Source: Mycolicibacterium goodii
GTDB taxonomy: Bacteria; Actinomycetota; Actinomycetes; Mycobacteriales; Mycobacteriaceae
DNA: 64,000 nt
Reading direction: 5' to 3'
NCBI RefSeq assembly: GCF_001187505.1
Contig: NZ_CP012150.1
Coordinates: 5,738,048-5,802,047 of the forward strand
The notes under the pieces were generated by a model. The model was not told the origin of the DNA and did not search any database. It saw only the letters and a program-made list of their open reading frames with translations. This document shows, piece by piece, positions 1 through 64,000 of this stretch. The stretch's first letter is position 1. Every line of letters starts with the position of its first letter. Position numbers and translations under genes: made by a program.

Positions 1-1254
1 GACCCGCGCCTGTTGGCGTCCTCGGGCGCACGCCGGCTCGCCTACCTGTACCGCGCGCTGGATGAACTCCGCGACACCCTGGGTGGTGCGCTGCTGATCA
101 CCCGCGGCAGACCCGAACAGCGGATACCGCAGCTGGCGGCGGCGGTCGGGGCCACCTCGGTTCATGTGTCGGGAGACTTCTCGCCGTTCGGGCGGCGCCG
201 CGACGACGCCGTGCGCGCCGCGCTGAACGAGCTGCCCGGTGAGGTCGGGTTCCACGCGGCCGGTTCGCCGTATCTGGTGGCGCCGGGACGGATCACCAAG
301 GACGACGACACGCCCTACCGCGTGTTCACCCCGTTTTTCCGGGCGTGGCGCGATCACGGCTGGCGCGCACCGGCCCGCTCGGGACCGGACTCCGCGCGCT
401 GGATCGACCCGGCCGACCTTTCCGCCGGGTTCGCCGAGAAGATCCCGGACCCGCCTGCCGAGCTCGACCTGCCCGCCGGTGAGGCCGCCGCCCTGGCCCA
501 GTGGCGGACGTTCGTGCGGGAGTCGTTGGCCGACTACCACACCGACCGCAACCGTCCCGACCTCGACGCGACCAGCCGCATGTCGGCCCATCTCAAGTTC
601 GGCACCATCCATCCGCGGACCTTGGCCGCCGACCTCGCCGACGGGTCCGAGGGTGCCGACGCCTACCTTCGCGAGCTGGCGTTCCGGGACTTCTACGCCG
701 CGGTCCTGCACCACTGGCCGGACAGCGCGTGGTGGAACTGGAACCGGACGTTCGACGCGATCGAGACCGATGAGGGTCCCGACGCCGAGCGGCTGTTCGA
801 CGCGTGGAAGGCCGGGACGACGGGATTCCCGATCGTCGACGCAGGCATGCGCCAGCTCGCCGCGACCGGGTTCGTGCACAACCGGGTGCGCATGATCGTC
901 GCGTCGTTCTTGGTCAAGGATCTGCACCTGCCGTGGCAGTGGGGCGCGCGCTGGTTCCTCGACCAGCTCGTCGACGGCGACATCGCCAACAACCAGCACG
1001 GATGGCAGTGGACGGCCGGCTGCGGCACCGACGCCGCGCCGTACTTCCGGGTGTTCAACCCGACCAAGCAGGGCGAGAAGTTCGACCCGGACGGCACCTA
1101 CATCCGACGCTGGGTGCCCGAGCTGGCAGACAAGTCCGCGGTACCGAATGTGCACCGCCTCGACGGGTGCCGCCCCGCGGACTATCCGGAGCCGATCGTC
1201 GACCACGGCCAGGAACGGGCCGAAGCGCTGCGCCGCTACGGCAGATTGTCGTGA
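1..1254 (+). CDS. phr: Deoxyribodipyrimidine photolyase (5' end outside window)
   Basis: Light-driven flavoenzyme that splits UV-induced pyrimidine dimers in DNA. The frame is open from base 1, so the N-terminus lies upstream; 417 residues are visible and probably only a few dozen are missing. The start of an antenna-binding alpha/beta domain is followed by the all-helical FAD domain. The C-terminal half carries conserved photolyase signatures: GFPIVDAGMRQL, HNRVRM, DGDIANNQHGWQW and YFRVFNP. These place it in the class I photolyase/cryptochrome family; CPD repair is the likeliest role, but a (6-4) or cryptochrome role cannot be excluded by eye. The next gene starts about 100 bases downstream on the same strand and is probably independent. 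Confidence 0.93.
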   Translation, partial: DPRLLASSGARRLAYLYRALDELRDTLGGALLITRGRPEQRIPQLAAAVGATSVHVSGDFSPFGRRRDDAVRAALNELPGEVGFHAAGSPYLVAPGRITKDDDTPYRVFTPFFRAWRDHGWRAPARSGPDSARWIDPADLSAGFAEKIPDPPAELDLPAGEAAALAQWRTFVRESLADYHTDRNRPDLDATSRMSAHLKFGTIHPRTLAADLADGSEGADAYLRELAFRDFYAAVLHHWPDSAWWNWNRTFDAIETDEGPDAERLFDAWKAGTTGFPIVDAGMRQLAATGFVHNRVRMIVASFLVKDLHLPWQWGARWFLDQLVDGDIANNQHGWQWTAGCGTDAAPYFRVFNPTKQGEKFDPDGTYIRRWVPELADKSAVPNVHRLDGCRPADYPEPIVDHGQERAEALRRYGRLS

Positions 1255-1283
1255 TGTCCCGCGCGCGCCGATGCCGACGCCTT

Positions 1284-1308
1284 GGCGTACGACGCAGTGT
1301 CGTATGCC
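1284..1308. promoter_or_regulatory. 25-bp inverted repeat, probable operator
   Basis: Two 10-base arms (1284-1293 and 1299-1308) match at nine of ten positions around a 5-base spacer; the inner core is TACGAC-N5-GTCGTA. It lies about 50 bases upstream of the DUF2631 gene start. The symmetry and size fit a TetR-type dimer site, but no adjacent regulator gene accounts for it. Confidence 0.45.
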
Positions 1309-1359
1309 AGAATGTCGTCAAAACAGGACCGCAGCCAGCTTGATCCCGAGGAGCAACCC

Positions 1360-1614
1360 GTGGCGAACACCGAGGTCGAACGACACACCGGCGTCGATGC
1401 CGAGGAGGTGCCGTCCGCGAAGTGGGGCTGGTCAGAGCTGAACATCAAGGTCATCCACATCGGCGGCCTGCTGTCGGCGGCGTTCCTGCTGGTGATGCTG
1501 CGTGGCAACCATGTCGGTCACGTCGAGGACTGGTTCCTGATCGGTTTCGCCGCGGTCATCGTCGGCTTGGTGGGCCGCAACTGGTGGCTGCGCCGCCGCG
1601 GCTGGATCCGGTAG
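1360..1614 (+). CDS. DUF2631-family small membrane protein
   Basis: An 84-residue protein with a hydrophilic N-terminus, then two hydrophobic segments (about residues 35-50 and 60-75) and a basic tail ending in RRRGWIR. The motif [10 protein letters not shown] before the first segment is typical of the DUF2631 family (M. tuberculosis Rv2876-like). The function is unknown; it is probably an inner-membrane protein with both ends inside. I chose GTG 1360 because GAGGAG sits six bases upstream; the same frame opens further back at 1282, but that region overlaps the palindrome and has no ribosome site. Confidence 0.75.
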
Positions 1615-1829
1615 TCGCACGCGCTCTGCCGTCCGCTCACATCACCTCGAATGCGCTGAGCGGATTGGTGTTTCGCGCCGCCGTCAGCTCGCCACCCTCC
1701 GCTGTGACACCCGCCACGGAACAGCGTGACAATTGTCGGTAAATCTGTAAAGCTCCTAGGCGTGCCGCCATCACCACCTCCCGTCGCCCCACGACCTCGG
1801 AGTGCGGTCATCAAAGCGGCGACGGCGCA

Positions 1830-2516
1830 ATGAGTCTCGTCGCGGGCCACGGCCCGTTGGGCAGCCGACCGGCCGGTTGGTTCACGCCGCCACTCCCGGG
1901 TCCCACCGTCTACATCGAGCCGCACCCGCGGCGCATACAGGCGTTCGTCGGCGACGCCACGATCATCGACACCGAACGCGCCCTGCTGGTACACCGGCCC
2001 GGCAGCCCGTTGAGCTACGCGTTTCCCGTCGACGAGGTCGGTGACCTACCGGCCGAGGAGGTGCCGGAGGCGACCGGATACGTGTCGGTGCCGTGGGATG
2101 CCGTCGACGTGTGGCTGGAGGAGGGCCGGCGTCTGGTGCACTACCCGCCGAATCCCTATCACCGCATCGACTGCAGGCCGTCCAGACGCAGGCTGCGCGT
2201 CACGGCGGGCGACACCGTGCTCGTCGACACCGACGACACCGTCATCGTGTTCGAGACGGCCCTGGAACCGCGGCTCTACGTCAGCCCGGCGCTCGTGCGC
2301 ACAGATCTGCTGCACCGCACCGACACCACCACCTACTGCAACTACAAGGGCGTCGCCACGTACTGGGCGGCCGTCGTCGACGACGCCGTGCTCAGCGACA
2401 TCGCGTGGAGTTATCCGGACCCCCCGCCCGAGGCCGAACCTCTGCGTGGACATCTGAGTTTCGACCCGACCCGCGTGGAGGTGGATGCCGAACTACCCTG
2501 CGGCCGCACCGTGTGA
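1830..2516 (+). CDS. DUF427 domain protein, tandem domains
   Basis: A 228-residue cytosolic protein built of two consecutive DUF427-type beta folds (roughly residues 30-115 and 120-215). The motifs YVSVPWDAVDVW, YHRIDCRPS and TTYCNYKGVATYW are the usual marks of this family, which is common in actinobacteria and lacks a firmly assigned biochemical activity. The gene stands alone on the plus strand, about 215 bases after the DUF2631 gene. No good Shine-Dalgarno sequence is visible before ATG 1830. Confidence 0.8.
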   Translation: MSLVAGHGPLGSRPAGWFTPPLPGPTVYIEPHPRRIQAFVGDATIIDTERALLVHRPGSPLSYAFPVDEVGDLPAEEVPEATGYVSVPWDAVDVWLEEGRRLVHYPPNPYHRIDCRPSRRRLRVTAGDTVLVDTDDTVIVFETALEPRLYVSPALVRTDLLHRTDTTTYCNYKGVATYWAAVVDDAVLSDIAWSYPDPPPEAEPLRGHLSFDPTRVEVDAELPCGRTV

Positions 2517-2633
2517 TTCAGCCACACAGGGTGACCGTTCGGCGTCCTCGTTCCCCAATCCGCCGGGAACAGTCCGCGATTTCGGCACCAGCCCGGCGGT
2601 GAGGCGCGAGCCGGCAAAGGTCGAGCGGTTCGG

Positions 2634-2930
2634 TCAGAGCCGCTCGACCTCCACGAAGACGATCGTGTCGGTGGTCCCGCGGTTCTCCACGCGATGTTCG
2701 ACGCCGGCGATCCTGGTATAGCTCTCGCCGATCCGCAGTTCGGCGACGGTGTCGGTACCGTCGGGTGCGACGACGTGCATGGTGCCGTTGACCAACGGCA
2801 CCACGACGTAGTCGTGCTCATGCCGATGCATCGGGATGGCACCACCGGGCTCGATGGTCCAGCGGGTGACGCGGAACCGCCCGTCGTCCTGCTGCAGCTC
2901 GCCGTGTGACCCGGTGTCGAGTTTGTCCAA
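2634..2930 (-). CDS. Small single-domain cupin
   Basis: A 98-residue protein consisting of one cupin barrel. The first cupin motif, with metal-ligand histidines in PMHRHEHDYV, and the second, around GVEHRVENRG, are both present, so metal binding is expected; the substrate is unknown. The frame continues back to 3182, but that part lies over the start of the divergent GH3 gene. I chose TTG 2930 because a strong GGAGG lies just upstream and the domain begins soon after. It is divergent from the GH3 gene, with about 130 bases between the two starts. Confidence 0.72.
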   Translation of the reverse strand: MDKLDTGSHGELQQDDGRFRVTRWTIEPGGAIPMHRHEHDYVVVPLVNGTMHVVAPDGTDTVAELRIGESYTRIAGVEHRVENRGTTDTIVFVEVERL

Positions 2931-3063
2931 AGCGCCCTCCGAGACTCGGGGCCCGCCGAGGGACCACGCCGATGTGAGCCTAACCGGGCCTCGACCCGGC
3001 GCCGGAACGCAGGTCGAGGTGGAGTCACCGCAGGCCGGCGTCGCCGGGCTACCCTCGGGAAGG

Positions 3064-5319
3064 GTGACCGACCCACTCGTGCATGCCCCGACCCTCACCT
3101 TGATCCAGCAGGCCGCCCTGGGCAGCGGCGCGAGTTTCTGGACCACCGAGGCCGTCGGCGACGTCCCGTCGATCCTGCTCACCGACGGTCCGCACGGTGT
3201 CCGCAGGCAAAGCGGCGCATCGGATCATCTGGGCATCGGCGGCAGCGAACCCGCAACATGTTTTCCGCCTGCGGTCGCGTTGAGCCAGACCTGGGATCCG
3301 GATCTGGTCGAGCGGGTCGGCGCCGCGCTTGGCGCGGAGAGTCGCGCGCTGGGTGTGCACGTGCTGCTCGGCCCCGGCGTCAACATCAAGCGGGACCCGC
3401 GGTGCGGCCGCAACTTCGAGTACTTCTCCGAGGACCCGCTGCTGTCCGGCGTGCTCGGCGCGAGTTGGGTGCGTGGCGTGCAGAGCCGTGGTGTCGGCGC
3501 GTCACTGAAACACTTCGCGGCCAACAACTCCGAGCACGACCGCATGCGGGCCAGTTCCGATGTGGACGACCGGACGCTGCGGGAGATCTATCTGCGCGCG
3601 TTCGAGCACGTGGTGCGGGAGGCCGCGCCGTGGACGGTGATGTGCTCCTACAACCGCATCAACGGGGTGTACTCCTCGGAGAACGCGTGGCTGCTCACCG
3701 AAGTGCTGCGCGACGAGTGGGGTTTCGACGGCGTCGTCGTGAGCGACTGGGGCGCGGTCCGGGACCGGGTGGCCGCCGTCGCGGCCGGTCTTGATCTGGA
3801 GATGCCATCGTCGGGCGGTTTCGGCGACGCCGAGGTGGTGGCCGCGGTGACCGCGGGCGCACTCGAGGCGGACGCCGTGGCCACGGCAGCCGAACGGATC
3901 GCCCGCCTGGCCCTGCGTGCGCAGGAAAACCACCACACCACAGACACATTCGACATGTCCGATCTGGTCGACACCCATCATCGACTGGCGCGCGAGGTGG
4001 CCGGGCAGGCCGTGGTGCTGCTCAAGAACGACCTGCGCGACGGTGCACCGATCCTGCCGCTGGCCCCGTCGCGCCTGGCGGTCATCGGCCCGTTCGCACC
4101 GGCACCGCGCTACCAGGGCGGTGGGAGCTCGCACGTCAACCCCACCCGGCTCGATGTCCCGCTCGACGAGATCCTGGCCCGCAACGCCGGGCATCAGGTG
4201 ACCCACTTCCAGGGTGTGCCAACCGATCCCGACGACGACGCCAATGCACTGCGCGCAGCTGCGGTGCGCGGCGCCGCCGAGGCCGAGACCGCGGTGCTGT
4301 TCCTCGGCCTGACCCCGGAGGAGGAATCCGAGGGCTACGACCGCGAACACATCGATCTACCGCCCACGCAGTTGGCGCTGCTGCGCGCGGTGGTCGAAGT
4401 GCAACCCCGCACGGTCGTCGTGCTGTCGCACGGCGGCGTGGTGCGTCTGGACACCGTGGCGCAGTTGGCCCCGGCGATTCTCGACGGCGCGCTTCTCGGC
4501 CAGGCAGGCGGCGGCGCCATCGCCGATGTGTTGTTCGGGGCCGTGAACCCGTCAGGACGCCTGGCCGAGACGGTCCCCGCGCGTCTTGAGGACTGCCCCG
4601 CGTATCTCAACTTTCCGTCCGAGAACGGCCATACCGTGTACGGCGAGCGCATTTTCACCGGTTACCGGTGGTATGACGCGCGCGACCTGGACGTCACGTT
4701 CCCGTTCGGTCACGGCCTGTCCTACACGGCGTTCGCATACTCCGACCTCGACGTCGACGCCGGGCCCGCCGGGTTGACGGTGCGCCTGGCGGTGTCGAAC
4801 GTCGGTTCCCGGTCCGGCCGCGAGGTGGTGCAGGTGTACGCGTCCAAACCGAATTCGCAGGTCGGTCGCCCACCGCGTTGGCTGGTCGGGTTCGCCGGCC
4901 TGACCCTGGACGGCGGTGAGCGCCGCAGCGTCGAAATTCCCGTTCGCCGTGCCGATCTCGCGTTCTGGTCGGTGGGCGGCGGGCAGTGGGTGGTCGAGGC
5001 CGGTGACTACACCGTGTCGGTGGGCGCGTCGAGCCGGGATCTGCGCCTGCAGGCGACGGTGACGGTGACGGGCGACGCGCCGAGGACGGTGTTCACCAGG
5101 GAGTCGACGCTGGGCGAGATCCTCGCCGACCCGGCCGCTGCGCCACTGCTTTTCGAGACGCTGGGCCCCGCCGCCCAGAATGCGCCCGCGATGGGCACCG
5201 ACATGTTGCGGATGCTGGAGTCCGTGCCGATCGAGCGGATGATCGCGCTGTCGGGCGGCCGGGTGAGTCCCGAGCGGCTCGACGACCTGCTCGCGGCGCT
5301 CAACGCCGTACGGCCCTGA
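3064..5319 (+). CDS. Glycoside hydrolase family 3 (beta-glucosidase-like)
   Basis: A 751-residue glycosidase without a clear signal peptide, so probably cytoplasmic. The N-terminal barrel carries LTDGPHGVR, LGPGVNIKRDPRCGRNFEY and SLKHFAANN; the nucleophile is expected to be Asp228 in VVVSDWGAV. The second alpha/beta domain contains GGGSSHVNP and a plausible acid/base region around LGLTPEEESEGYDRE. A fibronectin III-like domain follows (FPFGHGLSYTAF onward), then a helical tail of about 80 residues. GTG 3064 has only a very close GGGAAGG, but a TACCCT hexamer eight bases upstream hints at leaderless expression. Substrate specificity cannot be read from the sequence. Confidence 0.9.
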   Translation: MTDPLVHAPTLTLIQQAALGSGASFWTTEAVGDVPSILLTDGPHGVRRQSGASDHLGIGGSEPATCFPPAVALSQTWDPDLVERVGAALGAESRALGVHVLLGPGVNIKRDPRCGRNFEYFSEDPLLSGVLGASWVRGVQSRGVGASLKHFAANNSEHDRMRASSDVDDRTLREIYLRAFEHVVREAAPWTVMCSYNRINGVYSSENAWLLTEVLRDEWGFDGVVVSDWGAVRDRVAAVAAGLDLEMPSSGGFGDAEVVAAVTAGALEADAVATAAERIARLALRAQENHHTTDTFDMSDLVDTHHRLAREVAGQAVVLLKNDLRDGAPILPLAPSRLAVIGPFAPAPRYQGGGSSHVNPTRLDVPLDEILARNAGHQVTHFQGVPTDPDDDANALRAAAVRGAAEAETAVLFLGLTPEEESEGYDREHIDLPPTQLALLRAVVEVQPRTVVVLSHGGVVRLDTVAQLAPAILDGALLGQAGGGAIADVLFGAVNPSGRLAETVPARLEDCPAYLNFPSENGHTVYGERIFTGYRWYDARDLDVTFPFGHGLSYTAFAYSDLDVDAGPAGLTVRLAVSNVGSRSGREVVQVYASKPNSQVGRPPRWLVGFAGLTLDGGERRSVEIPVRRADLAFWSVGGGQWVVEAGDYTVSVGASSRDLRLQATVTVTGDAPRTVFTRESTLGEILADPAAAPLLFETLGPAAQNAPAMGTDMLRMLESVPIERMIALSGGRVSPERLDDLLAALNAVRP

Positions 5320-5328
5320 CCCGCCCGG

Positions 5329-5907
5329 TCACTGCCACCGGCGAAAGCCGCGCCCGGGATCCCGCGCGAAGCCCGCGATCAGCGGGTCGAACCAGATGTC
5401 GGGTTCGTCGGCGACGCGGCGGGCGATGCGCGACGCGGGGTCGTGCAGATCCCGCACCAGGGCGGTGTCGATCAGCGATCCCCGCAGCGCCTGGATGCCG
5501 GCCAGGTCCAGCAGTCCATGACTGTCACCGACGATCAGCGACAGGCTGACATGCTCGCCGATGGTCCTGGGATGCACGAAGCCGACCTCCAGCTCCCCGG
5601 CGAGATCGTCGAAGGAGCGGGCCGCCATCATGCGCCACACCGCGGTCATCGTGCGGGTCACCACGGGGAACCGCTGGAACACGCCCCAGTGCGCGTGCGC
5701 GGTGACCGGATTGTCACCGTTGACGCTGATGTCCTGGTAGGCCACCGCGGCCAACCGGCGTGCATGCGCCGCCACCCGCGTCAGCTGGGGCGCCGGTACC
5801 GCAAGCCTGCCGGGGAACAGGACGATCTCGGCGCCGTCGGCCGACTCATCCCCGGGCAGACCCTTACGTATCGAATTCACATGCAACCCATCAAAACTCA
5901 TGCTCAC
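5329..5907 (-). CDS. Conserved hypothetical protein
   Basis: A 192-residue protein I do not recognise. It is convergent with the GH3 gene, with nine bases between the stops. There is no signal peptide or membrane segment. It has several short helical stretches and an aromatic-rich C-terminal part (PDIWFDPLIAGFARDPGRGFRRW). Base composition and codon use match the neighbours, which supports real coding. Start ATG 5907 could be replaced by the second Met two codons later. Confidence 0.6.
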   Translation of the reverse strand: MSMSFDGLHVNSIRKGLPGDESADGAEIVLFPGRLAVPAPQLTRVAAHARRLAAVAYQDISVNGDNPVTAHAHWGVFQRFPVVTRTMTAVWRMMAARSFDDLAGELEVGFVHPRTIGEHVSLSLIVGDSHGLLDLAGIQALRGSLIDTALVRDLHDPASRIARRVADEPDIWFDPLIAGFARDPGRGFRRWQ

Positions 5908-6371
5908 CAGGCGTCCACCGATGCATCACCAGCTCGCCTCCGCGGACACCTCGTGTCTAACCGCACCTGTTCACCCTCAAACGCCCGCAGACGCCCTTCA
6001 ACGCCGGCGACGTTCGGCGGCAGGCCTCGGCCACGGCGGGCATCGACGCCGGTCATCCCGGCACCGCCGCGGGACGGGTACGCACGCTATCAGTACTCGG
6101 CGGCGACGCCGGAATCTCGTCGCGGTCCCGGCTCGCGGTCCCGGCACGCACTGGCCGGCTCGCACTGACCGGCGTTCGCCGGCGTGAACTCGCGTATACC
6201 CTGATCACCAGCATGATGTTCACCGACCGGCACGCCGCGCAGCGCGATCTCCTCGCCGAGTACCGCCGCGCACCGGACGCGGCGCTGACCGACCTGGAAA
6301 CCGTGGGATTGGTCAAGAAACTGCTGTGATGACCCTAGGATTTGAGAACCACCACCAACCGAGGCTCGACT
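5908..6371. other. 464-base stretch without an intact gene
   Basis: This lies between the divergent starts of the hypothetical protein and the TetR regulator. It holds a start-less open frame (see the entry at 5961) and GC-rich, partly repetitive sequence around 6110-6180. I see no RNA gene or clear terminator. A promoter for tetR would have to lie at the right-hand end. Confidence 0.5.
5961..6329 (+). pseudogene. Possible 3' gene remnant or short ORF
   Basis: A frame open from the stop at 5958 to TGA 6327 has no ATG, GTG or TTG until ATG 6213, which would give only 38 residues. The C-terminal part (RRRELAYTLITSMMF, then LLAEYRRAPDAALTDLETVG) looks like genuine helical protein. The upstream part is arginine/alanine-rich and less convincing. 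It may be the tail of a decayed gene, or a small gene starting at 6213. I do not recognise the family, and chance coding cannot be excluded. Confidence 0.25.
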
Positions 6372-6911
6372 GTGAATGAAACTCTGCCCGCAGGTGCGGG
6401 TGCGGACTCCTCGACCCGCCACCGCATCCTGGTGGCCACCGCCGAGGTGCTCGCGCGTAGCGGTCAGACCAAGCTGAGTCTGTCCGAGGTGGCCCTGCAG
6501 GCCGGCGTCTCGCGGCCGACGTTGTACCGGTGGTTCGCCGACAAGCAGGAACTGCTCGATGCGTTCGGCAACTACGAGCGCGAGATGTTCGACCACGGGA
6601 TCGGGCGCGCGACCGCGGGCCTGCGCGGCAACGAAAAGCTGGACGCGGCGCTGCGATTCATCGTGCAGTACCAGCAGTCGTATTCCGGGGTCCGCCTCGT
6701 CGACATCGAGCCCGAGGTCGTCATCGCCCAGCTGTCGCACGTCATCCCGATCATGCGGGCGCGGCTGCTCAAGTTGCTCTCGGGCCCGAATGCCGCGGTC
6801 AAGGCCTCGACCGCGATTCGCGTCGCGGTGTCGCATTACATCGTGCGCAGCGACGACGGCGACCAGTTCCTCGCGCAGTTGCGCCACGCCGTCGGGATCA
6901 GGCCGGTGTGA
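6372..6911 (+). CDS. TetR-family transcriptional regulator
   Basis: A 179-residue DNA-binding repressor candidate. The N-terminal helix-turn-helix is clear: ILVATAEVLARSG, then LSEVALQAGVSRPTLYRWFADKQELL at about residues 20-60. The C-terminal ligand-binding half is typical only in helix content, so the ligand is unknown. I chose GTG 6372, with GAGGC just upstream. It points towards the 2-hydroxyacid dehydrogenase gene, which is convergent, so any link to that cassette is uncertain. Confidence 0.85.
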   Translation: MNETLPAGAGADSSTRHRILVATAEVLARSGQTKLSLSEVALQAGVSRPTLYRWFADKQELLDAFGNYEREMFDHGIGRATAGLRGNEKLDAALRFIVQYQQSYSGVRLVDIEPEVVIAQLSHVIPIMRARLLKLLSGPNAAVKASTAIRVAVSHYIVRSDDGDQFLAQLRHAVGIRPV

Positions 6912-6979
6912 CACCGAACGTTGGCTTGTGTGCGAACTTTCGCGGAGAATTCGACCACAAGCCGACGTTCGAGCCGAAA

Positions 6980-8026
6980 TCAGGTCCCGGCGTTCACCCT
7001 GGCCCGCCCGCGCCACGACCCCTCGTCGAGCGCGTCGCGCCCAAGTGCCGTATCGGGGATCTCGTTGCGTGACACCGCGATCACGGCGTCCATGACCGAA
7101 CGGGACACGTCACGGGTGAAGTCCGCGGTCCAGCACAGCGCATGCGGTGTACAGATCACGTTGTCCATCGCGAACAGGGGGTCGTCGGCCGCCGGGGGTT
7201 CCGGATCGTAGACATCCAGTGCCGCCCCGGCGATTTCACCGCTGCGCAGTGCCCGGATCAGCGCGGGCTGGTCCACCAGCCCGCCGCGGGCGATATTGAT
7301 GAAGTAGGCGCTCGACCGCATCGCCGCGAAGAACGCTTCGTCGAGCATGCCGCGGTTCTCCTCGGTGAGAGCCGCGGTCACCACGACGAAATCCGACCGC
7401 GCGGCCAGCGTGGCGCGGTCGACGAGTTCGACACCCAGCTGGGCCGCGCGTGCCGAACGCCCCGATCGGTTGTTGGCGATCACCGTGACCCCCAACGGCG
7501 TCAGCATCTCGGCGAGTTCGGCGCCGACCGAGCCGAAGCCGAGGATCCCGACCGTCCTGCCGTGCACCCCGACGCCTCGGTGGGCGCCCCGTTCGGCGGC
7601 CCACCGTCCCGAGACGGTGACCCGGTGGTTTTCCAGCAGGCGATGCGCGCAGGCCAGCAACAGCGTGAGCCCGGACAGCGCGAGTGGCCGTCGCACCGCG
7701 CCAGGGGTATTGGTGAGCACCACCCCTTCGCGTGCCAGCGCGACCGGGTCGATCCCGTCATAGCCCGCGCCGAACCGCGCGATGTGCCGCAGCCGGGGCA
7801 CCTGTCGTACCAGTTCGGCACTGAACGGGATGTGGCCGAACGAGACCACTGCATCGACACCGTCCAGCGCGGCCGGATCCACCGGACCATGCGTGGGGAT
7901 GGCGGGCAACAGGCGCCACGAGATGCCGGCCTCCTCCAGCCGTTGCAGGCCGATGTCGCCGAATATCGTGGCGCCGGTGGCGTCGGCGCCGTCGGCGGTG
8001 AGGCCCACCACGTACTCATCGCTCAT
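6980..8026 (-). CDS. D-isomer 2-hydroxyacid dehydrogenase
   Basis: A 348-residue NAD(P)-dependent reductase/dehydrogenase that interconverts 2-keto acids and D-2-hydroxy acids. It has the Rossmann motif GFGSVG, the catalytic arginine in NIARGGLVDQPAL, the glutamate in DVYDPEPP and the histidine in CTPHALCW. It is the last gene of a three-gene minus-strand operon (SDR, MFS, this gene), four bases after the MFS stop, with AAAGGTGA before the start. Glyoxylate, hydroxypyruvate or a sugar-derived keto acid are plausible substrates given the transporter, but this is inference. Confidence 0.88.
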   Translation of the reverse strand: MSDEYVVGLTADGADATGATIFGDIGLQRLEEAGISWRLLPAIPTHGPVDPAALDGVDAVVSFGHIPFSAELVRQVPRLRHIARFGAGYDGIDPVALAREGVVLTNTPGAVRRPLALSGLTLLLACAHRLLENHRVTVSGRWAAERGAHRGVGVHGRTVGILGFGSVGAELAEMLTPLGVTVIANNRSGRSARAAQLGVELVDRATLAARSDFVVVTAALTEENRGMLDEAFFAAMRSSAYFINIARGGLVDQPALIRALRSGEIAGAALDVYDPEPPAADDPLFAMDNVICTPHALCWTADFTRDVSRSVMDAVIAVSRNEIPDTALGRDALDEGSWRGRARVNAGT

Positions 8027-8029
8027 GCT

Positions 8030-9358
8030 TCACCTTTCTTCAGATGCGGCAGCGGATTGGTGGACGGGACGACGGACCATGAACCCGTAGAAGCAGGCGC
8101 CGAGGACCGCGATCAAACCCGACACCAGAAACGACGGCGCGTAGGAACCGGTTCTGTCGACGATGATCCCGGTGACCAGCGGCGCCAGCGCACCACCGAA
8201 GTAACCGCCGAAGTTCATGATTCCACCGAACTGGGCGGCGTGGGTGTCGGGCACGATATCGCTGGTGAGCGCCCAAGATTGGGACTGGACCGCGGCCACC
8301 AGGCCGAGCGCGGCGCACAGCACGACGATCGCCCATACGGGGTTGTGGACGACCGGCACCACAGCGAGCAGGATTCCGAGACCGACGGAACCGCCGATCA
8401 GCACCGTCTTCTTGGACCCGAAGGCGCTCATCCCCCTGCGGCGCACCAGGGTGAGCGTGAGCCGGCCCGCATAGATACCGGTGATCGCCGCGGCCAGGTA
8501 TGGGATTGCGGCGACCCAGCCGGTCTGGGCGATCGAGACACCGAGGGTGTCCTGGAGGAACAGCGGCAGGAACGTGATGAAGATGTTCCAGATCCAGATC
8601 GAACTGAAGAAGCCGAGCATCATTCCCCACGTCTGGGGGTAGGTGAAGAACTTGCCCCAGGGCAGATGCGCCTTCGGTTGCGTGGTGTCGTCACGACCGG
8701 CGACGATGTACCGGTATTCCTCCTCGGTCAGCCGCTTGGACGACTCGGGTGCCCGGTAGTAGGCCCAGAAGGCCAGTGCCAGAACAAGTCCCGCGACGCC
8801 GATGATGAGAAACATCGCGCGCCAGCCAAACGCCAGCGACAGCACGGTGAGCACCGGCGGAGCGATAGCCGAACCCCATTTCGACCCGGAGTCCCAGATG
8901 CCTGCGGCCTGGCCACGTTCTTCGCGGGGGAACCACGCCGTGGTGATCTTGCTGCAGTTCGGTGAGTTGGGCGACTCACCGACGCCCAGCAGGAAGCGGA
9001 AGGTGAGGAAGTGCGCCATCGTCTGGCCGATGGCCATCAGCGCGGTCGCGAACGACCAGATGCCGACCGCGGCGAAATACATTCTGCGGGCGCCCAATTT
9101 GTCGATCAGATAGCCGGCGGGCAGCTGGCACAGCGCGTAGGTCCACGAGAACACCGCACCCATGAGCCCGATATCGGTTTTGGTCAGCCCGAGTTCGGCG
9201 ATCATGTGCGGAGCGGCGATGGACACCGACGAGCGGTCCATGTAGTTGAGGATGCCGGCCAGCAGCAGCCAACCGAGAATCCAGTAGCGCAGGTTCTTCA
9301 CCTTCTTGGCGTCGCGCTGACGTCGGGCCCGGCGCGGCGACTCGAACTGTAGATCCAT
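8030..9358 (-). CDS. MFS transporter, anion:cation symporter type
   Basis: A 442-residue protein with about 12 membrane segments. The start region WLLLAGILNYMDRSSVSIAAP and the motif QLPAGYLIDKLGARRM are characteristic of the ACS family, which includes the D-galactonate, hexuronate and tartrate transporters. It probably imports a small carboxylate or sugar acid with protons. The start at 9358 is supported by AAAGGAG four bases upstream. It sits between the SDR gene (47-base gap) and the hydroxyacid dehydrogenase gene (4-base gap). Confidence 0.87.
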   Translation of the reverse strand: MDLQFESPRRARRQRDAKKVKNLRYWILGWLLLAGILNYMDRSSVSIAAPHMIAELGLTKTDIGLMGAVFSWTYALCQLPAGYLIDKLGARRMYFAAVGIWSFATALMAIGQTMAHFLTFRFLLGVGESPNSPNCSKITTAWFPREERGQAAGIWDSGSKWGSAIAPPVLTVLSLAFGWRAMFLIIGVAGLVLALAFWAYYRAPESSKRLTEEEYRYIVAGRDDTTQPKAHLPWGKFFTYPQTWGMMLGFFSSIWIWNIFITFLPLFLQDTLGVSIAQTGWVAAIPYLAAAITGIYAGRLTLTLVRRRGMSAFGSKKTVLIGGSVGLGILLAVVPVVHNPVWAIVVLCAALGLVAAVQSQSWALTSDIVPDTHAAQFGGIMNFGGYFGGALAPLVTGIIVDRTGSYAPSFLVSGLIAVLGACFYGFMVRRPVHQSAAASEER

Positions 9359-9405
9359 GGCACTCCTTTGTGCGTGGGCGGGGGACTTTCCTGCTGGGAG
9401 CAGGC

Positions 9406-10188
9406 TCAATTGACGACGAGGCCGCCGTTGACGTTGTAGACGGCGGCGGTGATGAAACCGGCATCCTCGGACAGCAGGAACTCGATGGTGGCGGCGATGT
9501 CCTCGGTTCGGCCGACTCGGTCGACGAGCAGGCCGGTGACCAACTCGGCCTTGCGCTCCTCGGTGAGGGCGCCGCCCATGATGTCGGTGTCGATCGGGCC
9601 GGGGCTCACCACGTTGACGGTGACGCCGAACTTGCCGACCTCGCGCGCAACGGCGCGACTGAGACCGATGACCGAAGCCTTCGACGCCGAGTACGGAACC
9701 TTGCTGTAGGTGCCGCCGCCCAGCTGGGCCGATGCAGACGACAGGTTGACCACACGCCCGACGCCGCGTTGCACCATGCCGCGAATCGCACGCTGATTGA
9801 CGACGAAGGTTCCGGTGCTGTTGATGTCGAGCACCCGGTTCCACTCGGCGAGCGACAGTTCCAGGAAAGGAACGGGTGAGGCGACACCCGCCGCGTGCGC
9901 CAGTCCGACGACGGGCGGCAGTTCGGCCTCGATCGCGGTGAATGCGCGATCCACCGATTCGGGATCCGCGACATCGACGCCGTAGCCGAGAACCGTTGTG
10001 CGGGACTCTTTGTCGACCTCCCGTGCAAACTCGACGACGGCCGCTTCGTCGACGTCGAGGGCTGCGACGTTCCACCCTGCCGTGGCGAGCCGTCGTACGG
10101 TGGTGCGGCCGATGCCGCGGGCCGAACCGGCACCGGTGACCACTGCGGTGCGGTCCGGCGGAAATGCGTGCGGAGCTGTCATGACCAT
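9406..10188 (-). CDS. Short-chain dehydrogenase/reductase (SDR)
   Basis: A 260-residue NAD(P)-dependent oxidoreductase of the classical SDR family. The cofactor motif is VVTGAGSARGIGR, the active-site Ser is in NLSSASA, and Tyr/Lys are in PYSASKASVIGLSRA; PGPIDTD follows. It is the first gene of the SDR-MFS-hydroxyacid dehydrogenase operon and is divergent from the SorC-type regulator, which is its likely controller. A hydroxy- or sugar-acid substrate is inferred from the context only. A second Met two codons in is an alternative start. Confidence 0.88.
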   Translation of the reverse strand: MVMTAPHAFPPDRTAVVTGAGSARGIGRTTVRRLATAGWNVAALDVDEAAVVEFAREVDKESRTTVLGYGVDVADPESVDRAFTAIEAELPPVVGLAHAAGVASPVPFLELSLAEWNRVLDINSTGTFVVNQRAIRGMVQRGVGRVVNLSSASAQLGGGTYSKVPYSASKASVIGLSRAVAREVGKFGVTVNVVSPGPIDTDIMGGALTEERKAELVTGLLVDRVGRTEDIAATIEFLLSEDAGFITAAVYNVNGGLVVN

Positions 10189-10536
10189 CTTTCTTCGGTG
10201 ATGTGGGTGGGTGGGCGCGGCGCGGAGGCGGCGCCGACGGATGAGATCGCGGTTTCCCTCTGCGCCAAGGCTTTTGATGCGAGATCTCGGTCTCATCTGC
10301 GATCGGCCGTATCCGGCGCGGACCACATTGTTCCTCGGGAGTGAGCTGGCTAACAGGACTTCCTATAGGATATTGGTATAGGCCGCGGGAGCGTCAAGGG
10401 CTTGATAGCGCTACATATTCCTGTTTTTCCAGGAGATTCTGAGCTCATGGGCGCTCTGGCGGGAAAATGATTCACAGCCGTCCGGATACCCGGTCCCAAC
10501 GGCCGAGACGGCCGACGGCCAGGAAGGGGTGAACTC
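10189..10536. other. Divergent SDR/sorC control region
   Basis: 348 bases between the two divergent starts. The stretch near 10360-10385 is noticeably AT-rich for this genome and holds an inverted repeat (separate entry). A short hairpin-like TCCTG/CAGGA pair lies near 10418-10433. The right end carries the AGGAAGG ribosome site for the SorC gene. I see no ORF. Confidence 0.5.
10362..10382. promoter_or_regulatory. Inverted repeat, probable SorC operator
   Basis: Perfect six-base arms CCTATA and TATAGG separated by nine bases, in an AT-rich patch between the divergent SDR operon and the SorC-family gene. SorC/DeoR-type regulators usually bind such sites upstream of their own and target genes, so this is the natural candidate. 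Binding is inferred. Confidence 0.4.
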
Positions 10537-11556
10537 ATGGTGGCGGACACGGCTGATCCGTATCCTCTGCGTCCTGCGGCCGGTTCCGACGACATCGACC
10601 TCGCCGAGGAGGAGCGGCGCCGAGCCGCCGACGCCGCTGAGCTCTACTACGTCCAAGGTCTGAAGATCGAGGACGTCGGTAAGCGCCTGCACCTGTCCCG
10701 GTCGACCGTTTCTCGCCTGCTCGCCAGGGCCCGGCAGCACGGTGTCGTCGAGTTCGTGTTGCATCGGACGCCGGACCGGTCGGCACGCCTGGCGACCCGG
10801 CTCAACCAGCGCTTCGGCGTTCGCACGCTGATCGCCGACAGCGGTGATGCCGCTCAGAACGGGACTCGGCTCGATGTTGTCGCCGAGTTCGCGGCACGAC
10901 GGCTCGCCGCAGTCGTCGGCACCAACACGACGATGGCGGTTGCCTGGGATGCCACGGTCGAGGCGGTCTCCCGTCATCTGATCTTCTGCCCCACCCGCGG
11001 GGCTCGGGTGGTTCAGCTCAGCGGTTCAGGCAACGCGTCCGCGTCGAACATCCTCAACGCAGGCCAACTGCTCGACCGGTTCGCCCGCGCGTTCTCCGCC
11101 TCGGCACATCACCTTCCGGTGCCTGCGTTCTTCGACTCGGCGACAACTCGCGACGCGATGTGGCAGGAGCGGTCTGTTCAGCGAGTCCTCGCGATCCGTC
11201 GAAACGCCGACGTGGCGCTGTTCACGGTCGACACGCTGGACAACGACGTGCCCGACCACCTGTACCGGTCGGGCTACCTCGATGCCGTCGATCTTCAGGA
11301 GCTGCGGCGGGACGGGATCGTGGGACACATCGGCACCGTCTTCCTGCGCGCCGACGGCAGCTCGGACGGCACTGCGTTCAACCAACGCAGCACCGGCATG
11401 CCCCTGTCGGAGCTGCGCGGTGTGAAAACGCGGATCCTGGTGGTCAGTGGTCCCGCGAAAACGGCGGCCATCCTCGGGGCACTGCGCGCGGGCGCCGCGA
11501 CCGACCTGGTTCTCGATGAGGTCACCGCGCTGGCCTTGCTCGACGCGACCTCATGA
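10537..11556 (+). CDS. SorC-family sugar-responsive regulator
   Basis: A 339-residue regulator. The N-terminal helix-turn-helix (about residues 30-70; LYYVQGLKIEDVGKRLHLSRSTVSRLLARAR) has the typical SorC/CggR layout, and the remaining 260 residues form the sugar-phosphate-isomerase-like effector domain with motifs such as QLSGSGN and a late DLVLDEVTALALL. It probably senses a phosphorylated sugar or related metabolite and controls the divergent SDR-MFS-dehydrogenase operon. ATG 10537 has AGGAAGG eight or nine bases upstream. A GntR gene follows 24 bases later and is probably co-transcribed. Confidence 0.85.
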   Translation: MVADTADPYPLRPAAGSDDIDLAEEERRRAADAAELYYVQGLKIEDVGKRLHLSRSTVSRLLARARQHGVVEFVLHRTPDRSARLATRLNQRFGVRTLIADSGDAAQNGTRLDVVAEFAARRLAAVVGTNTTMAVAWDATVEAVSRHLIFCPTRGARVVQLSGSGNASASNILNAGQLLDRFARAFSASAHHLPVPAFFDSATTRDAMWQERSVQRVLAIRRNADVALFTVDTLDNDVPDHLYRSGYLDAVDLQELRRDGIVGHIGTVFLRADGSSDGTAFNQRSTGMPLSELRGVKTRILVVSGPAKTAAILGALRAGAATDLVLDEVTALALLDATS

Positions 11557-11580
11557 AAGGATTCGAATGTGGAGGTCCCT

Positions 11581-12282
11581 GTGAGCCCGACGATCCATCG
11601 CCTGCGGCGAGCCATGCGGGACGATGTACGCGACGCGCTGCTCGCGATGCTCATGGACGGACGGCTTGCCCCCGGGACCTCGGTGAGCATCGACCAGCTC
11701 GCCCGCACCCTCGGCGTCTCGCCCACCCCGGTGCGGGAGGCCCTCGTCGAGATCGAGGCAACCGGGCTGGTTCACCGGGTGGCCCACCGCGGCTATCAGG
11801 TGGCGCCACCGATGACCGCGCAGCAGGCCGCGGAGCTCGCCGACGCTCGACTCGTCGTCGAGACGACCGCCGCGCACTGGGCGACCCGGCTTCGGGAACC
11901 CGGGTTGCTCCCCGAACTGCGCGCCGCACACCGCGCGCACGAGGAGGCCGCGTGGGCAGTGCGCGAATGGGACGGGGTGACCCGAGACCGCAACAGCCTG
12001 CCGGTGGCACTGATGCCCTATTTCGACGCGGACTGGAGCTTCCATCAGACGATCCTCGACCACTGCGGCAACAGCTTCCTGCGTCGGATGGTGGGAACTC
12101 TGGGCGCCTCGGTGCAACGTATGCGCCAGAACGTGCACCGCGGGCCGGTGGACACCGAGTTGGCGGTTGCCGAGCACGGCCGGGTGCTCGCCGCCATCGA
12201 AACCGGCGATCCGCAAGCCGCGGAGGATGCGATGCGCGCCCACATCGAAGCGGTCCGCGAGCGTTCCATCGCCGACGCCTAG
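11581..12282 (+). CDS. GntR-family regulator, FadR/FCD type
   Basis: A 233-residue regulator with an N-terminal winged helix (VSIDQLARTLGVSPTPVREALVEIEATGLV, about residues 35-65). The C-terminal FCD helical domain has the metal-ligand pattern ending in AVAEHGRVLAAIETGDPQAAEDAMRAHI. FCD regulators bind small organic acids, often through a metal. GTG 11581 was chosen over GTG 11569 because GGAGG lies five bases before it. It follows the SorC gene closely, so both may control the neighbouring cassette. It is convergent with rlmN. Confidence 0.87.
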   Translation: MSPTIHRLRRAMRDDVRDALLAMLMDGRLAPGTSVSIDQLARTLGVSPTPVREALVEIEATGLVHRVAHRGYQVAPPMTAQQAAELADARLVVETTAAHWATRLREPGLLPELRAAHRAHEEAAWAVREWDGVTRDRNSLPVALMPYFDADWSFHQTILDHCGNSFLRRMVGTLGASVQRMRQNVHRGPVDTELAVAEHGRVLAAIETGDPQAAEDAMRAHIEAVRERSIADA

Positions 12283-12313
12283 GAACCGCGGCCGGTTTCC
12301 AGGCGCCGAAGAG

Positions 12314-13432
12314 TCAGCCCTCGGCCGCCAATTGACCGCAGGCCGCGGCGATCTCGCGGCCACGCGTGTCGCGGACCGTGCACGATACGCCGCGTTCGCG
12401 CACGCGCCTGACGAATTCGCGCTCGGCGGGTTTGGGACTGGCGTCCCATTCGCTGCCGGGGGTCGGGTTGAGCGGGATGACGTTGACGTGTGCCAGCGGT
12501 CCCAGCGCACCGTGCAGCTTCTTGCCGAGAAGGTCTGCCCGCCAAGGCTGGTCGTTGACGTCACGGATCAGTGCATACTCGATCGACACGCGTCGGCCGG
12601 TGGTGTCTGCGTAGTAGCGGGCCGCGTCGAGGACCTCGCTCACCTTCCACCGGTTGTTCACCGGCACCAGGGTGTCGCGCAGTTCGTCGTCGGGCGCATG
12701 CAGCGACAACGCCAGGGTGACGCCCAGGCGCTCGTCGGCGAGCTTGCGGATCGCCGGGGCCAGCCCGACCGTGGACACCGTCACCGCGCGTGCGCTGATG
12801 CCGAAACCGTTGGGCGGCGCGGCGATGATGCGGCGCACGGCACCGAGCACGCGGTTGTAGTTGGCCAGCGGTTCACCCATGCCCATGAACACGATGTTGG
12901 ACAGCCTGCCACCGCCGGCGGTGCCTGCAGTCCTGCCGAACTGTTCGGCGCGCATGGCCGACGACGCCGCACGCACCTGCTCCAGGATCTCGGCGGTGGT
13001 CAGGTTGCGCTGCAGCCCGCCCTGTCCGGTCGCGCAGAACGGGCATGCCATGCCGCACCCGGCCTGCGACGAGATGCACACGGTGTTGCGCTGCGGGTAC
13101 CGCATGAGCACGGATTCGAACGTCGACCCGTCGATCGCGCGCCAGAGGGTCTTGCGGGTCTCCCCTGCGTCGCACTGGATCTCGCGCACCGGGTTGATCA
13201 ACGTCGGGAACAGCTTCTCGGCGACCTGATCCCGCACGGCGGCGGGCAGATCGGTCATCTGCTTCGGATCGGCGATGAGCCGGCCGTAGTACTGGTTGGC
13301 CAGCTGCTTGGCCCGGAATGCCGGCAGCCCGAGCTCGCTGACCGCGGCCGCGCGCCCCGTCTCGTCGAGGTCGGCCAGATGCCGAGGCGGCATGGCCCGC
13401 CGCGGCGCTTCGAAGACGAGCTGTTGTTTCAT
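12314..13432 (-). CDS. rlmN: 23S rRNA (adenine2503-C2)/tRNA(adenine37-C2) methyltransferase
   Basis: A 372-residue radical SAM enzyme that methylates A2503 of 23S rRNA and A37 of some tRNAs. The Fe-S cluster motif CGMACPFC follows SSQAG at about residue 120. [16 protein letters not shown] and VTVSTVGL are standard RlmN signatures, and the C-terminal catalytic cysteine is in the segment [16 protein letters not shown]. Its start overlaps the stop of the LysR gene by four bases. Rv2880c/Rv2879c occupy the equivalent place in M. tuberculosis. Confidence 0.96.
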
Positions 13433-14319
13433 GCCGATACCTTCACTGATGTTCTCCCGACCGTGTGGTCGTCACAGAGGACTTCGCCAACCGCCTTGTC
13501 CACGGTCGCCAGCAGGTCCGGGTCGACGCCGGCGCGGCCGCGGACGAACACCGATGCACGGTTGGCCGCAGGCATGTCGTCGGCAACCGTGAGCCCGTCG
13601 GGCAGCCTGCCGATCATGGGCAGCAGCGCCACCCCGAGACCCGAGCGCACCGCCGCGATGAGACCGGACAGGTCCGCGCACTCGACGACGATCTGGTAGT
13701 CGATGTCGAGTTTCTCCAGCGCCGCGAAGGCCGGTTCCCGCAACGTGCAGGGTTCGGAGTACACCACCACGGGCAGCGGTTCACCGGCGGCGCTGAAGTT
13801 GCGGGCCGAGATCCATTTCAGCGGAACCATTCCCGATGCGTTGGCGCGGTCCCAGCCGGATCCGTCGAGCATCACCGCGATGTCGACGGTGCCGTGTTCG
13901 ATCGCGTCGGCGAGCGCGACGTTGCGGTCCAACCGGAACCGCACCCGCCAGTCCGGCAGGCGTTCGGCCAGCGCATCGGTCAGGCCGGGCAGCATGACGT
14001 CGGCGCCGTGTTCGGTGGCCCCGATCAGCAGCGTCTTCTCCTCGGCGGCCCCGAGATCGGCGAGTGCCGCGTCATGCGCGGCGAGGATCCGGCGGGCGTG
14101 GGTGACAACCCGGTGGCCGAGTTCGGTGAACGCCATACCGCGGCCGGATCGCTGCACGAGCGGACCGCCGACGACGCCTTCGAGGCGGCGGACGTGTTGG
14201 CTGACCGCGGACTGGGTCAGGTGCAGGACCGCCGCCGCGCGGTGAAATCCACCACAGTCGGCAACGGCCACCAGGCTGCGCAGCGGCGCGATGTCCAGGA
14301 CCTGTCCCACGGGCTGCAC
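13429..14319 (-). CDS. LysR-family transcriptional regulator
   Basis: A 296-residue regulator. The N-terminal winged helix ([20 protein letters not shown], then [27 protein letters not shown]) is followed by a periplasmic-binding-protein-like effector domain. GTG 14319 is preferred over the more distal ATG at 14364 because GGAG lies four bases upstream. It is divergent from an EamA transporter, its likely target, and its end overlaps rlmN by four bases, so rlmN may be partly expressed from its transcript. Confidence 0.86.
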
Positions 14320-14380
14320 GGTACTCCGATCAGCAGCAACGATCAATTTCGTCGCATTGTGCACGACGATGCCGACAGAG

Positions 14381-14393
14381 CGATAAGTGATCG
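14381..14393. promoter_or_regulatory. Small dyad between LysR and EamA genes
   Basis: CGAT-N5-ATCG, with a further ATCGTGATCGAT stretch just after it, in the short divergent region. LysR regulators typically bind a T-N11-A dyad here. The match is weak and is given only as a candidate. Confidence 0.2.
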
Positions 14394-14456
14394 TGATCGA
14401 TACGCCGCGCGATTATTCGTTGGACGCGGGCACCGGGCGCCCAACACGATGGCTCC

Positions 14457-15362
14457 ATGGCCGACACCTTGGACCGGATGCCCGCCCGCACCGCGTCGGC
14501 GGTGACGTTCCTGTACGCACTGGGTTACCCGATCGGCGCCGCCGCGGTCGCGGCCATGTCGCCGATGGCGCTGCTGGTGTTCCGGTTCAGCCTCGCGGCT
14601 GCGATCCTCGGCGTGTGGGCGAAGTTCGCCGGTGTGCAGTGGCCGCGCGGCGGCAAGCTGGGCCACGTCGCCGTCGCCGGACTGCTCATGCAGGGCGTGC
14701 AGTTCTGCTTCCTGTACCTGGCCATCGAGCGCGGCGCGCCCGCCGTGCTGTGCGCGGTGGTGATCGCGATGAACCCGGTGACCACGGCCGTGCTGAGTGC
14801 GGCGTTCCTACGCGATCGGCTGGGCCTGCGGCGCATCGTGGCGCTGGTGCTCGGTGTGGCGGCGGTCCTGGCGGCCTGTGCCAGCCGGTTGGCCGCCGAC
14901 AGCGGTGTCGACCCGGTCCTGCTGCTGTTGCTCGCGGCCCTGCTTGGGCTGTCCGCCGGCGGCGTCTACCAACAGCGGTTCTGCGCCGACGTCGACTTCC
15001 GTGCCGCAACGGCCGTGCAGAACGCGGTGGCACTGGTCCCCGCGGGGGTGTTCGCGGCGCTGACGCCGTTCGCGGTGCACAACCCGAAGCACGCGGTGGC
15101 GGCCGTGGCCGGGGTGGTGCTGCTCAACGCGGCGCTGGGGGTGTCGATGTACGTGCGGGCCATCAGCCGACACGGCGCACCCGCGGTCACCATGCTGTTC
15201 TGCGTGATTCCCGCGGTCGCGGGGGTGCTGTCGTGGCTGATGCTCGGCGAACGTCCCGACGTCGGGATCGCGGTCGGACTCGTGGTCGGGGCGTTGGCCT
15301 GCTGGCTCAACAGCTCCGGATCACGCCAGCAGCGTCAGCACGATCCAGGTCGCGACGGCTGA
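14457..15362 (+). CDS. EamA/DMT-superfamily transporter
   Basis: A 301-residue membrane protein with ten hydrophobic segments arranged as two five-helix EamA repeats; FLYLAIERGAPAVLCAVVIAMNPVTTAV ends the first and AVTMLFCVIPAVAGVLSWLMLGERPDV the second, both typical. The likely role is export of a metabolite or amino acid, under the divergent LysR regulator. Its 3' end overlaps the 3' end of the convergent cdsA gene by 42 bases. Confidence 0.85.
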   Translation: MADTLDRMPARTASAVTFLYALGYPIGAAAVAAMSPMALLVFRFSLAAAILGVWAKFAGVQWPRGGKLGHVAVAGLLMQGVQFCFLYLAIERGAPAVLCAVVIAMNPVTTAVLSAAFLRDRLGLRRIVALVLGVAAVLAACASRLAADSGVDPVLLLLLAALLGLSAGGVYQQRFCADVDFRAATAVQNAVALVPAGVFAALTPFAVHNPKHAVAAVAGVVLLNAALGVSMYVRAISRHGAPAVTMLFCVIPAVAGVLSWLMLGERPDVGIAVGLVVGALACWLNSSGSRQQRQHDPGRDG

Positions 15363-16199
15363 GGGCAGCACCGAATCGATGCGGTCCATGAGCCCACCGT
15401 GGCCGGGCAGCAACGTGCCCATGTCCTTGATCCCGAGATCGCGTTTGACCTGCGATTCGACCAGGTCACCAAGGGTTCCGGTGATCACCAGCATGATGCC
15501 GAGCGGCACGCCCACCCAGGCGGGCTTGTCCAGCAGGAACGTCACGGCCAGCACCGAGACCACGATGCCGAGCACGAGCGAGCCGGTAAGGCCCTCCCAG
15601 GATTTCTTGGGGCTGATCGCCGGCACCATGGGATGCTTGCCGAACAGCACACCCGCCGCGTAGCCGCCGACATCGGACGCCACGACGCCCAGCATCAGGC
15701 AGAAGACCCGGCCCGCGCCGTCGTCGGGATAGATCAGCAGCGCCCCGAACGCGCCGAACAGCGGGATCCAGGTGGCGAGAAACACCGTCACCGAGACGTC
15801 ACGCAGATAGTTCACCGGCGCCGCGGACAGCCCGCCGGACAACAGCCGCCAGATCAGGCACAGCACCACGGTTCCGCCGAATCCGCCGAGCGCGCCTGCG
15901 GGCCCGAACGGCAGGGTCAGCCACACCATGGCCTGCCCGCCGAGCAGCAACGGGACGATCGGGATGGAGAATCCCGCGGTGCGCAGACGGCGCACGACCT
16001 CGTGGGTTGCCACGGCCATCGCGACCGCGACGACGCCGACCCACACCAACGGTGCGAACAGCAGGATCGCGATGACGCCGCCGCCGAGGCCCACGCCGAC
16101 GCCGATGGCCGCCGGGAGGTCACGACCGGCGCGGGACTGCTTCTTCTGCGGTTCTCCGACCGGTTTACTCGCCACGAGACTCGCTTGCTGATCGGTCAC
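15321..16199 (-). CDS. cdsA: Phosphatidate cytidylyltransferase (CDP-diglyceride synthase)
   Basis: A 292-residue inner-membrane enzyme that makes CDP-diacylglycerol from phosphatidate and CTP, the precursor of cardiolipin, phosphatidylinositol and PIMs. Several transmembrane segments follow a hydrophilic N-terminus. The family signature is complete: SPKKSWEGLTGS, then GDLVESQVKRDLGIKDMG and LPGHGGLMDRIDS. The stop of frr immediately precedes its ATG, so cdsA is the last gene of pyrH-frr-cdsA. The order matches M. tuberculosis. Confidence 0.95.
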   Translation of the reverse strand: MTDQQASLVASKPVGEPQKKQSRAGRDLPAAIGVGVGLGGGVIAILLFAPLVWVGVVAVAMAVATHEVVRRLRTAGFSIPIVPLLLGGQAMVWLTLPFGPAGALGGFGGTVVLCLIWRLLSGGLSAAPVNYLRDVSVTVFLATWIPLFGAFGALLIYPDDGAGRVFCLMLGVVASDVGGYAAGVLFGKHPMVPAISPKKSWEGLTGSLVLGIVVSVLAVTFLLDKPAWVGVPLGIMLVITGTLGDLVESQVKRDLGIKDMGTLLPGHGGLMDRIDSVLPSAVATWIVLTLLA

Positions 16200-16757
16200 T
16201 CAGACCTCCAGCAACTCGCTTTCCTTGTGTTTGACAAGTTCGTCGATCTGCGCCGTGTAGGTGTGGGTGGACTTTTCGAGGTCCTTCTCGGCGCGGCTCA
16301 CCTCGTCCTCGCCCGCCTCGCCGTCCTTCTTGATCCGGCTGAGTTCTTCCATCGCCTTGCGGCGGATGTTGCGGACCGAGACCTTGGCGTCCTCGCCTTT
16401 GGACTTGGCCTGCTTGACGAGTTCGCGGCGGCGTTCCTCGGTGAGCTGCGGGATCGCCACGCGGATGATGCTGCCGTCGTTGCCGGGGTTCACGCCGAGG
16501 TCGGAGTTGCGGATGGCGTCCTCGATCGCCTTGAGCTGCGACGCCTCATACGGCTTGATCACCACGAGGCGCGCCTCGGGCACGTTGATGCTGGCCAGCT
16601 GGGTGATCGGGGTCATCGAGCCGTAGTAGTCGATGTTGATGCGCGAGAACATGCCCGGGTTTGCCCGGCCGGTCCGGATCGAGCCGAGCTCGTCCCTGGC
16701 CACGGACACGGCCTTCTCCATCTTCTCCTCGGCATCGAAGAGAGTCTCGTCGATCAC
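16200..16757 (-). CDS. frr: Ribosome recycling factor
   Basis: A 185-residue translation factor, the usual length, that works with EF-G to split post-termination ribosomes. The start [17 protein letters not shown] and the motifs [11 protein letters not shown] and [16 protein letters not shown] are diagnostic. It lies 30 bases after pyrH and directly before cdsA on the same strand. It is essential in mycobacteria. Confidence 0.97.
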
Positions 16758-16787
16758 TTCACCGTCTCCCGTCGCTGTCGTGTTCGC

Positions 16788-17552
16788 TCATGTGGCTCCA
16801 CCGCTTGCGGTGGTGACCAGAGTTCCGATCTTCTCACCCGCCACCGCCCGAGCGATATTGCCACTGGTGAGCAGGTTGAACACGAGGATCGGCATGCCGT
16901 TGTCCATGCAGAGGCTGAAGGCGGTCGCGTCGGCGACCTTGAGTCCGCGGTCGATGACCTCGCGGTGGCTGATCGCGGTGATCAGCTGGGCGTCGGGGTT
17001 GGTCCTGGGGTCGTCGGTGAACACGCCGTCGACTGCCTTGGCCATCAGCACCACTTCCGCACCGATCTCCAGGGCCCGTTGGGCCGCGGTGGTGTCGGTG
17101 GAGAAGTACGGCAGGCCCATGCCCGCGCCGAAGATCACGACCCGGCCCTTCTCCAGGTGCCGCACCGCGCGCAGCGGAATGTAGGGCTCGGCGACCTGGC
17201 CCATGGTGATCGCCGTCTGCACCCGGGTGTCGATGCCTTCCTTCTGCAGGAAGTCTTGCAGTGCAAGGCTGTTCATCACGGTGCCGAGCATGCCCATGTA
17301 GTCCGAACGGGTGCGTTCCATGCCGCGCTGCTGCAGTTGGGCGCCGCGGAAGAAGTTGCCTCCGCCGATGACCACTGCCACCTGGGCTCCGCTACGGACG
17401 ACCTCTGCGATCTGCCGGGCGACCTGAGCCACGACGTCGGGATCCAGCCCCACTTGTCCGCCGCCGAACATCTCGCCGCCCAGCTTGAGCAGGACGCGGG
17501 TATAGAGCGGACGAATCGGTGCGGCCTGGCCGGCGACATTCGAATCCGCCAT
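16788..17552 (-). CDS. pyrH: UMP kinase
   Basis: A 254-residue amino-acid-kinase-fold enzyme that phosphorylates UMP to UDP for pyrimidine nucleotide synthesis. The motifs [39 protein letters not shown] and [11 protein letters not shown] are present. ATG 17552 was chosen because GAGGAG sits four bases upstream, although the frame is open further back. It is first in pyrH-frr-cdsA. In most bacteria tsf lies directly upstream; here tsf is about 18 kb away. Confidence 0.96.
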
Positions 17553-17687
17553 CGGTCTCCTCGGCACTCCTCGCATTAGAGAGCCATCCAGGCGATTGCC
17601 CAGGACGGCAGCTCCATCCTGCCTCATGGCAGGCGTCAGGCAATGCCCGGGGCCTTGCGAATTTCGCGTGTCGCCGGCCCGATGGAC

Positions 17688-18412
<725 letters not shown>

Positions 18413-18413
18413 T

Positions 18414-18833
18414 ATGAGCGACATCCTCGAAGTTCAGCCGCTGGGCTTTCTGATGTACCGCGTGATGGCGGTGCTGCAGCCCGCCGTTGTCGCGCGATTG
18501 CAGCCGCTGGGTTTGACCCTTCCCGAATTCGTCTGTCTGCGAATCCTTTCCGCGGCGCCCGGGCAGTCGAACGCCGAACTCGCGCGCCATATCAACGTCT
18601 CCCCACAGGCGATGAACAACGTGGTGCGGGCGCTTCAGGAGAAGGGCGCGGTGCGTCGTCCCGACACCGCGTCCTCCGGCCGCGCACTGCCCGCCGAACT
18701 CACCCCGGAGGGGGCGAGATTGCTCAAGCGGGCCGAGGCAGCCACGCTGCAGGCCGATGAAGAAGTGCTCGCCAACCTCACGGAGGCGCAGCGCCGCGAA
18801 CTCAAGAGGCTACTGGCGCACGCGGTCGACTGA
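18414..18833 (+). CDS. MarR-family regulator, Rv2887-like
   Basis: A 139-residue winged-helix repressor. LGFLMYRVMAVLQP and LTLPEFVCLRILSAAPGQSNAELARH lead into the recognition helix VSPQAMNNVVRALQ and the wing SSGRALPAELT. By recollection this matches Rv2887, which represses the methyltransferase Rv0560c and is relieved by salicylate-like ligands. Here the two genes are adjacent and divergent with palindromes between them. ATG 18405, three codons upstream, is an alternative start. Confidence 0.88.
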   Translation: MSDILEVQPLGFLMYRVMAVLQPAVVARLQPLGLTLPEFVCLRILSAAPGQSNAELARHINVSPQAMNNVVRALQEKGAVRRPDTASSGRALPAELTPEGARLLKRAEAATLQADEEVLANLTEAQRRELKRLLAHAVD

Positions 18834-18847
18834 CCTGGGTACAGATA

Positions 18848-18889
18848 CGCCAGATCCCCCAATCCCGTTGAGGGCAGGGGGATCTGGCG
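18848..18889. terminator. Bidirectional terminator hairpin
   Basis: A perfect 13-base-pair stem (arms 18848-18860 and 18877-18889) with a 16-base loop lies between the convergent ends of the MarR gene (stop 18833) and the MFS gene (stop 18901). There is no long U-run, which is common for mycobacterial terminators. Confidence 0.75.
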
Positions 18890-18900
18890 CCCGTGGCACT

Positions 18901-20232
18901 CTAGCGGATGGGTTCCACCCGTTTGATGAGCAGACCAAAGCACAGTGCGCCTGCGACCACGACGGCACCGGTCATGACGAGAGGCACCTCGAATGAACCG
19001 GTCACACCGTACAGCGCACCGATGACGATCGGGCTCAATGCGCTGCCGATGTTCGAGAAGAAGTTCTGGGTCGCACCGAGACTTCCAACGGTGCTGGAAT
19101 CCACCACGTCGGCGGGCAGACACCAGATCGTGACGATCGTGAACGCCGACGCCGCATAGGAGACCGACATCAACACGAGCGCCTGCCAAGCGTGCGGCGC
19201 GATGGCGGCCAGCGCAATCACCGAACACACCAGCATGCCGCCGACCAGGCAGGTCTTGCGAACCCGGTTCAACGACCAGCCACGCGCCAGTAGGTAGTCG
19301 CCGACGAGGCCGCCGGCCCAGCTGCCCAGGATCGCCGCCAACGGCGGGATCATCCCGAAGAAACCCAACTTGAGCAGGTCGAAGCCACGCTCTTCGACGA
19401 GGTACGACGGGAACCACGTCAGGAAGAACGTGATCATGAAGTTGAGGCTGAAGAAGCCCAGCATCATGCCCCAAACCGTGCGCCGCTGGAAGAGCTCGGC
19501 GATCCGCATCGGCTTGGTATCCGGATCGTGATCGGCGGCCGCCTGCTCGGTGTGACTCTCACGGATGATCGCCAACTCGGCCTCGTTGACCGCCGACATC
19601 ACCTCGGGGCGCCGGTACCAGGCCCACCAGCCGATAGCCCACAACACACCGAGCCCACCGGCGAAGAGGAAGGCCGCTCGCCAGCCCCACAGCCCGATGA
19701 CGAGAGCGATCAGCGGTGTGGCGGCGGCACTCCCGATGCGGGCACCACTGTCGTACACCGACGTGGCACGACTGCGGAGGCGCAGCGGAAACCAGTGCGA
19801 GACCGTCTTTGCGGCCGCCGGGTACGCGCCCGCCTCACCGACGCCGAGACCCAGTCGGAGGCCTAGCAACGCACCGAAGCTGTTGACGACGCCGGTGGCC
19901 CCGGTGAACAGCGACCACACGAGCACTGAAGCGCCGAACATGACACGTTCCCCGAATCGGTCAATGAGCCGACCGGCGGGAATCTGCATGAGAGCGTAAC
20001 TCCACGAGAAGGCACTGAGGATGAGGCCCTTCTCCGTGGGGGTGAGGTGGAAATCCTCGGTCATGAACGGCAGGCTCACCGACACCGCCGAGCGGTCGAT
20101 GTAGTTGATCGCCAAGCCGACCGCACAGAACACCGCCACGGCCCACCTGATTCTGGACGCCCGGCCACTGCCGGATCGCCCCGAACCGGGGCCGACAGGA
20201 TTCCCGTGCGTCATTACCCGTGTGCTGGTCAT
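18901..20232 (-). CDS. MFS transporter, anion:cation symporter type
   Basis: A 443-residue transporter with about 12 membrane segments. AVGLAINYIDRSAVSVSLPFM and MQIPAGRLIDRFGERV place it in the ACS family (galactonate/hexuronate/tartrate type), which suggests uptake of a sugar acid. Start ATG 20232 has GGAGG seven bases upstream. It is divergent from the DeoR gene and its catabolic operon and shares their repeat-rich control region, so it most likely imports that operon's substrate. Confidence 0.88.
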   Translation of the reverse strand: MTSTRVMTHGNPVGPGSGRSGSGRASRIRWAVAVFCAVGLAINYIDRSAVSVSLPFMTEDFHLTPTEKGLILSAFSWSYALMQIPAGRLIDRFGERVMFGASVLVWSLFTGATGVVNSFGALLGLRLGLGVGEAGAYPAAAKTVSHWFPLRLRSRATSVYDSGARIGSAAATPLIALVIGLWGWRAAFLFAGGLGVLWAIGWWAWYRRPEVMSAVNEAELAIIRESHTEQAAADHDPDTKPMRIAELFQRRTVWGMMLGFFSLNFMITFFLTWFPSYLVEERGFDLLKLGFFGMIPPLAAILGSWAGGLVGDYLLARGWSLNRVRKTCLVGGMLVCSVIALAAIAPHAWQALVLMSVSYAASAFTIVTIWCLPADVVDSSTVGSLGATQNFFSNIGSALSPIVIGALYGVTGSFEVPLVMTGAVVVAGALCFGLLIKRVEPIR

Positions 20233-20495
20233 CGTCGAGCCTCCATGCTCAAGCCTTAATGATCGTTTCGCGCATATGAGGTGAGTAGAATCGCCGGATC
20301 CACAGAACTGTGGTGCTCGACACAATCATCGCCTCGCATCCATATGATTGAACCGATCATTTCAAATGTCAATAGGCGATCAGTGACCGCAAAATATGCA
20401 TATATCGCGCATCATCCGTCTTATCCGTGGACTTATGTGCGCGTTTCACGCATATAAGGTTGACTTGCGCACATCGCGCATGTAACGTCGAGCCC
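20233..20495. promoter_or_regulatory. DeoR operator repeats and leaderless deoR promoter
   Basis: A 17-base motif, TTTC(G/A)CGCATAT(G/A)AGGT, occurs at 20266-20282 and 20444-20460, with partial copies (ATCGCGCAT) at 20404-20412 and 20473-20481. A TTGACT (20460-20465), 17-base spacer and TAACGT (20483-20488) lie seven bases before the deoR GTG, fitting a SigA-type promoter on a leaderless mRNA; repeat copies overlap both hexamers. ATGAT-N7-ATCAT at 20343-20359 is another dyad. Autoregulation and control of the MFS gene are inferred. Confidence 0.65.
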
Positions 20496-21419
20496 GTGAC
20501 ACAGCCCACAGACTTCGAGCCGGAGGGCAACTTGGGTGGCCGCCCCGGGGTTGAGGACGAACACGGCGAAGGCCGAGGTGCCCGCCGCCGCGACATCCGC
20601 GGCGCACGCCGCCGTGAGCAGATCCTGCAGCTGCTGCAGACGGTCGAGTCCGGATCGATGAGCGTCGAGGAAATCGCCGAGCGGTTCGATGTGTCCTTCG
20701 CGACGGTGCGCCGCGATCTGAGCCGACTGCATCAGGAACGCCACATCACCCGCACGTACGGCGGCGTGGCTCTGACGGTCCCGACCGAGCTGTCGATCCA
20801 TCAGCGTCATCTCGAGTTCACCCGCGAGAAGGACGCCATCGGGCGACTCGCCGCCGAGGCCGTCACCGACGGCGCCGTCGTGATCGTGGACGCTGGTACC
20901 ACCACCGAGTTCGTCGCGCGACACCTCGATGCCGCCGATGTCACCGTGTTCACCAACGGTATCGGCGCGATCAACATCCTCATGCGCAAGGACCACGTTT
21001 CGCTGGTGGTACTCGGTGGCCGGTTGCGGCGCGTGAACGAGACGATCAGCGGTGCGGAAGCAGAAAACATGTTGCGGTCGGTCGTCGCCGATTTCGCGTT
21101 CATCGGCGCCGATGCCGTTCACCCCGAATACGGCGTCGCATCACGCACCTTGGAGCAGAGCCGGCTCAAGACCATCATGATGCAGCGCGCCAGGCAGACG
21201 GTCGTCGTCGCCGACCACCGCAAGCTCGAGACCGACCAGTTCAACTACTGGTCGTCGCTCCCGGACTACTGGCGCTTGGTCACCGACGATGGCGCCGAGA
21301 GCGACGCCGCCCGCCGTGCCGCACTCGAAGAACTTCGCCGCGTCGGTGCATCCATCGACCTGGCGCATCCGGTGCGCGCCCTGACCGACACCGCCGAAGA
21401 GAAAGGCACACAGTCGTGA
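20496..21419 (+). CDS. DeoR-family regulator
   Basis: A 307-residue regulator. A basic N-terminal extension precedes the DeoR winged helix (RREQILQLLQTVESGSMSV, then EIAERFDVSFATVRRDLSRLH), and the effector domain has the classic phosphosugar-sensing DeoRC motifs IVDAGTTTEFVARHL, VFTNG, LGGRLRRVNETISG and FIGADAV. It probably represses its operon and the divergent MFS gene until a phosphorylated intermediate appears. GTG 20496 is seven bases after a -10. Its stop overlaps the next gene's start by four bases. Confidence 0.9.
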   Translation: MTQPTDFEPEGNLGGRPGVEDEHGEGRGARRRDIRGARRREQILQLLQTVESGSMSVEEIAERFDVSFATVRRDLSRLHQERHITRTYGGVALTVPTELSIHQRHLEFTREKDAIGRLAAEAVTDGAVVIVDAGTTTEFVARHLDAADVTVFTNGIGAINILMRKDHVSLVVLGGRLRRVNETISGAEAENMLRSVVADFAFIGADAVHPEYGVASRTLEQSRLKTIMMQRARQTVVVADHRKLETDQFNYWSSLPDYWRLVTDDGAESDAARRAALEELRRVGASIDLAHPVRALTDTAEEKGTQS

Positions 21420-22504
21420 CGACCACGATGTCGCAATCACGTGACACCACACCACCTACGAGTGCAGACAACTTCCGGCAAGCGGTGCTCTACCAGCCCA
21501 ACGACATGCGGATCGAGCGCGCTCCGATACCTCGGCTGGAGCCCGGCGACGTATTGCTCCGGGTCGACGCGGCACTGCTGTGCGGGACCGACGTCCGGAT
21601 CTTCGAAGGCCGCAAACAGAAGAACGTCACGTTCCCCACCGTGCTCGGCCACGAATTCGCCGGCACCGTCGTCGACGCCAACGGACTGCTGCCCGACGGT
21701 GTTCAGATGGGAGACCAGGTCGCCGTATATCCCTTGGTGACCTGCGGCACCTGCACGGCGTGCCGTCGTGGGCACGAGAACATCTGCCGCAACCGCAGTG
21801 CATTCGGCTACCAGCTCACCGGTGGCCTGTCGCAGTACGTACACGTGCCGGCGGTGGCGCGCCAGAATCTGGTGCCTGTCCCCGGCGTACCCGCCACCCA
21901 GGCGGCGATCATCGAGCCGGTGGCCTGCGCCTACAACGGCCAACAGCTAGCAGACATGGCCAAAGCCCAGACCGCGCTGATCGTCGGATGTGGGCCTCTG
22001 GGACTTATCCACGCAGGCCTCGCGAAGAGCTTCGGGGTCGAGAAGGTTGCCGCTGTCGATCCGATCGCCGGCCGTCGCGAGATGGCCAAACGGTTCGGAG
22101 CAGATTTGGTGCTGGAGCCTGGGCCCGAAACCGCCGCGGCGCTCGACGATTTCACCGCAGGCGGCATCGACGTGCTGGTGATGGCGATCGGACGAATCGA
22201 TGCGCTCACACCCTATCTGGGCAGTCTGGCACCTGGGGCACGGGTGTCCGTGTTCGCGGGATTCGGCGCTGACGCAGATCTCGCGGTGTCAGCCAACGAC
22301 GTCCACTACAACGAATGGACCATCGTGGGCGCATCTTCGTGTCGGTTGGACGGGTTCCATGCCGTCGCACCCATGGTCGCATCCGGGGATCTTCCGGTCG
22401 CGGAACTCATCGGCACCCAACTTCCGCTCGATCAAGCGGTGGAGGCCATTGCGCTCGCCGGTTCGGGTGCCGACATGCGTGTCGGCGTCGATCCATGGGC
22501 ATGA
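21416..22504 (+). CDS. Zinc-dependent medium-chain dehydrogenase (polyol/sugar-acid type)
   Basis: A 362-residue MDR-family oxidoreductase. Catalytic zinc ligands are in LLCGTDVR and GHEFAG; the four structural-zinc cysteines are in CGTCTACRRGHENIC; EPVACAYNG and the NAD motif VGCGPLGLIHAG follow. Relatives include sorbitol, threonine and L-idonate 5-dehydrogenases. It probably oxidises a secondary alcohol of the imported substrate to a ketone, the first step of the operon pathway. The GTG start overlaps the deoR stop (GTGA). Confidence 0.88.
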   Translation: MTTTMSQSRDTTPPTSADNFRQAVLYQPNDMRIERAPIPRLEPGDVLLRVDAALLCGTDVRIFEGRKQKNVTFPTVLGHEFAGTVVDANGLLPDGVQMGDQVAVYPLVTCGTCTACRRGHENICRNRSAFGYQLTGGLSQYVHVPAVARQNLVPVPGVPATQAAIIEPVACAYNGQQLADMAKAQTALIVGCGPLGLIHAGLAKSFGVEKVAAVDPIAGRREMAKRFGADLVLEPGPETAAALDDFTAGGIDVLVMAIGRIDALTPYLGSLAPGARVSVFAGFGADADLAVSANDVHYNEWTIVGASSCRLDGFHAVAPMVASGDLPVAELIGTQLPLDQAVEAIALAGSGADMRVGVDPWA

Positions 22505-22542
22505 CCACAGCTCGCAAGTCCACAACCAAGGAGAACCCACCA

Positions 22543-23385
22543 ATGACGACCACATTCACGCCGGCGTTCGACATCAACCGCTCCGGCACCACTCCGGCAC
22601 TGGGCCGGGAGCTACGGTTGCGCCGCCTGTTCGGGACCGATGGACGGACAGTAACAGTTGCGCTGGACCAGGCGGTGCCGCGCGGCGTGGCTCCGCGCCT
22701 GGCCACCATCTCATCGACCTTCGACAGCATCGCCGAAGGTGAACCCGACGCCGTCACGATCACCAAGGGACTGGCCGGACCGCTGTTCGGCGGCCGGGCG
22801 ACTCCCGTGCCGTGGATCCTGAAAGCATCCATGTTCTCCGTCGAGTTCCACCCCACCTACGACGCCACGATCGGTACCGTGCGCGATGCGATCCGTTTGG
22901 GCGCCGACGCTGTCGCCGTGGGGATTTCCGCCGGCTCATCTCATCAGGTCGCGATGTTCGAGATGCTCACCAACGTTGTCGAGGAAGCGCACAACTGGGG
23001 GCTTCCGGTTGTATGCCACGCATACCCATCCGGTGAAATGTGGGGTGATCGAAAGGGTTCCACGGAATCGGTGCTATACGCATCGCGCGCCGCAGCGGAA
23101 CTCGGCACCGACATCGTCAAGACCTGGTACACCGGCTCAACTGCCGAGTTCGCAAAGGTCGTCGAGGGGACGCCGGCGATCGTCGTCGCAGCCGGGGGCG
23201 CGCAGGCTCCCAGCCCGCTGGATGTGCTCAAACAAGCCGCGTCGGTCATCGAGGCCGGCGGCCACGGCATGACCGCAGGCCGCAACATCTGGCAGGCGCC
23301 CGATCCTGCCAAAATGGTCAACGCCCTCAAGGCCGTGATCCACGGTGGGGATACCCCCGAGGCCGCAGCCAAGCTCCTGGACTGA
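22543..23385 (+). CDS. Class I aldolase, DhnA/FbaB/LsrF type
   Basis: A 280-residue TIM-barrel aldolase. VTVALDQAVPRG, AVAVGISAGS and, most tellingly, the Schiff-base lysine in AAELGTDIVKTWYTG mark the DhnA-type class I family; VVAAGGAQAPSP is the phosphate-binding end. It is expected to cleave a phosphorylated keto compound made by the dehydrogenase and the FGGY kinase, giving DHAP plus a short aldehyde or keto acid. AAGGAG nine bases upstream fixes ATG 22543. The exact substrate is unknown. Confidence 0.83.
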   Translation: MTTTFTPAFDINRSGTTPALGRELRLRRLFGTDGRTVTVALDQAVPRGVAPRLATISSTFDSIAEGEPDAVTITKGLAGPLFGGRATPVPWILKASMFSVEFHPTYDATIGTVRDAIRLGADAVAVGISAGSSHQVAMFEMLTNVVEEAHNWGLPVVCHAYPSGEMWGDRKGSTESVLYASRAAAELGTDIVKTWYTGSTAEFAKVVEGTPAIVVAAGGAQAPSPLDVLKQAASVIEAGGHGMTAGRNIWQAPDPAKMVNALKAVIHGGDTPEAAAKLLD

Positions 23386-23392
23386 ACCCACA

Positions 23393-24886
23393 GTGGCCTA
23401 TCTCGGAATCGATGTGGGCACGTCGGCCACCAAGGCGGTCGTGATCGCCCCGCACGGAGCCGTGCTCGCCCGGTCCCGGGTACCACATCCCGCAGCGCGC
23501 CGATGTGGTCCCGGCCGGGTCGATCCAACGGCCTGGCGCAGCAGCGTCGTCTCGGCGGTCAGGTCGGTCGTCGACGCCCTGGATGCTCGCGACGCCCCGA
23601 TCAGCGCCGTGGGGCTGGATACCCACGCCCCCACGGCGCTGCTCCTCGATGCAGCAGGACGGCCGCTGACGGCCGGAATCGCATGGGACCACCCCGGGCT
23701 GTCCGAACCCACCGACGACCTGATCAGCGTGCTCACCGCCGAGGAGGTGGCGCTGATCGGCAACCATCTGATGCCGGCTACCGCGATGGGGGCAGCCTAC
23801 CGCCTGCTGCAGTCGATCGAGCCGGAAGCGCAGCGCACCGCAACAACCTTCGGCCTCGCGGGCACCTGGTTGGGACAGTGGCTCACCGGGCGGCGGGCGA
23901 TCGATCCCACACAGGCGTCCTATACCGCGCTCATGGCCAGCACCGACGGGAGCTGCCGATGGTTGGGCGACCTGCTGACGAGGTTCGGCATACCAGCTCA
24001 CCAACTACCTCCGATACGGCCGTCACTGAGCGTGCTGGGTCCGCTGAAGTCCACGGCAGCAACCGAACTCGGCCTGCCGGAAGGTGTCCCGGTACTCGTG
24101 GGTTCAGGTGACACCCCGGCCGCATCGTATGCCTTGGGTTCGGCACCCGGTGGCAGACCGCTGTTCATCATGGGCACCACCCATGTGGTGTCCAATTCAC
24201 TGGCCCAACCGGACCCGAGGGCCCTGGCGCTGCAGCGCTCAGACGTCCACCCCCAAAGGTGGCTGATCAACGGCGTCATCAACGGCGGTGACGCACTGGC
24301 ACACGGGGCTGCTGTCGCCGGCTTCGGCGACGACGATGCCGCTGTCGCCGATCTCGTCGCCGCGGCGTTCACAGCCAAACCTGCCGAGACCCGCGCCGGT
24401 GCGCCGGTGTTCATTCCTCACATCCGCGCCGAACGCGGTCCGCTGTGGTTCGACGGTCCACATACCGCGCTGGTGGGGATGTCCGCCGACACCCCGATTC
24501 ATGTGGCCGCCCGCGGCATCGTGGAGGGCGTGCTGTTCGCCGACCGAATGATCATCGAGACCTGTGTCGGCCGGGATCAGCGCACACTCTACGTCAGTGG
24601 CGCGTTCGGCGATGGACCCGCAATGCCGCAGTTGCTGGCCGATGCGCTCGACCGCGTCATTCTGGTGGTCGACGAAAGTCACCTACCCGCCGTGGGGGCC
24701 GCCGCCATGTGCTCCGAAGTGTTGGACGGCCGGGTGGTGACGCCACCGGAAACACGACGGGTATCACCGCGCATCGAGTGGCGTGCGACTGTGGCGGCAC
24801 GGTGGACCCACTACCGCGACACATGGTCCTCGGTCACGGGTGTCACACCACTCGGAACTCTCGACGAAGCAATGACGGCACCATGA
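23393..24886 (+). CDS. FGGY-family carbohydrate kinase
   Basis: A 497-residue two-domain ASKHA-fold kinase. The N-terminal phosphate loop is LGIDVGTSATKAVVI; GLDTHAPTALLLD and GIAWDHPG are in domain I; GVPVLVGSGDTPAASYALGS and YVSGAFGDGP (adenosine region) are in domain II. The family phosphorylates sugars, polyols and keto-acids such as xylulose, glycerol and gluconate. Start GTG 23393 is eight bases after the aldolase stop. It probably supplies the phosphorylated substrate of the aldolase. Confidence 0.88.
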   Translation: MAYLGIDVGTSATKAVVIAPHGAVLARSRVPHPAARRCGPGRVDPTAWRSSVVSAVRSVVDALDARDAPISAVGLDTHAPTALLLDAAGRPLTAGIAWDHPGLSEPTDDLISVLTAEEVALIGNHLMPATAMGAAYRLLQSIEPEAQRTATTFGLAGTWLGQWLTGRRAIDPTQASYTALMASTDGSCRWLGDLLTRFGIPAHQLPPIRPSLSVLGPLKSTAATELGLPEGVPVLVGSGDTPAASYALGSAPGGRPLFIMGTTHVVSNSLAQPDPRALALQRSDVHPQRWLINGVINGGDALAHGAAVAGFGDDDAAVADLVAAAFTAKPAETRAGAPVFIPHIRAERGPLWFDGPHTALVGMSADTPIHVAARGIVEGVLFADRMIIETCVGRDQRTLYVSGAFGDGPAMPQLLADALDRVILVVDESHLPAVGAAAMCSEVLDGRVVTPPETRRVSPRIEWRATVAARWTHYRDTWSSVTGVTPLGTLDEAMTAP

Positions 24887-24899
24887 CAAGGACCTGCTG

Positions 24900-25853
24900 T
24901 TGACGATCTACGTTTCGAGACTGCTCACCGACCGCGCCATGGCGCACCTGGAATCGCTGGATGTTCCGTTCCGGGTGGGCGGCGAGGCCCCACCGGACCG
25001 GGCCGCCCTCGAAGCCGGCATCGCGGGCGCCGAGGCCGCTGTCATCACGCTGACCGAACGCGTCGACGCCGAGTTGCTCGCCGCCGCGGGACCACAGCTC
25101 AAGGTCATCGCGAACGTCGCTGTCGGATACGACAACATCGACGTCGGCGCCGCGACAGCCGCCGGTGTCACGGTCACCAACACACCCGGTGTGCTGGACC
25201 GCGCGACCGCCGACCACACATTCGCGCTGATCCTCGCCGCGACACGCCGGGTGCTCGACGGCGACCGGTTGTTGCGGTCGCGCCAACCGTGGGTGTGGGG
25301 TCCGCGCATGCTGGTCGGCCTCGACATCAGCGCTTCAGCGACGCTCGGCATCCTCGGCTACGGTCGCATCGGCAAATCAGTTGCCCAGCGCGCCAAGGGT
25401 TTCGACATGAAAATCCTGGCCTCCGCGCGCAGCCGCGAACCGGGCACGTCCGAGGACGGTGTGCGGTTCGTCGACACCGACACGCTGCTGGCCGAGTGCG
25501 ATGTGCTCTGTGTGCTCACCCCGTTGACCCCGCAAACCCGCCACCTGATCGACGCGAACGCGCTGGCGAAGATGAAACCCACGGCGTACCTGGTCAACAC
25601 CGCACGCGGCGGCGTGGTCGACGAATCCGCGCTCATGAGCGCCCTGCACGCCGGGCGGTTGCGCGGTGCCGCGCTCGATGTCTTCGAGAACGAACCGCAC
25701 ATCGATCCCCGCTTGCTCGACACGCCGAATCTGGTTCTCACACCGCATATTGCGAGTGCCGGCGAATCGACGCGCGATGCTATGGGTATTCTCGCTGTCG
25801 ACAATGCCGCCGCGGTTCTCGCCGGGAAACCGGCGCTCACCCCTGTCAGATAG
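24900..25853 (+). CDS. D-2-hydroxyacid dehydrogenase (hydroxypyruvate/glyoxylate reductase-like)
   Basis: A 317-residue NAD(P)-dependent dehydrogenase. VAVGYDNIDV, the Rossmann motif LGYGRIGKSVA, catalytic Arg in NTARGGVVDESAL, Glu in DVFENEP and His in LTPHIASAG are all present and typical of GyaR/GhrB-type glyoxylate/hydroxypyruvate reductases. With glycerate kinase directly downstream it most likely reduces hydroxypyruvate or its tautomer tartronate semialdehyde to D-glycerate. TTG 24900 is supported by AAGGA seven bases upstream. Confidence 0.88.
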   Translation: MTIYVSRLLTDRAMAHLESLDVPFRVGGEAPPDRAALEAGIAGAEAAVITLTERVDAELLAAAGPQLKVIANVAVGYDNIDVGAATAAGVTVTNTPGVLDRATADHTFALILAATRRVLDGDRLLRSRQPWVWGPRMLVGLDISASATLGILGYGRIGKSVAQRAKGFDMKILASARSREPGTSEDGVRFVDTDTLLAECDVLCVLTPLTPQTRHLIDANALAKMKPTAYLVNTARGGVVDESALMSALHAGRLRGAALDVFENEPHIDPRLLDTPNLVLTPHIASAGESTRDAMGILAVDNAAAVLAGKPALTPVR

Positions 25854-25859
25854 CACCGG

Positions 25860-26984
25860 ATGAAAATCGTTTTTGCCCCGGACTCCTTCAAGGAGTCGAT
25901 GACGGCCTCCCAGGCGGTGGCCGCGATGCGCGACGGAGTGCACTCGGCGCTCCCCGACGCCGAATGCGTAGGCGTGCCGATGGCCGACGGCGGTGAGGGA
26001 ACCGTCGACGCGGTGGTCGACGCACTCGCCGGCGAACGCGTGACGGTCGAGGTGTCCGATCCGCTCGGACGTCCGATTCGGGCCCACTACGGCTTCATAC
26101 CCGACCGTTCGCTCGCCGTGATCGAGATGGCGACGGCCTCCGGTCTGGAACTCGTGGCCCCGGCGGATCGAGACGTGCTGCGCGCAAGCACTTTCGGAGT
26201 CGGTCAACTCATCTCTTCGGCGCTGGATCGCGGCGCGACCGACCTGCTGATCGGGCTGGGCGGCTCGGCGACCAACGACGGCGGCGCCGGGATGCTCACC
26301 GCACTCGGCGCGACTCTGCTCGACGCCGACGGCGCACCGTTGCCTCCCGGCGGCGCAGCACTGGCCCAGCTGGACCGGATCGATGTGTCCGGGCTCGACG
26401 CACGCCTGGCCGACATCCAGATCAGGATTGCCTCCGACGTCACGGCTCCGCTGCTCGGGCCGGGCGGCGCCAGTGCGGTGTTCGGCCCCCAGAAGGGCGC
26501 TGGTCCGTTCGAGGTGGAGACCCTTGAGGCCGCGTTGACGCGGTTGGCCGTGGTGACCGAGGAGACCCTGGGCCGGGCCCGGCCGGAACTTCCCGGTGCA
26601 GGCGCGGCAGGTGGACTCGGCTTCGCGCTGCTGGATTTCCTGGGGGCCGAGTGCAGACCCGGCGTCGAGGTGATCGCCGAGACCGTGGGTCTGGCCAAGG
26701 CCGTGGTGGGTGCGGACTGGGTGTTCACCGGTGAAGGCAGCGTCGATGCGCAGACCGTGCTCGGTAAGACCCCGTTCGGAGTGACCCAGGTGGCCCGTCA
26801 GGCCGGCGCGCGGGTGGTGATCTTCGCGGGCCGCGTCGGTGACGACGCGGGCGTCCTGCTCGACCGCGGTGTCGAGCGCCTCGTCGCGATCACCGTGCCG
26901 GGCACACCCATCGAGCAGGCGCTGCGCGAGGGTCCACAATCACTTGCCCGCGCCGCCGCCGAGGTCTGCCGCACCCTGTCGTAA
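25860..26984 (+). CDS. Glycerate kinase (GlxK/GarK family)
   Basis: A 374-residue kinase that phosphorylates D-glycerate; enzymes of this family usually make 2-phosphoglycerate. The motifs APDSFKESMTA, PMADGGEGTVDA, GLGGSATNDGGAGML, the Asp region SDVTAPLLGPGGA and FTGEGSVDAQT are diagnostic. It is last in the DeoR operon, six bases after the 2-hydroxyacid dehydrogenase, and it gives the pathway its exit into lower glycolysis. The 3' end faces a small membrane-protein gene on the other strand. Confidence 0.93.
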   Translation: MKIVFAPDSFKESMTASQAVAAMRDGVHSALPDAECVGVPMADGGEGTVDAVVDALAGERVTVEVSDPLGRPIRAHYGFIPDRSLAVIEMATASGLELVAPADRDVLRASTFGVGQLISSALDRGATDLLIGLGGSATNDGGAGMLTALGATLLDADGAPLPPGGAALAQLDRIDVSGLDARLADIQIRIASDVTAPLLGPGGASAVFGPQKGAGPFEVETLEAALTRLAVVTEETLGRARPELPGAGAAGGLGFALLDFLGAECRPGVEVIAETVGLAKAVVGADWVFTGEGSVDAQTVLGKTPFGVTQVARQAGARVVIFAGRVGDDAGVLLDRGVERLVAITVPGTPIEQALREGPQSLARAAAEVCRTLS

Positions 26985-27049
26985 CGAACGGACGTAGGAC
27001 CGCACCGTTGCCCGCCGGAACCGGCATGTCCGCTCGCGCGTCGGGCAGA

Positions 27050-27154
27050 TCAGTGCGCGCCGTTGTACGCCGCCATGGCGATCAGGGCCGCCCCGGTCAG
27101 CATCATCACGAGCACACGCAGTGTCAGACGCAAGGTCAGGTGGTTTGCTCTCAT
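27050..27154 (-). CDS. Putative 34-residue membrane protein
   Basis: A short frame encoding one hydrophobic helix (about residues 13-29, RVLVMMLTGAALIAMAA) after a basic N-terminus, ending YNGAH. The purine-rich GGGGAAGTGAG directly before ATG 27154 is a good ribosome site and TATGAC lies further upstream. The composition is that of a genuine inner-membrane microprotein. It is convergent with glycerate kinase and upstream of nothing on its own strand; its function is unknown. Confidence 0.5.
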   Translation of the reverse strand: MRANHLTLRLTLRVLVMMLTGAALIAMAAYNGAH

Positions 27155-27393
27155 CTCACTTCCCCGAAGGTTTCGAGTCATACCAACCTTAACGGCTCTG
27201 TCGACCGAATATTTGCCCCGCTCAGCGGCCCCTGACGCGATTCGCAGCGTTCAACCAGCTGGTCCCGACCGGACTGGGCTCCGCAACACCCCACCGGCAC
27301 CGGAGTTTGTTCACCTCGAGTTTGCTCAACGTGCATCGCATCGCTACGCAACCAGACCGATCCCGTCACGGATTCGGTTAACTGCGCACACGA

Positions 27394-27428
27394 GCAGGCG
27401 CGGTATCCGCTCGGGATACCGCGCCTGC
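27394..27428. terminator. Terminator hairpin after the amine oxidase gene
   Basis: A perfect 15-base-pair stem (27394-27408 with 27414-27428) and a 5-base loop, about ten bases beyond the amine oxidase stop on the minus strand. It lacks a U-tract. It may also stop transcripts coming from the left. The 240 bases between it and the small membrane gene show no other feature. Confidence 0.75.
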
Positions 27429-27437
27429 GGGTTGTGT

Positions 27438-29411
27438 TCAGTGGTGGTGGCAGGCCGCCGGCGGTGACGGCGGAACGTCGAGTGCCGGGTTGCCGTCGAA
27501 GAAGCCGACCGGCTTGAGCTTGAAACCGGTGTAGTGACACGGCATCACCGGCCAGTCCTCGGGACACACGACGTGGTGGGCGCCGACGGTGTACCAGAGC
27601 ACGATGTCGGTGTTCTCCAACGGCGCACCGTCGGCGACGTACTGCGGTAGCCCCTGCGCCTCGGCGCACTGGTACATGTAGTCACCCGCGGCGTAGAGCT
27701 CCCTGGGGTCGTACTTGGTGACCCACAGGTTGTGTTGCACGAACCGGGCGCGGTCGTAGATCACCGAGCCTTCCTGCACCATCACCGGCACGATGTCCTT
27801 GGGCATCAGCTTGTAGGCGACCGGGGAGCCGAACTCGTTGAGCTTCGACGGGTTGACCACCTTCCAGTACCGCCCCGTCGAGTACTCCCAGTCACGAGCC
27901 CCCTCGGCCTCGGACGCCACCAGGGTGTCCCTGGTGATCCACGCGTTGTGGTGCGGATTGAGCTCGGGATCGGGTTCGGGGATCGAATCCACCTCGTACA
28001 CACTGTTTCCCGGACCGTCGATGCTCATGTCCATCCGGAAGTTGAAGAAGTGCTGGTGGTTGGGGCCGTACATGCCGGGTGCCACCATCTTGCCCCACCG
28101 CGGCGTCTCGTTCTCGGCGATCGCGCCCGTGGTGAGCACACCGGTGAGCTTGACTTCCATCTCGATCGAGGCGTCGTTGTAGAGGTACCAGAAAAACCCG
28201 TACTCGTAGTTGCCGACGGTGCAGATCATCGAGATCACCAGGCGCCGCGAGCGCCGCACCTCGACCTCACCGGTGCGGAAATCGGTGTGCTTCCACGAGA
28301 TCCCGTAGTCCTCCTCATGCATGCAGATGGCGTTCGGGATGGTCACCGCATTGCCGTCGGAGTCGTTGACGGTGCCGTCGAAGTAGTGGATCTCACCGAG
28401 GCAGTCACAGCCGAGGGTCAGCGGGTTGGCCGAGAAGCCCATCCCGACCTCACCCATGTCGAAGACGTTCTTGTTCCAGTGCGTCGGCGACGAGTCACCG
28501 TAGGGCACAACCATTTCCGACAGCGCAGCGCGGTACATGACGGGCCGGACGGTGCCGCGGTCGTCGTAGGTGATCTCGTGCAGCACCAGACCCTCGCGCG
28601 GGTTGAATCCGATGCGCAGTGACCACTTCTGCCACTTGACGTTCCAGCCGTCGACGGTGAAGCTCGGTCCGTCGGGCTGCGTGATGTCGATCTTCTTGAC
28701 GTCGGATCGGAACTCGGTGAAGGCGGGCCGGTTGTCCGGATCGAACATGAACTGTTCGGTGTAGTTGCCGCCCTTGGTGGGCAACGGGACCACACCGTGG
28801 TCCTCGATGTCGAGGATTTCCATCTTGTCCAGGTCGAACGTCACGATCAGTCCCTCGACCGGTCGGGCATAACCGTTCTCCGACGGCGCGGCGCGCACAA
28901 AGGTCAGCGGCCGGCAGATCAGCGGTGAGTTGTCGTAGTGGTCCTGCGCGCCGTAGTAGCCTGCGGGCCACGGGTCGATCATCGTCAGACTGAAGTCGGT
29001 GACACCGCGTTTGCGCATCGCCTCCTGCCACCGCGGATCCTCCCGCACCTTCTCCTCGACGCCGGTCATGTGCTCGACGAGGTAGGACGGGAAGCGGCCC
29101 GGTATGGGGGTCCACGACTCGATGACGCGGGCCCCCAGGTCGACGACCGCCTCGTAGATCAGTTTGACCGCGGCGTCGTACATCGTCACGAAGGCCCGGC
29201 GCGCGACGTCCACGCCCACGAACGTGAGCTTGTCGTTCTTGGCCGGTTCGGCCAGTTGGATCATCACGAACTTCAAGGTGGGCGTTGCGTAGTCGGATGC
29301 GGTGATGACGGCGGCCGCCGCCTCGATCTCGGCGCCGGTCAGTGGGTCCAGCGGATACGGCGCTGCCGTGGCCGTACCCTCGACGTTCGTGATCGTGCTG
29401 TCCATCGTCAT
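27438..29411 (-). CDS. Copper amine oxidase (primary-amine oxidase)
   Basis: A 657-residue quinoprotein that oxidises primary amines to aldehydes, releasing ammonia and hydrogen peroxide. The topaquinone precursor is Tyr402 in the consensus T-V-G-N-Y-E-Y; the copper histidines include NHQHFFNF, and the catalytic-base region is around YFDGTVNDSDGN. The two N-terminal domains and the large beta-sandwich are complete, and the C-terminus ends in a His run (ACHHH). No signal peptide is seen, so it is probably cytoplasmic. ATG 29411 has GGAGGAAG nine bases upstream. It lies next to an APC permease that may import the amine. Confidence 0.94.
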   Translation of the reverse strand: MTMDSTITNVEGTATAAPYPLDPLTGAEIEAAAAVITASDYATPTLKFVMIQLAEPAKNDKLTFVGVDVARRAFVTMYDAAVKLIYEAVVDLGARVIESWTPIPGRFPSYLVEHMTGVEEKVREDPRWQEAMRKRGVTDFSLTMIDPWPAGYYGAQDHYDNSPLICRPLTFVRAAPSENGYARPVEGLIVTFDLDKMEILDIEDHGVVPLPTKGGNYTEQFMFDPDNRPAFTEFRSDVKKIDITQPDGPSFTVDGWNVKWQKWSLRIGFNPREGLVLHEITYDDRGTVRPVMYRAALSEMVVPYGDSSPTHWNKNVFDMGEVGMGFSANPLTLGCDCLGEIHYFDGTVNDSDGNAVTIPNAICMHEEDYGISWKHTDFRTGEVEVRRSRRLVISMICTVGNYEYGFFWYLYNDASIEMEVKLTGVLTTGAIAENETPRWGKMVAPGMYGPNHQHFFNFRMDMSIDGPGNSVYEVDSIPEPDPELNPHHNAWITRDTLVASEAEGARDWEYSTGRYWKVVNPSKLNEFGSPVAYKLMPKDIVPVMVQEGSVIYDRARFVQHNLWVTKYDPRELYAAGDYMYQCAEAQGLPQYVADGAPLENTDIVLWYTVGAHHVVCPEDWPVMPCHYTGFKLKPVGFFDGNPALDVPPSPPAACHHH

Positions 29412-29617
29412 AACGGTGTGCTTCCTCCGCTGTCGGTGGATCACCGCGTTTCGCCGGTGACCGCTGAAGGCTGACGCAATTTGCGTCCGAGGAAAAGAAT
29501 TGCGCAGTGACGTTTCGGCAGTCTCCACGCGCAATGTCGGCGACGTAAACTCTGCACCGGCTCCGGTTACGTTGTGATGTCCTGCCACAACGGTTTTCGT
29601 AGCCCGCACACAGAACG

Positions 29618-29649
29618 ACCCGGCCCGGCCGATGATCGGCGGGCCGGGT
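29618..29649. terminator. Terminator hairpin after the APC permease gene
   Basis: Nine-base GC-rich arms (29618-29626 and 29641-29649) with an inner pairing region, 11 bases beyond the permease stop on the minus strand. It separates permease transcription from the downstream amine oxidase, which has its own ribosome site and probably its own promoter. Confidence 0.65.
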
Positions 29650-29660
29650 TGCTCACACGG

Positions 29661-31166
29661 TCAGGGCTGCGGTTGCTCCTTCGTCAGGTCGAACACCGCC
29701 AGGTGGGCCAGCGCGTCGTCCTGGGACACCTTGCGCGCCGAGCGGCGACCGAATATGTAGACCACCAGGCCGAGGCCGAACATGCCCAGCGCGATGCCGC
29801 CGACCCAGGTCATCCAGTTGGCCGTCGACACGTCGATCCATGGTGTGACGAACGAGTAGTAGACGCCGCCGATGGTGCCGAGCGTCCCGACGATCACCGT
29901 GATCCACACCCCGACCATGCCGCCCGGGATGCGCCAGAACTGTTCGCTCTCATAGCGGTCCGCGTACTTCTTGCGCGCGATGATCACCGGGAACAGGAAG
30001 AAGAACCCGGACAGCAGCCACACCGTGGACAGCCCGCCCTGCAGGTAGATCGTCACGTTGGCCATGCTGCTCTGCGAGTACAGCCCGACCAGGATCAGCG
30101 ACGAGATGACGCCCTGGATGAGGATCGCCGTCACCGGGTTGCGGGTACGCGGGTTGAGGTGGGTGAAGATGCGCGGCAGGTGCCGCTCCAACCCGGAGAC
30201 GAAGATCAGCCTGGAGTACGCGGCCTGATAGGTCATCAACGCGACGATGATGATGAACGCCAGGACGACGGCGCACACCTCCATCAGTCCGGGGAAGCCC
30301 GCGACGCCGAGCATCCCGATCACCCCGGTGACCGGGTCGATCTCGTCGCCGGGCAGCGCCATCATGGTGCCGAGCGTGGTCATCAGGTAGATCGCCACCA
30401 GCGCGGTCGAACCCCACAGGATCATGCGCGGGCCGCTGCGCCGCACCGAGAGGAACTCCGCGCCCATGTTGTACGGCGTCTCGACGCCGAGCAGGTACAG
30501 CAGCACGGTGCCGTACAGGAAGCCCGCGACCGCGAAGTTCGGGATCGTCGCCTCGGACCAGCTGAACGGGGTGGCCGATCCGTTGTCGACCGCGAACAGC
30601 AGACCGCTGATGAAGATGATCAGCGTCAGCGCACAGTAGACGACGAAGACGATGTTCATGATGCGTTGGTTGGCGGCCAGTTTCGCCAGCGCCAGACCGA
30701 TCACCGTCCACAGGATCACCAGTTGCAGGATGATGCTGGTGGTCAGGCCGAGCTCGGTGTGGAAGGCCAGCAAGAGGAACTGCAGCACCACCGCAGGCGA
30801 CGATGCCGCGTTGAGGATCACCGGCACCCATGACAGGTAGCCGCCGATGAAACCCCACGTCTCCCCCATGGTGCGGTACGCCCAGATGTACACCCCGCCC
30901 TGGCCTGGCCACAGGTTGCCCAGTTCGACGACGGCCATGCCCGCGGGGATCAGGAAGGTGAGGATGCCCAGGACCCACATCGGGATCGCGGTCCAGCCAC
31001 CGGCCGCCATCACCGATGATCCGGTGACCCAGCAGATGATGAACACGTAGGCCGCGGTCAGGCCGAATGTGCTCATCACCTTGGGCAGGATCTGTTCGGG
31101 AACCAGCTCGGTGGTCATCAGCTTGTCCCGCTCGGCGGGGGGTGGCGCCTCTAACTCTTGGGTCAT
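29661..31166 (-). CDS. APC-superfamily amino acid/amine permease
   Basis: A 501-residue membrane protein with about 12 transmembrane segments. It has the family start GLTAAYVFIICWVTGSSVM, the motif LWPGQGGVYIWAYRTMGETWGFIGGYLSW in helix 3, and the GVETPYNMGAEF loop. The family imports amino acids or polyamines by proton symport. It lies between the ABC exporter genes and the copper amine oxidase on one strand, so uptake of the oxidase's amine substrate is plausible but not shown. Confidence 0.85.
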   Translation of the reverse strand: MTQELEAPPPAERDKLMTTELVPEQILPKVMSTFGLTAAYVFIICWVTGSSVMAAGGWTAIPMWVLGILTFLIPAGMAVVELGNLWPGQGGVYIWAYRTMGETWGFIGGYLSWVPVILNAASSPAVVLQFLLLAFHTELGLTTSIILQLVILWTVIGLALAKLAANQRIMNIVFVVYCALTLIIFISGLLFAVDNGSATPFSWSEATIPNFAVAGFLYGTVLLYLLGVETPYNMGAEFLSVRRSGPRMILWGSTALVAIYLMTTLGTMMALPGDEIDPVTGVIGMLGVAGFPGLMEVCAVVLAFIIIVALMTYQAAYSRLIFVSGLERHLPRIFTHLNPRTRNPVTAILIQGVISSLILVGLYSQSSMANVTIYLQGGLSTVWLLSGFFFLFPVIIARKKYADRYESEQFWRIPGGMVGVWITVIVGTLGTIGGVYYSFVTPWIDVSTANWMTWVGGIALGMFGLGLVVYIFGRRSARKVSQDDALAHLAVFDLTKEQPQP

Positions 31167-31189
31167 CGATTACTCCCAATGCCGTTGAT

Positions 31190-31912
31190 TCAGTTGATGA
31201 TCTGTCCGTCTCGCATGCGGACAACACGGCTCGCTTCGTCGGCCACCGTGGGATCGTGGGTGCTCGCGACGACCGTGACGCCCAGCGTCGAACACAGGTC
31301 GCGCAGCATGCGCACCACCGTCTCCCCCGTGCGGTGGTCGAGGTTGGCTGTCGGCTCGTCGGCAAGGACGAGGGTCGGGCTGCTGATCAGGGACCGCGCG
31401 ATCGCGGTCCGCTGCTGTTCACCACCCGACATCTTGGTGGGCTGGTGGTTGATCCGGTGTCCCAGCCCGACCATTTCGAGCAGTTCGGTGGCCCGCCTGC
31501 GCAGCGCTTTGCGGTCGTAGGGCTCGAACATCAGTGGCAGCTCGACATTTTCGACCGCCGACAGGAACGGGATCAGGTTGTAGCTCTGGAAGATGAAGCC
31601 GATGGTGTCGTGGCGCAGCGCGGCGAACTGGCTCTCGGTGAGTTGCCCGGTGTCCTGGCCGCTGATCTTGACGGTGCCCTTGGTGGGGCGGTCCAGGCCG
31701 CCGATGATGTTGAGCAGTGTCGATTTGCCGCTGCCGCTGGGACCCATGAGGCACACGAATTCACCTGGCATCACCCGCAGTTCGGCGGCCATCAGGGCCT
31801 TGACGACCTCGTCACCGAGCTTGTGCAGCTTCCACACGTCGCTGATCTCGATGACCGGTTTCTCGGCCGCCTCGGTGTCGGCCGGTGCGCCGGTCTCGTC
31901 CAGTGCAGTCAT
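31190..31912 (-). CDS. ABC transporter ATPase, LolD/MacB type
   Basis: A 240-residue ATPase. Walker A is MGPSGSGKST, the Q-loop is IFQSYNLIPFLSAVENVELPL, the signature is MSGGEQQRTAIARSLI and Walker B is LVLADEPTANLD. The sequence is typical of the MacB/LolD/FtsE group that couples to FtsX-like permeases. ATG 31912 has GGGAGG nine bases upstream. It is the third gene of a set with two permease genes directly upstream. Confidence 0.92.
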   Translation of the reverse strand: MTALDETGAPADTEAAEKPVIEISDVWKLHKLGDEVVKALMAAELRVMPGEFVCLMGPSGSGKSTLLNIIGGLDRPTKGTVKISGQDTGQLTESQFAALRHDTIGFIFQSYNLIPFLSAVENVELPLMFEPYDRKALRRRATELLEMVGLGHRINHQPTKMSGGEQQRTAIARSLISSPTLVLADEPTANLDHRTGETVVRMLRDLCSTLGVTVVASTHDPTVADEASRVVRMRDGQIIN

Positions 31913-31917
31913 GGTCG

Positions 31918-32484
31918 TTAACCTCCCGCGGTCAGGGATCGGATGGGTGGACGCGACGCGGCGTTCCAGGTGGGCACGAAACTGGTGGCGAGAGCGGCGA
32001 CGACGCTGACACCGAAGGCGATCAGGCAACCGGCGAGGATCCCGGCGACCGACACTCCGGTGGGCGCGAACCCGGCCAGGGCGACCACGGTCGCGGTGGC
32101 CGTCGCGAGCGCCGCCCCGGCCAGGGCGCCCAGCACGGCCGCGACGACCGGTTCGACCAGCAGCGCGGCCACCACCGGTCCGCGCGGAATCCCGTTGGCG
32201 CCGAGCACCCCGAGTTCCCTGGTGCGGTGCGCGACGGTCCTGGTGGTCGCCACGGCCACCTCGACGACACCGACCAGCAACACCGTCACCGCGATCAGGA
32301 TCACCGCGCGGTTGATCTCGTCGGCATGTCCGATGACCGCCGACTGCTCTCGGATGCCCGACGACATGCCGAACACCAGCACGACCAGGAAGGCGCCGGT
32401 GGCGGTGGTGACCACCGGGAGCACCATCTCCCTGACCCGTCGCCGGGCCGACAACCAGCCGTATGCAAGGCCTTTCTGGATCAT
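31918..32484 (-). CDS. Short FtsX-like ABC permease subunit
   Basis: A 188-residue membrane protein with four hydrophobic segments, including the conserved C-terminal three-helix FtsX core (TRELGVLGANGIPRGPVVAALLVEP and later helices). The large extracytoplasmic domain normally found between helices 1 and 2 is absent. Its ATG overlaps the stop of the longer permease by four bases (ATGA), so it probably forms a heterodimer with it. It is followed by the ATPase gene five bases later. Confidence 0.82.
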   Translation of the reverse strand: MIQKGLAYGWLSARRRVREMVLPVVTTATGAFLVVLVFGMSSGIREQSAVIGHADEINRAVILIAVTVLLVGVVEVAVATTRTVAHRTRELGVLGANGIPRGPVVAALLVEPVVAAVLGALAGAALATATATVVALAGFAPTGVSVAGILAGCLIAFGVSVVAALATSFVPTWNAASRPPIRSLTAGG

Positions 32485-33665
32485 CTCGCCCCCAACAGGT
32501 CGACCGGCCGCTGCTGCAACAACCGGTGTACGGGGATCAGCGCGCCGACGATCGCCATGGCAGGCAGGAACGCCGCGACCATGCCTGCCGCCTGCGCCCA
32601 CGCCGTCGGCGTCGCGATGCCCGGGATCGTCAGTGCCACTGCGGCTCCCGCGCCGAGCACGCCCACGACGTAGGCCGCGACGAATACGATCGCCGATTCG
32701 ACGAGGAAGAAGTACAGCACCTCGTCGGCCAGGCCGATGCTGCTCATGATGCCGAATTCGCGTTTGCGTTCCTGCACGGCGGCCAGAAACGACGACACCG
32801 CGATGACGAATCCGAGGACCAGGCCGATGGTGGAGATCAGGCCGAGGGTCGAGCTGGTGACCTTGCCGGAGAACAGCGCCGAGAATTTCTGTTCGAAGGT
32901 CAGCGGACCCGATCCGCCCACGGTGTCATAGACCAGGCCGTGACCGTCGGCCCCGGGTCGCTGCGCGGGGTCGGCGGTGTACGGCAACCCGACTGCGGCG
33001 CCGAACCTTTGGGCAAGGTCGCGCCGGTTCTCTTCTCCCGGGGGCGCGTACACGGTCCACCAGCCGTGGTCACCGATCAGGGAGTGGGCAACGCTCGTCG
33101 ACACCGCCAGGGATTCGCCGGAACCGGTGATCCGCGCCGTCAGCGGGTGGCCTTCCACATCGATGCGGTCACCGTCGCCCACCGCGAGCCGGTTTGCCAG
33201 ATCGGGGCCGAGAACCGCTTGACCCGATGGGATCTCGTCCGCGCCGCGCAGCGACACCGTGGTGTCACCGATGCGCACGACCCCGGAGAGGGTCTGCTCG
33301 GCCCGCCAACCGTCGGGCACGTCGAGTGCGGGCGCGGGCCCGTCGGCCACGAGTGCCGACGCGTCGGTGTCGTAGTGCACGCCTGCCGCGGGCACCACCC
33401 ACAGTTGCGCTCCGCCGAGGACGTCGGTGACCGAGTCGGCACCGGTGATCGCGAAGCTCGACGAAATCGTCCGCACCACAGTCACACACGCGATCGCCAG
33501 GGCGATGCCGAGGACCGACAGCACGAACCGTTCCGGTCGGCGCCGGATGTTGGCGAGCGCGAACCGGACCAGGCAACCGAACGTGTTGCCGGTGGTGGTG
33601 GCGATCTGCGGTGATCGTGGTGGCGTGGATATGGTTGAGGGTGATACCGATTCAGCGGTTTCCAC
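32481..33665 (-). CDS. FtsX/MacB-like ABC permease
   Basis: A 394-residue permease. An N-terminal cytoplasmic stretch is followed by helix 1 (FVLSVLGIALAIACVTVV), a large MacB-like extracytoplasmic domain (about residues 65-270) and three C-terminal helices, with the coupling sequence VQERKREFGIMSSIGLADEV between them. It likely exports or extracts a lipid-linked or peptide substrate. The GTG 33665 start has no strong ribosome site. It is about 145 bases downstream of amiC on the same strand. Confidence 0.83.
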   Translation of the reverse strand: METAESVSPSTISTPPRSPQIATTTGNTFGCLVRFALANIRRRPERFVLSVLGIALAIACVTVVRTISSSFAITGADSVTDVLGGAQLWVVPAAGVHYDTDASALVADGPAPALDVPDGWRAEQTLSGVVRIGDTTVSLRGADEIPSGQAVLGPDLANRLAVGDGDRIDVEGHPLTARITGSGESLAVSTSVAHSLIGDHGWWTVYAPPGEENRRDLAQRFGAAVGLPYTADPAQRPGADGHGLVYDTVGGSGPLTFEQKFSALFSGKVTSSTLGLISTIGLVLGFVIAVSSFLAAVQERKREFGIMSSIGLADEVLYFFLVESAIVFVAAYVVGVLGAGAAVALTIPGIATPTAWAQAAGMVAAFLPAMAIVGALIPVHRLLQQRPVDLLGAR

Positions 33666-33811
33666 AATGAGGGATGCTGCGAGCCGGATGTTTCACGCGC
33701 AGCCGTCCGCGGTGTCGAATTCGTTAACAGGACCCGGCTCGGGTTACATGGTCATGTCACCGCGACAGCGGATTTCGTTGCCGATCACGCCGCTCGCCGT
33801 CGGTCCGGGCG

Positions 33812-35266
33812 TTACTCGGCGCTTTTCGCCGTTCCCTTCGCAGCCCGTTTGTGCGGCCGTTTCACCGTGTCCTGGATGCGCGGCCACGGCCGAGCCTCCT
33901 CGAGTTCGTAGGCCAGCTCCAACAGGCGCGCCTCGCGGCCGATCGTGCTCGACAGCATCATGCCCACCGGCATCCCGTCGGCGGTCTGCGCGAGCGGCAG
34001 CGAGATCGCGGGGTCGCCGGTCGCGTTCTGCAGCGGGGTGAACGTCACCCAGTCGAGCAGCTGATCCAGGATCTGCGCGTAGTCGGCGGTCGGGTCGAGC
34101 CGACCGAGCGGCAGCGTCGGTTCGGCCAATGTCGGCATGAGCACCGCGTCGTAGCTGTTCGACAGCCGCTCGGTGATCCGCCGGGACCGGGCCAGCCGGG
34201 CGATCGCCAGCGGCATCCGGTACAGGTGGCGCGCGGCGCGGCGGTCGAGGCCCAACGTGAGGTTGTCCAGCCGGGTGCGGTCGAACGACGGCCCCACCGT
34301 GCGGGGTGCGCCGCGGACGGTGGCGAACGCCAGGAAGGCCCAGTAGTCCAGGAAGTCGTCCTTGAAGTGCCCGGGGACCGGGTTGCCGATCGGGGTGACG
34401 CGGTGACCGAGTTCCTCGAGCAGAGCGGCGGTCTTGAGGGTGAGGTCGCGGATCTCGGGTGCGGCGTCGCGCGTGATGGACTGTGTGCACACCGCGATGC
34501 GCAGGCGCTGCTTACCGGGCCGGTGGACGTCGCCGATGGGCGGCAGCTTCGGGTTGCGGTAGATGCGTTCCATCTCGCGGTAGAACGCGGCGGTGTCGCG
34601 CACCGAGCGGGTGACCACTCCGTCGGTGACGATCCGCAGCGGCATCTGCCGCAGATATCTGTCCTGCGGCAGCCGTCCGCGCGACGGCTTGAGCCCGACC
34701 AGTCCGTTGCAGGCGGCCGGGATGCGGATGGAACCACCGCCGTCATTGGCGTGCGCGATGGGTACGACGCCGGCGGCGACGAACGCGGCCGACCCCGACG
34801 ACGACGCTCCCGCGGTGTACTCGGGGTTCCACGGGTTGCGCACCGGGCCCAGCCGCGGATGCTCGCACGACGCGCTGAAGCCGTATTCCGACAGCCGGGT
34901 CTTGCCCAGCGCGACGAGCCCGGTGGCCAGGTAGGCCCGCGCGAAGTCGCCGTGGGCGGGTTCGGGCCGGGGATCGAACGCGTCGGTGCCGTGCATCGTG
35001 GGCATGCCCTCGACCGCGACGTTGTCCTTGACGAACGTCGGGACGCCGTCGAAGAAACCGCCGTACGGGCTGGGCGCGGCGCCGCGGGCATGCGCCCGCT
35101 CGAAGGCCGGGTAGGCCAGACCGTTGAGCGTGGGGTTGACGGCCTCGACACGCGCGATCGCCGCCTCGATGAGGTCGGCGGCCGACACCCGGGCGGCCCG
35201 GAGCTCCTCGACGAGACCGACGGCGTCGTGGTCACCGAGAGCGTCGTTGCTGAAGGCATGGACCAT
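33812..35266 (-). CDS. amiC: Amidase signature family protein, AmiC-like
   Basis: A 484-residue hydrolase of linear amides. The Ser-cisSer-Lys triad is readable: Lys in PTFVKDNVAV, the cis-Ser/nucleophile segment in AGASSSGSAAFVAAG and NDGGGSIRIPAACNG. It sits directly downstream of rpsB-tsf on the same strand, as amiC (Rv2888c) does in M. tuberculosis, which is the basis for the name. ATG 35266 is six bases after TACCGT, so it may be leaderless. The substrate is unknown. Confidence 0.9.
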   Translation of the reverse strand: MVHAFSNDALGDHDAVGLVEELRAARVSAADLIEAAIARVEAVNPTLNGLAYPAFERAHARGAAPSPYGGFFDGVPTFVKDNVAVEGMPTMHGTDAFDPRPEPAHGDFARAYLATGLVALGKTRLSEYGFSASCEHPRLGPVRNPWNPEYTAGASSSGSAAFVAAGVVPIAHANDGGGSIRIPAACNGLVGLKPSRGRLPQDRYLRQMPLRIVTDGVVTRSVRDTAAFYREMERIYRNPKLPPIGDVHRPGKQRLRIAVCTQSITRDAAPEIRDLTLKTAALLEELGHRVTPIGNPVPGHFKDDFLDYWAFLAFATVRGAPRTVGPSFDRTRLDNLTLGLDRRAARHLYRMPLAIARLARSRRITERLSNSYDAVLMPTLAEPTLPLGRLDPTADYAQILDQLLDWVTFTPLQNATGDPAISLPLAQTADGMPVGMMLSSTIGREARLLELAYELEEARPWPRIQDTVKRPHKRAAKGTAKSAE

Positions 35267-35272
35267 GCACAG

Positions 35273-35290
35273 ACGGTACCAAGTGGTACC
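35273..35290. promoter_or_regulatory. amiC promoter with 16-bp palindrome
   Basis: GGTACCA-AG-TGGTACC (35275-35290) is a perfect palindrome. On the minus strand a TACCGT hexamer (complement of 35273-35278) overlaps it and lies six bases before the amiC ATG. A bound regulator would cover the -10. The pattern resembles GntR-type sites. Confidence 0.45.
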
Positions 35291-35337
35291 ACCGGTCAGG
35301 GGCGTGACGGGAACTTTGCGGATGTCCACATACGGCA

Positions 35338-35379
35338 AAACCCCGCGTCTCCGGGATCGCCGGGTGTGACGCGGGGTTT
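35338..35379. terminator. Terminator of the rpsB-tsf operon
   Basis: A perfect 12-base-pair stem (35338-35349 with 35368-35379) and an 18-base loop, 36 bases past the tsf stop. Reading on the minus strand, the stem ends in GGGGTTTT, giving a short U-tract: one of the most canonical terminators in this window. It separates rpsB-tsf from amiC. Confidence 0.85.
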
Positions 35380-35414
35380 CACACAACGAGCGGTGGGTGT
35401 ACCGCTCAGGCTTG

Positions 35415-36242
35415 TCAGGCCTGGCCGACCTCGAAGCGCACGAAGCGCGTCACGGTCACCCCGGCCTCGTCGAGCAGAGCCTTGACGGTCTTCTTGTTGT
35501 CGGACACCGAGGGCTGATCCAGCAGCACGACGTCCTTGTAGAAGCCGGTCACGCGGCCTTCGACGATCTTCGGCAGCGCCTGCTCGGGCTTGCCCTCGTT
35601 GCGGGCGGTCTCCTCGGCGATGCGACGCTCGTTGGCGACGATGTCCTCGGGCACATCCTCACGGGTGAGGTAGCGGGCCTTGAGCGCGGCGATCTGCAGC
35701 GCGACCGCGTGCGCGGCCTCCCGGCCCTTCTCGGCGTCGCCGGCCTGGTACTCGACCAGCACACCCACGGCGGGCGGCAGGTCGGCGGCACGCTTGTGCA
35801 GGTAGGTCTCGACGGTCCCGTCGAAGTACGCCACCCGGCGCAGTTCGAGCTTCTCGCCGATCTTGGCGCTCAGGTCCGCGATGGCCTGCTCGACTGTGGT
35901 GTCGCCGGCTTTGGCCACCTTGAGGGCCTCGACGTCGTTCGCCTTGGCCGCGGCGGCAGCCGCGACGACCTGGTCGGCGAGTGCCTGGAACTCGGAGTTC
36001 TTGGCGACGAAGTCGGTCTCGGAGTTCAGCTCGATCAGCGCACCGTCCTTGGCCGCGACCAGACCTTCGGCGGTCGCGCGCTCAGCGCGCTTGCCGACGT
36101 CCTTGGCGCCCTTGATGCGGAGCAGTTCGACGGCCTTGTCGAAGTCGCCATCGGCCTCGACCAGGGCGTTCTTCGAGTCGAGCATGCCTGCGCCGGTCAG
36201 CTCCCGAAGCCGCTTTACGTCGGCAGCGGTGTAGTTAGCCAT
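35415..36242 (-). CDS. tsf: Elongation factor Ts
   Basis: A 275-residue nucleotide-exchange factor for EF-Tu. The N-terminal UBA-like domain ([19 protein letters not shown]), the conserved [10 protein letters not shown] segment and the C-terminal coiled-coil/dimerisation region are all present and of normal length. It is 16 bases downstream of rpsB and ends before a strong terminator. Confidence 0.97.
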
Positions 36243-36258
36243 GAAAGCCTTCCTGGAA

Positions 36259-37092
36259 TTACGAAGCGTCAGTGGATGATTCGGGGCCGGCGGTGCCTTC
36301 GGCGGAGGCGTCGGCAGCACCGGCGGTCGCGCCGGCCAGCAGTTCCTGCTCCCACTCGGCGAGCGGCTCGGCACCTTCGGCGGGCTTCTCGCCACTGCCC
36401 TGACCCGCACGGGCCTGCAGACCCTCGGCGACCGCGGAGGCGACGACCTTGGTCAGCAACGCGGCCGAGCGGATGGCGTCGTCGTTGCCCGGGATCGGGT
36501 AGTCGACCACGTCGGGATCGCAGTTGGTGTCGAGGATCGCGATCACCGGGATGCCCAGCTTGCGGGCCTCGCCGACGGCGATGTGCTCCTTGTTGGTGTC
36601 GACGACCCACACCGCCGAGGGCACCTTCTGCATGTCCCTGATACCACCCAGGGACCGCTCGAGCTTGTTCTTCTCACGCGTGAGCATGAGGATTTCCTTC
36701 TTGGTGCGACCCTCGAAGCCACCGGTCTGCTCCATGGCCTCGAGCTCCTTGAGGCGCTGCAGGCGCTTGTGCACGGTGGAGAAGTTGGTGAGCATGCCGC
36801 CCAGCCAGCGCTGGTTCACATAGGGCATGCCGACGCGGGTGGCCTCTTCGGCGATGGATTCCTGCGCCTGCTTCTTGGTGCCGACAAACAGGACCGAGCC
36901 ACCGTGGGCGACGGTCTCCTTGACGAACTCGTACGCCTTGTCGATGTAGGTCAGCGTCTGCTGCAGGTCGATGATGTAGATGCCGTTGCGGTCGGTGAAG
37001 ATGAACCGCTTCATCTTGGGATTCCAACGACGGGTCTGATGCCCGAAGTGGGCGCCGCTGTCGAGCAGCTGCTTCATGGTTACAACAGCCAT
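36259..37092 (-). CDS. rpsB: 30S ribosomal protein S2
   Basis: A 277-residue ribosomal protein. [37 protein letters not shown] and [34 protein letters not shown] are near-invariant S2 motifs. The C-terminus has a Glu/Ala-rich tail typical of actinobacteria. It is first in rpsB-tsf and divergent from the M23 peptidase gene. Confidence 0.97.
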
Positions 37093-37390
37093 GAGTGTTC
37101 CTTTGTGTCGGTTGTCGCTCGGTATCGGGTGATACCAGGCCCTGGTGCCCGCAGGTTGCCGGACCCGCCCTGAGAAGTCCCAGGTCAGGACCGCCGGCAT
37201 CCGGGTACGACCCCATGGAGGCGATCGAGGCGCGAACACGCGAAGTCAGCCCGCTCACGCGAGCTGCAGGTAGCAGTTTACACGCTGGACACAGGTGCTT
37301 TTGACACGCTGACCACGCCCGGTCGGGTTGTCCACAGGCCACGGGTTCGGGTCTGTGCGGCCGGGCGCGGCTGCGGTGCACTGGACCGTG
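37093..37390. promoter_or_regulatory. rpsB leader and divergent promoter region
   Basis: 298 bases between rpsB and the M23 peptidase gene. On the minus strand a TAAACT hexamer (complement of 37275-37280) is the best -10, with only a degenerate -35 further up. It would leave a leader of about 180 bases before rpsB. S2 leaders can be autoregulatory, but I cannot fold this one reliably. Confidence 0.35.
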
Positions 37391-37894
37391 ATGAGCATGG
37401 TGCCTTCCCGGAGCGTTGCGGTGTGCGCCGCTGTGGTGTGCGCCGTTGTGTTGTGCGCCGCCCCGGCGGGTGCGGAGACCGGCAGGTTCCGCTGGCCGCT
37501 GGACCCCCGACCGGCGGTGACGCGCGAGTTCGACGCGCCGTCGCCGAACTGGCAGCGCGGGCATCGCGGCGTCGACCTCGCGGCGGTCGCGCAGCAGCCC
37601 GTGTCCGCCGCCGGGTCGGGCACGGTGGTGTTCGCGGGGATACTCGCGGGCCGCCCAGTGGTGTCGATCGCGCATCCGGGAGGTCTGCGCACCACGTACG
37701 AACCGGTGCGCGCCCGGGTGCGGGCGGGACGCACGGTGGTGGCCGGGCAGGTCATCGGCACGGTCGACGAGGGCCACGCCGGTTGCCCGGTCGCGGCGTG
37801 CCTGCACTGGGGTGCGATGTGGGGTCCGGCGTCGCGCGCCGACTACGTCGACCCGCTCGGCCTGCTCGCCGCGATCCGGCTCAAGCCGCTCTGA
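37391..37894 (+). CDS. Secreted M23-type peptidase-like protein
   Basis: A 167-residue protein with a clear signal peptide (basic start, then VAVCAAVVCAVVLCAAPAGA, cleavage near AGA-ET) and a LytM/M23 domain. The zinc ligands His and Asp are in RGHRGVDLAA, and GTVVFAGILAGRPVVSIAHPGGLRTTYEPV is typical. The last motif reads CLHWG where active enzymes have H-x-H, so the first histidine is a cysteine. It corresponds to Rv2891. It may bind or cut peptidoglycan. ATG 37391 or 37397 are both possible starts. Confidence 0.85.
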   Translation: MSMVPSRSVAVCAAVVCAVVLCAAPAGAETGRFRWPLDPRPAVTREFDAPSPNWQRGHRGVDLAAVAQQPVSAAGSGTVVFAGILAGRPVVSIAHPGGLRTTYEPVRARVRAGRTVVAGQVIGTVDEGHAGCPVAACLHWGAMWGPASRADYVDPLGLLAAIRLKPL

Positions 37895-37913
37895 CGGAGT
37901 TACAGTCGACGAG

Positions 37914-38873
37914 GTGACAACCACCGCGCACCGCAACCGCCCGATGCGCTTCGGCCTGCACACCGCGCTCCCCCGCGGCGCCGATTTCGCCGAGTTTGCC
38001 CGCGACGTCGAGGATTCCGGGTTCGACGTGCTGACCGTGCCGGATCACGTCGCGCCCATCCTGGCGCCGTTCGCCGGATGCGCGGCGGCCGGCGCGGTCA
38101 CATCCCGCCTGCACACCGGAACACTGGTGCTCAACAACGATCTGCGCCACCCCGTCGACGTCGCGCGCGAAGCCGCCACACTCGCAGCCATGTCCGGTGG
38201 CCGCTTCGAACTGGGCCTCGGCGCCGGGCACATGAAATCCGAATACGACGCCACCGGAGCGAGATTCGACCGCGGCGGCGTCCGCGTCGACCGCCTCGTC
38301 GAATCCGTCGAGGTGATTGCACCGCTGCTGGCCGGCGAGGCGGTCGACGTCGACGGTTCGCACTACTGCGTGCGCGGTGGCGCCGGTGAACTGGTCGCCG
38401 CTCCCGGCGTTCCGGTGCCGCTGCTCATCGGTGGAAACGGCACGCGGGTACTGCGTTTGGCCGGCCAGAAGGCCGATATCGCCGGGCTGGCCGGGTTCGG
38501 TCACAATCACGACGCCACCGAGGTCCGCCTGACCCACTTCGGCCCTGAGGGCCTGCTGGACCGCATCTGCGTGGTCGGCGACGCGGCCGGTGACCGTTTC
38601 GAACAGGTCGAGCTCAACGCGCTGATCCAGTTCGTCGTACACACCGAGGACCGGGCCGCGGCCGCGGCCGAACTCGCCGGGCCCCTCGGCGCCGAGCCGT
38701 CGGTGCTGCTGGATTCGCCGTTCGTCCTGATCGGGACCTACGAGCAGATGGCCGAGGCACTGGTGCAGCGTCAGCGCCGGTTCGGCGTCAGCTACTGGAC
38801 CGTCATCGATGCCTGGACCGGACGGGAATCGGCCATGCCGCACCTCGCCGAGGTGATCAAGCTGTTGCGCTGA
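37914..38873 (+). CDS. LLM-class F420-dependent oxidoreductase
   Basis: A 319-residue TIM-barrel flavin/deazaflavin oxidoreductase of the luciferase-like family. MRFGLHTALPRG, FDVLTVPDHV, LVLNNDLRHPVDVAREAATLAAMSGGRFELGLGAG and LLIGGNGTRVLRLAGQKADI are standard for the actinobacterial F420-dependent group. It corresponds to Rv2893. GTG 37914 lies seven bases after TACAGT, hinting at leaderless translation; ATG 37944 is an alternative. The substrate is unknown. Its 3' end overlaps the convergent hydrolase gene by 17 bases. Confidence 0.88.
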   Translation: MTTTAHRNRPMRFGLHTALPRGADFAEFARDVEDSGFDVLTVPDHVAPILAPFAGCAAAGAVTSRLHTGTLVLNNDLRHPVDVAREAATLAAMSGGRFELGLGAGHMKSEYDATGARFDRGGVRVDRLVESVEVIAPLLAGEAVDVDGSHYCVRGGAGELVAAPGVPVPLLIGGNGTRVLRLAGQKADIAGLAGFGHNHDATEVRLTHFGPEGLLDRICVVGDAAGDRFEQVELNALIQFVVHTEDRAAAAAELAGPLGAEPSVLLDSPFVLIGTYEQMAEALVQRQRRFGVSYWTVIDAWTGRESAMPHLAEVIKLLR

Positions 38874-39738
38874 CCGCAGCCAGGAACGCCGTCATCGCGT
38901 CGAGCACGATGTCGGGGGCGTCGCGCTGGACCCAATGTCCGGCTTCGGCAATGACTTTCAGCGTCGCGTGGGGTATCAGCTGCGCGGCTGCGACGGCACG
39001 CGCGACGGGCACGCCCGTGTCGCGGCCGCCGTGCACGATCAGGGCGGGCCGCGGGAACGTCGGCAGCCGGTCGGTGTAGTCGGTGCGCTGCCGATTCCAC
39101 CCCACCTGGTCGCGCTGCCACTGTTCGAAGGCGATGAAGCCGTCCGGCTGGGCCGCGGCCGCGTACACCGCCTGCCGCAGTTCCTCGGTGCGGTGGGCGC
39201 GATTCCGGATGATCGCCGCGATGCTCTGGTCCATCGTGGTGCGGTTGTGGGCGGCCCACCGGGTCACCGCGCCCACCGCCCCGGTGCGGACCATCGCCCA
39301 CGTGAGCAGCTGCCGTGCCACCGAGAAGGGTCCGTCGGACAGCCGGGGCATGATGCCGTAGCTGCCCAGCAGCATCGCACCGGTCACGCGTTCGGGCCGC
39401 TCGAGCACATGCCCGATCGTCATGCCGCCGCCGAGCGAGAGCCCGCCGATCGCATACGGCCCGTCGACGGCCGCGTCGACGAACTCACCGACATAGGCCA
39501 CGAGACGCTCCTGCGTCACCGGCAGCGTCGACAACGGGCTGTGCCCGTAGCCGGGATGGTCGGGGCAGATGACCAGATAACCCGCGGACGCGAGCGCGGG
39601 TCCGATTCCGCCCCAGGACAATTCGGCGCTGTCGACGCCGCCGCCATGTAACAGCACGACGGTGCCGATGCGGTGTTCGGGAGTCCAGGTGAGGTAGGAG
39701 ACCCGCCCGCTCGGCAGGTTCACTTCGGAACGGATCAT
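38857..39738 (-). CDS. Alpha/beta-fold hydrolase
   Basis: A 293-residue hydrolase. The oxyanion-hole region is [13 protein letters not shown], the nucleophile elbow is GGLSLGGGM with Ser as nucleophile, the late Asp is in [10 protein letters not shown] and the His in [10 protein letters not shown], so the triad is complete. The substrate is unknown. The start overlaps the xerC stop by four bases, so it is transcribed after xerC. This gene is additional to the M. tuberculosis order. Confidence 0.87.
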
Positions 39739-40637
39739 GCGCGCGGGTGGGCCTGATCGTGCACGGCGCGTAGTCGTTCGACGGTGACGTGGGTGTAGAG
39801 CTGTGTGGTGGCCAGCGATGTGTGGCCGAGCAGTTCCTGCACGATGCGCAGGTCGGCGCCGCCTTCGAGGAGGTGCGTGGCGGCGCTGTGGCGTAGCCCG
39901 TGCGGGCCGATGTCCGGCGCACCGTTGACCGCCGACACGGTCTCATGCACCACGGTGCGGGCCTGCCGCGGGTCGAGGCGGCGGCCCCTGGCGCCGAGCA
40001 GCAGGGCCGGGCCCGATTCCGGGATCGACAGCTGCGGACGGCCGTCGGTGAGCCACGTCGTCAGCGCCGCGTGGGCGGGTTCTCCGAACGGGACGGTGCG
40101 TTGTTTGTTGCCCTTGCCCAGCACCCGCAGCACGCGCCGCGACGTGTCGACGTCGTCGATGTCGAGTCCACACAGCTCGCTGACGCGGATACCGGTCGCG
40201 TAGAGCAGCTCGACGATCAGCCGGTCCCGCAGGGCGATCGGATCGCCCTCCTGTGCACCGGAATTCACCGCTTCCAGCGCGTCGAGCGCCTGATCGCGAC
40301 GCAGCACGGCGGGTAGCGTGCGCCGGGCTTTCGGAACCTGCAGGCGCGCCGCCGGGTCGACACCGATCAGGCCACGCCGCAACGCCCACGCACAAAACGT
40401 CTTCACCGACGATGTCCGTCGCGCCAGAGTGGTCCGCGCGGCACCCGCGGCCGACTGCTCAGCCAGCCAGGACCGCAACAACGGCAGGCTCAACCGCGCC
40501 AGGCTCCGCTCACCGGTGCGCTGCCCGATGAAGTCGAACAGCGCGGTCAGGTCGCCCCGGTAGGCCCTGCGGGTGTGGTCGGAATGGCCGCGTTCGAGGC
40601 CCAGGTAGGCGTCGAACTGGTCGAGCACGGGTTCCAT
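39735..40637 (-). CDS. xerC: Tyrosine recombinase XerC
   Basis: A 300-residue site-specific recombinase that, with XerD, resolves chromosome dimers at dif. The N-terminal SAM-like domain ([23 protein letters not shown]) precedes the catalytic domain. The catalytic Arg in [12 protein letters not shown], Lys in [12 protein letters not shown], His-x-x-Arg in [18 protein letters not shown], His in [11 protein letters not shown] and Tyr in LYTHV are all present. The position between the F420 oxidoreductase and viuB matches Rv2894c. Confidence 0.94.
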
Positions 40638-40720
40638 GCCCTACACCGTGTCAGATCGTGCCGAGGTGTCCATCCGACGCGCCGCGCCGCAACCTCAGTG
40701 TGACCCCTCGGCTTTCTGCG

Positions 40721-40779
40721 CGAGCGTGCGTGTCTGCAGGTCATTTTCCGGTGTGTCGTCAGCACTCGGCGCACGCTCG
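40721..40779. repeat. 10-bp inverted repeat in the xerC/flavoenzyme gap
   Basis: CGAGCGTGCG at 40721-40730 is repeated in inverse orientation at 40770-40779, 39 bases apart, within the 164-base gap upstream of xerC and downstream of the flavoenzyme gene. It may be a long-loop hairpin at the end of the flavoenzyme transcript or a copy of an interspersed mycobacterial repeat carrying this octamer-like core. Only the symmetry is seen directly. Confidence 0.4.
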
Positions 40780-40801
40780 CTGACCGTGACCGTGCGCAGT
40801 G

Positions 40802-41965
40802 TCATGCGTCGACGCGGCGCAGCGTATCCGGCGTCAGATCGGCCAGGTTCGGGTAGCCGTCGACCGCCATGATCAGGTCGGCTTCGGCGAGCAGTGAGCG
40901 CAGTACGTGCACGATGCCGTCGACACCGCCGAGGGCAAGCCCGAACACGTACGGCCGCCCGACACCCACGGCAGTGGCGCCGAGAGCCAGGGCCTTGACG
41001 ATGTCGGCGCCGTTGCGGATGCCGGAGTCGAACAACACCGGCATACCGTCGGCGGCCTCGACCACACCGGGCAGGCAGTCGATCGCAGGCACGCCACCGT
41101 TTGCCTGACGTCCGCCGTGGTTGGAGCAGTAGATGCCGTCCACGCCTGCGTCTTTGGCGCGGCGCACATCGTCGGGGTGACAGATGCCTTTGAGAATCAG
41201 TGGCAGTTCGGTGAGTGAACGCAGCCACGACAAATCGTTCCATGTGAGGGGGTTGCCGAACTGGCTGACCCAGCGCAGCACGGTGGCCTGCGGGTTCTCC
41301 TGCGGTGGTTGGGGCAGACCGGCGAGGAACACCGGGTCGGTCGTGTAGTTGGCGAGGCATTTGCCGCGCAACTGCGGGAAGTTCGACGTGGCAAGATCCC
41401 GGGGCCGCCAGCCGGGGACCCAGGTGTCGAGCGTGACGACGATGCCCTTGAACCCGGCGGCTTCGGCACGTTGGACGAAACTCGCCGCCAGGTCTCGGTC
41501 CGTCGGGGTGTAGAGCTGGAAAAACCCTGGGGTGTCACCGAATTGAGCGGCGACGTCCTCCAGCGGATCCTGTGTGAGGGTCGAAACGACCATGGGCACA
41601 CCGGTACGTGCGGCCGCCTGCGCGCCCGCCAGATCACCGTGACCATCCTGCGCGCAGATGCCGAGCACGCCGATGGGCGCCATGAACAACGGGGACGGCA
41701 GCTTCACACCGAACAGGTCGACCGACAGATCCCGCTCCCGTTGGGCGTTGAGCATCCGCGGGATGAGGCCCCAGCGGTCGAACGCGGTGCGGTTCACCCG
41801 CTGGGTGCGTTCGTCGCCCGCTCCGCCGGCGACGTAGGACCAGATCGACGCGGGCATCGCGTGCTGGGCCTTGCTCTCCAGCGTGGTGTAGTCCATCGGC
41901 ATGGTCGGCAGCACACCGGCCAAGCCCTGCAGGTAGATCTCAAGCTGATAGTCGCCGTAAGCCAT
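40802..41965 (-). CDS. FMN-dependent alpha-hydroxyacid oxidase, lactate 2-monooxygenase-like
   Basis: A 387-residue TIM-barrel flavoenzyme. [74 protein letters not shown] (active-site His/Arg) and [18 protein letters not shown] match the FMN hydroxyacid family. The [10 protein letters not shown] and SNFPQLRG segments resemble the well-known mycobacterial lactate monooxygenase, which makes acetate and CO2 from lactate. It may be a paralogue with a different substrate. Confidence 0.85.
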
Positions 41966-41989
41966 GACGGCTACTTTGCCAGCTTTCGC

Positions 41990-42862
41990 TCAAGCGTTGG
42001 ACCCGGCTTCGGCTTTTGCCAGTTCGGCCTTCCACTGCCGGAACGTCTCCTCGGTGCGCCCGCGCCGCCAGTATCCCGAGATCGACGCCGCCCACTTCGC
42101 CTCGACACCGCGTTCTTTGCGGATGTACGGACGCAGATTGTGCATGACGGCCTGGGCCTCGCCGTGGATGAACACCTGCACCTGCCCGGGCAACCACGGC
42201 GTCTCCTTGACCGCGTCGATCAACGGCGCGTGGTCACCGGCGCGGTCCTCGGGTACCAGGTCGGCCCGGCCGCCTCGGTAGATCCAGTTGATCTCGACAC
42301 CGGCCGGCGCCTTGAGCTCGAGTTCGTCGTCAGGACCGGCAACCTCGATGAACACCTTGCCAATCGCGTTGTCCGGCAAGGCCTCCAACGCGGTGCCGAT
42401 CGCGGGGATGGCTGCCTCGTCACCGGCCATCAGATACCAGTCCGCGGCGGGGTCGGGCGAGAACGCGCCGCCGGGACCCATCAGGTACGCCGGCCGACCC
42501 GGGGTCGCCGCGGAAGCCCACGGACCGGCAACGCCGAGTTCGCCGTGCACGACGAAGTCGACGGTGATCTCGCCGCGCTCCTCGTCCACATCGCGCACGG
42601 TGTAGGTACGCACGGTCGGCCGTTGCGCCTCGGGCAGATCTTGAAAGCTGTCCAGTGTCAGTGGGTGTGGTAGCGCGCTGACGTCGACACCCTCGGGAAC
42701 GATGACGAACTTGACGTAGGAATCGGTGAATTCACTCGGCTTGAACGTGCCGAAACCGGTGCCGGCCCCAGGGTTGTTGCCACCGAGCACCAACCTCACC
42801 ATGTGTGGGGTCAACTCTTCACGACGCACCACCGAGAAGGTGTGTATGGGTCGTCCTGCCAT
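41990..42862 (-). CDS. viuB: Siderophore-interacting protein (ViuB-like ferric reductase)
   Basis: A 290-residue FAD-binding reductase that releases iron from siderophores. The FAD domain (RTYTVRDVDEERGEITVDFVVHGELGVAGPWA) is followed by the NAD(P)-binding SIP domain (WYLMAGDEAAIPAIGTALEAL, IHGEAQAVMHNLRPYI, SISGYWRRGRTEE). It occupies the place of Rv2895c. ATG 42862 has GGAGGG six bases upstream; ATG 42904, in frame and part of a tandem repeat with its own GGAGG, would add 14 residues. Confidence 0.88.
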   Translation of the reverse strand: MAGRPIHTFSVVRREELTPHMVRLVLGGNNPGAGTGFGTFKPSEFTDSYVKFVIVPEGVDVSALPHPLTLDSFQDLPEAQRPTVRTYTVRDVDEERGEITVDFVVHGELGVAGPWASAATPGRPAYLMGPGGAFSPDPAADWYLMAGDEAAIPAIGTALEALPDNAIGKVFIEVAGPDDELELKAPAGVEINWIYRGGRADLVPEDRAGDHAPLIDAVKETPWLPGQVQVFIHGEAQAVMHNLRPYIRKERGVEAKWAASISGYWRRGRTEETFRQWKAELAKAEAGSNA

Positions 42863-42876
42863 TTCCGCCCCTCCAA

Positions 42877-42944
42877 ACTCATCTGCCGGCCGCATCCGAC
42901 TCATCTGTCGGCTCGCCTCCGACTCATTTGTCGGCCCACCTCCG
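42877..42944. repeat. Three tandem 22-23 bp repeats upstream of viuB
   Basis: Units at 42877-42898, 42899-42921 and 42922-42944 share ACTCAT(C/T)TG(C/T)CGGC. Read on the viuB strand, the two upstream units contain GGAGG and then ATGAGT 11 bases later. The first ATG (42927) opens an eight-codon frame whose TGA overlaps the second ATG (42904), which is in frame with viuB. This may be a leader-peptide arrangement or a regulator-binding array. Confidence 0.6.
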
Positions 42945-42961
42945 TCGACCTCACCGACTAT

Positions 42962-42984
42962 ACGGAGACGTTTCGTCCGTATGT
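42962..42984. promoter_or_regulatory. Inverted repeat upstream of viuB
   Basis: ATACGGA at 42962-42968 and TCCGTAT at 42978-42984, nine bases apart, just upstream of the tandem repeats. It could be an operator for viuB. It does not match the IdeR iron box. Confidence 0.35.
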
Positions 42985-43152
42985 TCCCTACCCGCGCTCG
43001 GTCGACTGAAGGTCTTACCTGGAGACGACGCCACCAAACGTGATCTTCGTGAAGTCGTCGGTCGAGCTCAGTGTTCGGCAAGCACGAAATTGTCCGCGAC
43101 CGCAGTTCGGTCATCGCCTCAACATTAGGACTCGCAGCATGCCGCGAGTGGC

Positions 43153-44271
43153 CTACCGGCGCTTGTTCAACCGCCACAGGCCGGCCTCAGCGGTCACCAG
43201 ACCGGCGATTTCCAGCATCGCCAACGGTCCGAGGACGTGCTGCGGGGCGATCCCGGCGGCGACCGCGATCTCGTCGACGGTCACCTCCCCGCGCGCGGGC
43301 AAGGCGTCATAGATCTGCTTCTCCCCTTCGCTGAGCCCGTCGAGCCGTCGGACGGGACGAGGTTCGTCCGGAGCGAGTTCACCGATCCGGCCGACCAGTT
43401 CCACCACATCCGCCGCCCGCGTCACCAGATGCGTGTCACCGCGCAGCAGCGCATGACATCCCGCCGATGCGGCCGAGGTGACCGGCCCGGGCACCGCACC
43501 CACCGACCGCCCGATCATCCGAGCCCACGCCGCGGTGTTGGCCGCACCGCTGCGCAGACCGGCCTCCACGACCACCGTCGCACCCGACAGCGCAGCGATC
43601 AGTCGGTTGCGACTGAGAAACCGCAGCCGCCCCGGCGGGATTCCGGGCGGATACTCGCTGAGCAGCAGGCAGTCCTCCCTGATCCGCCGGAACAGGGCGC
43701 TGTGCCCGGCGGGATACGGGTTGTCGATACCACCCGCCACCACCGCGACGGTGACGCCCTCGCCGGCCAACGCCGCGCGGTGGGCGGCGCCGTCGACGCC
43801 ATAGGCGCCGCCGGACACGACCGTGACATCACGCTCGACCAGCCCGGCGGCGAGTTCGCCCGTCACGTGCTCGCCGTAGACAGTGGCCGCGCGGGTGCCC
43901 ACGAGGGCGGCCGCGCGTTCGACGGCATCGTCGAGCCGTACCGGGCCGACGGCCCACAACACCAACGGCGCCTTGCCGGCGCGCTTGGTCAACCGGTCCA
44001 GCGGATCGAGGGCCAATTGCGGCCATTCACTGTCGTCGGGAGTGATCAACCGCCCTCCGAGCCGATCGAGGATATCGAGATCCTGCACCGCACAGTCGAC
44101 TTCGCGCCTGGCATCGACCCAACGCAGCAACTCGGCCTCCACGCCGCCGGATTTCACTCGGGCCGCCGCCTCCACCGGCCCGTGTTCTGCCACCAGCGCA
44201 GCCAGTTCCGGGCACGGCGGTTCGGCCACCCGCGACAGATAGGCCCACGCTCGGCGTTGTTCATCGGTCAT
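43153..44271 (-). CDS. dprA: DNA processing protein DprA-like
   Basis: A 372-residue protein with the DprA Rossmann-like fold that loads RecA on single-stranded DNA in transformable bacteria. ALVGTRAATVYGE, VVSGGAYGVDGAAHRAAL, VAVVAGGIDNPYPAGHSALFRRI, LLSEYPPGIPPGRLRFLSRNRLIAALSGATVVVEAGLRSGA are all diagnostic. A C-terminal winged helix follows. Its ATG overlaps the yifB stop by four bases. Corresponds to Rv2896c. Confidence 0.93.
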   Translation of the reverse strand: MTDEQRRAWAYLSRVAEPPCPELAALVAEHGPVEAAARVKSGGVEAELLRWVDARREVDCAVQDLDILDRLGGRLITPDDSEWPQLALDPLDRLTKRAGKAPLVLWAVGPVRLDDAVERAAALVGTRAATVYGEHVTGELAAGLVERDVTVVSGGAYGVDGAAHRAALAGEGVTVAVVAGGIDNPYPAGHSALFRRIREDCLLLSEYPPGIPPGRLRFLSRNRLIAALSGATVVVEAGLRSGAANTAAWARMIGRSVGAVPGPVTSAASAGCHALLRGDTHLVTRAADVVELVGRIGELAPDEPRPVRRLDGLSEGEKQIYDALPARGEVTVDEIAVAAGIAPQHVLGPLAMLEIAGLVTAEAGLWRLNKRR

Positions 44272-45779
44272 CCCACACCCCCTGCCTGCCGAAAACTCAA
44301 CGCCTGCGTCACGTCCTCGACCGTCGGAGCGGTCCGGCCCGCCAGATCGGCGAGCGTCCACGCGACCCGCAGACACCGGTCTGCCCCACGGATGCTGACC
44401 GCCCCGCGGTCCAGCGCGATCCGCAACGGCGCCATGGTGTTCTTCGGCAGCCGGAACTTGCGACGCAGCAGGGGTCCGGCGACTTCGGCGTTGGTCCGGA
44501 TGCCGTACGGTTTCCAACGTTCCTCGGCCGCACCACGCGCGGCCGCAACGCGTTCCCGAACCTGCGCCGACGATTCTCCCGCCTCGGGTGTGAATGCCCC
44601 TGCGCTGACCGGGTACAACTCCACGCGCAGATCGACGCGGTCCACCAACGGCCCCGACAGCTTTCCCCGGTACCGCAGCCGAGCCTGCGCCGAACAGGTG
44701 CAATCGGCCGGCTTGGGTGGGGCGCACGGGCATGGATTGGCGGCCAGAACCAGTTGGAAGCGGGCGGGATAGCATGCGACACCATCGCGGCGGGCCAGTC
44801 GGATCTCACCGTCTTCCAACGGTGTTCGCAAAGCCTCCAGTGCGCGGGCACCCATCTCGGCGAACTCGTCGAGGAACAGCACACCGCGGTGGGCACGGCT
44901 CACCGCACCGGGTCGGGCCATCCCGGTGCCGCCGCCGACGAGGGAGGCGACGCTGGAGGTGTGATGCGGCGCCACGAACGGCGGCACCGTGATCAGCGGG
45001 GTATCCCCCGACAACAGCCCGGCCACCGAATGGATCGCGGTCACCTCAAGGGCCTCCTCGTGTGACAGCTGCGGCAGTAGACCGGGAAGCCGTTGCGCCA
45101 ACATGGTTTTGCCGATCCCGGGAGGTCCGGTGAGCATCAGGTGGTGTGCCCCGGCCGCCGCCACCTCGACGGCGTGCCGCGCCTGGAACTGACCGACCAC
45201 ATCGGCGAGATCGGGCACCGGATCCGGCCCCCTCGTTCCCGCCGTGACCCGGCCCTGCAACTGGGCCTTGCCGTCCAGCCACCCCTTCAGCTGCCCCAGA
45301 GTCCGCACTCCCCAGACGTCGATGCCGTCGATCAGGCTCGCTTCGGCGAGGTTGTCGACCGGCACCACCACCGACGGCCATCCCTCACGCTTGGCGGCGA
45401 GCACCGCGGGCAGGACCCCGGTCACCGGGCGCACCCGTCCGTCGAGCGCGAGTTCACCGAGCAGCACCGTCTTCTCCAGCCGCGCCCACGCGGTCTTGGT
45501 GTGCGCCGAGAGCACGGCCGCGGCCAAGGCCAGGTCGTACACCGACCCGACCTTGCGCAGCGTCGCCGGTGACAACGCCAGCGTCAGTCGCGACATCGGC
45601 CAGGAGTTGCCGCAGTTGGTGATCGCGGCGCGCACCCGGTCGCGCGACTCCTGCAGTGCCGCGTCGGGCAGTCCGACCAGATGCACACCGGGCAACCCCG
45701 AGGTGATGTCGGCCTCGATCTCGACGATCACGCCGTCGAGCCCGCGCACCGCCACGGAAAATGCTCTGCCCAAACCCAT
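44268..45779 (-). CDS. yifB: Mg-chelatase-like AAA ATPase YifB/ComM
   Basis: A 503-residue protein with an N-terminal Lon-type S16-like domain (GVHLVGLPDAALQESRDRVRAAI) and an AAA+ module (Walker A LTGPPGIGKTM, Walker B GVLFLDEFAEMG, NPCPC cysteine-rich insert, sensor region around SGPLVDRVDLRVEL). ComM is a branch-migration helicase in natural transformation; the mycobacterial role is unproven. It lies between yraN (one-base gap) and dprA (4-base overlap). Confidence 0.93.
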   Translation of the reverse strand: MGLGRAFSVAVRGLDGVIVEIEADITSGLPGVHLVGLPDAALQESRDRVRAAITNCGNSWPMSRLTLALSPATLRKVGSVYDLALAAAVLSAHTKTAWARLEKTVLLGELALDGRVRPVTGVLPAVLAAKREGWPSVVVPVDNLAEASLIDGIDVWGVRTLGQLKGWLDGKAQLQGRVTAGTRGPDPVPDLADVVGQFQARHAVEVAAAGAHHLMLTGPPGIGKTMLAQRLPGLLPQLSHEEALEVTAIHSVAGLLSGDTPLITVPPFVAPHHTSSVASLVGGGTGMARPGAVSRAHRGVLFLDEFAEMGARALEALRTPLEDGEIRLARRDGVACYPARFQLVLAANPCPCAPPKPADCTCSAQARLRYRGKLSGPLVDRVDLRVELYPVSAGAFTPEAGESSAQVRERVAAARGAAEERWKPYGIRTNAEVAGPLLRRKFRLPKNTMAPLRIALDRGAVSIRGADRCLRVAWTLADLAGRTAPTVEDVTQALSFRQAGGVG

Positions 45780-45780
45780 C

Positions 45781-46149
45781 TCAACCCACCCCCGTCAAGT
45801 GCATGACCTCGGGCTCGCGGCGCCGGCCCACCCGTACGCCGATGACGTCGATCCGCAATGCCGCCCAGTGCATGTCCTGCTCGGACAACCAGATCGCCGC
45901 GAGCCGACGGATCCGACGCACCTTCTGCCCCGTCACCGCCTCGGCCAGCCCGCCGAAACCGTCACCGCTGCGCGTCTTCACCTCGACGAACACCACCGTG
46001 CCCGTGGCGGCGTCCTCGGCGATGATGTCGAGCTCGCCGTACCGGCACCGCCAATTGCGGGCCAGCGTCTGCAACCCCAGAGCCGTCAGATGCTCGACGG
46101 CAACCCGCTCACCCAGTGCGCCGAGCTCGGCCCGTGTCAATGAACTCAT
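45781..46149 (-). CDS. yraN: YraN-family nuclease-fold protein
   Basis: A 122-residue UPF0102/YraN protein with an endonuclease-like fold. GERVAVEHLTALGLQTLARNWRCRYGELDIIA and VVFVEVKTR carry the Asp and Glu-x-Lys of the nuclease core. It is the first of yraN-yifB-dprA, a set linked to DNA uptake or processing. ATG 46149 was chosen by comparison with the family length. Divergent from the Dmm-like operon. Confidence 0.9.
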   Translation of the reverse strand: MSSLTRAELGALGERVAVEHLTALGLQTLARNWRCRYGELDIIAEDAATGTVVFVEVKTRSGDGFGGLAEAVTGQKVRRIRRLAAIWLSEQDMHWAALRIDVIGVRVGRRREPEVMHLTGVG

Positions 46150-46318
46150 GCCCACACGGTGCGGACACGCACCGACAGAACAGGGCCGCGACGGCGAAGT
46201 TATCCCCAGATCCGGATTCATCCACAGGGCGGTCGGTCAACGCACCGATCCGCGTGTCGATTGCGTGCTCCTGGAACCGGTTATCGCAACAGATCTTTCA
46301 CCTCACGCAACACACACG

Positions 46319-46356
46319 AAACCGTTGATGGAGTTTACTGACAATCAACCCGGTTT
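46319..46356. promoter_or_regulatory. Inverted repeat before the Dmm-like operon
   Basis: AAACCGTTGAT (46319-46329) and ATCAACCCGGTTT (46344-46356) form an imperfect dyad with a two-base bulge, 25 bases before the cupin start. The position is right for an operator, but no cognate regulator gene is adjacent; the IclR gene is 3.4 kb downstream. Confidence 0.35.
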
Positions 46357-46380
46357 CTCTCAGATAAATGGAGGTTGTGT

Positions 46381-46758
46381 ATGGAAACGGCGACCCACCC
46401 CAAATTCAGCGTCACGGCGGACGCGTGGAAGAACCTGCCCAAGATGCCGCAGTCGGAGTATCCCGGCACCGAGGGTTACATCGGCGACGTCTACGAAAAC
46501 CCAAGCGGCAGCGTGATGTGCAGTGGCTTCTTCGAGTTGGTCCACACCGAGGCGCCGCTGCTCTACGAATACACCTATGACGAGATGAAGATCGTCCTCG
46601 AAGGTGAGTTCCATCTGGAGAACGTCGACACGGGCCAGAAGTCGACCGCCAAGGCCAAGGATGCGATCTTCTTCCCGAAGGGATCCCGCATCCTGTTCAG
46701 CACTCCCGACCGCGCGTTGGCCTTCTACACCGGCCACCGCACCGCGGACGGCCTCTGA
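46381..46758 (+). CDS. EutQ-like cupin, first gene of the Dmm-like operon
   Basis: A 125-residue single-domain cupin. EYTYDEMKIVLEGEFHLEN and KAKDAIFFPKGSRILFSTPDRALAFYTG follow the EutQ-type pattern, with Glu in place of some usual His ligands. The Shine-Dalgarno GGAGG six bases before ATG 46381 is strong. It begins a four-gene run with DmmA-, DmmB- and DmmC-like subunits, so it is probably an accessory or small subunit of that enzyme system; its precise role is unknown. Confidence 0.8.
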   Translation: METATHPKFSVTADAWKNLPKMPQSEYPGTEGYIGDVYENPSGSVMCSGFFELVHTEAPLLYEYTYDEMKIVLEGEFHLENVDTGQKSTAKAKDAIFFPKGSRILFSTPDRALAFYTGHRTADGL

Positions 46759-46792
46759 GCCGGTCGACCGGCGGAACGACGATCACCCGAGC

Positions 46793-47329
46793 ATGACAGC
46801 CACCGAAACGATTCCCCCACAAGTCCCTTCGCTGCCCACGTGGCCTGCCACCCCCGAACCGGTCGACACCACCGCGACCAGTTACCTGGTGGTGGCGATC
46901 GGTGCGCAACCGCGTGCCGGTGAGGTGGCCGGGTCCTGGGTGCACGCCGCGGAAGCTGTCGCCCCCACCCGCCTGCTGTGCCTAGATTCCATGGACGACG
47001 ATCAGGATCGCGACCGGTTGGACGAGGCGTTGGCGGGAGTGCGCACCGGGGTGCGCATCATGGTGGTCGGCGGACAGTTCGACGTCCTGACCGCGTTGAC
47101 CGTGGCCCGCGAGGCCGGCGCCATCCCGGCGGAACTGAGCGGCTTCGTCGTGCACACCGACGATGCACCCATCTTCTGCGCGCAGTGTCGCGGCACCTTC
47201 CGGGTACCGGCCGGGCCGGGCGATGAGGTCGACTGCCCGGGGTGTGCCCGCACGGTCGAGATCCACGGTCATTTCGCCTCCGCTCTGGGCAGTTTCCTTG
47301 CCTCCGACGCCCGCGCGAGGGACCTCTGA
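46793..47329 (+). CDS. Dimethylamine monooxygenase subunit DmmA-like
   Basis: A 178-residue protein. After a proline-rich N-terminus comes an alpha/beta domain (SYLVVAIG, VRIMVVGGQFDVLTALTVAREAGAIPAELSGFVVHTD), and the C-terminus has a zinc-ribbon with C-x-x-C pairs (FCAQC and CPGC). This arrangement is that of DmmA-like subunits of heme-dependent dimethylamine monooxygenase. It is followed one base later by the reductase gene. The assignment leans on the neighbours. Confidence 0.75.
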   Translation: MTATETIPPQVPSLPTWPATPEPVDTTATSYLVVAIGAQPRAGEVAGSWVHAAEAVAPTRLLCLDSMDDDQDRDRLDEALAGVRTGVRIMVVGGQFDVLTALTVAREAGAIPAELSGFVVHTDDAPIFCAQCRGTFRVPAGPGDEVDCPGCARTVEIHGHFASALGSFLASDARARDL

Positions 47330-47330
47330 C

Positions 47331-48329
47331 ATGACAGTGCTCGACACCATCGAGGCGCGGTTTCCCGGGCATCTGCATCCGGCCTACGACACGACACCGC
47401 GCATGCTCACCGTCGTCGGCCTCACCCGCCTGGCCGGTGAGGTCCTGCACATCACCTTCGCCGCCCCGGACGGCGGCGTGCTCGCGCCGTACCAACCGGG
47501 CAGCCACCTGATCGTCACCGCGGGCACCACCCGCAACGCGTACTCGCTGACCGTAGCCGATCTCAACCCGGTCCGGTACGAGATCTCGGTGCTGCGCAAG
47601 GCCGACGGCCACGGTTCGGTGTGGTTGCACGACCACCTCACCGTCGGCATGTCGGTCGAGATCGAAGGCCCGCGTTGCCTTTTCCCGCCGGTGGCGAACC
47701 AGCGACACGCCCTTCTGATCGCAGGCGGTATCGGGGTCACCCCGGTGTTGTCGCATGCCCGCGCCATCGCGCGGGCCGGCGCCACCGCCGACATCATCTA
47801 CTCCTACCGGCCCGGGCACGACGCACACGTCGGTGAACTGCGCGCACTCGCAACACGACCGGGCATCACGCTGTTCGAGGCCACCACCGTCGAGACCACC
47901 CGCGCGGCGATCGCCGACCGACTGGCCGCGCAACCGCTGGGCACCCACGCCTACGCGTGCGGCCCGGTCCCCATGTTGGCGACCTACGAGGAACTCGCCG
48001 CGCTGGCCGGTTGGCCCCGCGCGAGGGTGCATCTGGAGCGTTTCACCGCACCCCAGCGGGATCCCGGCAGGCCGTTCACCGTACGGATCGCCTCGACCGG
48101 CGACGTCCTCACCGTGCCGGCCGGGGTGTCGTTACTGCAGACCCTGCTCGATGCGGGCATCCCGGTGAACAACCTGTGCAGGCAGGGTGTGTGCGGCGAG
48201 TGCCGCGTCCCGGTGACCTCCGGTGTGCTGGAGCACCGGGACTTCGTCCTGACCCCAGAGGAACGCGACGCCGCAGACAGCATGCTGTGCTGCGTATCCC
48301 GCGGCACCGACATTGAAGTGGACCTGTGA
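47331..48329 (+). CDS. Ferredoxin-type reductase, DmmB-like
   Basis: A 332-residue phthalate-dioxygenase-reductase-type protein. An FMN-binding barrel (YQPGSHLIVTAG, RNAYSLTVAD), NAD domain (LLIAGGIGVTPVLSHARAI, YACGPVPML) and a C-terminal plant-type 2Fe-2S domain with CRQGVCGEC and a late Cys in SMLCC are in order. It would pass electrons from NAD(P)H to the heme-containing partner. It sits between the DmmA- and DmmC-like genes, and this context fits a dimethylamine monooxygenase reductase. Confidence 0.87.
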   Translation: MTVLDTIEARFPGHLHPAYDTTPRMLTVVGLTRLAGEVLHITFAAPDGGVLAPYQPGSHLIVTAGTTRNAYSLTVADLNPVRYEISVLRKADGHGSVWLHDHLTVGMSVEIEGPRCLFPPVANQRHALLIAGGIGVTPVLSHARAIARAGATADIIYSYRPGHDAHVGELRALATRPGITLFEATTVETTRAAIADRLAAQPLGTHAYACGPVPMLATYEELAALAGWPRARVHLERFTAPQRDPGRPFTVRIASTGDVLTVPAGVSLLQTLLDAGIPVNNLCRQGVCGECRVPVTSGVLEHRDFVLTPEERDAADSMLCCVSRGTDIEVDL

Positions 48330-48360
48330 CGGCCCAACCGAGCAGATTCGAGGATCATCC

Positions 48361-49434
48361 ATGACCACCCACCTGCCGACGCCCTACCTGCGCGACATGG
48401 GCGCGAAGGCCGCAACGCTGATCCCGCCGTCCCTGACCCCGGCCGCGGCCGCCTACCTCAACCGGCCCGTCGACCACCTGGCCGGCCTGCCGTGGCCGTT
48501 CGCCGACGACGTGACGTCATTCCGCTACACCGTCAACGTCGACCCCGCGCGGGTGCCAAGGACCACCAGGGCCGGCGAATGGGGCAGGCACATCGTCGAT
48601 CTCGGTGGGGCCGACTATCCGGTGATCATGGCCGAGCGCCGCCACGTGCTGGACACCGATCCGGGGCGCGTGAAAGTCCGCCGCGGAATGGAGCTGGCCT
48701 GCTGGGATCTGCTGGTGTATTACCTGCGTGACCTCGCGCGGTCCTACCCGGATCTGTTGTTCCTCGACGAGGACGGCGATCACTTCCATTGGCGCAACGA
48801 CCTTCTCGGCACCGATGCGCGTTTCGTTCTCGGCGACGACGGCACCCTGCCCGGTGGGCCGCTGTTCTTCCTGGCGGCCGAGATCCCGGACGATCTGCTG
48901 CTGGTGATCGAGCGCGACGGGCGGTTGTACTTCGACGCCGGTGCGGTGACCTTCGCGGCGGCCTGGTCGGCGTCCTTCGACATCGGCATGGACATGTACG
49001 AGATCCACGGCCCGGTGCCGCGGATGACCGGCAGCGGGATGACCTCTCGTGCCGAACAGTTCCTCAAACGGCTTCCGGCCAATCAGGTGTACCGCAGGCT
49101 GAACTGGAATCTGGCCGCCTCCCCCACGCGGACATTCGACATCAGCCTGGAGACCCTGCCGGACTGGGGCACCCACATGCCGTTGGCCCTGCGCGACGGC
49201 GACGTGTCGCAGGTGCAGTTCCGCATCGAGCTCGAGCACTTCATCCGACTTCCGATGACCGGCGCGGTCACCTTCAACATCCGCACATTCATGGCCTCGC
49301 TCGAGGAGTTGCGCACCGTCGGTGAGTATGCCGCCCAGTTGGCGACGATCGTCGAAGAACTGCCCGAGGACATCGCCACCTACAAAGGTTTCGCCGAGTA
49401 CCGAAACGATGTCGTCGCCTATCTGAAGTCCTGA
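48361..49434 (+). CDS. Heme-dependent oxidative N-demethylase (DUF3445, DmmC-like)
   Basis: A 357-residue DUF3445 protein of the heme-dependent oxidative N-demethylase/DmmC family, which demethylates dimethylamine to methylamine and formaldehyde. WPFADDVTSFRYTVNVDPARVPRT, DLGGADYPVIMAERRHVL and the C-terminal NWNLAASPTRTFDISLE and LRIELEH-like segments (here FRIELEHFIRLP) are family marks. GAGGA precedes ATG 48361. With the two upstream subunits it likely makes a complete enzyme. Direct substrate proof is lacking. Confidence 0.82.
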   Translation: MTTHLPTPYLRDMGAKAATLIPPSLTPAAAAYLNRPVDHLAGLPWPFADDVTSFRYTVNVDPARVPRTTRAGEWGRHIVDLGGADYPVIMAERRHVLDTDPGRVKVRRGMELACWDLLVYYLRDLARSYPDLLFLDEDGDHFHWRNDLLGTDARFVLGDDGTLPGGPLFFLAAEIPDDLLLVIERDGRLYFDAGAVTFAAAWSASFDIGMDMYEIHGPVPRMTGSGMTSRAEQFLKRLPANQVYRRLNWNLAASPTRTFDISLETLPDWGTHMPLALRDGDVSQVQFRIELEHFIRLPMTGAVTFNIRTFMASLEELRTVGEYAAQLATIVEELPEDIATYKGFAEYRNDVVAYLKS

Positions 49435-49751
49435 TAGTTTGCGACGCCCCTGCACCACACCGGTGCGGAACGGCCGGGCACGCTGGGCATAGCCGGCTGA
49501 ACACCGGCGACGAAAACGGTTCGCTGAAATCGATCAACGCTGCGCAGGGCACGTCCTTGCGATGTGTCGCGACCACCCTATTTCTTTGCGCCTCAGCGGT
49601 TTTCGGAGTCCCATTCCGCGCAGCGCCGCCGCCGCGGCACGATCAAGAGAATCTATCGACGGTCTGGCATCGACTCTTGACAGATCATTTTCCCCGACGT
49701 TGACTAGGACCCCAGTGAGCGGTTTCACAAACCACTCAGTGGAGGTGGGTT
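49435..49751. other. 317-base gap upstream of the IclR gene
   Basis: A weak GCACC/GGTGC hairpin (49452-49466) follows the DmmC-like stop and may end that transcript. TTGACA at 49677-49682 is the best -35 for the IclR gene. The operator at 49712-49742 and the GGAGG at 49741 close the region. I see no ORF or RNA gene. Confidence 0.45.
49712..49742. promoter_or_regulatory. IclR-type inverted repeat over the ribosome site
   Basis: Arms 49712-49725 and 49729-49742 match at 12 of 14 positions around a three-base centre (core GGTTT-CAC-AAACC). The right arm runs into the GGAGG of the IclR gene. The position suggests autoregulation and control of the following operon; binding is inferred. Confidence 0.55.
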
Positions 49752-50531
49752 TTGGCCGAACAAGAGACGTCGGGTCAAATGCTGGACCGGTTCGTCAGTG
49801 TGCTGAGCTGCTTCTCGGTTCACGAACCGGTGGCAACCGCCGCCGAGATCCGCGCGCGCACCGGCCTTCCGCCCACCACGACGAACCGCCTGCTGCGGTC
49901 CCTGGTCGACCGCGGCGTACTGAGTCAGGATCTGCGTGGCTACAAGCTGTCCCTGCGCTTCGTCGGCTGGGCTGAGGTTGCCAAAGCGGGTTCCGACCTG
50001 GTGGAAGCCTCGACGCCGATCCTCGCCGAGCTGCGGGACCGCTCCGGCGAATCGACCGGTCTCGCGCTGCTGGACAACGACTGCCGGTACGTGATCAACA
50101 ACTGCTCGTCGAGGCGGTCGATCGTCTTCCACACCGAGATCGGGCAGACGCTCCCGCTGTACGCAGGATCCGGCGGCAAGGTGCTGCTCGCCTTCAGCGA
50201 TCAACTGCCCAAGCTCAAGCGCCTGACGAAGCTTGCCAGCGGGACCATAACGAGCCGGGCGAAACTCGAAAAAGAGTTGGAGCTGATCCGCGAACGCGGC
50301 TGGGCATACGCGCAGAGCGAGCGCGAAGACGGGCTGAACTCGGTCGCCGCGCCGGTGCTCGACGCCGGCGGATTGATCGGGTCGATGACGATCGGTGGAC
50401 CGGCCTTCCGGATGGGTGAAGACCGCGCCGAAGAACTCGGGCTGATGGTGCTCGATGCGGCCCGCGAGCTTTCCCTGGCCATCGGCTACCAGGGCAAGTA
50501 TCCGCCGGTGCGCGAAACCGACGACACGTAG
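49752..50531 (+). CDS. IclR-family transcriptional regulator
   Basis: A 259-residue regulator. The N-terminal winged helix (MLDRFVSVLSCFSVHEPVATAAEIRARTGLPPTTTNRLLRSL) leads into the IclR effector domain (YAGSGGKVLLAF, RGWAYAQSEREDGLNSVAAPVLD). It is expected to sense an organic acid. The start codon is TTG 49752, six bases after GGAGG. It is followed 28 bases later by the lyase gene and probably governs the whole importer/hydro-lyase/lyase operon. Confidence 0.9.
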   Translation: MAEQETSGQMLDRFVSVLSCFSVHEPVATAAEIRARTGLPPTTTNRLLRSLVDRGVLSQDLRGYKLSLRFVGWAEVAKAGSDLVEASTPILAELRDRSGESTGLALLDNDCRYVINNCSSRRSIVFHTEIGQTLPLYAGSGGKVLLAFSDQLPKLKRLTKLASGTITSRAKLEKELELIRERGWAYAQSEREDGLNSVAAPVLDAGGLIGSMTIGGPAFRMGEDRAEELGLMVLDAARELSLAIGYQGKYPPVRETDDT

Positions 50532-50559
50532 CGACACACGAGAGATCAGGAGACGACGA

Positions 50560-51423
50560 ATGGAAGCTCGGCGCAAGCTCAACGAGCAGATCGCGACCGG
50601 CGCGCTCACCGTGGCACCAGGGGTGTACGACGGTCTGACCGCGGCACTGGTGAAACGTCGAGAGTTCAACGCCGCCTATATGTCCGGCGCCGCGGTCGCC
50701 GCCTCGCTCGGGCTGCCCGACCTCGGCCTGACCAGCCAGAGCGAGATGGCTGCGCGGGTCGCCCTGCTCACCGGCGTGCTCGGTGACGTTCCACTGATCG
50801 CCGACGCCGACACCGGGTTCGGCGACATCATCAACGCGGTGCGGACGGTCCAGCTGTACGAACGGGCCGGTGTCGCGGCGATCCAGCTGGAGGACCAGAT
50901 GTTCCCCAAGAAGTGCGGGCATCTGGATTCCAAGGAAGTCGTTGCGCCGGAAGACTTTCGGCGCAAGATCGAGGCGGTCGTCGAGGCGCGCACCGACGAT
51001 CGGATGCTGGTGATCGCACGTACCGACGCGCTGGCGTCCCACGGATTCGACGACGCTGTCGCGCGCGCGAAGAGCTACGCCGAAGCGGGGGCCGACATCA
51101 TCTTCATCGAAGCGCCGCAGACCGCCGAGCAGATCGCGCAGATCCCGAGGCTCATCTCGAAGCCGACGCTGTTCAACCTGGTACCGCGGGGTAAGACACC
51201 ACCGGTGTCATTGGACCTGCTGCAGGATGCGGGCTATTCGATAGTGATCGCTCCCGGCCTGGCATTCGGCGCGGCCGCGGATGCGGTCGACAACGCCCTG
51301 GCGACTCTGCGCAGCGGAGACACCGACACGGGAAGCCAGTGGTCACCCAGCGAGCTGTTCCGCGCCGTCGGCCTGGACTACTGGGACGAGGTCGGTAGGC
51401 GCTTCGCCGCGGTGAGGGTCTGA
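50560..51423 (+). CDS. Isocitrate lyase/PEP mutase-family C-C lyase
   Basis: A 287-residue TIM-barrel lyase. LIADADTGFGDIINAVRTV, IQLEDQMFPKKCGHLDSKEVV (active-site Cys in KKCGH) and VIARTDALASHGFDDAV mark the methylisocitrate/2,3-dimethylmalate lyase branch; the Cys argues against PEP mutase activity. It likely splits a 2-hydroxy-dicarboxylate into pyruvate (or a homologue) and a short acid. The aconitase-type subunits directly downstream would make its substrate. Confidence 0.88.
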   Translation: MEARRKLNEQIATGALTVAPGVYDGLTAALVKRREFNAAYMSGAAVAASLGLPDLGLTSQSEMAARVALLTGVLGDVPLIADADTGFGDIINAVRTVQLYERAGVAAIQLEDQMFPKKCGHLDSKEVVAPEDFRRKIEAVVEARTDDRMLVIARTDALASHGFDDAVARAKSYAEAGADIIFIEAPQTAEQIAQIPRLISKPTLFNLVPRGKTPPVSLDLLQDAGYSIVIAPGLAFGAAADAVDNALATLRSGDTDTGSQWSPSELFRAVGLDYWDEVGRRFAAVRV

Positions 51424-51424
51424 C

Positions 51425-52666
51425 ATGGGATCCACCATCATCGAACAACTGCTGGGGCGGGCGTCGGACAACCCAGCACCGAAAACCGGCGACACCGTGG
51501 TGGTCGACGTCGACATGACCGTGCTGATCGACCTGCAGTTCCAGCACGACCGGCTGCACCACGTCCGAAAGGTCAACGACCCGAACAGGATTGCCGTCGT
51601 CATGGACCACGCGGTTCCGGCGCCTTCGATCCGGGACGCCGCGGGCGGTGAGCGGGCACGCGATTTCGCCCGCTCGCACGGCGTGGACAAGTTCTACGAC
51701 ATCGGCAGGCACGGCATCGTGCACCAGGTGATCGCCGAGCAGGCCCTCGCGGTACCCGGACAAAACCTTGCGTGCACGGACTCCCACACGTGCGCCGCGG
51801 GCGCGCTGAACGTCGCGGCGCGCGGCCTGGGCCCGGCAGAGGTGCTGCAGATCGTGTGCACCGGCAAGACGTGGCATCTGGTTCCGCCGACCATCCGCTA
51901 CGACCTGGTCGGGCAGAAGCCGGACCACATCAACGGCAAAGACATCTTCCTGCACATCGCGGGCGAGTACGGCGACGCGACCGACCACGCCATCGAGTAC
52001 GGCGGGCCGGGCCTGGCCAGTGTGCCGATGTCGGATCGCCGCACCATCGCCGCGCAGGGTGCCGAGGTCGGCGCCGACTTCTCCGTGTTCGGGGCCGACG
52101 AGGTGTGCCTGGCCGCGCTGGGCGCCAAAGGTGAAGAGGCACACCCGTGTAACGGCGACGACGATGCGCAGTACGCGGTGCGGAGGACGGTCGATCTGTC
52201 CGCTCTGGAACCGATGGTCTCGCGGCCGGGCACCGTCATCAACAATGCGGTACCCGTGACCGAACTGGAGGAAAAGCCGATCCATCAGGCCTTCATCGGT
52301 TCCTGCGCCAACGGTCAACTCGACGATCTGCGCGTCGCAGCCACCATTCTCGACGGGCAGAAGGTGAAAAGTGGTGTACGGCTGATCGTCACGCCGGCCT
52401 CTCAACAGGTCTACCTCGACGCGGTGGCGGCGGGCTACGTCACCTCGATCGTCGCCGCGGGCGGCGTCGTCACCAACCCGACATGCGGTGCCTGCTTCGG
52501 CTACCACATGGGTGTGCTCGGGCCCGGCGAGGTGTGCGTCACCGCGAGCACGCGGAACTTCAAGGGCCGCATGGGAAGCCCGGATGCCGAGATCTACATG
52601 GCCTCACCCGCGACGGTCGCGACATCGGCGATCGCGGGCTGCATCACCGCCGCCGGAGGTGCCTGA
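51425..52666 (+). CDS. Aconitase-family hydro-lyase, large subunit (LeuC-like)
   Basis: A 413-residue 4Fe-4S dehydratase large subunit. NLACTDSHTCAAGALN, AFIGSCANGQLDDLRVAA and NPTCGACFGYHMG supply the catalytic and cluster-ligand residues. It is shorter than the usual bacterial LeuC and resembles the archaeal-type isopropylmalate/homoaconitate and 2,3-dimethylmalate dehydratase group. It begins two bases after the lyase stop. It probably adds water to or removes it from an unsaturated dicarboxylate. It is not the LeuC of leucine synthesis, judging by context. Confidence 0.87.
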   Translation: MGSTIIEQLLGRASDNPAPKTGDTVVVDVDMTVLIDLQFQHDRLHHVRKVNDPNRIAVVMDHAVPAPSIRDAAGGERARDFARSHGVDKFYDIGRHGIVHQVIAEQALAVPGQNLACTDSHTCAAGALNVAARGLGPAEVLQIVCTGKTWHLVPPTIRYDLVGQKPDHINGKDIFLHIAGEYGDATDHAIEYGGPGLASVPMSDRRTIAAQGAEVGADFSVFGADEVCLAALGAKGEEAHPCNGDDDAQYAVRRTVDLSALEPMVSRPGTVINNAVPVTELEEKPIHQAFIGSCANGQLDDLRVAATILDGQKVKSGVRLIVTPASQQVYLDAVAAGYVTSIVAAGGVVTNPTCGACFGYHMGVLGPGEVCVTASTRNFKGRMGSPDAEIYMASPATVATSAIAGCITAAGGA

Positions 52667-53193
52667 TGTCGACCACGACAGATGATCTCGTGCTCACGGG
52701 CCGGTCCTGGGTTTTCGGTCACCAGGTGACAACCGATGACATGTTCCCCGGATATGCCATGCGGCTGCCGATCGCGCAGGCTGCGCACGAGATGTTCAAC
52801 GCCTCGCGCACCGGCTGGCCCGAGATGGTGCGGCCCGGCGACATCGTCGTCGGTGGCACGAATTTCGGTCTCGGATCGAGCCGGCCGGTCGCCCTGCTGT
52901 TCCGCGAGCTCGGTGTGGCCTGCCTGCTGGCCGAGAGTTTCAACTCGCTGTTCCTGCGCAACTGCATCAACTACGGCCTGCCGATCCTCGCCGTGCCTGG
53001 GATCTCGTCCGCCGTGACCGAAGGTGACGAGTTGAGCGTCGACGTCGTCAACGCAACCGTCCGGAATCGCTCGACCGGAGCCGTCCTCACATCGAAGCCC
53101 TATCCGCAGTTTCTGATCGAGATCCTGCAGCGCGGCGGCCTGCTGCAGCGACTCGAAGAGGACGGCTACCTGCGGCCGGGAACCACCGATTAG
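52666..53193 (+). CDS. Aconitase-family hydro-lyase, small subunit (LeuD-like)
   Basis: A 175-residue swivel-domain subunit. GHQVTTDDMFPGYAM and VGGTNFGLGSSRPVALLFRELGV are its marks. The usual loop reads NFGCGSSRE; here Cys is Leu and Glu is Pro, an unusual change near the substrate. Start ATG 52666 overlaps the previous stop (ATGA coupling), with GGAGG upstream. It pairs with the upstream large subunit. Confidence 0.87.
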   Translation: MSTTTDDLVLTGRSWVFGHQVTTDDMFPGYAMRLPIAQAAHEMFNASRTGWPEMVRPGDIVVGGTNFGLGSSRPVALLFRELGVACLLAESFNSLFLRNCINYGLPILAVPGISSAVTEGDELSVDVVNATVRNRSTGAVLTSKPYPQFLIEILQRGGLLQRLEEDGYLRPGTTD

Positions 53194-53202
53194 GAGCATC
53201 AG

Positions 53203-54222
53203 ATGTCAACCATGCGAACCCTGTCCACGGCCCTGGGATGTTCGGTCGTCACGATCGGTCTGCTCGCCGGGTGCTCCGGGGGCGCGTCCCGCGACGCGAA
53301 TCCCGACGATCCGGTCAAGATCGACATCACGGTCACGCACGACACCGAGCCGTTCTCCGTGCCGTGGCTGGTCGCGATCGATCAGGGCTTCTTCAAGAAA
53401 CGCGGCGTCGAGGTCGGCAAGATCGTGCCCGGCAAGGGCGGCGCGTCGACGATCCAGAACCAGCTCTCCGGTGACCTCCCGATCGCCGACACCAGCTTCC
53501 CGGCCGTGGTCGACGCGAAGGCCAGCGGCGCCGACCTCGTCGTCGTCGGCGGAGCCGTACAGTCGTTGGCCGGCAACGACTTCTACACGCTCGCACAGAA
53601 CCGGGCGGTCAACTCGGTCAAGGACGTCAAGGTGTGGTCGTTCACCAGAGAAGGGTCGGTGACGCAGCAGCTGACCTACCTGTTGCCGGACGCCGAAGGC
53701 ATCGACGCCGACGCCGTGCAGCGTAAGGCGGCCGGCGGGCTCGGAGAGGGCCTGGCACTGCTGGAGGGCGGCGATGTGGACGCGGCTGTCGTACCGATCG
53801 CGGAGGCACTCAAGAACGCGCAGGCCTACAAGCTCGTGGTCTCGGCCAAGGAAGTGATCCCGAGGTTCCAGCAGACGGTGATGACGACCACGCCCGAGTA
53901 CGCCGAAGAGCATCCCGGCGTGATCAAGGCGATCACCGAAGGGTACGACGAAGCGGTGCAGTGGACCATCGACAATCCCGCGCAAGCCGCGGCGATCTGG
54001 GCGAAACACACCAAGGAGGACAACGCCGTCGCCGAGCAGATCGTCGCGAGCTACATCGAATCCGACTACTGGGGCGTCGGCTTCAACTCCGAGGCGATTG
54101 CCAACGCGCTCAAGGGTTTCGAGCTTGTCGGCAAGGACGCGTCAGCGGTTGACCTGTGTGAGCTCTTCGACCCGCAGTACCTGCCCGACGGCGCGTCGAC
54201 CAAGGCCGCCGAGAACTGCTGA
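53203..54222 (+). CDS. Substrate-binding lipoprotein, NitT/TauT/SsuA type
   Basis: A 339-residue lipoprotein. The signal peptide ends in the lipobox LLAGC (Cys about residue 24), anchoring it outside the membrane. The mature domain is of the NMT1/SsuA type: FSVPWLVAIDQGFFKKRGVEV, GGASTIQNQLSGDLPIAD and TREGSVTQQLTYLLPD. The family binds nitrate, sulfonates, pyrimidine precursors or aromatic/organic anions. It is the receptor for the ABC importer encoded next, in the same operon as the lyase and hydro-lyase. Confidence 0.88.
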   Translation: MSTMRTLSTALGCSVVTIGLLAGCSGGASRDANPDDPVKIDITVTHDTEPFSVPWLVAIDQGFFKKRGVEVGKIVPGKGGASTIQNQLSGDLPIADTSFPAVVDAKASGADLVVVGGAVQSLAGNDFYTLAQNRAVNSVKDVKVWSFTREGSVTQQLTYLLPDAEGIDADAVQRKAAGGLGEGLALLEGGDVDAAVVPIAEALKNAQAYKLVVSAKEVIPRFQQTVMTTTPEYAEEHPGVIKAITEGYDEAVQWTIDNPAQAAAIWAKHTKEDNAVAEQIVASYIESDYWGVGFNSEAIANALKGFELVGKDASAVDLCELFDPQYLPDGASTKAAENC

Positions 54223-54247
54223 CCGTCTGAGCCGAAGGAGTCCGACG

Positions 54248-55066
54248 ATGCAACCAACCGCGGAGAAAACCATGACCGACCAGCGCGTCGCACGGCAGAT
54301 CGTCGACGTCTCCGGCTGCGTACAGCGGTTCGGCGGACTCCACGCGCTCGGCCCGATCGACCTCACAATTCGACCCGGTGAGTTCGTGTCGATCGTCGGC
54401 CCGAGCGGGTGCGGCAAGTCGACGCTGCTGGAGTTGGTTGCCGGCCTGCAAGTTCCGGCCGAAGGCGACATCGCGGTGGCGGGCGAGCCGCTGCGCGGGC
54501 CACGTGACCGCACGGCGATCGCGTTCCAGGAATCGGCGACGCTGCCCTGGCGAACGGTTCGCGACAATGTCGCCTTCGCGCTCGAGGTGCGCGCCGTGCC
54601 GAAGGCGGAACGCCGCAGACGGGCGGACGAACTGATCCGCACGGTCGGGCTCGGCGGCTTCGAGGACCACTATCCGTCGCAGTTGTCCGGCGGGATGCGC
54701 CAGCGGGTCGCCATCGCGCGGTGCCTGTCGATGGATCCCGACCTGATCTTGGCCGACGAGCCGTTCGGCGCACTCGATGAGCAGACGCGGTTGCTGATGT
54801 CGTTCGAACTGATGCGGGTGGTCGAGGAATTGTCCTGCGGGGTCCTGTTCATCACCCACAGCATTCAGGAGGCGGTGCTGTTGTCCGACCGCGTTCTGGT
54901 GATGAGTGCGCGCCCGGGCACGATCCTCGACGAGATCCACGTCGACCTACCGCGTCCCCGCGACGAGCACACGCTGGCCGCACCGAAGATGGCGGCGCTC
55001 ACCGAACGGATCTGGGCGCAGCTCAAGGACGAGGCAGGCAAAGCCATGGAAGCGACCGTGCGATGA
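54248..55066 (+). CDS. ABC importer ATPase, NitT/TauT type
   Basis: A 272-residue ATPase. Walker A is VGPSGCGKST, the Q-loop FQESATLPWRTVRDNVAFALEV, the signature LSGGMRQRVAIARCL and Walker B LILADEPFGALD. The PWRTV Q-loop is typical of SsuB/TauB/NrtD. GAAGGAG lies upstream of ATG 54248. Its stop overlaps the following permease start by four bases. Confidence 0.93.
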   Translation: MQPTAEKTMTDQRVARQIVDVSGCVQRFGGLHALGPIDLTIRPGEFVSIVGPSGCGKSTLLELVAGLQVPAEGDIAVAGEPLRGPRDRTAIAFQESATLPWRTVRDNVAFALEVRAVPKAERRRRADELIRTVGLGGFEDHYPSQLSGGMRQRVAIARCLSMDPDLILADEPFGALDEQTRLLMSFELMRVVEELSCGVLFITHSIQEAVLLSDRVLVMSARPGTILDEIHVDLPRPRDEHTLAAPKMAALTERIWAQLKDEAGKAMEATVR

Positions 55067-55932
55067 CGTCGGCGGACACCGTGACGACCATGACCGCGGC
55101 ACCGGCCACGCCGGCCCGTTCCCCTCGCCCGGCGCATTCGGCGGTCCCCCGCTACGTCCGGCCCCCGGCGTCACGGGTGCTCGCGATGCCCGCCGGCGTG
55201 TGGCGGCTGATATTGATCCTCGCCTTCTTCGGAGGGGTCGAGGTACTGGCGCAGTCCGGCGCGGTTCCACGCCTGTCGCTGGTTCCCGTCTCCGAGATGG
55301 CGATACAGGCCGGTGAACTGCTGGCCGACTCCGAGTTCCTGGTGAACGATCTGCTGCGCAGTACCGGCATCGTGGTGATCAGCTTCGTCGTGGCCTCGGT
55401 TCTCGGTGTGGCGATCGCCTACCTGATGTGGCGCAGTGCCACCGTCCGCTCGGCGCTCGAGCCATACCTCAGCGTCTTCTACGCGGTGCCGACGTTCGCG
55501 GTCTACCCGATTCTCGTCGTCCTGTTCGGGGTCGGCGTGTGGCCCATCGTCGTGCTCGCCTCGACGTTCAGCATCGTCGTCGTCATCTTGAACGCCCTGG
55601 CCGGCTTCGACTCGGTGCCAGAGGTGGTCGGCAAGCTGGAGCGATCACTGAAACTCACCCGGTGGCAGTCCTTCCGGCTCATTTTGCTGCCGTCGGCCAT
55701 GCCCGATATCGCCGCCGGCGTGAAGCTGTGTATGGCGTACTCGGTGATCGCGACTCTCGCCATGGAGTTCATTCTGGCGTCCGACGGGCTGGGCAACTTC
55801 ATCGCGAACGCATACGACAGCTTCGCGGTCGCAGAGATGTACGGCGCGATCCTGATCGTCGGAGTTCTGGCGCTCGTCGCCAATCTCGGGATCTCGGCCG
55901 CGCTGAATCGACTCGATTGGAGGCGTCGATGA
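55063..55932 (+). CDS. ABC importer permease, NitT/TauT type (first)
   Basis: A 289-residue inner-membrane permease with a hydrophilic N-terminus (about 45 residues) and six membrane segments. The loop that contacts the ATPase is ALAGFDSVPEVVGKLERSLKLTRWQSFRLILLPSAMPDIAAGVKL, the EAA-type motif of the SsuC/TauC family. It overlaps both neighbours by four bases. It pairs with the second permease as a heterodimer. Confidence 0.9.
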   Translation: MTSADTVTTMTAAPATPARSPRPAHSAVPRYVRPPASRVLAMPAGVWRLILILAFFGGVEVLAQSGAVPRLSLVPVSEMAIQAGELLADSEFLVNDLLRSTGIVVISFVVASVLGVAIAYLMWRSATVRSALEPYLSVFYAVPTFAVYPILVVLFGVGVWPIVVLASTFSIVVVILNALAGFDSVPEVVGKLERSLKLTRWQSFRLILLPSAMPDIAAGVKLCMAYSVIATLAMEFILASDGLGNFIANAYDSFAVAEMYGAILIVGVLALVANLGISAALNRLDWRRR

Positions 55933-56720
55933 GCGAGGCAACCATGTCCGTGTCGCCGACGCAACCGTCGTCGGATCGAGCCCATACCCGCGTCGTTGCG
56001 CCCGCCGCGCTTCTGGTGGTACTGGTCGCGGCGTGGTGGGCGGGCGCCGACGTCATCGACAGCGCGGTGTTTCCCACACCGGCGGAATCGATCTTCACCC
56101 TCGGAAAAGAGCTCACCGACAGCGGGTTTCGGGCCAGCGTCGGCTCGACGGTCCTCAACCTCACCATCGCGTATTCGTTCGTGGTGGTCGTCGGCGGTGC
56201 TCTGGGCGTTCTGATCGGGTTGAACGGATTCTGGAGCAGGACGCTCTCGCCGCTCATCTTCTCGCTGAACAGCGTGCCGAAGATCGTGCTGTACCCGATC
56301 TTCCTGCTGTTCCTGGGACTCGGCGCGCTCAGCCAGGTGTCGTTCGCGTTCTTCCAGGGGCTGCTGCCGATGTTCCTGATCATGCTCGAAGGCAGCGCCG
56401 GGGTGAACCGGCTGCATCTGAAACTGGCGGCCAGCCTGCAGATGAGTTATCCCGCGCTGGTGCGCAAGATCGTCGTACCGCAGTTGGTGCCGACACTGCT
56501 CACTGCGATGCGCGTGAGTTTCGGCTTGACGTTCGTCGGCCTCATCCTGGCCGAGATGTTCTCCGGCACGGCCGGTCTCGGTTTCGAACTGCTTCGCAAC
56601 GTGACCCAGGTCAGGATGGCCAACATCCTCGGCGAGGTACTGCTGATCACCGTGATCGCGTTGATCCCGACCGTGGCCCTGAAGTACTTCGAGCTGCGGG
56701 TGAAGGCGCGGGCACGTTAA
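55929..56720 (+). CDS. ABC importer permease, NitT/TauT type (second)
   Basis: A 263-residue permease with six membrane segments and the EAA-type loop EGSAGVNRLHLKLAASLQMSYPALVRKIVVPQLVPTLLTAMRVSFGLT. ATG 55929 overlaps the previous stop (ATGA). It is the last gene of the IclR operon. Its TAA overlaps the stop of the convergent SGNH hydrolase gene by two bases, so there is no room for a classical terminator between them. Confidence 0.9.
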   Translation: MSEATMSVSPTQPSSDRAHTRVVAPAALLVVLVAAWWAGADVIDSAVFPTPAESIFTLGKELTDSGFRASVGSTVLNLTIAYSFVVVVGGALGVLIGLNGFWSRTLSPLIFSLNSVPKIVLYPIFLLFLGLGALSQVSFAFFQGLLPMFLIMLEGSAGVNRLHLKLAASLQMSYPALVRKIVVPQLVPTLLTAMRVSFGLTFVGLILAEMFSGTAGLGFELLRNVTQVRMANILGEVLLITVIALIPTVALKYFELRVKARAR

Positions 56721-57907
56721 CGCGCCGCCCCTTCGAGGCCGATCCGGGCATGCGCGAGGAAGCGCTGCGCGATCAGTCGGTGCGTGGCGGCATCCGGGTG
56801 CAGATTGTCGGGCAGTGGATGCGTCGCTTCGTCATCTGGTCCGTACAGGTCGAGACCGTCGATGTAGGACAGGTGGGGATCGTCGGCCCGACGTGCGGTC
56901 ACGATCTCGGCGAGGTGCTCGCGGATGCCCTCGAGGGTGAGCCGACGCAACCCAGGGTTCGGTACCAGGGCGTCGGCGGGGTCACCGAGTGCGACGAACC
57001 GCACCGTGCCTTCCGCCAGGGCGTCGACATCGAAACTTCCCGGCCCGGGGGTGGATTCGTGGATCGGACAGTACAGTGGCCCGACGACGACGAGTGGTGT
57101 CGTCGGATGCCCGTCGCGGATGATGTCGAGGAACCCGTGCACGGCGGGGCCGAACGCGCGCAGGCGCATCAGATCCGAGTTCACCAGGTTGATGCCGATC
57201 TTCACGCTGATCAGGGCGGCCGGGTGGTCGCGAATCGCTCTGGCCACGAACGGATCCAGCATCGCGCTGCCGGAGAAGCCGAGGTTCACCAGGTCGAGAT
57301 CGGCGGCGGAGGCGGCCAACGCGGGCCACGTGGTGCTGGGCGTCTCCGCGTTGGAGCCCTGGCTGATCGAACTGCCGTGGTGCACCCAGATGGGCCTGCC
57401 GTCCTGCACGGGCGCGATCGGCGCATCGGTCCGCAGGTCCACCAGTTCTGTTCGCTCGTAATGCGGAAGCCAGATCTCGACCCGCTTGTCCCCGTGCGCG
57501 AGCCCGTCGAAGCGTAACGTCGCCACCTCACCCGGCGTCGTCTCACTCACACCGGTCGACGGGTCGACGGTCACGAGATCGCCGCCGCAAACCGTGGCGC
57601 GGGCAACTCGGCTGCCGTCGACCAGCAGGTCGACGGCGCCGTCGGCGCGGGGCGGCACACCGTTGAGCACGACCCGGGTGCGAAGCAGATCAAGTTCGAT
57701 CACGGTCGCGGCCGTCTGCACCGCGATCCGCACGCCCGAGGGTTGCGCCTCGGCACCCAACAGCTGTGGGTCGTCGCATCGTGCCCGTGCGGCACGCGGC
57801 AGGCGGTGCGCCAGCAGGCCCCGGCCGGTGTCCTCGAGCTCGGCGAGTCCGCGGAACAGCTCGATGGTGATCGGGTGGGAGCGGAGAGCGGGGCGGGTAG
57901 AGGGCAT
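56717..57907 (-). CDS. SGNH/GDSL-type hydrolase
   Basis: A 396-residue protein with an N-terminal beta-sandwich-like region and a C-terminal SGNH esterase fold. The nucleophile block is IWVHHGSSISQGSNA, with the Gly block NLGFSGSAMLDPFVARAI, the Asn block KIGINLVNS and the Asp-x-x-His pair in DNLHPDAATH. No signal peptide. It may deacylate a small ester; the substrate is unknown. ATG 57907 is preferred; GTG 57913 is two codons earlier. It ends convergently with the ABC operon and starts 20 bases before the DUF3830 stop. Confidence 0.83.
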   Translation of the reverse strand: MPSTRPALRSHPITIELFRGLAELEDTGRGLLAHRLPRAARARCDDPQLLGAEAQPSGVRIAVQTAATVIELDLLRTRVVLNGVPPRADGAVDLLVDGSRVARATVCGGDLVTVDPSTGVSETTPGEVATLRFDGLAHGDKRVEIWLPHYERTELVDLRTDAPIAPVQDGRPIWVHHGSSISQGSNAETPSTTWPALAASAADLDLVNLGFSGSAMLDPFVARAIRDHPAALISVKIGINLVNSDLMRLRAFGPAVHGFLDIIRDGHPTTPLVVVGPLYCPIHESTPGPGSFDVDALAEGTVRFVALGDPADALVPNPGLRRLTLEGIREHLAEIVTARRADDPHLSYIDGLDLYGPDDEATHPLPDNLHPDAATHRLIAQRFLAHARIGLEGAAR

Positions 57908-57927
57908 CCCCACACGCTACGTGTCGG

Positions 57928-58428
57928 TCAGTCCCGTCGGCTGAAGCTCAAGGTCTCCCCGCGCACGCCGCCCATCCACAGGTCCTGGCAGGCCTCGGCC
58001 ATCTCGTCGAGACCCTCGACGATCGTGCCGAAGACGTTGCCGGGCACCCAACCCTGATCACCGTTGATCAGCAGGTTGTTGCGTCCGTAGAACAGGGCGA
58101 GATCGACGATCCCACCGGTGGTGCCGGTGCCCGTGGTGTTCTCGTAGCCGTACGCCGGGTTTCCGAGATCGTCGGAGTCGAACGAGAACCAGCACAGATC
58201 ACCCGGGATGGGCGTGATCGTGGTGTTCTCCTTGCCTGGATCGGCGGGTGCGAAAACCGGTAGCAGCGTGTAGATCTCGTTGCGCGCATACTTGCCGTGG
58301 AACACCTGCGCCGACAGCGGCAGCGCATCCCAGACCGCCGCGCAGGTTCGCGGCGCCACCTCGTCGAGTAGCCGCGCGACACAACTGACGCCACGCTTGT
58401 CCAACGACACCGTGATGAACCTGCTCAA
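57928..58428 (-). CDS. DUF3830 (cyclophilin-like) family protein
   Basis: A 166-residue protein of the DUF3830/TM1367 cyclophilin-like family. HGKYARNEIYTLLPVFAP, PIPGDLCWFSFDS and ALFYGRNNLLINGDQGWVPGNVFGTI are typical. The function is unknown, but DUF3830 genes often sit beside amidases, hydantoin/Asp-Glu racemases and M24 enzymes, as here. The TTG start overlaps the amidase stop (TTGA) and has GGAGG four bases upstream, so the two are translationally coupled. Confidence 0.83.
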   Translation of the reverse strand: MSRFITVSLDKRGVSCVARLLDEVAPRTCAAVWDALPLSAQVFHGKYARNEIYTLLPVFAPADPGKENTTITPIPGDLCWFSFDSDDLGNPAYGYENTTGTGTTGGIVDLALFYGRNNLLINGDQGWVPGNVFGTIVEGLDEMAEACQDLWMGGVRGETLSFSRRD

Positions 58429-59828
58429 TGTTCCTCCCCTGTGAGAATTGTCGGAGTCTTCAGATGCCAGTCGGTGGCGGACTGGTACGCCTGGCCGGCG
58501 CGCAGCACGAGCGCATCGGCGTGCCGGGGGCCGACGATTTGCAGGCCGATCGGCAGCCCGGCCGAGGTGAACCCGCACGGCACGGTCAGTGCCGGCTGCT
58601 GGGTGAGATTGAACGGATAGGTGTACGGCGTCCAACTGGTCCAGTCGGGTGAATGCCAGCCGTCGGGCACGTCCTGGCCGGCCGGGAACGCCGCCAGCGG
58701 CAGCGTGGGCGTGAGCAGCAGATCGTAGGTTTGATGGAACCGGCCCATCCGCGCCCCGAGGTCCATCCGGACCGCGGTGGCATCCAGGTAGTCGGCGGCC
58801 GAGAACTGCGCGCCGATGGCCGCGGTGCGGCGCAGTCCCGGATCGACCCGGTCGTCGACGGCATCGCCGTAGCCGCGCAGGACGTGCGCCTCCCCGGCGA
58901 ACCACAGCACGTGGAACGCCTCCACCGGATCGGTGAAACCCGGGTCCACCTCCTCGACTTCGGCTCCGGCACCGGCGATCACCTCGACGGCGGCCCGTAC
59001 CGCCGCGTCGACCTCGGGATCGTTGCGCACATACCCGAGATCGGGCGAATAGGCGATGCGCAGACCCGCGACGCCGCCGTCGAGACCGTCGAGGAACGAC
59101 GAGGTCGGTGTCGGCATCGCGGTGCCGTCGCGGCCGTCGAAGCGGCTGATCACGTCGAGCAGCGCGGCGCAGTCACGCACCGACCGCGTCATCGGTCCGA
59201 CGTGGGCCAAGCTGCCGAACGCGCTCATCGGGTACAGCGGGACCAGACCGTAGGTGGGTTTGAGCGCGACGGTTCCGGTGAAGCCGCCAGGAATTCGTAC
59301 CGATCCCCCGCCGTCGGTGCCGACCGACCACGGCCCCATGCCGAGCGCGACGGCCGCCGCGCTGCCCCCGCTGGACCCGCCCGCGGTCTTGCCGGTGTCC
59401 CAGGGATTGACCGTCGCGCCGTAACGGTAGGAGTCGGTGACGCCCTTCCACGAGTACTCCGGTGTGGTCGTCTTGCCGAGGATCACCGCGCCCGCCTCAC
59501 GCAGTCGCGCCACGCTGGGTGCGTCCTCCTCCCACGGGCCCGCCTCGTCGATGAGCGTGCTGCCGCGCAACGTCGGCCAGCCCCTGGTCCACAACGCATC
59601 CTTGATCGATGTCGGAATGCCATCGGCCGGGCCCCGTTGTTCGCCCGAGAACCACCGCGCCTCGGACTCTTTCGCGGCGGCCAGCGCACCCTCGTGATCC
59701 ACCAGCAGGAAGGCGTTCACCTTCTCGTCGAACCTGTCGATCGCATCGAGCGCGGCCCGGGTGGCCTCGACCGGTGAGATCTCCTTGCGGCGGTATGCCC
59801 CGGCCAGATCGACGGCCATCGGGATCAT
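58425..59828 (-). CDS. Amidase signature family protein
   Basis: A 467-residue amide hydrolase. The Ser-cisSer-Lys triad is readable as Lys in PTSIKDALW, the cis-Ser in TAGGSSGGSAAAVA and the nucleophile region in GTDGGGSVRIPGG. The sequence is of the AtzE/indoleacetamide-hydrolase-like group rather than a GatA. ATG 59828 overlaps the previous stop (ATGA); Met four codons on is an alternative. It is in one operon with the 2-hydroxyacid dehydrogenase and DUF3830, and divergent from the EutA-EutD fusion. Confidence 0.9.
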   Translation of the reverse strand: MIPMAVDLAGAYRRKEISPVEATRAALDAIDRFDEKVNAFLLVDHEGALAAAKESEARWFSGEQRGPADGIPTSIKDALWTRGWPTLRGSTLIDEAGPWEEDAPSVARLREAGAVILGKTTTPEYSWKGVTDSYRYGATVNPWDTGKTAGGSSGGSAAAVALGMGPWSVGTDGGGSVRIPGGFTGTVALKPTYGLVPLYPMSAFGSLAHVGPMTRSVRDCAALLDVISRFDGRDGTAMPTPTSSFLDGLDGGVAGLRIAYSPDLGYVRNDPEVDAAVRAAVEVIAGAGAEVEEVDPGFTDPVEAFHVLWFAGEAHVLRGYGDAVDDRVDPGLRRTAAIGAQFSAADYLDATAVRMDLGARMGRFHQTYDLLLTPTLPLAAFPAGQDVPDGWHSPDWTSWTPYTYPFNLTQQPALTVPCGFTSAGLPIGLQIVGPRHADALVLRAGQAYQSATDWHLKTPTILTGEEH

Positions 59829-60853
59829 CGGACCAACCTTCCCGCTCCGCTGATGTAGCCGAGCCTCTTGTCCACGACGTTGAGCAGTGGTTCGCCGGTC
59901 AGCCAGCGCCGCACGTTCTCGGCGTACTGCTCGGCGAGGGTGTCCCGCCAGCCGACCACGTCGCCGGACATGTGCGCGGTGATCGTCACGTTCGGCGCGT
60001 CCCACAGCGGATGGTCGGCGGGCAGCGGTTCGGTGTCGAACGCGTCGAGCGTGGCACCTCCGATGCGGTGGTCGGTCAACGCGGCCAGCAGCGCGGCCTC
60101 GTCGACGACGGAGCCGCGGGCGACGTTGATCAGGTGCGCGTCGGGTTTCATCGCGCCCAGCACGGTGCCGTCCACCAGTCCGCGGGTCTGGTCGGTCAGC
60201 GGTACCGCCAGGATCAGGTGATCGCACCAGCCGACCTCGGCCGAAAGGTTACTGCTGGCAACGACTTTGCCGAAATCCGGGTCGTCGTCGCGCGGTGTTC
60301 GACCCGCGCCCCTGACCTGGAGACCGGCCGCGCGCAGCAGGCGCGCGGTCTCGCGGCCGATCCCTCCGGTGCCGACGACGAGCGCGCGGGAGCCGGTGAC
60401 CCGCCGGGTCTCGCGGTGCTGCCACCGATGCTGTCGTTGCAGGTCGAGGCTGCGTCGTGAGTCCTTGGCGTGCGCGATCACCGCGCCGAGGACATACTCG
60501 GCGATGGGCCGGTCGAACACCCCGTGCGCATTGGTGACCACGACGTCGGAATCGCGCAGCTCATCGAAGAGCAGCGTGTCGACCCCCGCGGCGGTGACGT
60601 GGATCCACTCCACCGTCTCCGCCTCCGACCAGACCTCACGTACCGCTTTGGAGAAGAAGTCCCACAACAGCATTGCGCGTGCGCCCCGGACGGCCTCGGC
60701 CAGGGTGTCGGAGGTGCAGTACCGGAATTCCACGTCGAGTGCCTCGAGCCCGGGCGGACGGTCAGATTCCTGCGCGCAGAGCACAGCGACGGCCGGACGT
60801 CGATCGCGGACCGCACGGCCACCGGCCGCACCGGACTGATTGGGTGTCGGCAC
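59825..60853 (-). CDS. D-isomer 2-hydroxyacid dehydrogenase
   Basis: A 342-residue NAD(P)-dependent dehydrogenase. VGTGGIGRETARLL, the catalytic Arg in NVARGSVVDEAAL, Glu in DAFDTEPLPADHP and His in TITAHMSGDVVG are in order. It resembles GhrA-like proteins. The frame extends to TTG 60874, but that start lies within the predicted promoter; GTG 60853, seven bases after TACCCT, fits a leaderless mRNA and is preferred. It is first of a three-gene coupled operon. Confidence 0.87.
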   Translation of the reverse strand: MPTPNQSGAAGGRAVRDRRPAVAVLCAQESDRPPGLEALDVEFRYCTSDTLAEAVRGARAMLLWDFFSKAVREVWSEAETVEWIHVTAAGVDTLLFDELRDSDVVVTNAHGVFDRPIAEYVLGAVIAHAKDSRRSLDLQRQHRWQHRETRRVTGSRALVVGTGGIGRETARLLRAAGLQVRGAGRTPRDDDPDFGKVVASSNLSAEVGWCDHLILAVPLTDQTRGLVDGTVLGAMKPDAHLINVARGSVVDEAALLAALTDHRIGGATLDAFDTEPLPADHPLWDAPNVTITAHMSGDVVGWRDTLAEQYAENVRRWLTGEPLLNVVDKRLGYISGAGRLVR

Positions 60854-60860
60854 GCGGTCG

Positions 60861-60894
60861 AGGGTAGGAACCAACTTGTCCGATTGTCAACAAT
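60861..60894. promoter_or_regulatory. Promoter and palindromic operator of the divergon
   Basis: On the minus strand TTGACA (complement of 60885-60890), an 18-base spacer and TACCCT (complement of 60861-60866) form a good SigA-type promoter. ATTGTCAACAAT (60883-60894) is a perfect 12-base palindrome that covers the -35, and resembles GntR (FCD) sites. The regulator gene is not in the window and may lie just beyond 64000. Confidence 0.65.
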
Positions 60895-60932
60895 AAGTTG
60901 CGGCGGATCGACCCCGGCCCCACACTGATGCC

Positions 60933-62819
60933 ATGAACGAGTGCCCGCCCTTGGAACAAACCGGTATCGGCGTGGTCGTGCCCTACGACTTCGCGCTTGA
61001 CCGGGAACTTTGGCGCTGGGTGCCAGACGACATCAGCCTGCATCTGACCCGCACCCCGCATGTCCCCCTGGCCGCCACGATGGAGATGGCGATCTACGTC
61101 TCCAACCCCAACCTGCTCGCGCAGGCATCGGCCAGCCTGCATGCTGTCGCACCTGTGGTCACCGCATACGCCTGCACGTCCGGCAGCTTCGTCGCCGGGG
61201 TGACCGGGGAGACCGAGATCGTGGCCGCGATGACGCAGGCCGGCGCCCCTGCGGCGCTGACCACCAGCGGCGCGCTGCTGACGGCGTTGCACCACCTCGG
61301 CGTCTCGGTGATCGCCGCCGTCACGCCATACACCGCCGACCTCACGACCGGGCTGGTCTCCTTCCTCGGCGAGGCAGGAATCGGTGTCACCGCGGCGGCC
61401 GGGCTGGACCTGACGTCACAGATCTGGACGGTGCCCTACGAGGTCACCGCCGAACTGGTCCGCGGCATCGATCGTCCCGACGCCGAGGCCATCTTCATCA
61501 GCTGCACCAACCTGCCCACCTACGACGTGATCGCCAAGCTGGAAGCCGAACTCGGCAAGCCCGTGCTCAGCGCCAACCAGGTGACGATGTGGTCGGGCCC
61601 TGCGATCCGCCGGGCACAAGGCCGTCGGCCCCGGACAGCGCCTGCTGGCGTCATGACGGCCGACCCGGCGGAGTACTCGGGACGACTTCGGCGCGTGCAG
61701 CAGCGCATGCAGGGACAGTCCCTGGCCGCGCTGGTGGTGTGCGACCCGGCGAACATCTTCTACCTGACCGGTTACGACGCGTGGTCCTTCTATACCCCGC
61801 AGTGCCTCGTCGTCCCCGCCTGCGGCGACCCGCACCTGTTCCTGCGCGCGATGGACGCGGTGGGTGCGGTCGCGTTGTGCAACGTCGCGGCCGAGCGGAT
61901 CCACGGCTACCCCGAGGATCTGGTGCACCGGCCGGACACCCATCCGTTCACCTGGATCGCCACCGCGGCCCGCGCCCTGATACCCGCGGGCGAGCCGGTG
62001 GGAGTCGAGGGCGACGCCAACTACTTCTCCCCGCGGGCGTACTTCGCGCTGGCCGACGGCCTTCCGGCGAACCGCCTGGTCGACGCCGGTGAGCTGGTCA
62101 ACTGGGTGCGGTTGATCAAGTCGCCCTACGAGATCGGCCAGTTGCGGATCGCGGGCGCGATCGCCGAGCACGCCATGCGCACCGCGTGCGAGCGGATCGA
62201 GGTGGGCCGCAGGCAATGTGACCTTGTCGCCGACATCCTCACCGCGCAGACGACCGGCACGGCCGGGCACGGCGGGGACTTCCCGGCGATCGTGCCGATG
62301 CTGCCGACCGGTGACGGCTCCGGCACACCGCACTGCACGTGGACCGACCGCCCGTTCCGCGACGGGGAGGCCACCACGATCGAGTTGGCCGGCGTCTACG
62401 GCCGCTACCACGCACCGCTGGCGAGAACCGTGATGCTCGGTGAGCCACCACAGCGGCTCGCCGAGATCGCGAAGATCACCGCCGAGGCCATGCAGGCGAC
62501 GCTGGCCGAGATCCGGCCCGGCGCCACCGGGGCCTGCGTGCACCGCGCGTTCGACGAGGTGATCCGGCCGCACGGGCTGCGCAAGGATTCGCGGCTGGGC
62601 TACTCGATCGGTATCGGGTTCCCGCCCGACTGGGGCGAGCGCACGGTGAGTCTGCGGCGTGAGGACACCACCGAGCTCGCCGCAGGCATGGCGTTCCACG
62701 TCATCCTCGGAATGTGGATGGACGGCTGGGGATACGAACTGTCCGAGCCGATCGCGCTCACTCCCGACGGGTTCGAACGTTTCACCAACCTGCCACACGA
62801 GCTCACCATCAGGAGGTGA
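60933..62819 (+). CDS. Fusion of EutA-like (Asp/Glu racemase/maleate isomerase) and EutD/DoeA-like (M24) proteins
   Basis: A 628-residue two-domain protein. Residues 1-240 are an Asp/Glu-racemase-superfamily domain with both active cysteines (Cys81 in YACTSGSF and Cys191 in ISCTNLPT), closest in kind to maleate isomerase and EutA of ectoine utilisation. Residues 241-628 are an M24 creatinase/ectoine-hydrolase (EutD/DoeA) domain, with NIFYLTGYDAWSFYTPQ, a TIELAGVYGRYHAPLART motif that lacks the usual aspartate metal ligands, and GIGFPPDWGE. There is no stop between them; an in-frame ATG at 61653 marks the junction. Substrate may be ectoine or another cyclic amide. Confidence 0.82.
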   Translation: MNECPPLEQTGIGVVVPYDFALDRELWRWVPDDISLHLTRTPHVPLAATMEMAIYVSNPNLLAQASASLHAVAPVVTAYACTSGSFVAGVTGETEIVAAMTQAGAPAALTTSGALLTALHHLGVSVIAAVTPYTADLTTGLVSFLGEAGIGVTAAAGLDLTSQIWTVPYEVTAELVRGIDRPDAEAIFISCTNLPTYDVIAKLEAELGKPVLSANQVTMWSGPAIRRAQGRRPRTAPAGVMTADPAEYSGRLRRVQQRMQGQSLAALVVCDPANIFYLTGYDAWSFYTPQCLVVPACGDPHLFLRAMDAVGAVALCNVAAERIHGYPEDLVHRPDTHPFTWIATAARALIPAGEPVGVEGDANYFSPRAYFALADGLPANRLVDAGELVNWVRLIKSPYEIGQLRIAGAIAEHAMRTACERIEVGRRQCDLVADILTAQTTGTAGHGGDFPAIVPMLPTGDGSGTPHCTWTDRPFRDGEATTIELAGVYGRYHAPLARTVMLGEPPQRLAEIAKITAEAMQATLAEIRPGATGACVHRAFDEVIRPHGLRKDSRLGYSIGIGFPPDWGERTVSLRREDTTELAAGMAFHVILGMWMDGWGYELSEPIALTPDGFERFTNLPHELTIRR

Positions 62820-62822
62820 CCC

Positions 62823-64000
62823 ATGAGGTCGTCCACACTGCCCTACGCCACCCGCGCCGCCGGGTTGGTGGGCTCGGTGATCGACTCCAGCACGTCGTTG
62901 TTGCACAAACAGACACACGACATCGTCCGGTTCGCGATGGGCAGTCCCGCCGCCGAGGCCATACCGTCGCGGATCCTCGCCGGTATCGCGGCGGACCAAC
63001 TCAACCGGCCCGACTCCTACGACTACGCCGCCACCGAGGGTGATCCACCGCTGCACGCGGCGCTGCTCGACGCGCTGCGCGGCACCAGCGACGAGACGAC
63101 ACCGGACCGGTTGACCATCACGGCAGGCGGCATGCAGGGACTGGATCTGTTCTGCAAGATCTTCGTCGACCCCGGTGATCTGGTCACCGTCGAATCACCG
63201 ACCTACACCAACGGCAGCGCGACCGCGCTGTCCTACGGGGCCACCCTGCTGGAGATCCCCGTCGACGACAACGGCATGGACGTCGACGCACTGGAGCACC
63301 TGGTCGCCGCGGCGGGCCGAAAACCCAAGGCCATCTATACGATTCCGACGTTCCAGAACCCATCCGGGGTGACACTGTCGCTGGACCGCAGACTGCGGCT
63401 GCTGGAGTTGGCGCGAAACTGGGGGTCGATGGTCATCGACGACGACCCCTACGGTCTGCTGCGATTCGCCGGGGATCCGTTGCCCACCCTGCGCGAACTG
63501 GGCGGCGGTGACCCGCTGGTGTTCTCGGTGCGCACGTTCTCCAAGATCGTCGCGCCGGGACTGCGCGTCGGCTGGGTCGACACCGTTGCCGAACTGCAGC
63601 CGCTGCTGATCAACGCCAAGCAGGCGATGGACACCTGCACCAACCTGCCGGCCCAGCGGCTGCTCACCGGCTTCCTCACCGGTGGACACCTCGCGGAGCA
63701 TCTGGTGACCCAGCGGGCCGAGTACAAGCGGCGCAAAGAGGCCATGCACGCCGCGCTGCGGGAGCATTTCGGCGGCACCGCGCGGTGGACCGACCCCGAC
63801 GGCGGCTTCTTCCTGTGGGTCACCCTCGATGAGGGAGTCGACGCGACGCGGCTGTTCGACATCGCGCTCGCCGAGGGCGTGGCCTTCATTCCCGGCGCGG
63901 CGTTCTCGCCGTCCGGGCGGTTCACCAACGCGCTGCGGCTGTGCTTCGCGTCGACCCCACCGGACCGGATCCGTGAGGGCGTCGCGCGGCTGCGCCGCGC
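62823..64000 (+). CDS. PLP-dependent aminotransferase (3' end outside window)
   Basis: 392 residues of a fold-type I aminotransferase of the 2-aminoadipate/MocR-domain kind. NRPDSYDYAATEGDPPLHAALLDAL, TITAGGMQGLDLF, YTIPTFQNPSGVTLS, IDDDPYGLLRFAG, FSVRTFSKIVAPGLRVGW (PLP lysine in TFSK) and GGFFLWVTL are conserved. There is no N-terminal helix-turn-helix, so it is an enzyme and not a MocR regulator. AGGAGG overlaps the preceding stop; it is co-expressed with the EutA-EutD fusion. The last few residues lie outside the window. Confidence 0.9.
   Translation, partial: MRSSTLPYATRAAGLVGSVIDSSTSLLHKQTHDIVRFAMGSPAAEAIPSRILAGIAADQLNRPDSYDYAATEGDPPLHAALLDALRGTSDETTPDRLTITAGGMQGLDLFCKIFVDPGDLVTVESPTYTNGSATALSYGATLLEIPVDDNGMDVDALEHLVAAAGRKPKAIYTIPTFQNPSGVTLSLDRRLRLLELARNWGSMVIDDDPYGLLRFAGDPLPTLRELGGGDPLVFSVRTFSKIVAPGLRVGWVDTVAELQPLLINAKQAMDTCTNLPAQRLLTGFLTGGHLAEHLVTQRAEYKRRKEAMHAALREHFGGTARWTDPDGGFFLWVTLDEGVDATRLFDIALAEGVAFIPGAAFSPSGRFTNALRLCFASTPPDRIREGVARLRR

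Follow-up and report, generated by a model that had tools for sequence, protein, structure and literature searches.

The window analysed here is a stretch of 64,000 nt from Mycolicibacterium goodii (assembly GCF_001187505.1, contig NZ_CP012150.1, positions 5,738,048 to 5,802,047 of the forward strand). Seven genes are present at the locus, none with an internal stop, and all their Pfam domain matches lie above cut-off (Table 1). The Pfam matches and coordinates bear out the gene set and order of the first-pass annotation, namely an ACS-type MFS transporter divergent from a DeoR-family regulator, a zinc-dependent dehydrogenase (ZnDH), a DhnA-type aldolase, an FGGY kinase, a D-2-hydroxyacid dehydrogenase (2HADH) and a glycerate kinase (GlyK). 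They also confirm its gaps of at most 38 bases: DeoR and ZnDH overlap by 4 bases, and the spacings that follow are 38 (to the aldolase), 7 (to FGGY), 13 (to 2HADH) and 6 bases (to GlyK).

Table 1. Genes and candidate regulatory elements of the locus, in window coordinates.
Feature	Position	Strand	Basis
ACS-type MFS transporter	18901..20232	-	Pfam MFS_1; divergent from operon; start corrected to ATG 20232, with GGAGG ahead
Regulatory region	20233..20495		Conserved blocks in nine-sequence alignment (window and eight Mycolicibacterium/Mycobacterium loci)
Candidate DeoR operator ATGATTGAACCGATCAT	20344..20360		Inverted repeat, half-site TGATTG; conserved in alignment
Candidate MFS promoter TTGACA-17-AATCAT	20372-20344	-	Consensus scan: 1 found, shuffle mean 0.6
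Candidate operon promoter TTGACT-17-TAACGT	20460..20488	+	Read from sequence; conserved in nine-sequence alignment
DeoR-family regulator	20496..21419	+	DeoRC 146 bits, HTH_DeoR 60 bits; start from nine-sequence alignment
Zn-dependent medium-chain dehydrogenase (ZnDH), polyol/aldonate type	21416..22504	+	ADH_N, ADH_zinc_N
DhnA-type class I aldolase, Lys193 Schiff base	22543..23385	+	DeoC/LacD aldolase (PF01791, 117 bits), alignments, structure model
FGGY-family carbohydrate kinase	23393..24886	+	FGGY_N/FGGY_C
D-2-hydroxyacid dehydrogenase (2HADH), glyoxylate/hydroxypyruvate reductase type	24900..25853	+	2-Hacid_dh(_C), NCBIfam PRK13243, PDB relatives
Glycerate kinase type I (GlyK)	25860..26984	+	Gly_kinase (PF02595) 466 bits, TIGR00045 436 bits
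Terminator-like hairpin, 3' of operon	27394..27428	+	15-pair stem; 1 found, shuffle mean 0.5

The GTG at 20496 is the more likely start of DeoR, in preference to 20427, because the conserved candidate operon promoter ends just ahead of it, at a distance of 7 bases; the operon message is possibly leaderless. This promoter was not picked up by the consensus scan. The FGGY kinase most likely starts at GTG 23393, giving 497 aa, within a longest open frame that begins at 23345. The candidate DeoR operator overlaps the -10 hexamer of the putative MFS promoter and is kept across the alignment, although some loci differ from it at one or a few bases. It is the sole match in the window at three or fewer mismatches, for a chance mean of 0.07. 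DeoR would repress until a pathway intermediate appears.

The first-pass annotation had proposed a search for the same gene set in other actinobacteria. The set was found there and in proteobacteria, and we compared 25 loci from actinobacteria, one Rhizobium plasmid and two genomes that look enterobacterial (the genes of L013 and L020 were placed by tblastn). ZnDH, aldolase and FGGY kinase occur in the same locus in 25/25, a grouping beyond chance that upholds the idea of one coherent enzyme set; in L016 the kinase sits in a divergent operon. 2HADH is found in 21 of the 25, an acid-type transporter in 23 and full-length GlyK in nine. The gene set is rare yet cross-phylum. Because the enzyme set persists although transporter, kinase, reductase and regulator are swapped from one locus to another, the loci most likely encode one pathway. 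Left out of the 25 were L021 (decayed), L026 (on a contig equal in length to that of L002), L045 (a 3.3 kb contig) and L022-L024, which are DhnA-FGGY pairs in other settings; a 2HADH relative (37%) lying 5 kb from the L016 set on the opposite strand was not counted. Plasmid relatives from Rhizobium (L028) and Palleronia (L029) carry PfkB kinases, have different neighbours and were rejected. In none of ten stretches around other GlyK genes in eight cluster genomes (L030-L039) was the full set present a second time; one of them, L038, has GlyK, a 2HADH of 54% identity and a weakly matching ZnDH relative (28%) close together, without aldolase or FGGY. L016 groups with L025 in the kinase tree, with support, and with L017 inside the window clade in the aldolase tree (94/96 and 97/99). 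Both trees carry long-branch warnings, the placement of L023 and L024 being unsure and several forks unresolved, and only supported groupings were used.

An acid-type transporter had been expected from the MFS gene, and the loci agree, with an ACS-MFS protein in 19/25 and a TRAP transporter in 4/25. In L025 and L027, the binding protein of the TRAP transporter has DctP structures as matches. The window MFS protein has the D-galactonate transporter family TIGR00893 as its best NCBIfam model (309 bits, below the cut-off of 395) and reads as a relative from outside that curated subfamily. ZnDH has a four-cysteine structural zinc motif and an Asp after the Rossmann strand, and this Asp suggests NAD as its cofactor. 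Its closest models, IolM and Tdh, both fall below cut-off, as does XylB for the FGGY kinase (138 bits against 380). Since GlyK is the sole enzyme of the set to reach a curated NCBIfam cut-off, the curated models of the enzymes name no substrate.

The aldolase belongs to the DhnA/DeoC-LacD class I family by its PF01791 score (cut-off 23.8). Asp42, Tyr161 and Lys193 are invariant in 61/61 alignment rows, and the structure model (pLDDT 91.4) has MJ0400, LsrF and archaeal FBPA as its best fold matches. The nearest folds are those of DHAP aldolases, and with the kept residues they support the DHAP-type class I chemistry first assigned to it. The Schiff-base Lys, Asp and Tyr are common to MJ0400 and archaeal FBPA, and the fold to all three relatives, but the curated cut-offs of all three are missed: 172.7 bits against 430 for archaeal-type class I FBP aldolase (NF040816), 177.1 against 299.45 and 216.8 against 241 for ADH synthase (TIGR01949 and NF005556), and 123.9 against 297 for LsrF/AI-2 (NF006081), the divergon transporter being MFS and not lsr ABC. 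Seven positions are common to the cluster aldolases, a combination seen neither in two solved aldolases nor in four relatives that lie in other settings. R47, T72, H159, Q135 and T244 are absent from MJ0400 and archaeal FBPA (the residue table does not include LsrF), and neither R47 nor H159 is present in the aldolases of L023 and L024.

The last two genes bear on the fate of the second aldolase product. 2HADH scores 289 bits with the PRK13243 glyoxylate reductase model (cut-off 455) and 222 with GhrB (cut-off 492); its best PDB relatives are glyoxylate reductases and its catalytic Arg, Glu and His motifs are kept. Two 2HADH subfamilies occur across the loci, with glyoxylate reductase and general 2-hydroxyacid dehydrogenase as nearest models rather than 2-ketoaldonate reductase. 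GlyK meets the type I model TIGR00045 (436.2 bits, cut-off 168.45) as the single match in the M. goodii genome, and it entered the gene set in three arrangements. Glyoxylate carboligase (Gcl) is missing from 7/8 tested genomes with an in-cluster GlyK, hydroxypyruvate isomerase (Hyi) from 20/20 and TSA reductase from 9/21 cluster genomes (8 of these with an in-cluster 2HADH, 7 with GlyK too), where missing means over the curated cut-off, weaker relatives being present in every genome tested. Given the Gcl result, the aldolase most likely releases a C3 acid, not glyoxylate, as its second product, and glycerate as a product stands. Genome-level GlyK (20/20 cluster genomes) was rejected as support because 128/148 genomes of the class also have it over cut-off. 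The notion that lack of 2HADH implies TSA reductase was likewise rejected (Fisher p = 1.0). An association of in-cluster GlyK with absence of TSA reductase (p = 0.015) treats 18 genomes as independent, which they are not, and was set aside; its table left out G587 (decayed cluster), G164 and G767, and scored G583 as lacking TSA reductase on account of just a 119-residue piece below cut-off, adjoining gcl. 2HADH is missing from four loci, including L016 and L044. These two may process the C3 product in another way, because their sets have an iron alcohol dehydrogenase beside them, as well as an aldehyde dehydrogenase.

We put it at barely better than an even chance that the operon serves to break down a C6 sugar acid, a straight aldohexonate being the most likely substrate. 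From gene content, conservation, exchange of parts, catalytic residues and genome context we infer its substrate, order of steps, activities and regulation. The MFS protein would take up the acid, and ZnDH would oxidise C5 of the hexonate to give a 5-ketohexonate and NADH. A 5-ketohexonate is a 2-keto-hexuluronate by another name, for example fructuronate or tagaturonate. The FGGY kinase would phosphorylate the CH2OH (C6) next to the ketone, and Lys193 of the aldolase would bind the ketone of the 6-phosphate, with cleavage between C3 and C4 to DHAP and tartronate semialdehyde. The latter would tautomerise to hydroxypyruvate, a link made earlier and reported at neutral pH in PMC12694930; 2HADH would reduce this to D-glycerate, offsetting the NADH of the ZnDH step, and GlyK would form 2-phosphoglycerate. 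Points against this reading are that the curated models name no substrate, that GlyK sits in just nine of the 25 clusters and is common in the class, that the absences of Gcl and TSA reductase hold at curated cut-offs only, that Hyi is missing in all 20 genomes and that four loci do without 2HADH. The hexonate scheme of the first-pass annotation is thus upheld in part: its acid transporter, coherent set, DHAP aldolase chemistry and glycerate product stand, while the straight hexonate, its isomer and the activities are carried forward as proposals.

Shortening the substrate by one carbon gives a pentonate route, in which ZnDH oxidises C4, FGGY phosphorylates C5 and the aldolase yields DHAP and glyoxylate, reduced by 2HADH to glycolate. 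The closeness of 2HADH to glyoxylate reductases and the lack of a full-length GlyK in 16/25 clusters suit it, but the three arrangements of GlyK and the 7/8 genomes without Gcl over cut-off, which leave no Gcl route from glyoxylate to glycerate, make it rather unlikely. A branched acid, 2-C-(hydroxymethyl)pentonate (2-carboxyarabinitol/hamamelonate), could instead be turned into a 4-keto acid, phosphorylated on C5 and then cut directly to DHAP and hydroxypyruvate. Every enzyme would be used, 2HADH would receive the exact substrate expected of it, and tautomerisation would be unneeded, in keeping with the Hyi result; several hosts are, going by name, presumably plant- or rumen-associated. We hold this to be unlikely, since it requires a ketone-forming cleavage, for which we know of no DhnA precedent, and aldehyde-handling enzymes adjoin the set in L016 and L044. 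A keyword literature search turned up no report of microbes degrading such acids; if true, this route would mean microbial use of carbon from a plant Rubisco inhibitor.

FGGY kinases act mostly on neutral sugars, and the pairs of L022 and L023 adjoin sugar ABC transporters, which favours a neutral polyol or ketose as the substrate; enzymes near L016 and L044 score, short of the cut-offs, with models for sulfoacetaldehyde reductase and for sulfolactate dehydrogenase, which would suit a sulfonated sugar. DHAP would then be released with another aldehyde (e.g. sulfolactaldehyde), 2HADH and GlyK serving a side purpose. The acid-type transporter in 23/25 loci, the linkage with GlyK and the hydroxyacid dehydrogenase, and the lack of R47 and H159 in the L023 and L024 aldolases render this improbable. 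More doubtful still is a route in which 2HADH acts at the start, on a 2-ketoaldonate, and passes the aldonate to ZnDH, FGGY and the aldolase, a GarR-type enzyme elsewhere reducing tartronate semialdehyde. The 2HADH family includes 2-ketogluconate reductases, and there is one such PDB match (9m0t, 188 bits), but the nearest models of both subfamilies and the nine genomes without TSA reductase over cut-off speak against it.

The C6 sugar-acid route that we prefer resembles several known systems. The L-rhamnose and L-fucose pathways use an isomerase, an FGGY kinase giving a ketose 1-phosphate and a class II aldolase giving DHAP and lactaldehyde. The likeness lies in an FGGY kinase product cut to DHAP and a C3 aldehyde, whereas the operon has a dehydrogenase and a class I DhnA aldolase, and its proposed C3 product is acidic and routed to glycerate. 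The myo-inositol DKGP pathway differs by its 2-deoxy substrate, its kinase and aldolase families and its formation of malonate semialdehyde in place of tartronate semialdehyde. It too yields DHAP. Its aldolase substrate is likewise of the 5-ketohexonate 6-phosphate type (PMC9007349), but its IolC kinase with a DUF2090 or IolJ aldolase is absent from the operon, which has FGGY and PF01791 only. The sulfo-EMP aldolase YihT and the sulfohexulose-1-phosphate aldolase 8tnf are PF01791 enzymes that cut a ketose 1-phosphate with an anionic C6 to DHAP and an anionic C3 aldehyde, resembling the proposed step; the PfkB-type kinase (PF00294) that defines sulfo-EMP in PMC12421959 is absent, with FGGY in its place. 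The glyoxylate route (PMC12694930) takes a C3 product through D-glycerate to 2-phosphoglycerate, and tartronate semialdehyde and these two intermediates are common to it, the glucarate/galactarate routes and our proposal. Those routes make the semialdehyde with GarL or Gcl and reduce it with GarR/GlxR, whereas the operon has 2HADH.

Keyword literature searches found no published description of the gene set or pathway, in line with the first-pass annotation, which knew of none with exactly this set, and the pathway is a new one built from known enzyme kinds. If true, it would be a DHAP-splitting sugar-acid route that sends both halves to lower glycolysis with NADH balanced, and it would differ from the usual sugar-acid routes, which are of the dehydratase/KDG kind. 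The occurrence of the same set, with exchanged parts, in actinobacteria and proteobacteria offers several independent systems for testing. The shared aldolase positions could serve to sort and relabel proteins now called fructose-bisphosphate aldolase or ADH synthase.

The seven genes that the first-pass annotation had assigned to this operon, namely an ACS-type MFS transporter divergent from a DeoR regulator, followed by a Zn-dependent dehydrogenase (ZnDH), a DhnA-type class I aldolase, an FGGY kinase, a D-2-hydroxyacid dehydrogenase (2HADH) and a glycerate kinase (GlyK), are all present in the window (bases 5738048-5802047 of a single-contig, 7.1 Mb genome). The aldolase shares 96% identity with its counterpart in Mycobacterium sp. 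SWH-M5 and 94% with the one in Mycolicibacterium wolinskyi. GlyK, at 436 bits with TIGR00045 (cut-off 168), is the sole operon protein over any curated NCBIfam cut-off, and no second TIGR00045 glycerate kinase was found elsewhere in the genome. The remaining six fell under every NCBIfam cut-off listed in the curated-model search; their names therefore denote a class and not a substrate.

Features flanking the operon genes (window positions)
Feature	Position	Strand	Remark
Palindrome ATGATTGAACCGATCAT	20344-20360		One conserved block of the MFS-DeoR intergenic alignment
Strong terminator-like hairpin, 15 pairs	27394-27428		Separates the operon from the next gene
Next gene after the operon	27438-29609	minus	Presumably a copper amine oxidase, by appearance

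The stretch between the MFS and DeoR genes shows conserved blocks when the window is aligned with eight loci. At a tolerance of 3 mismatches the palindrome is the sole match within the window (chance mean 0.07); L005, L007 and L014 (loci from other genomes), for example, carry it with a few bases changed. A promoter-like TTGACA-17-AATCAT for the MFS gene overlaps it (1 found in the scan, 0.6 expected). A further conserved element, TTGACT-17-TAACGT, stops 7 bases short of the GTG at 20496 and was absent from the output of the promoter consensus scan of the window. We infer that DeoR represses at these sites, the palindrome being a candidate operator.

The comparison covered 25 loci (the window, L002-L020, L025, L027, L041, L043 and L044); L041 and L043 are probably enterobacterial, since the L041 aldolase and the Pantoea ananatis protein P0235 are almost identical. 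ZnDH, aldolase and FGGY occur in all 25, the kinase of L016 lying in a divergent TRAP operon, and 2HADH in 21 (missing from L016, L017, L020 and L044). The transporter is an ACS-MFS in 19 loci, a TRAP system in four (L016, L025, L027, L044) and another MFS in one (L019), and was lost at a contig end in one (L003). GlyK is found in 9/25 (window, L002, L007, L008, L011, L012, L015, L018, L043), with a fragment in L014. The gene set is rare. At the cut-offs used, the aldolase occurred in 3/394 genomes of the class and 1/201 of the family, by profile in 3/376 of the phylum, and in 2/392 of the family of genome G767, each count taking in the query's own genome; in the phylum of the Inquilinus genome G588 it occurred in 1/398. 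In Mycolicibacterium litorale F4 the aldolase gene (L010:10001-10836) seems to be frameshifted around codon 50, either genuinely or through a sequencing error.

A DHAP aldolase would yield glyoxylate from a 4-ketopentonate 5-phosphate, tartronate semialdehyde (TSA) from a 5-ketohexonate 6-phosphate, as in the proposed hexonate route, and hydroxypyruvate from a branched C6 acid. GlyK occurs in three arrangements. It follows 2HADH in the window and other loci, and in L008 (38% identical to the window GlyK) and again in L043 (45%) it comes behind the MFS. The absence of full-length GlyK from 16/25 clusters, and of 2HADH from four, is counted among the results against the proposal or ambiguous. 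With regard to glyoxylate, the carboligase Gcl was over cut-off in 6/20 cluster genomes, and TSA reductase in 12/21; each was so in one of eight genomes with in-cluster GlyK (the L043 genome left out), the window's own. Hydroxypyruvate isomerase was over cut-off in 0/20, weaker relatives in some genomes scoring as high as 310 bits; absences of all three enzymes are by curated cut-off, every genome holding weaker relatives. PMC12694930 describes tautomerisation of TSA to hydroxypyruvate as ready at neutral pH, citing older work, and its authors report no distinct semialdehyde signal in NMR; an isomerase may therefore be dispensable. We conclude that, where GlyK is present, 2HADH is predicted to reduce the C3 acid to glycerate, and by extension the same reduction is predicted in loci without GlyK.

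In two versions without 2HADH (L016:1-5441 and L044:12538-17911), aldehyde dehydrogenase and iron-containing alcohol dehydrogenase genes adjoin the cluster; L044 in addition has Ldh_2 and RraA-like genes adjoining a GntR/FCD regulator. The nearest curated models for these neighbours, sulfonate enzymes among them, were mostly under cut-off, and the RraA-like protein was over cut-off for a subfamily called hypothetical protein. The neighbours possibly represent an alternative treatment of the C3 product, in which the two dehydrogenases may handle a C3 aldehyde, like the lactaldehyde enzymes of rhamnose breakdown. If they do, an aldehyde product is favoured over the branched-acid route, in which hydroxypyruvate arises directly.

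In a separate stretch, the Schaalia vaccimaxillae genome of L020 carries transaldolase/FSA-like, short-chain dehydrogenase, TSA reductase, Hyi-like and glycerate kinase genes (L031:2548-9345), perhaps another sugar-acid route via TSA. In the genome of L004, a second stretch (L038:2992-8423) lacks aldolase and FGGY but combines a distant Zn-dehydrogenase with glycerate kinase and a 2HADH sharing 54% identity with that of the window. The distant MFS protein replacing the ACS transporter in Micropruina (L019:4641-7407) adjoins a PF07005/PF17042-kind kinase, a group named DUF1537 four-carbon acid sugar kinases. Pairs of DhnA aldolase and FGGY beside ABC transporter genes, without Zn-dehydrogenase or 2HADH (L022:9968-15216, L023:8799-15343, L024:343-3270), are perhaps ketose pathways of the same kinase-aldolase logic. 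Rhizobium (L028:7887-9632) and Palleronia (L029:6887-8634) hold another aldolase set, in which a related DhnA aldolase and a PfkB kinase are paired close to sugar isomerase and oxidoreductase genes. An apparent decayed copy in Propionibacterium acidifaciens (L021:8842-10975) matches in pieces of MFS, ZnDH, aldolase and FGGY only.

Keyword searches of 5.39 million open papers, by chemistry or gene set, brought up no recognisable pathway of this kind; closed-access journals lay mostly outside their scope, so this falls short of proof. Among described steps, that of the inositol DKGP aldolase comes closest (PMC9007349).

The window-type enzymes and those of the L025/L027/L041 type are distant (aldolase 35-41% identity, ZnDH 35-38%, FGGY 27-30%) but mixed within loci. 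In L016, ZnDH and aldolase are of the window type, but the kinase (53%; tree support 99/98) and the TRAP transporter (large permease 70%) are of the L025 type. In L025 the aldolase belongs with that of L027, yet the 2HADH is window-type (56%), and L027 and L041 have a 2HADH of the PRK06487 kind; the regulators are DeoR or GntR/FCD. Functions are thus kept while parts are replaced, and the gene set is therefore best read as one pathway for one kind of substrate, which the transporters suggest is an acid.
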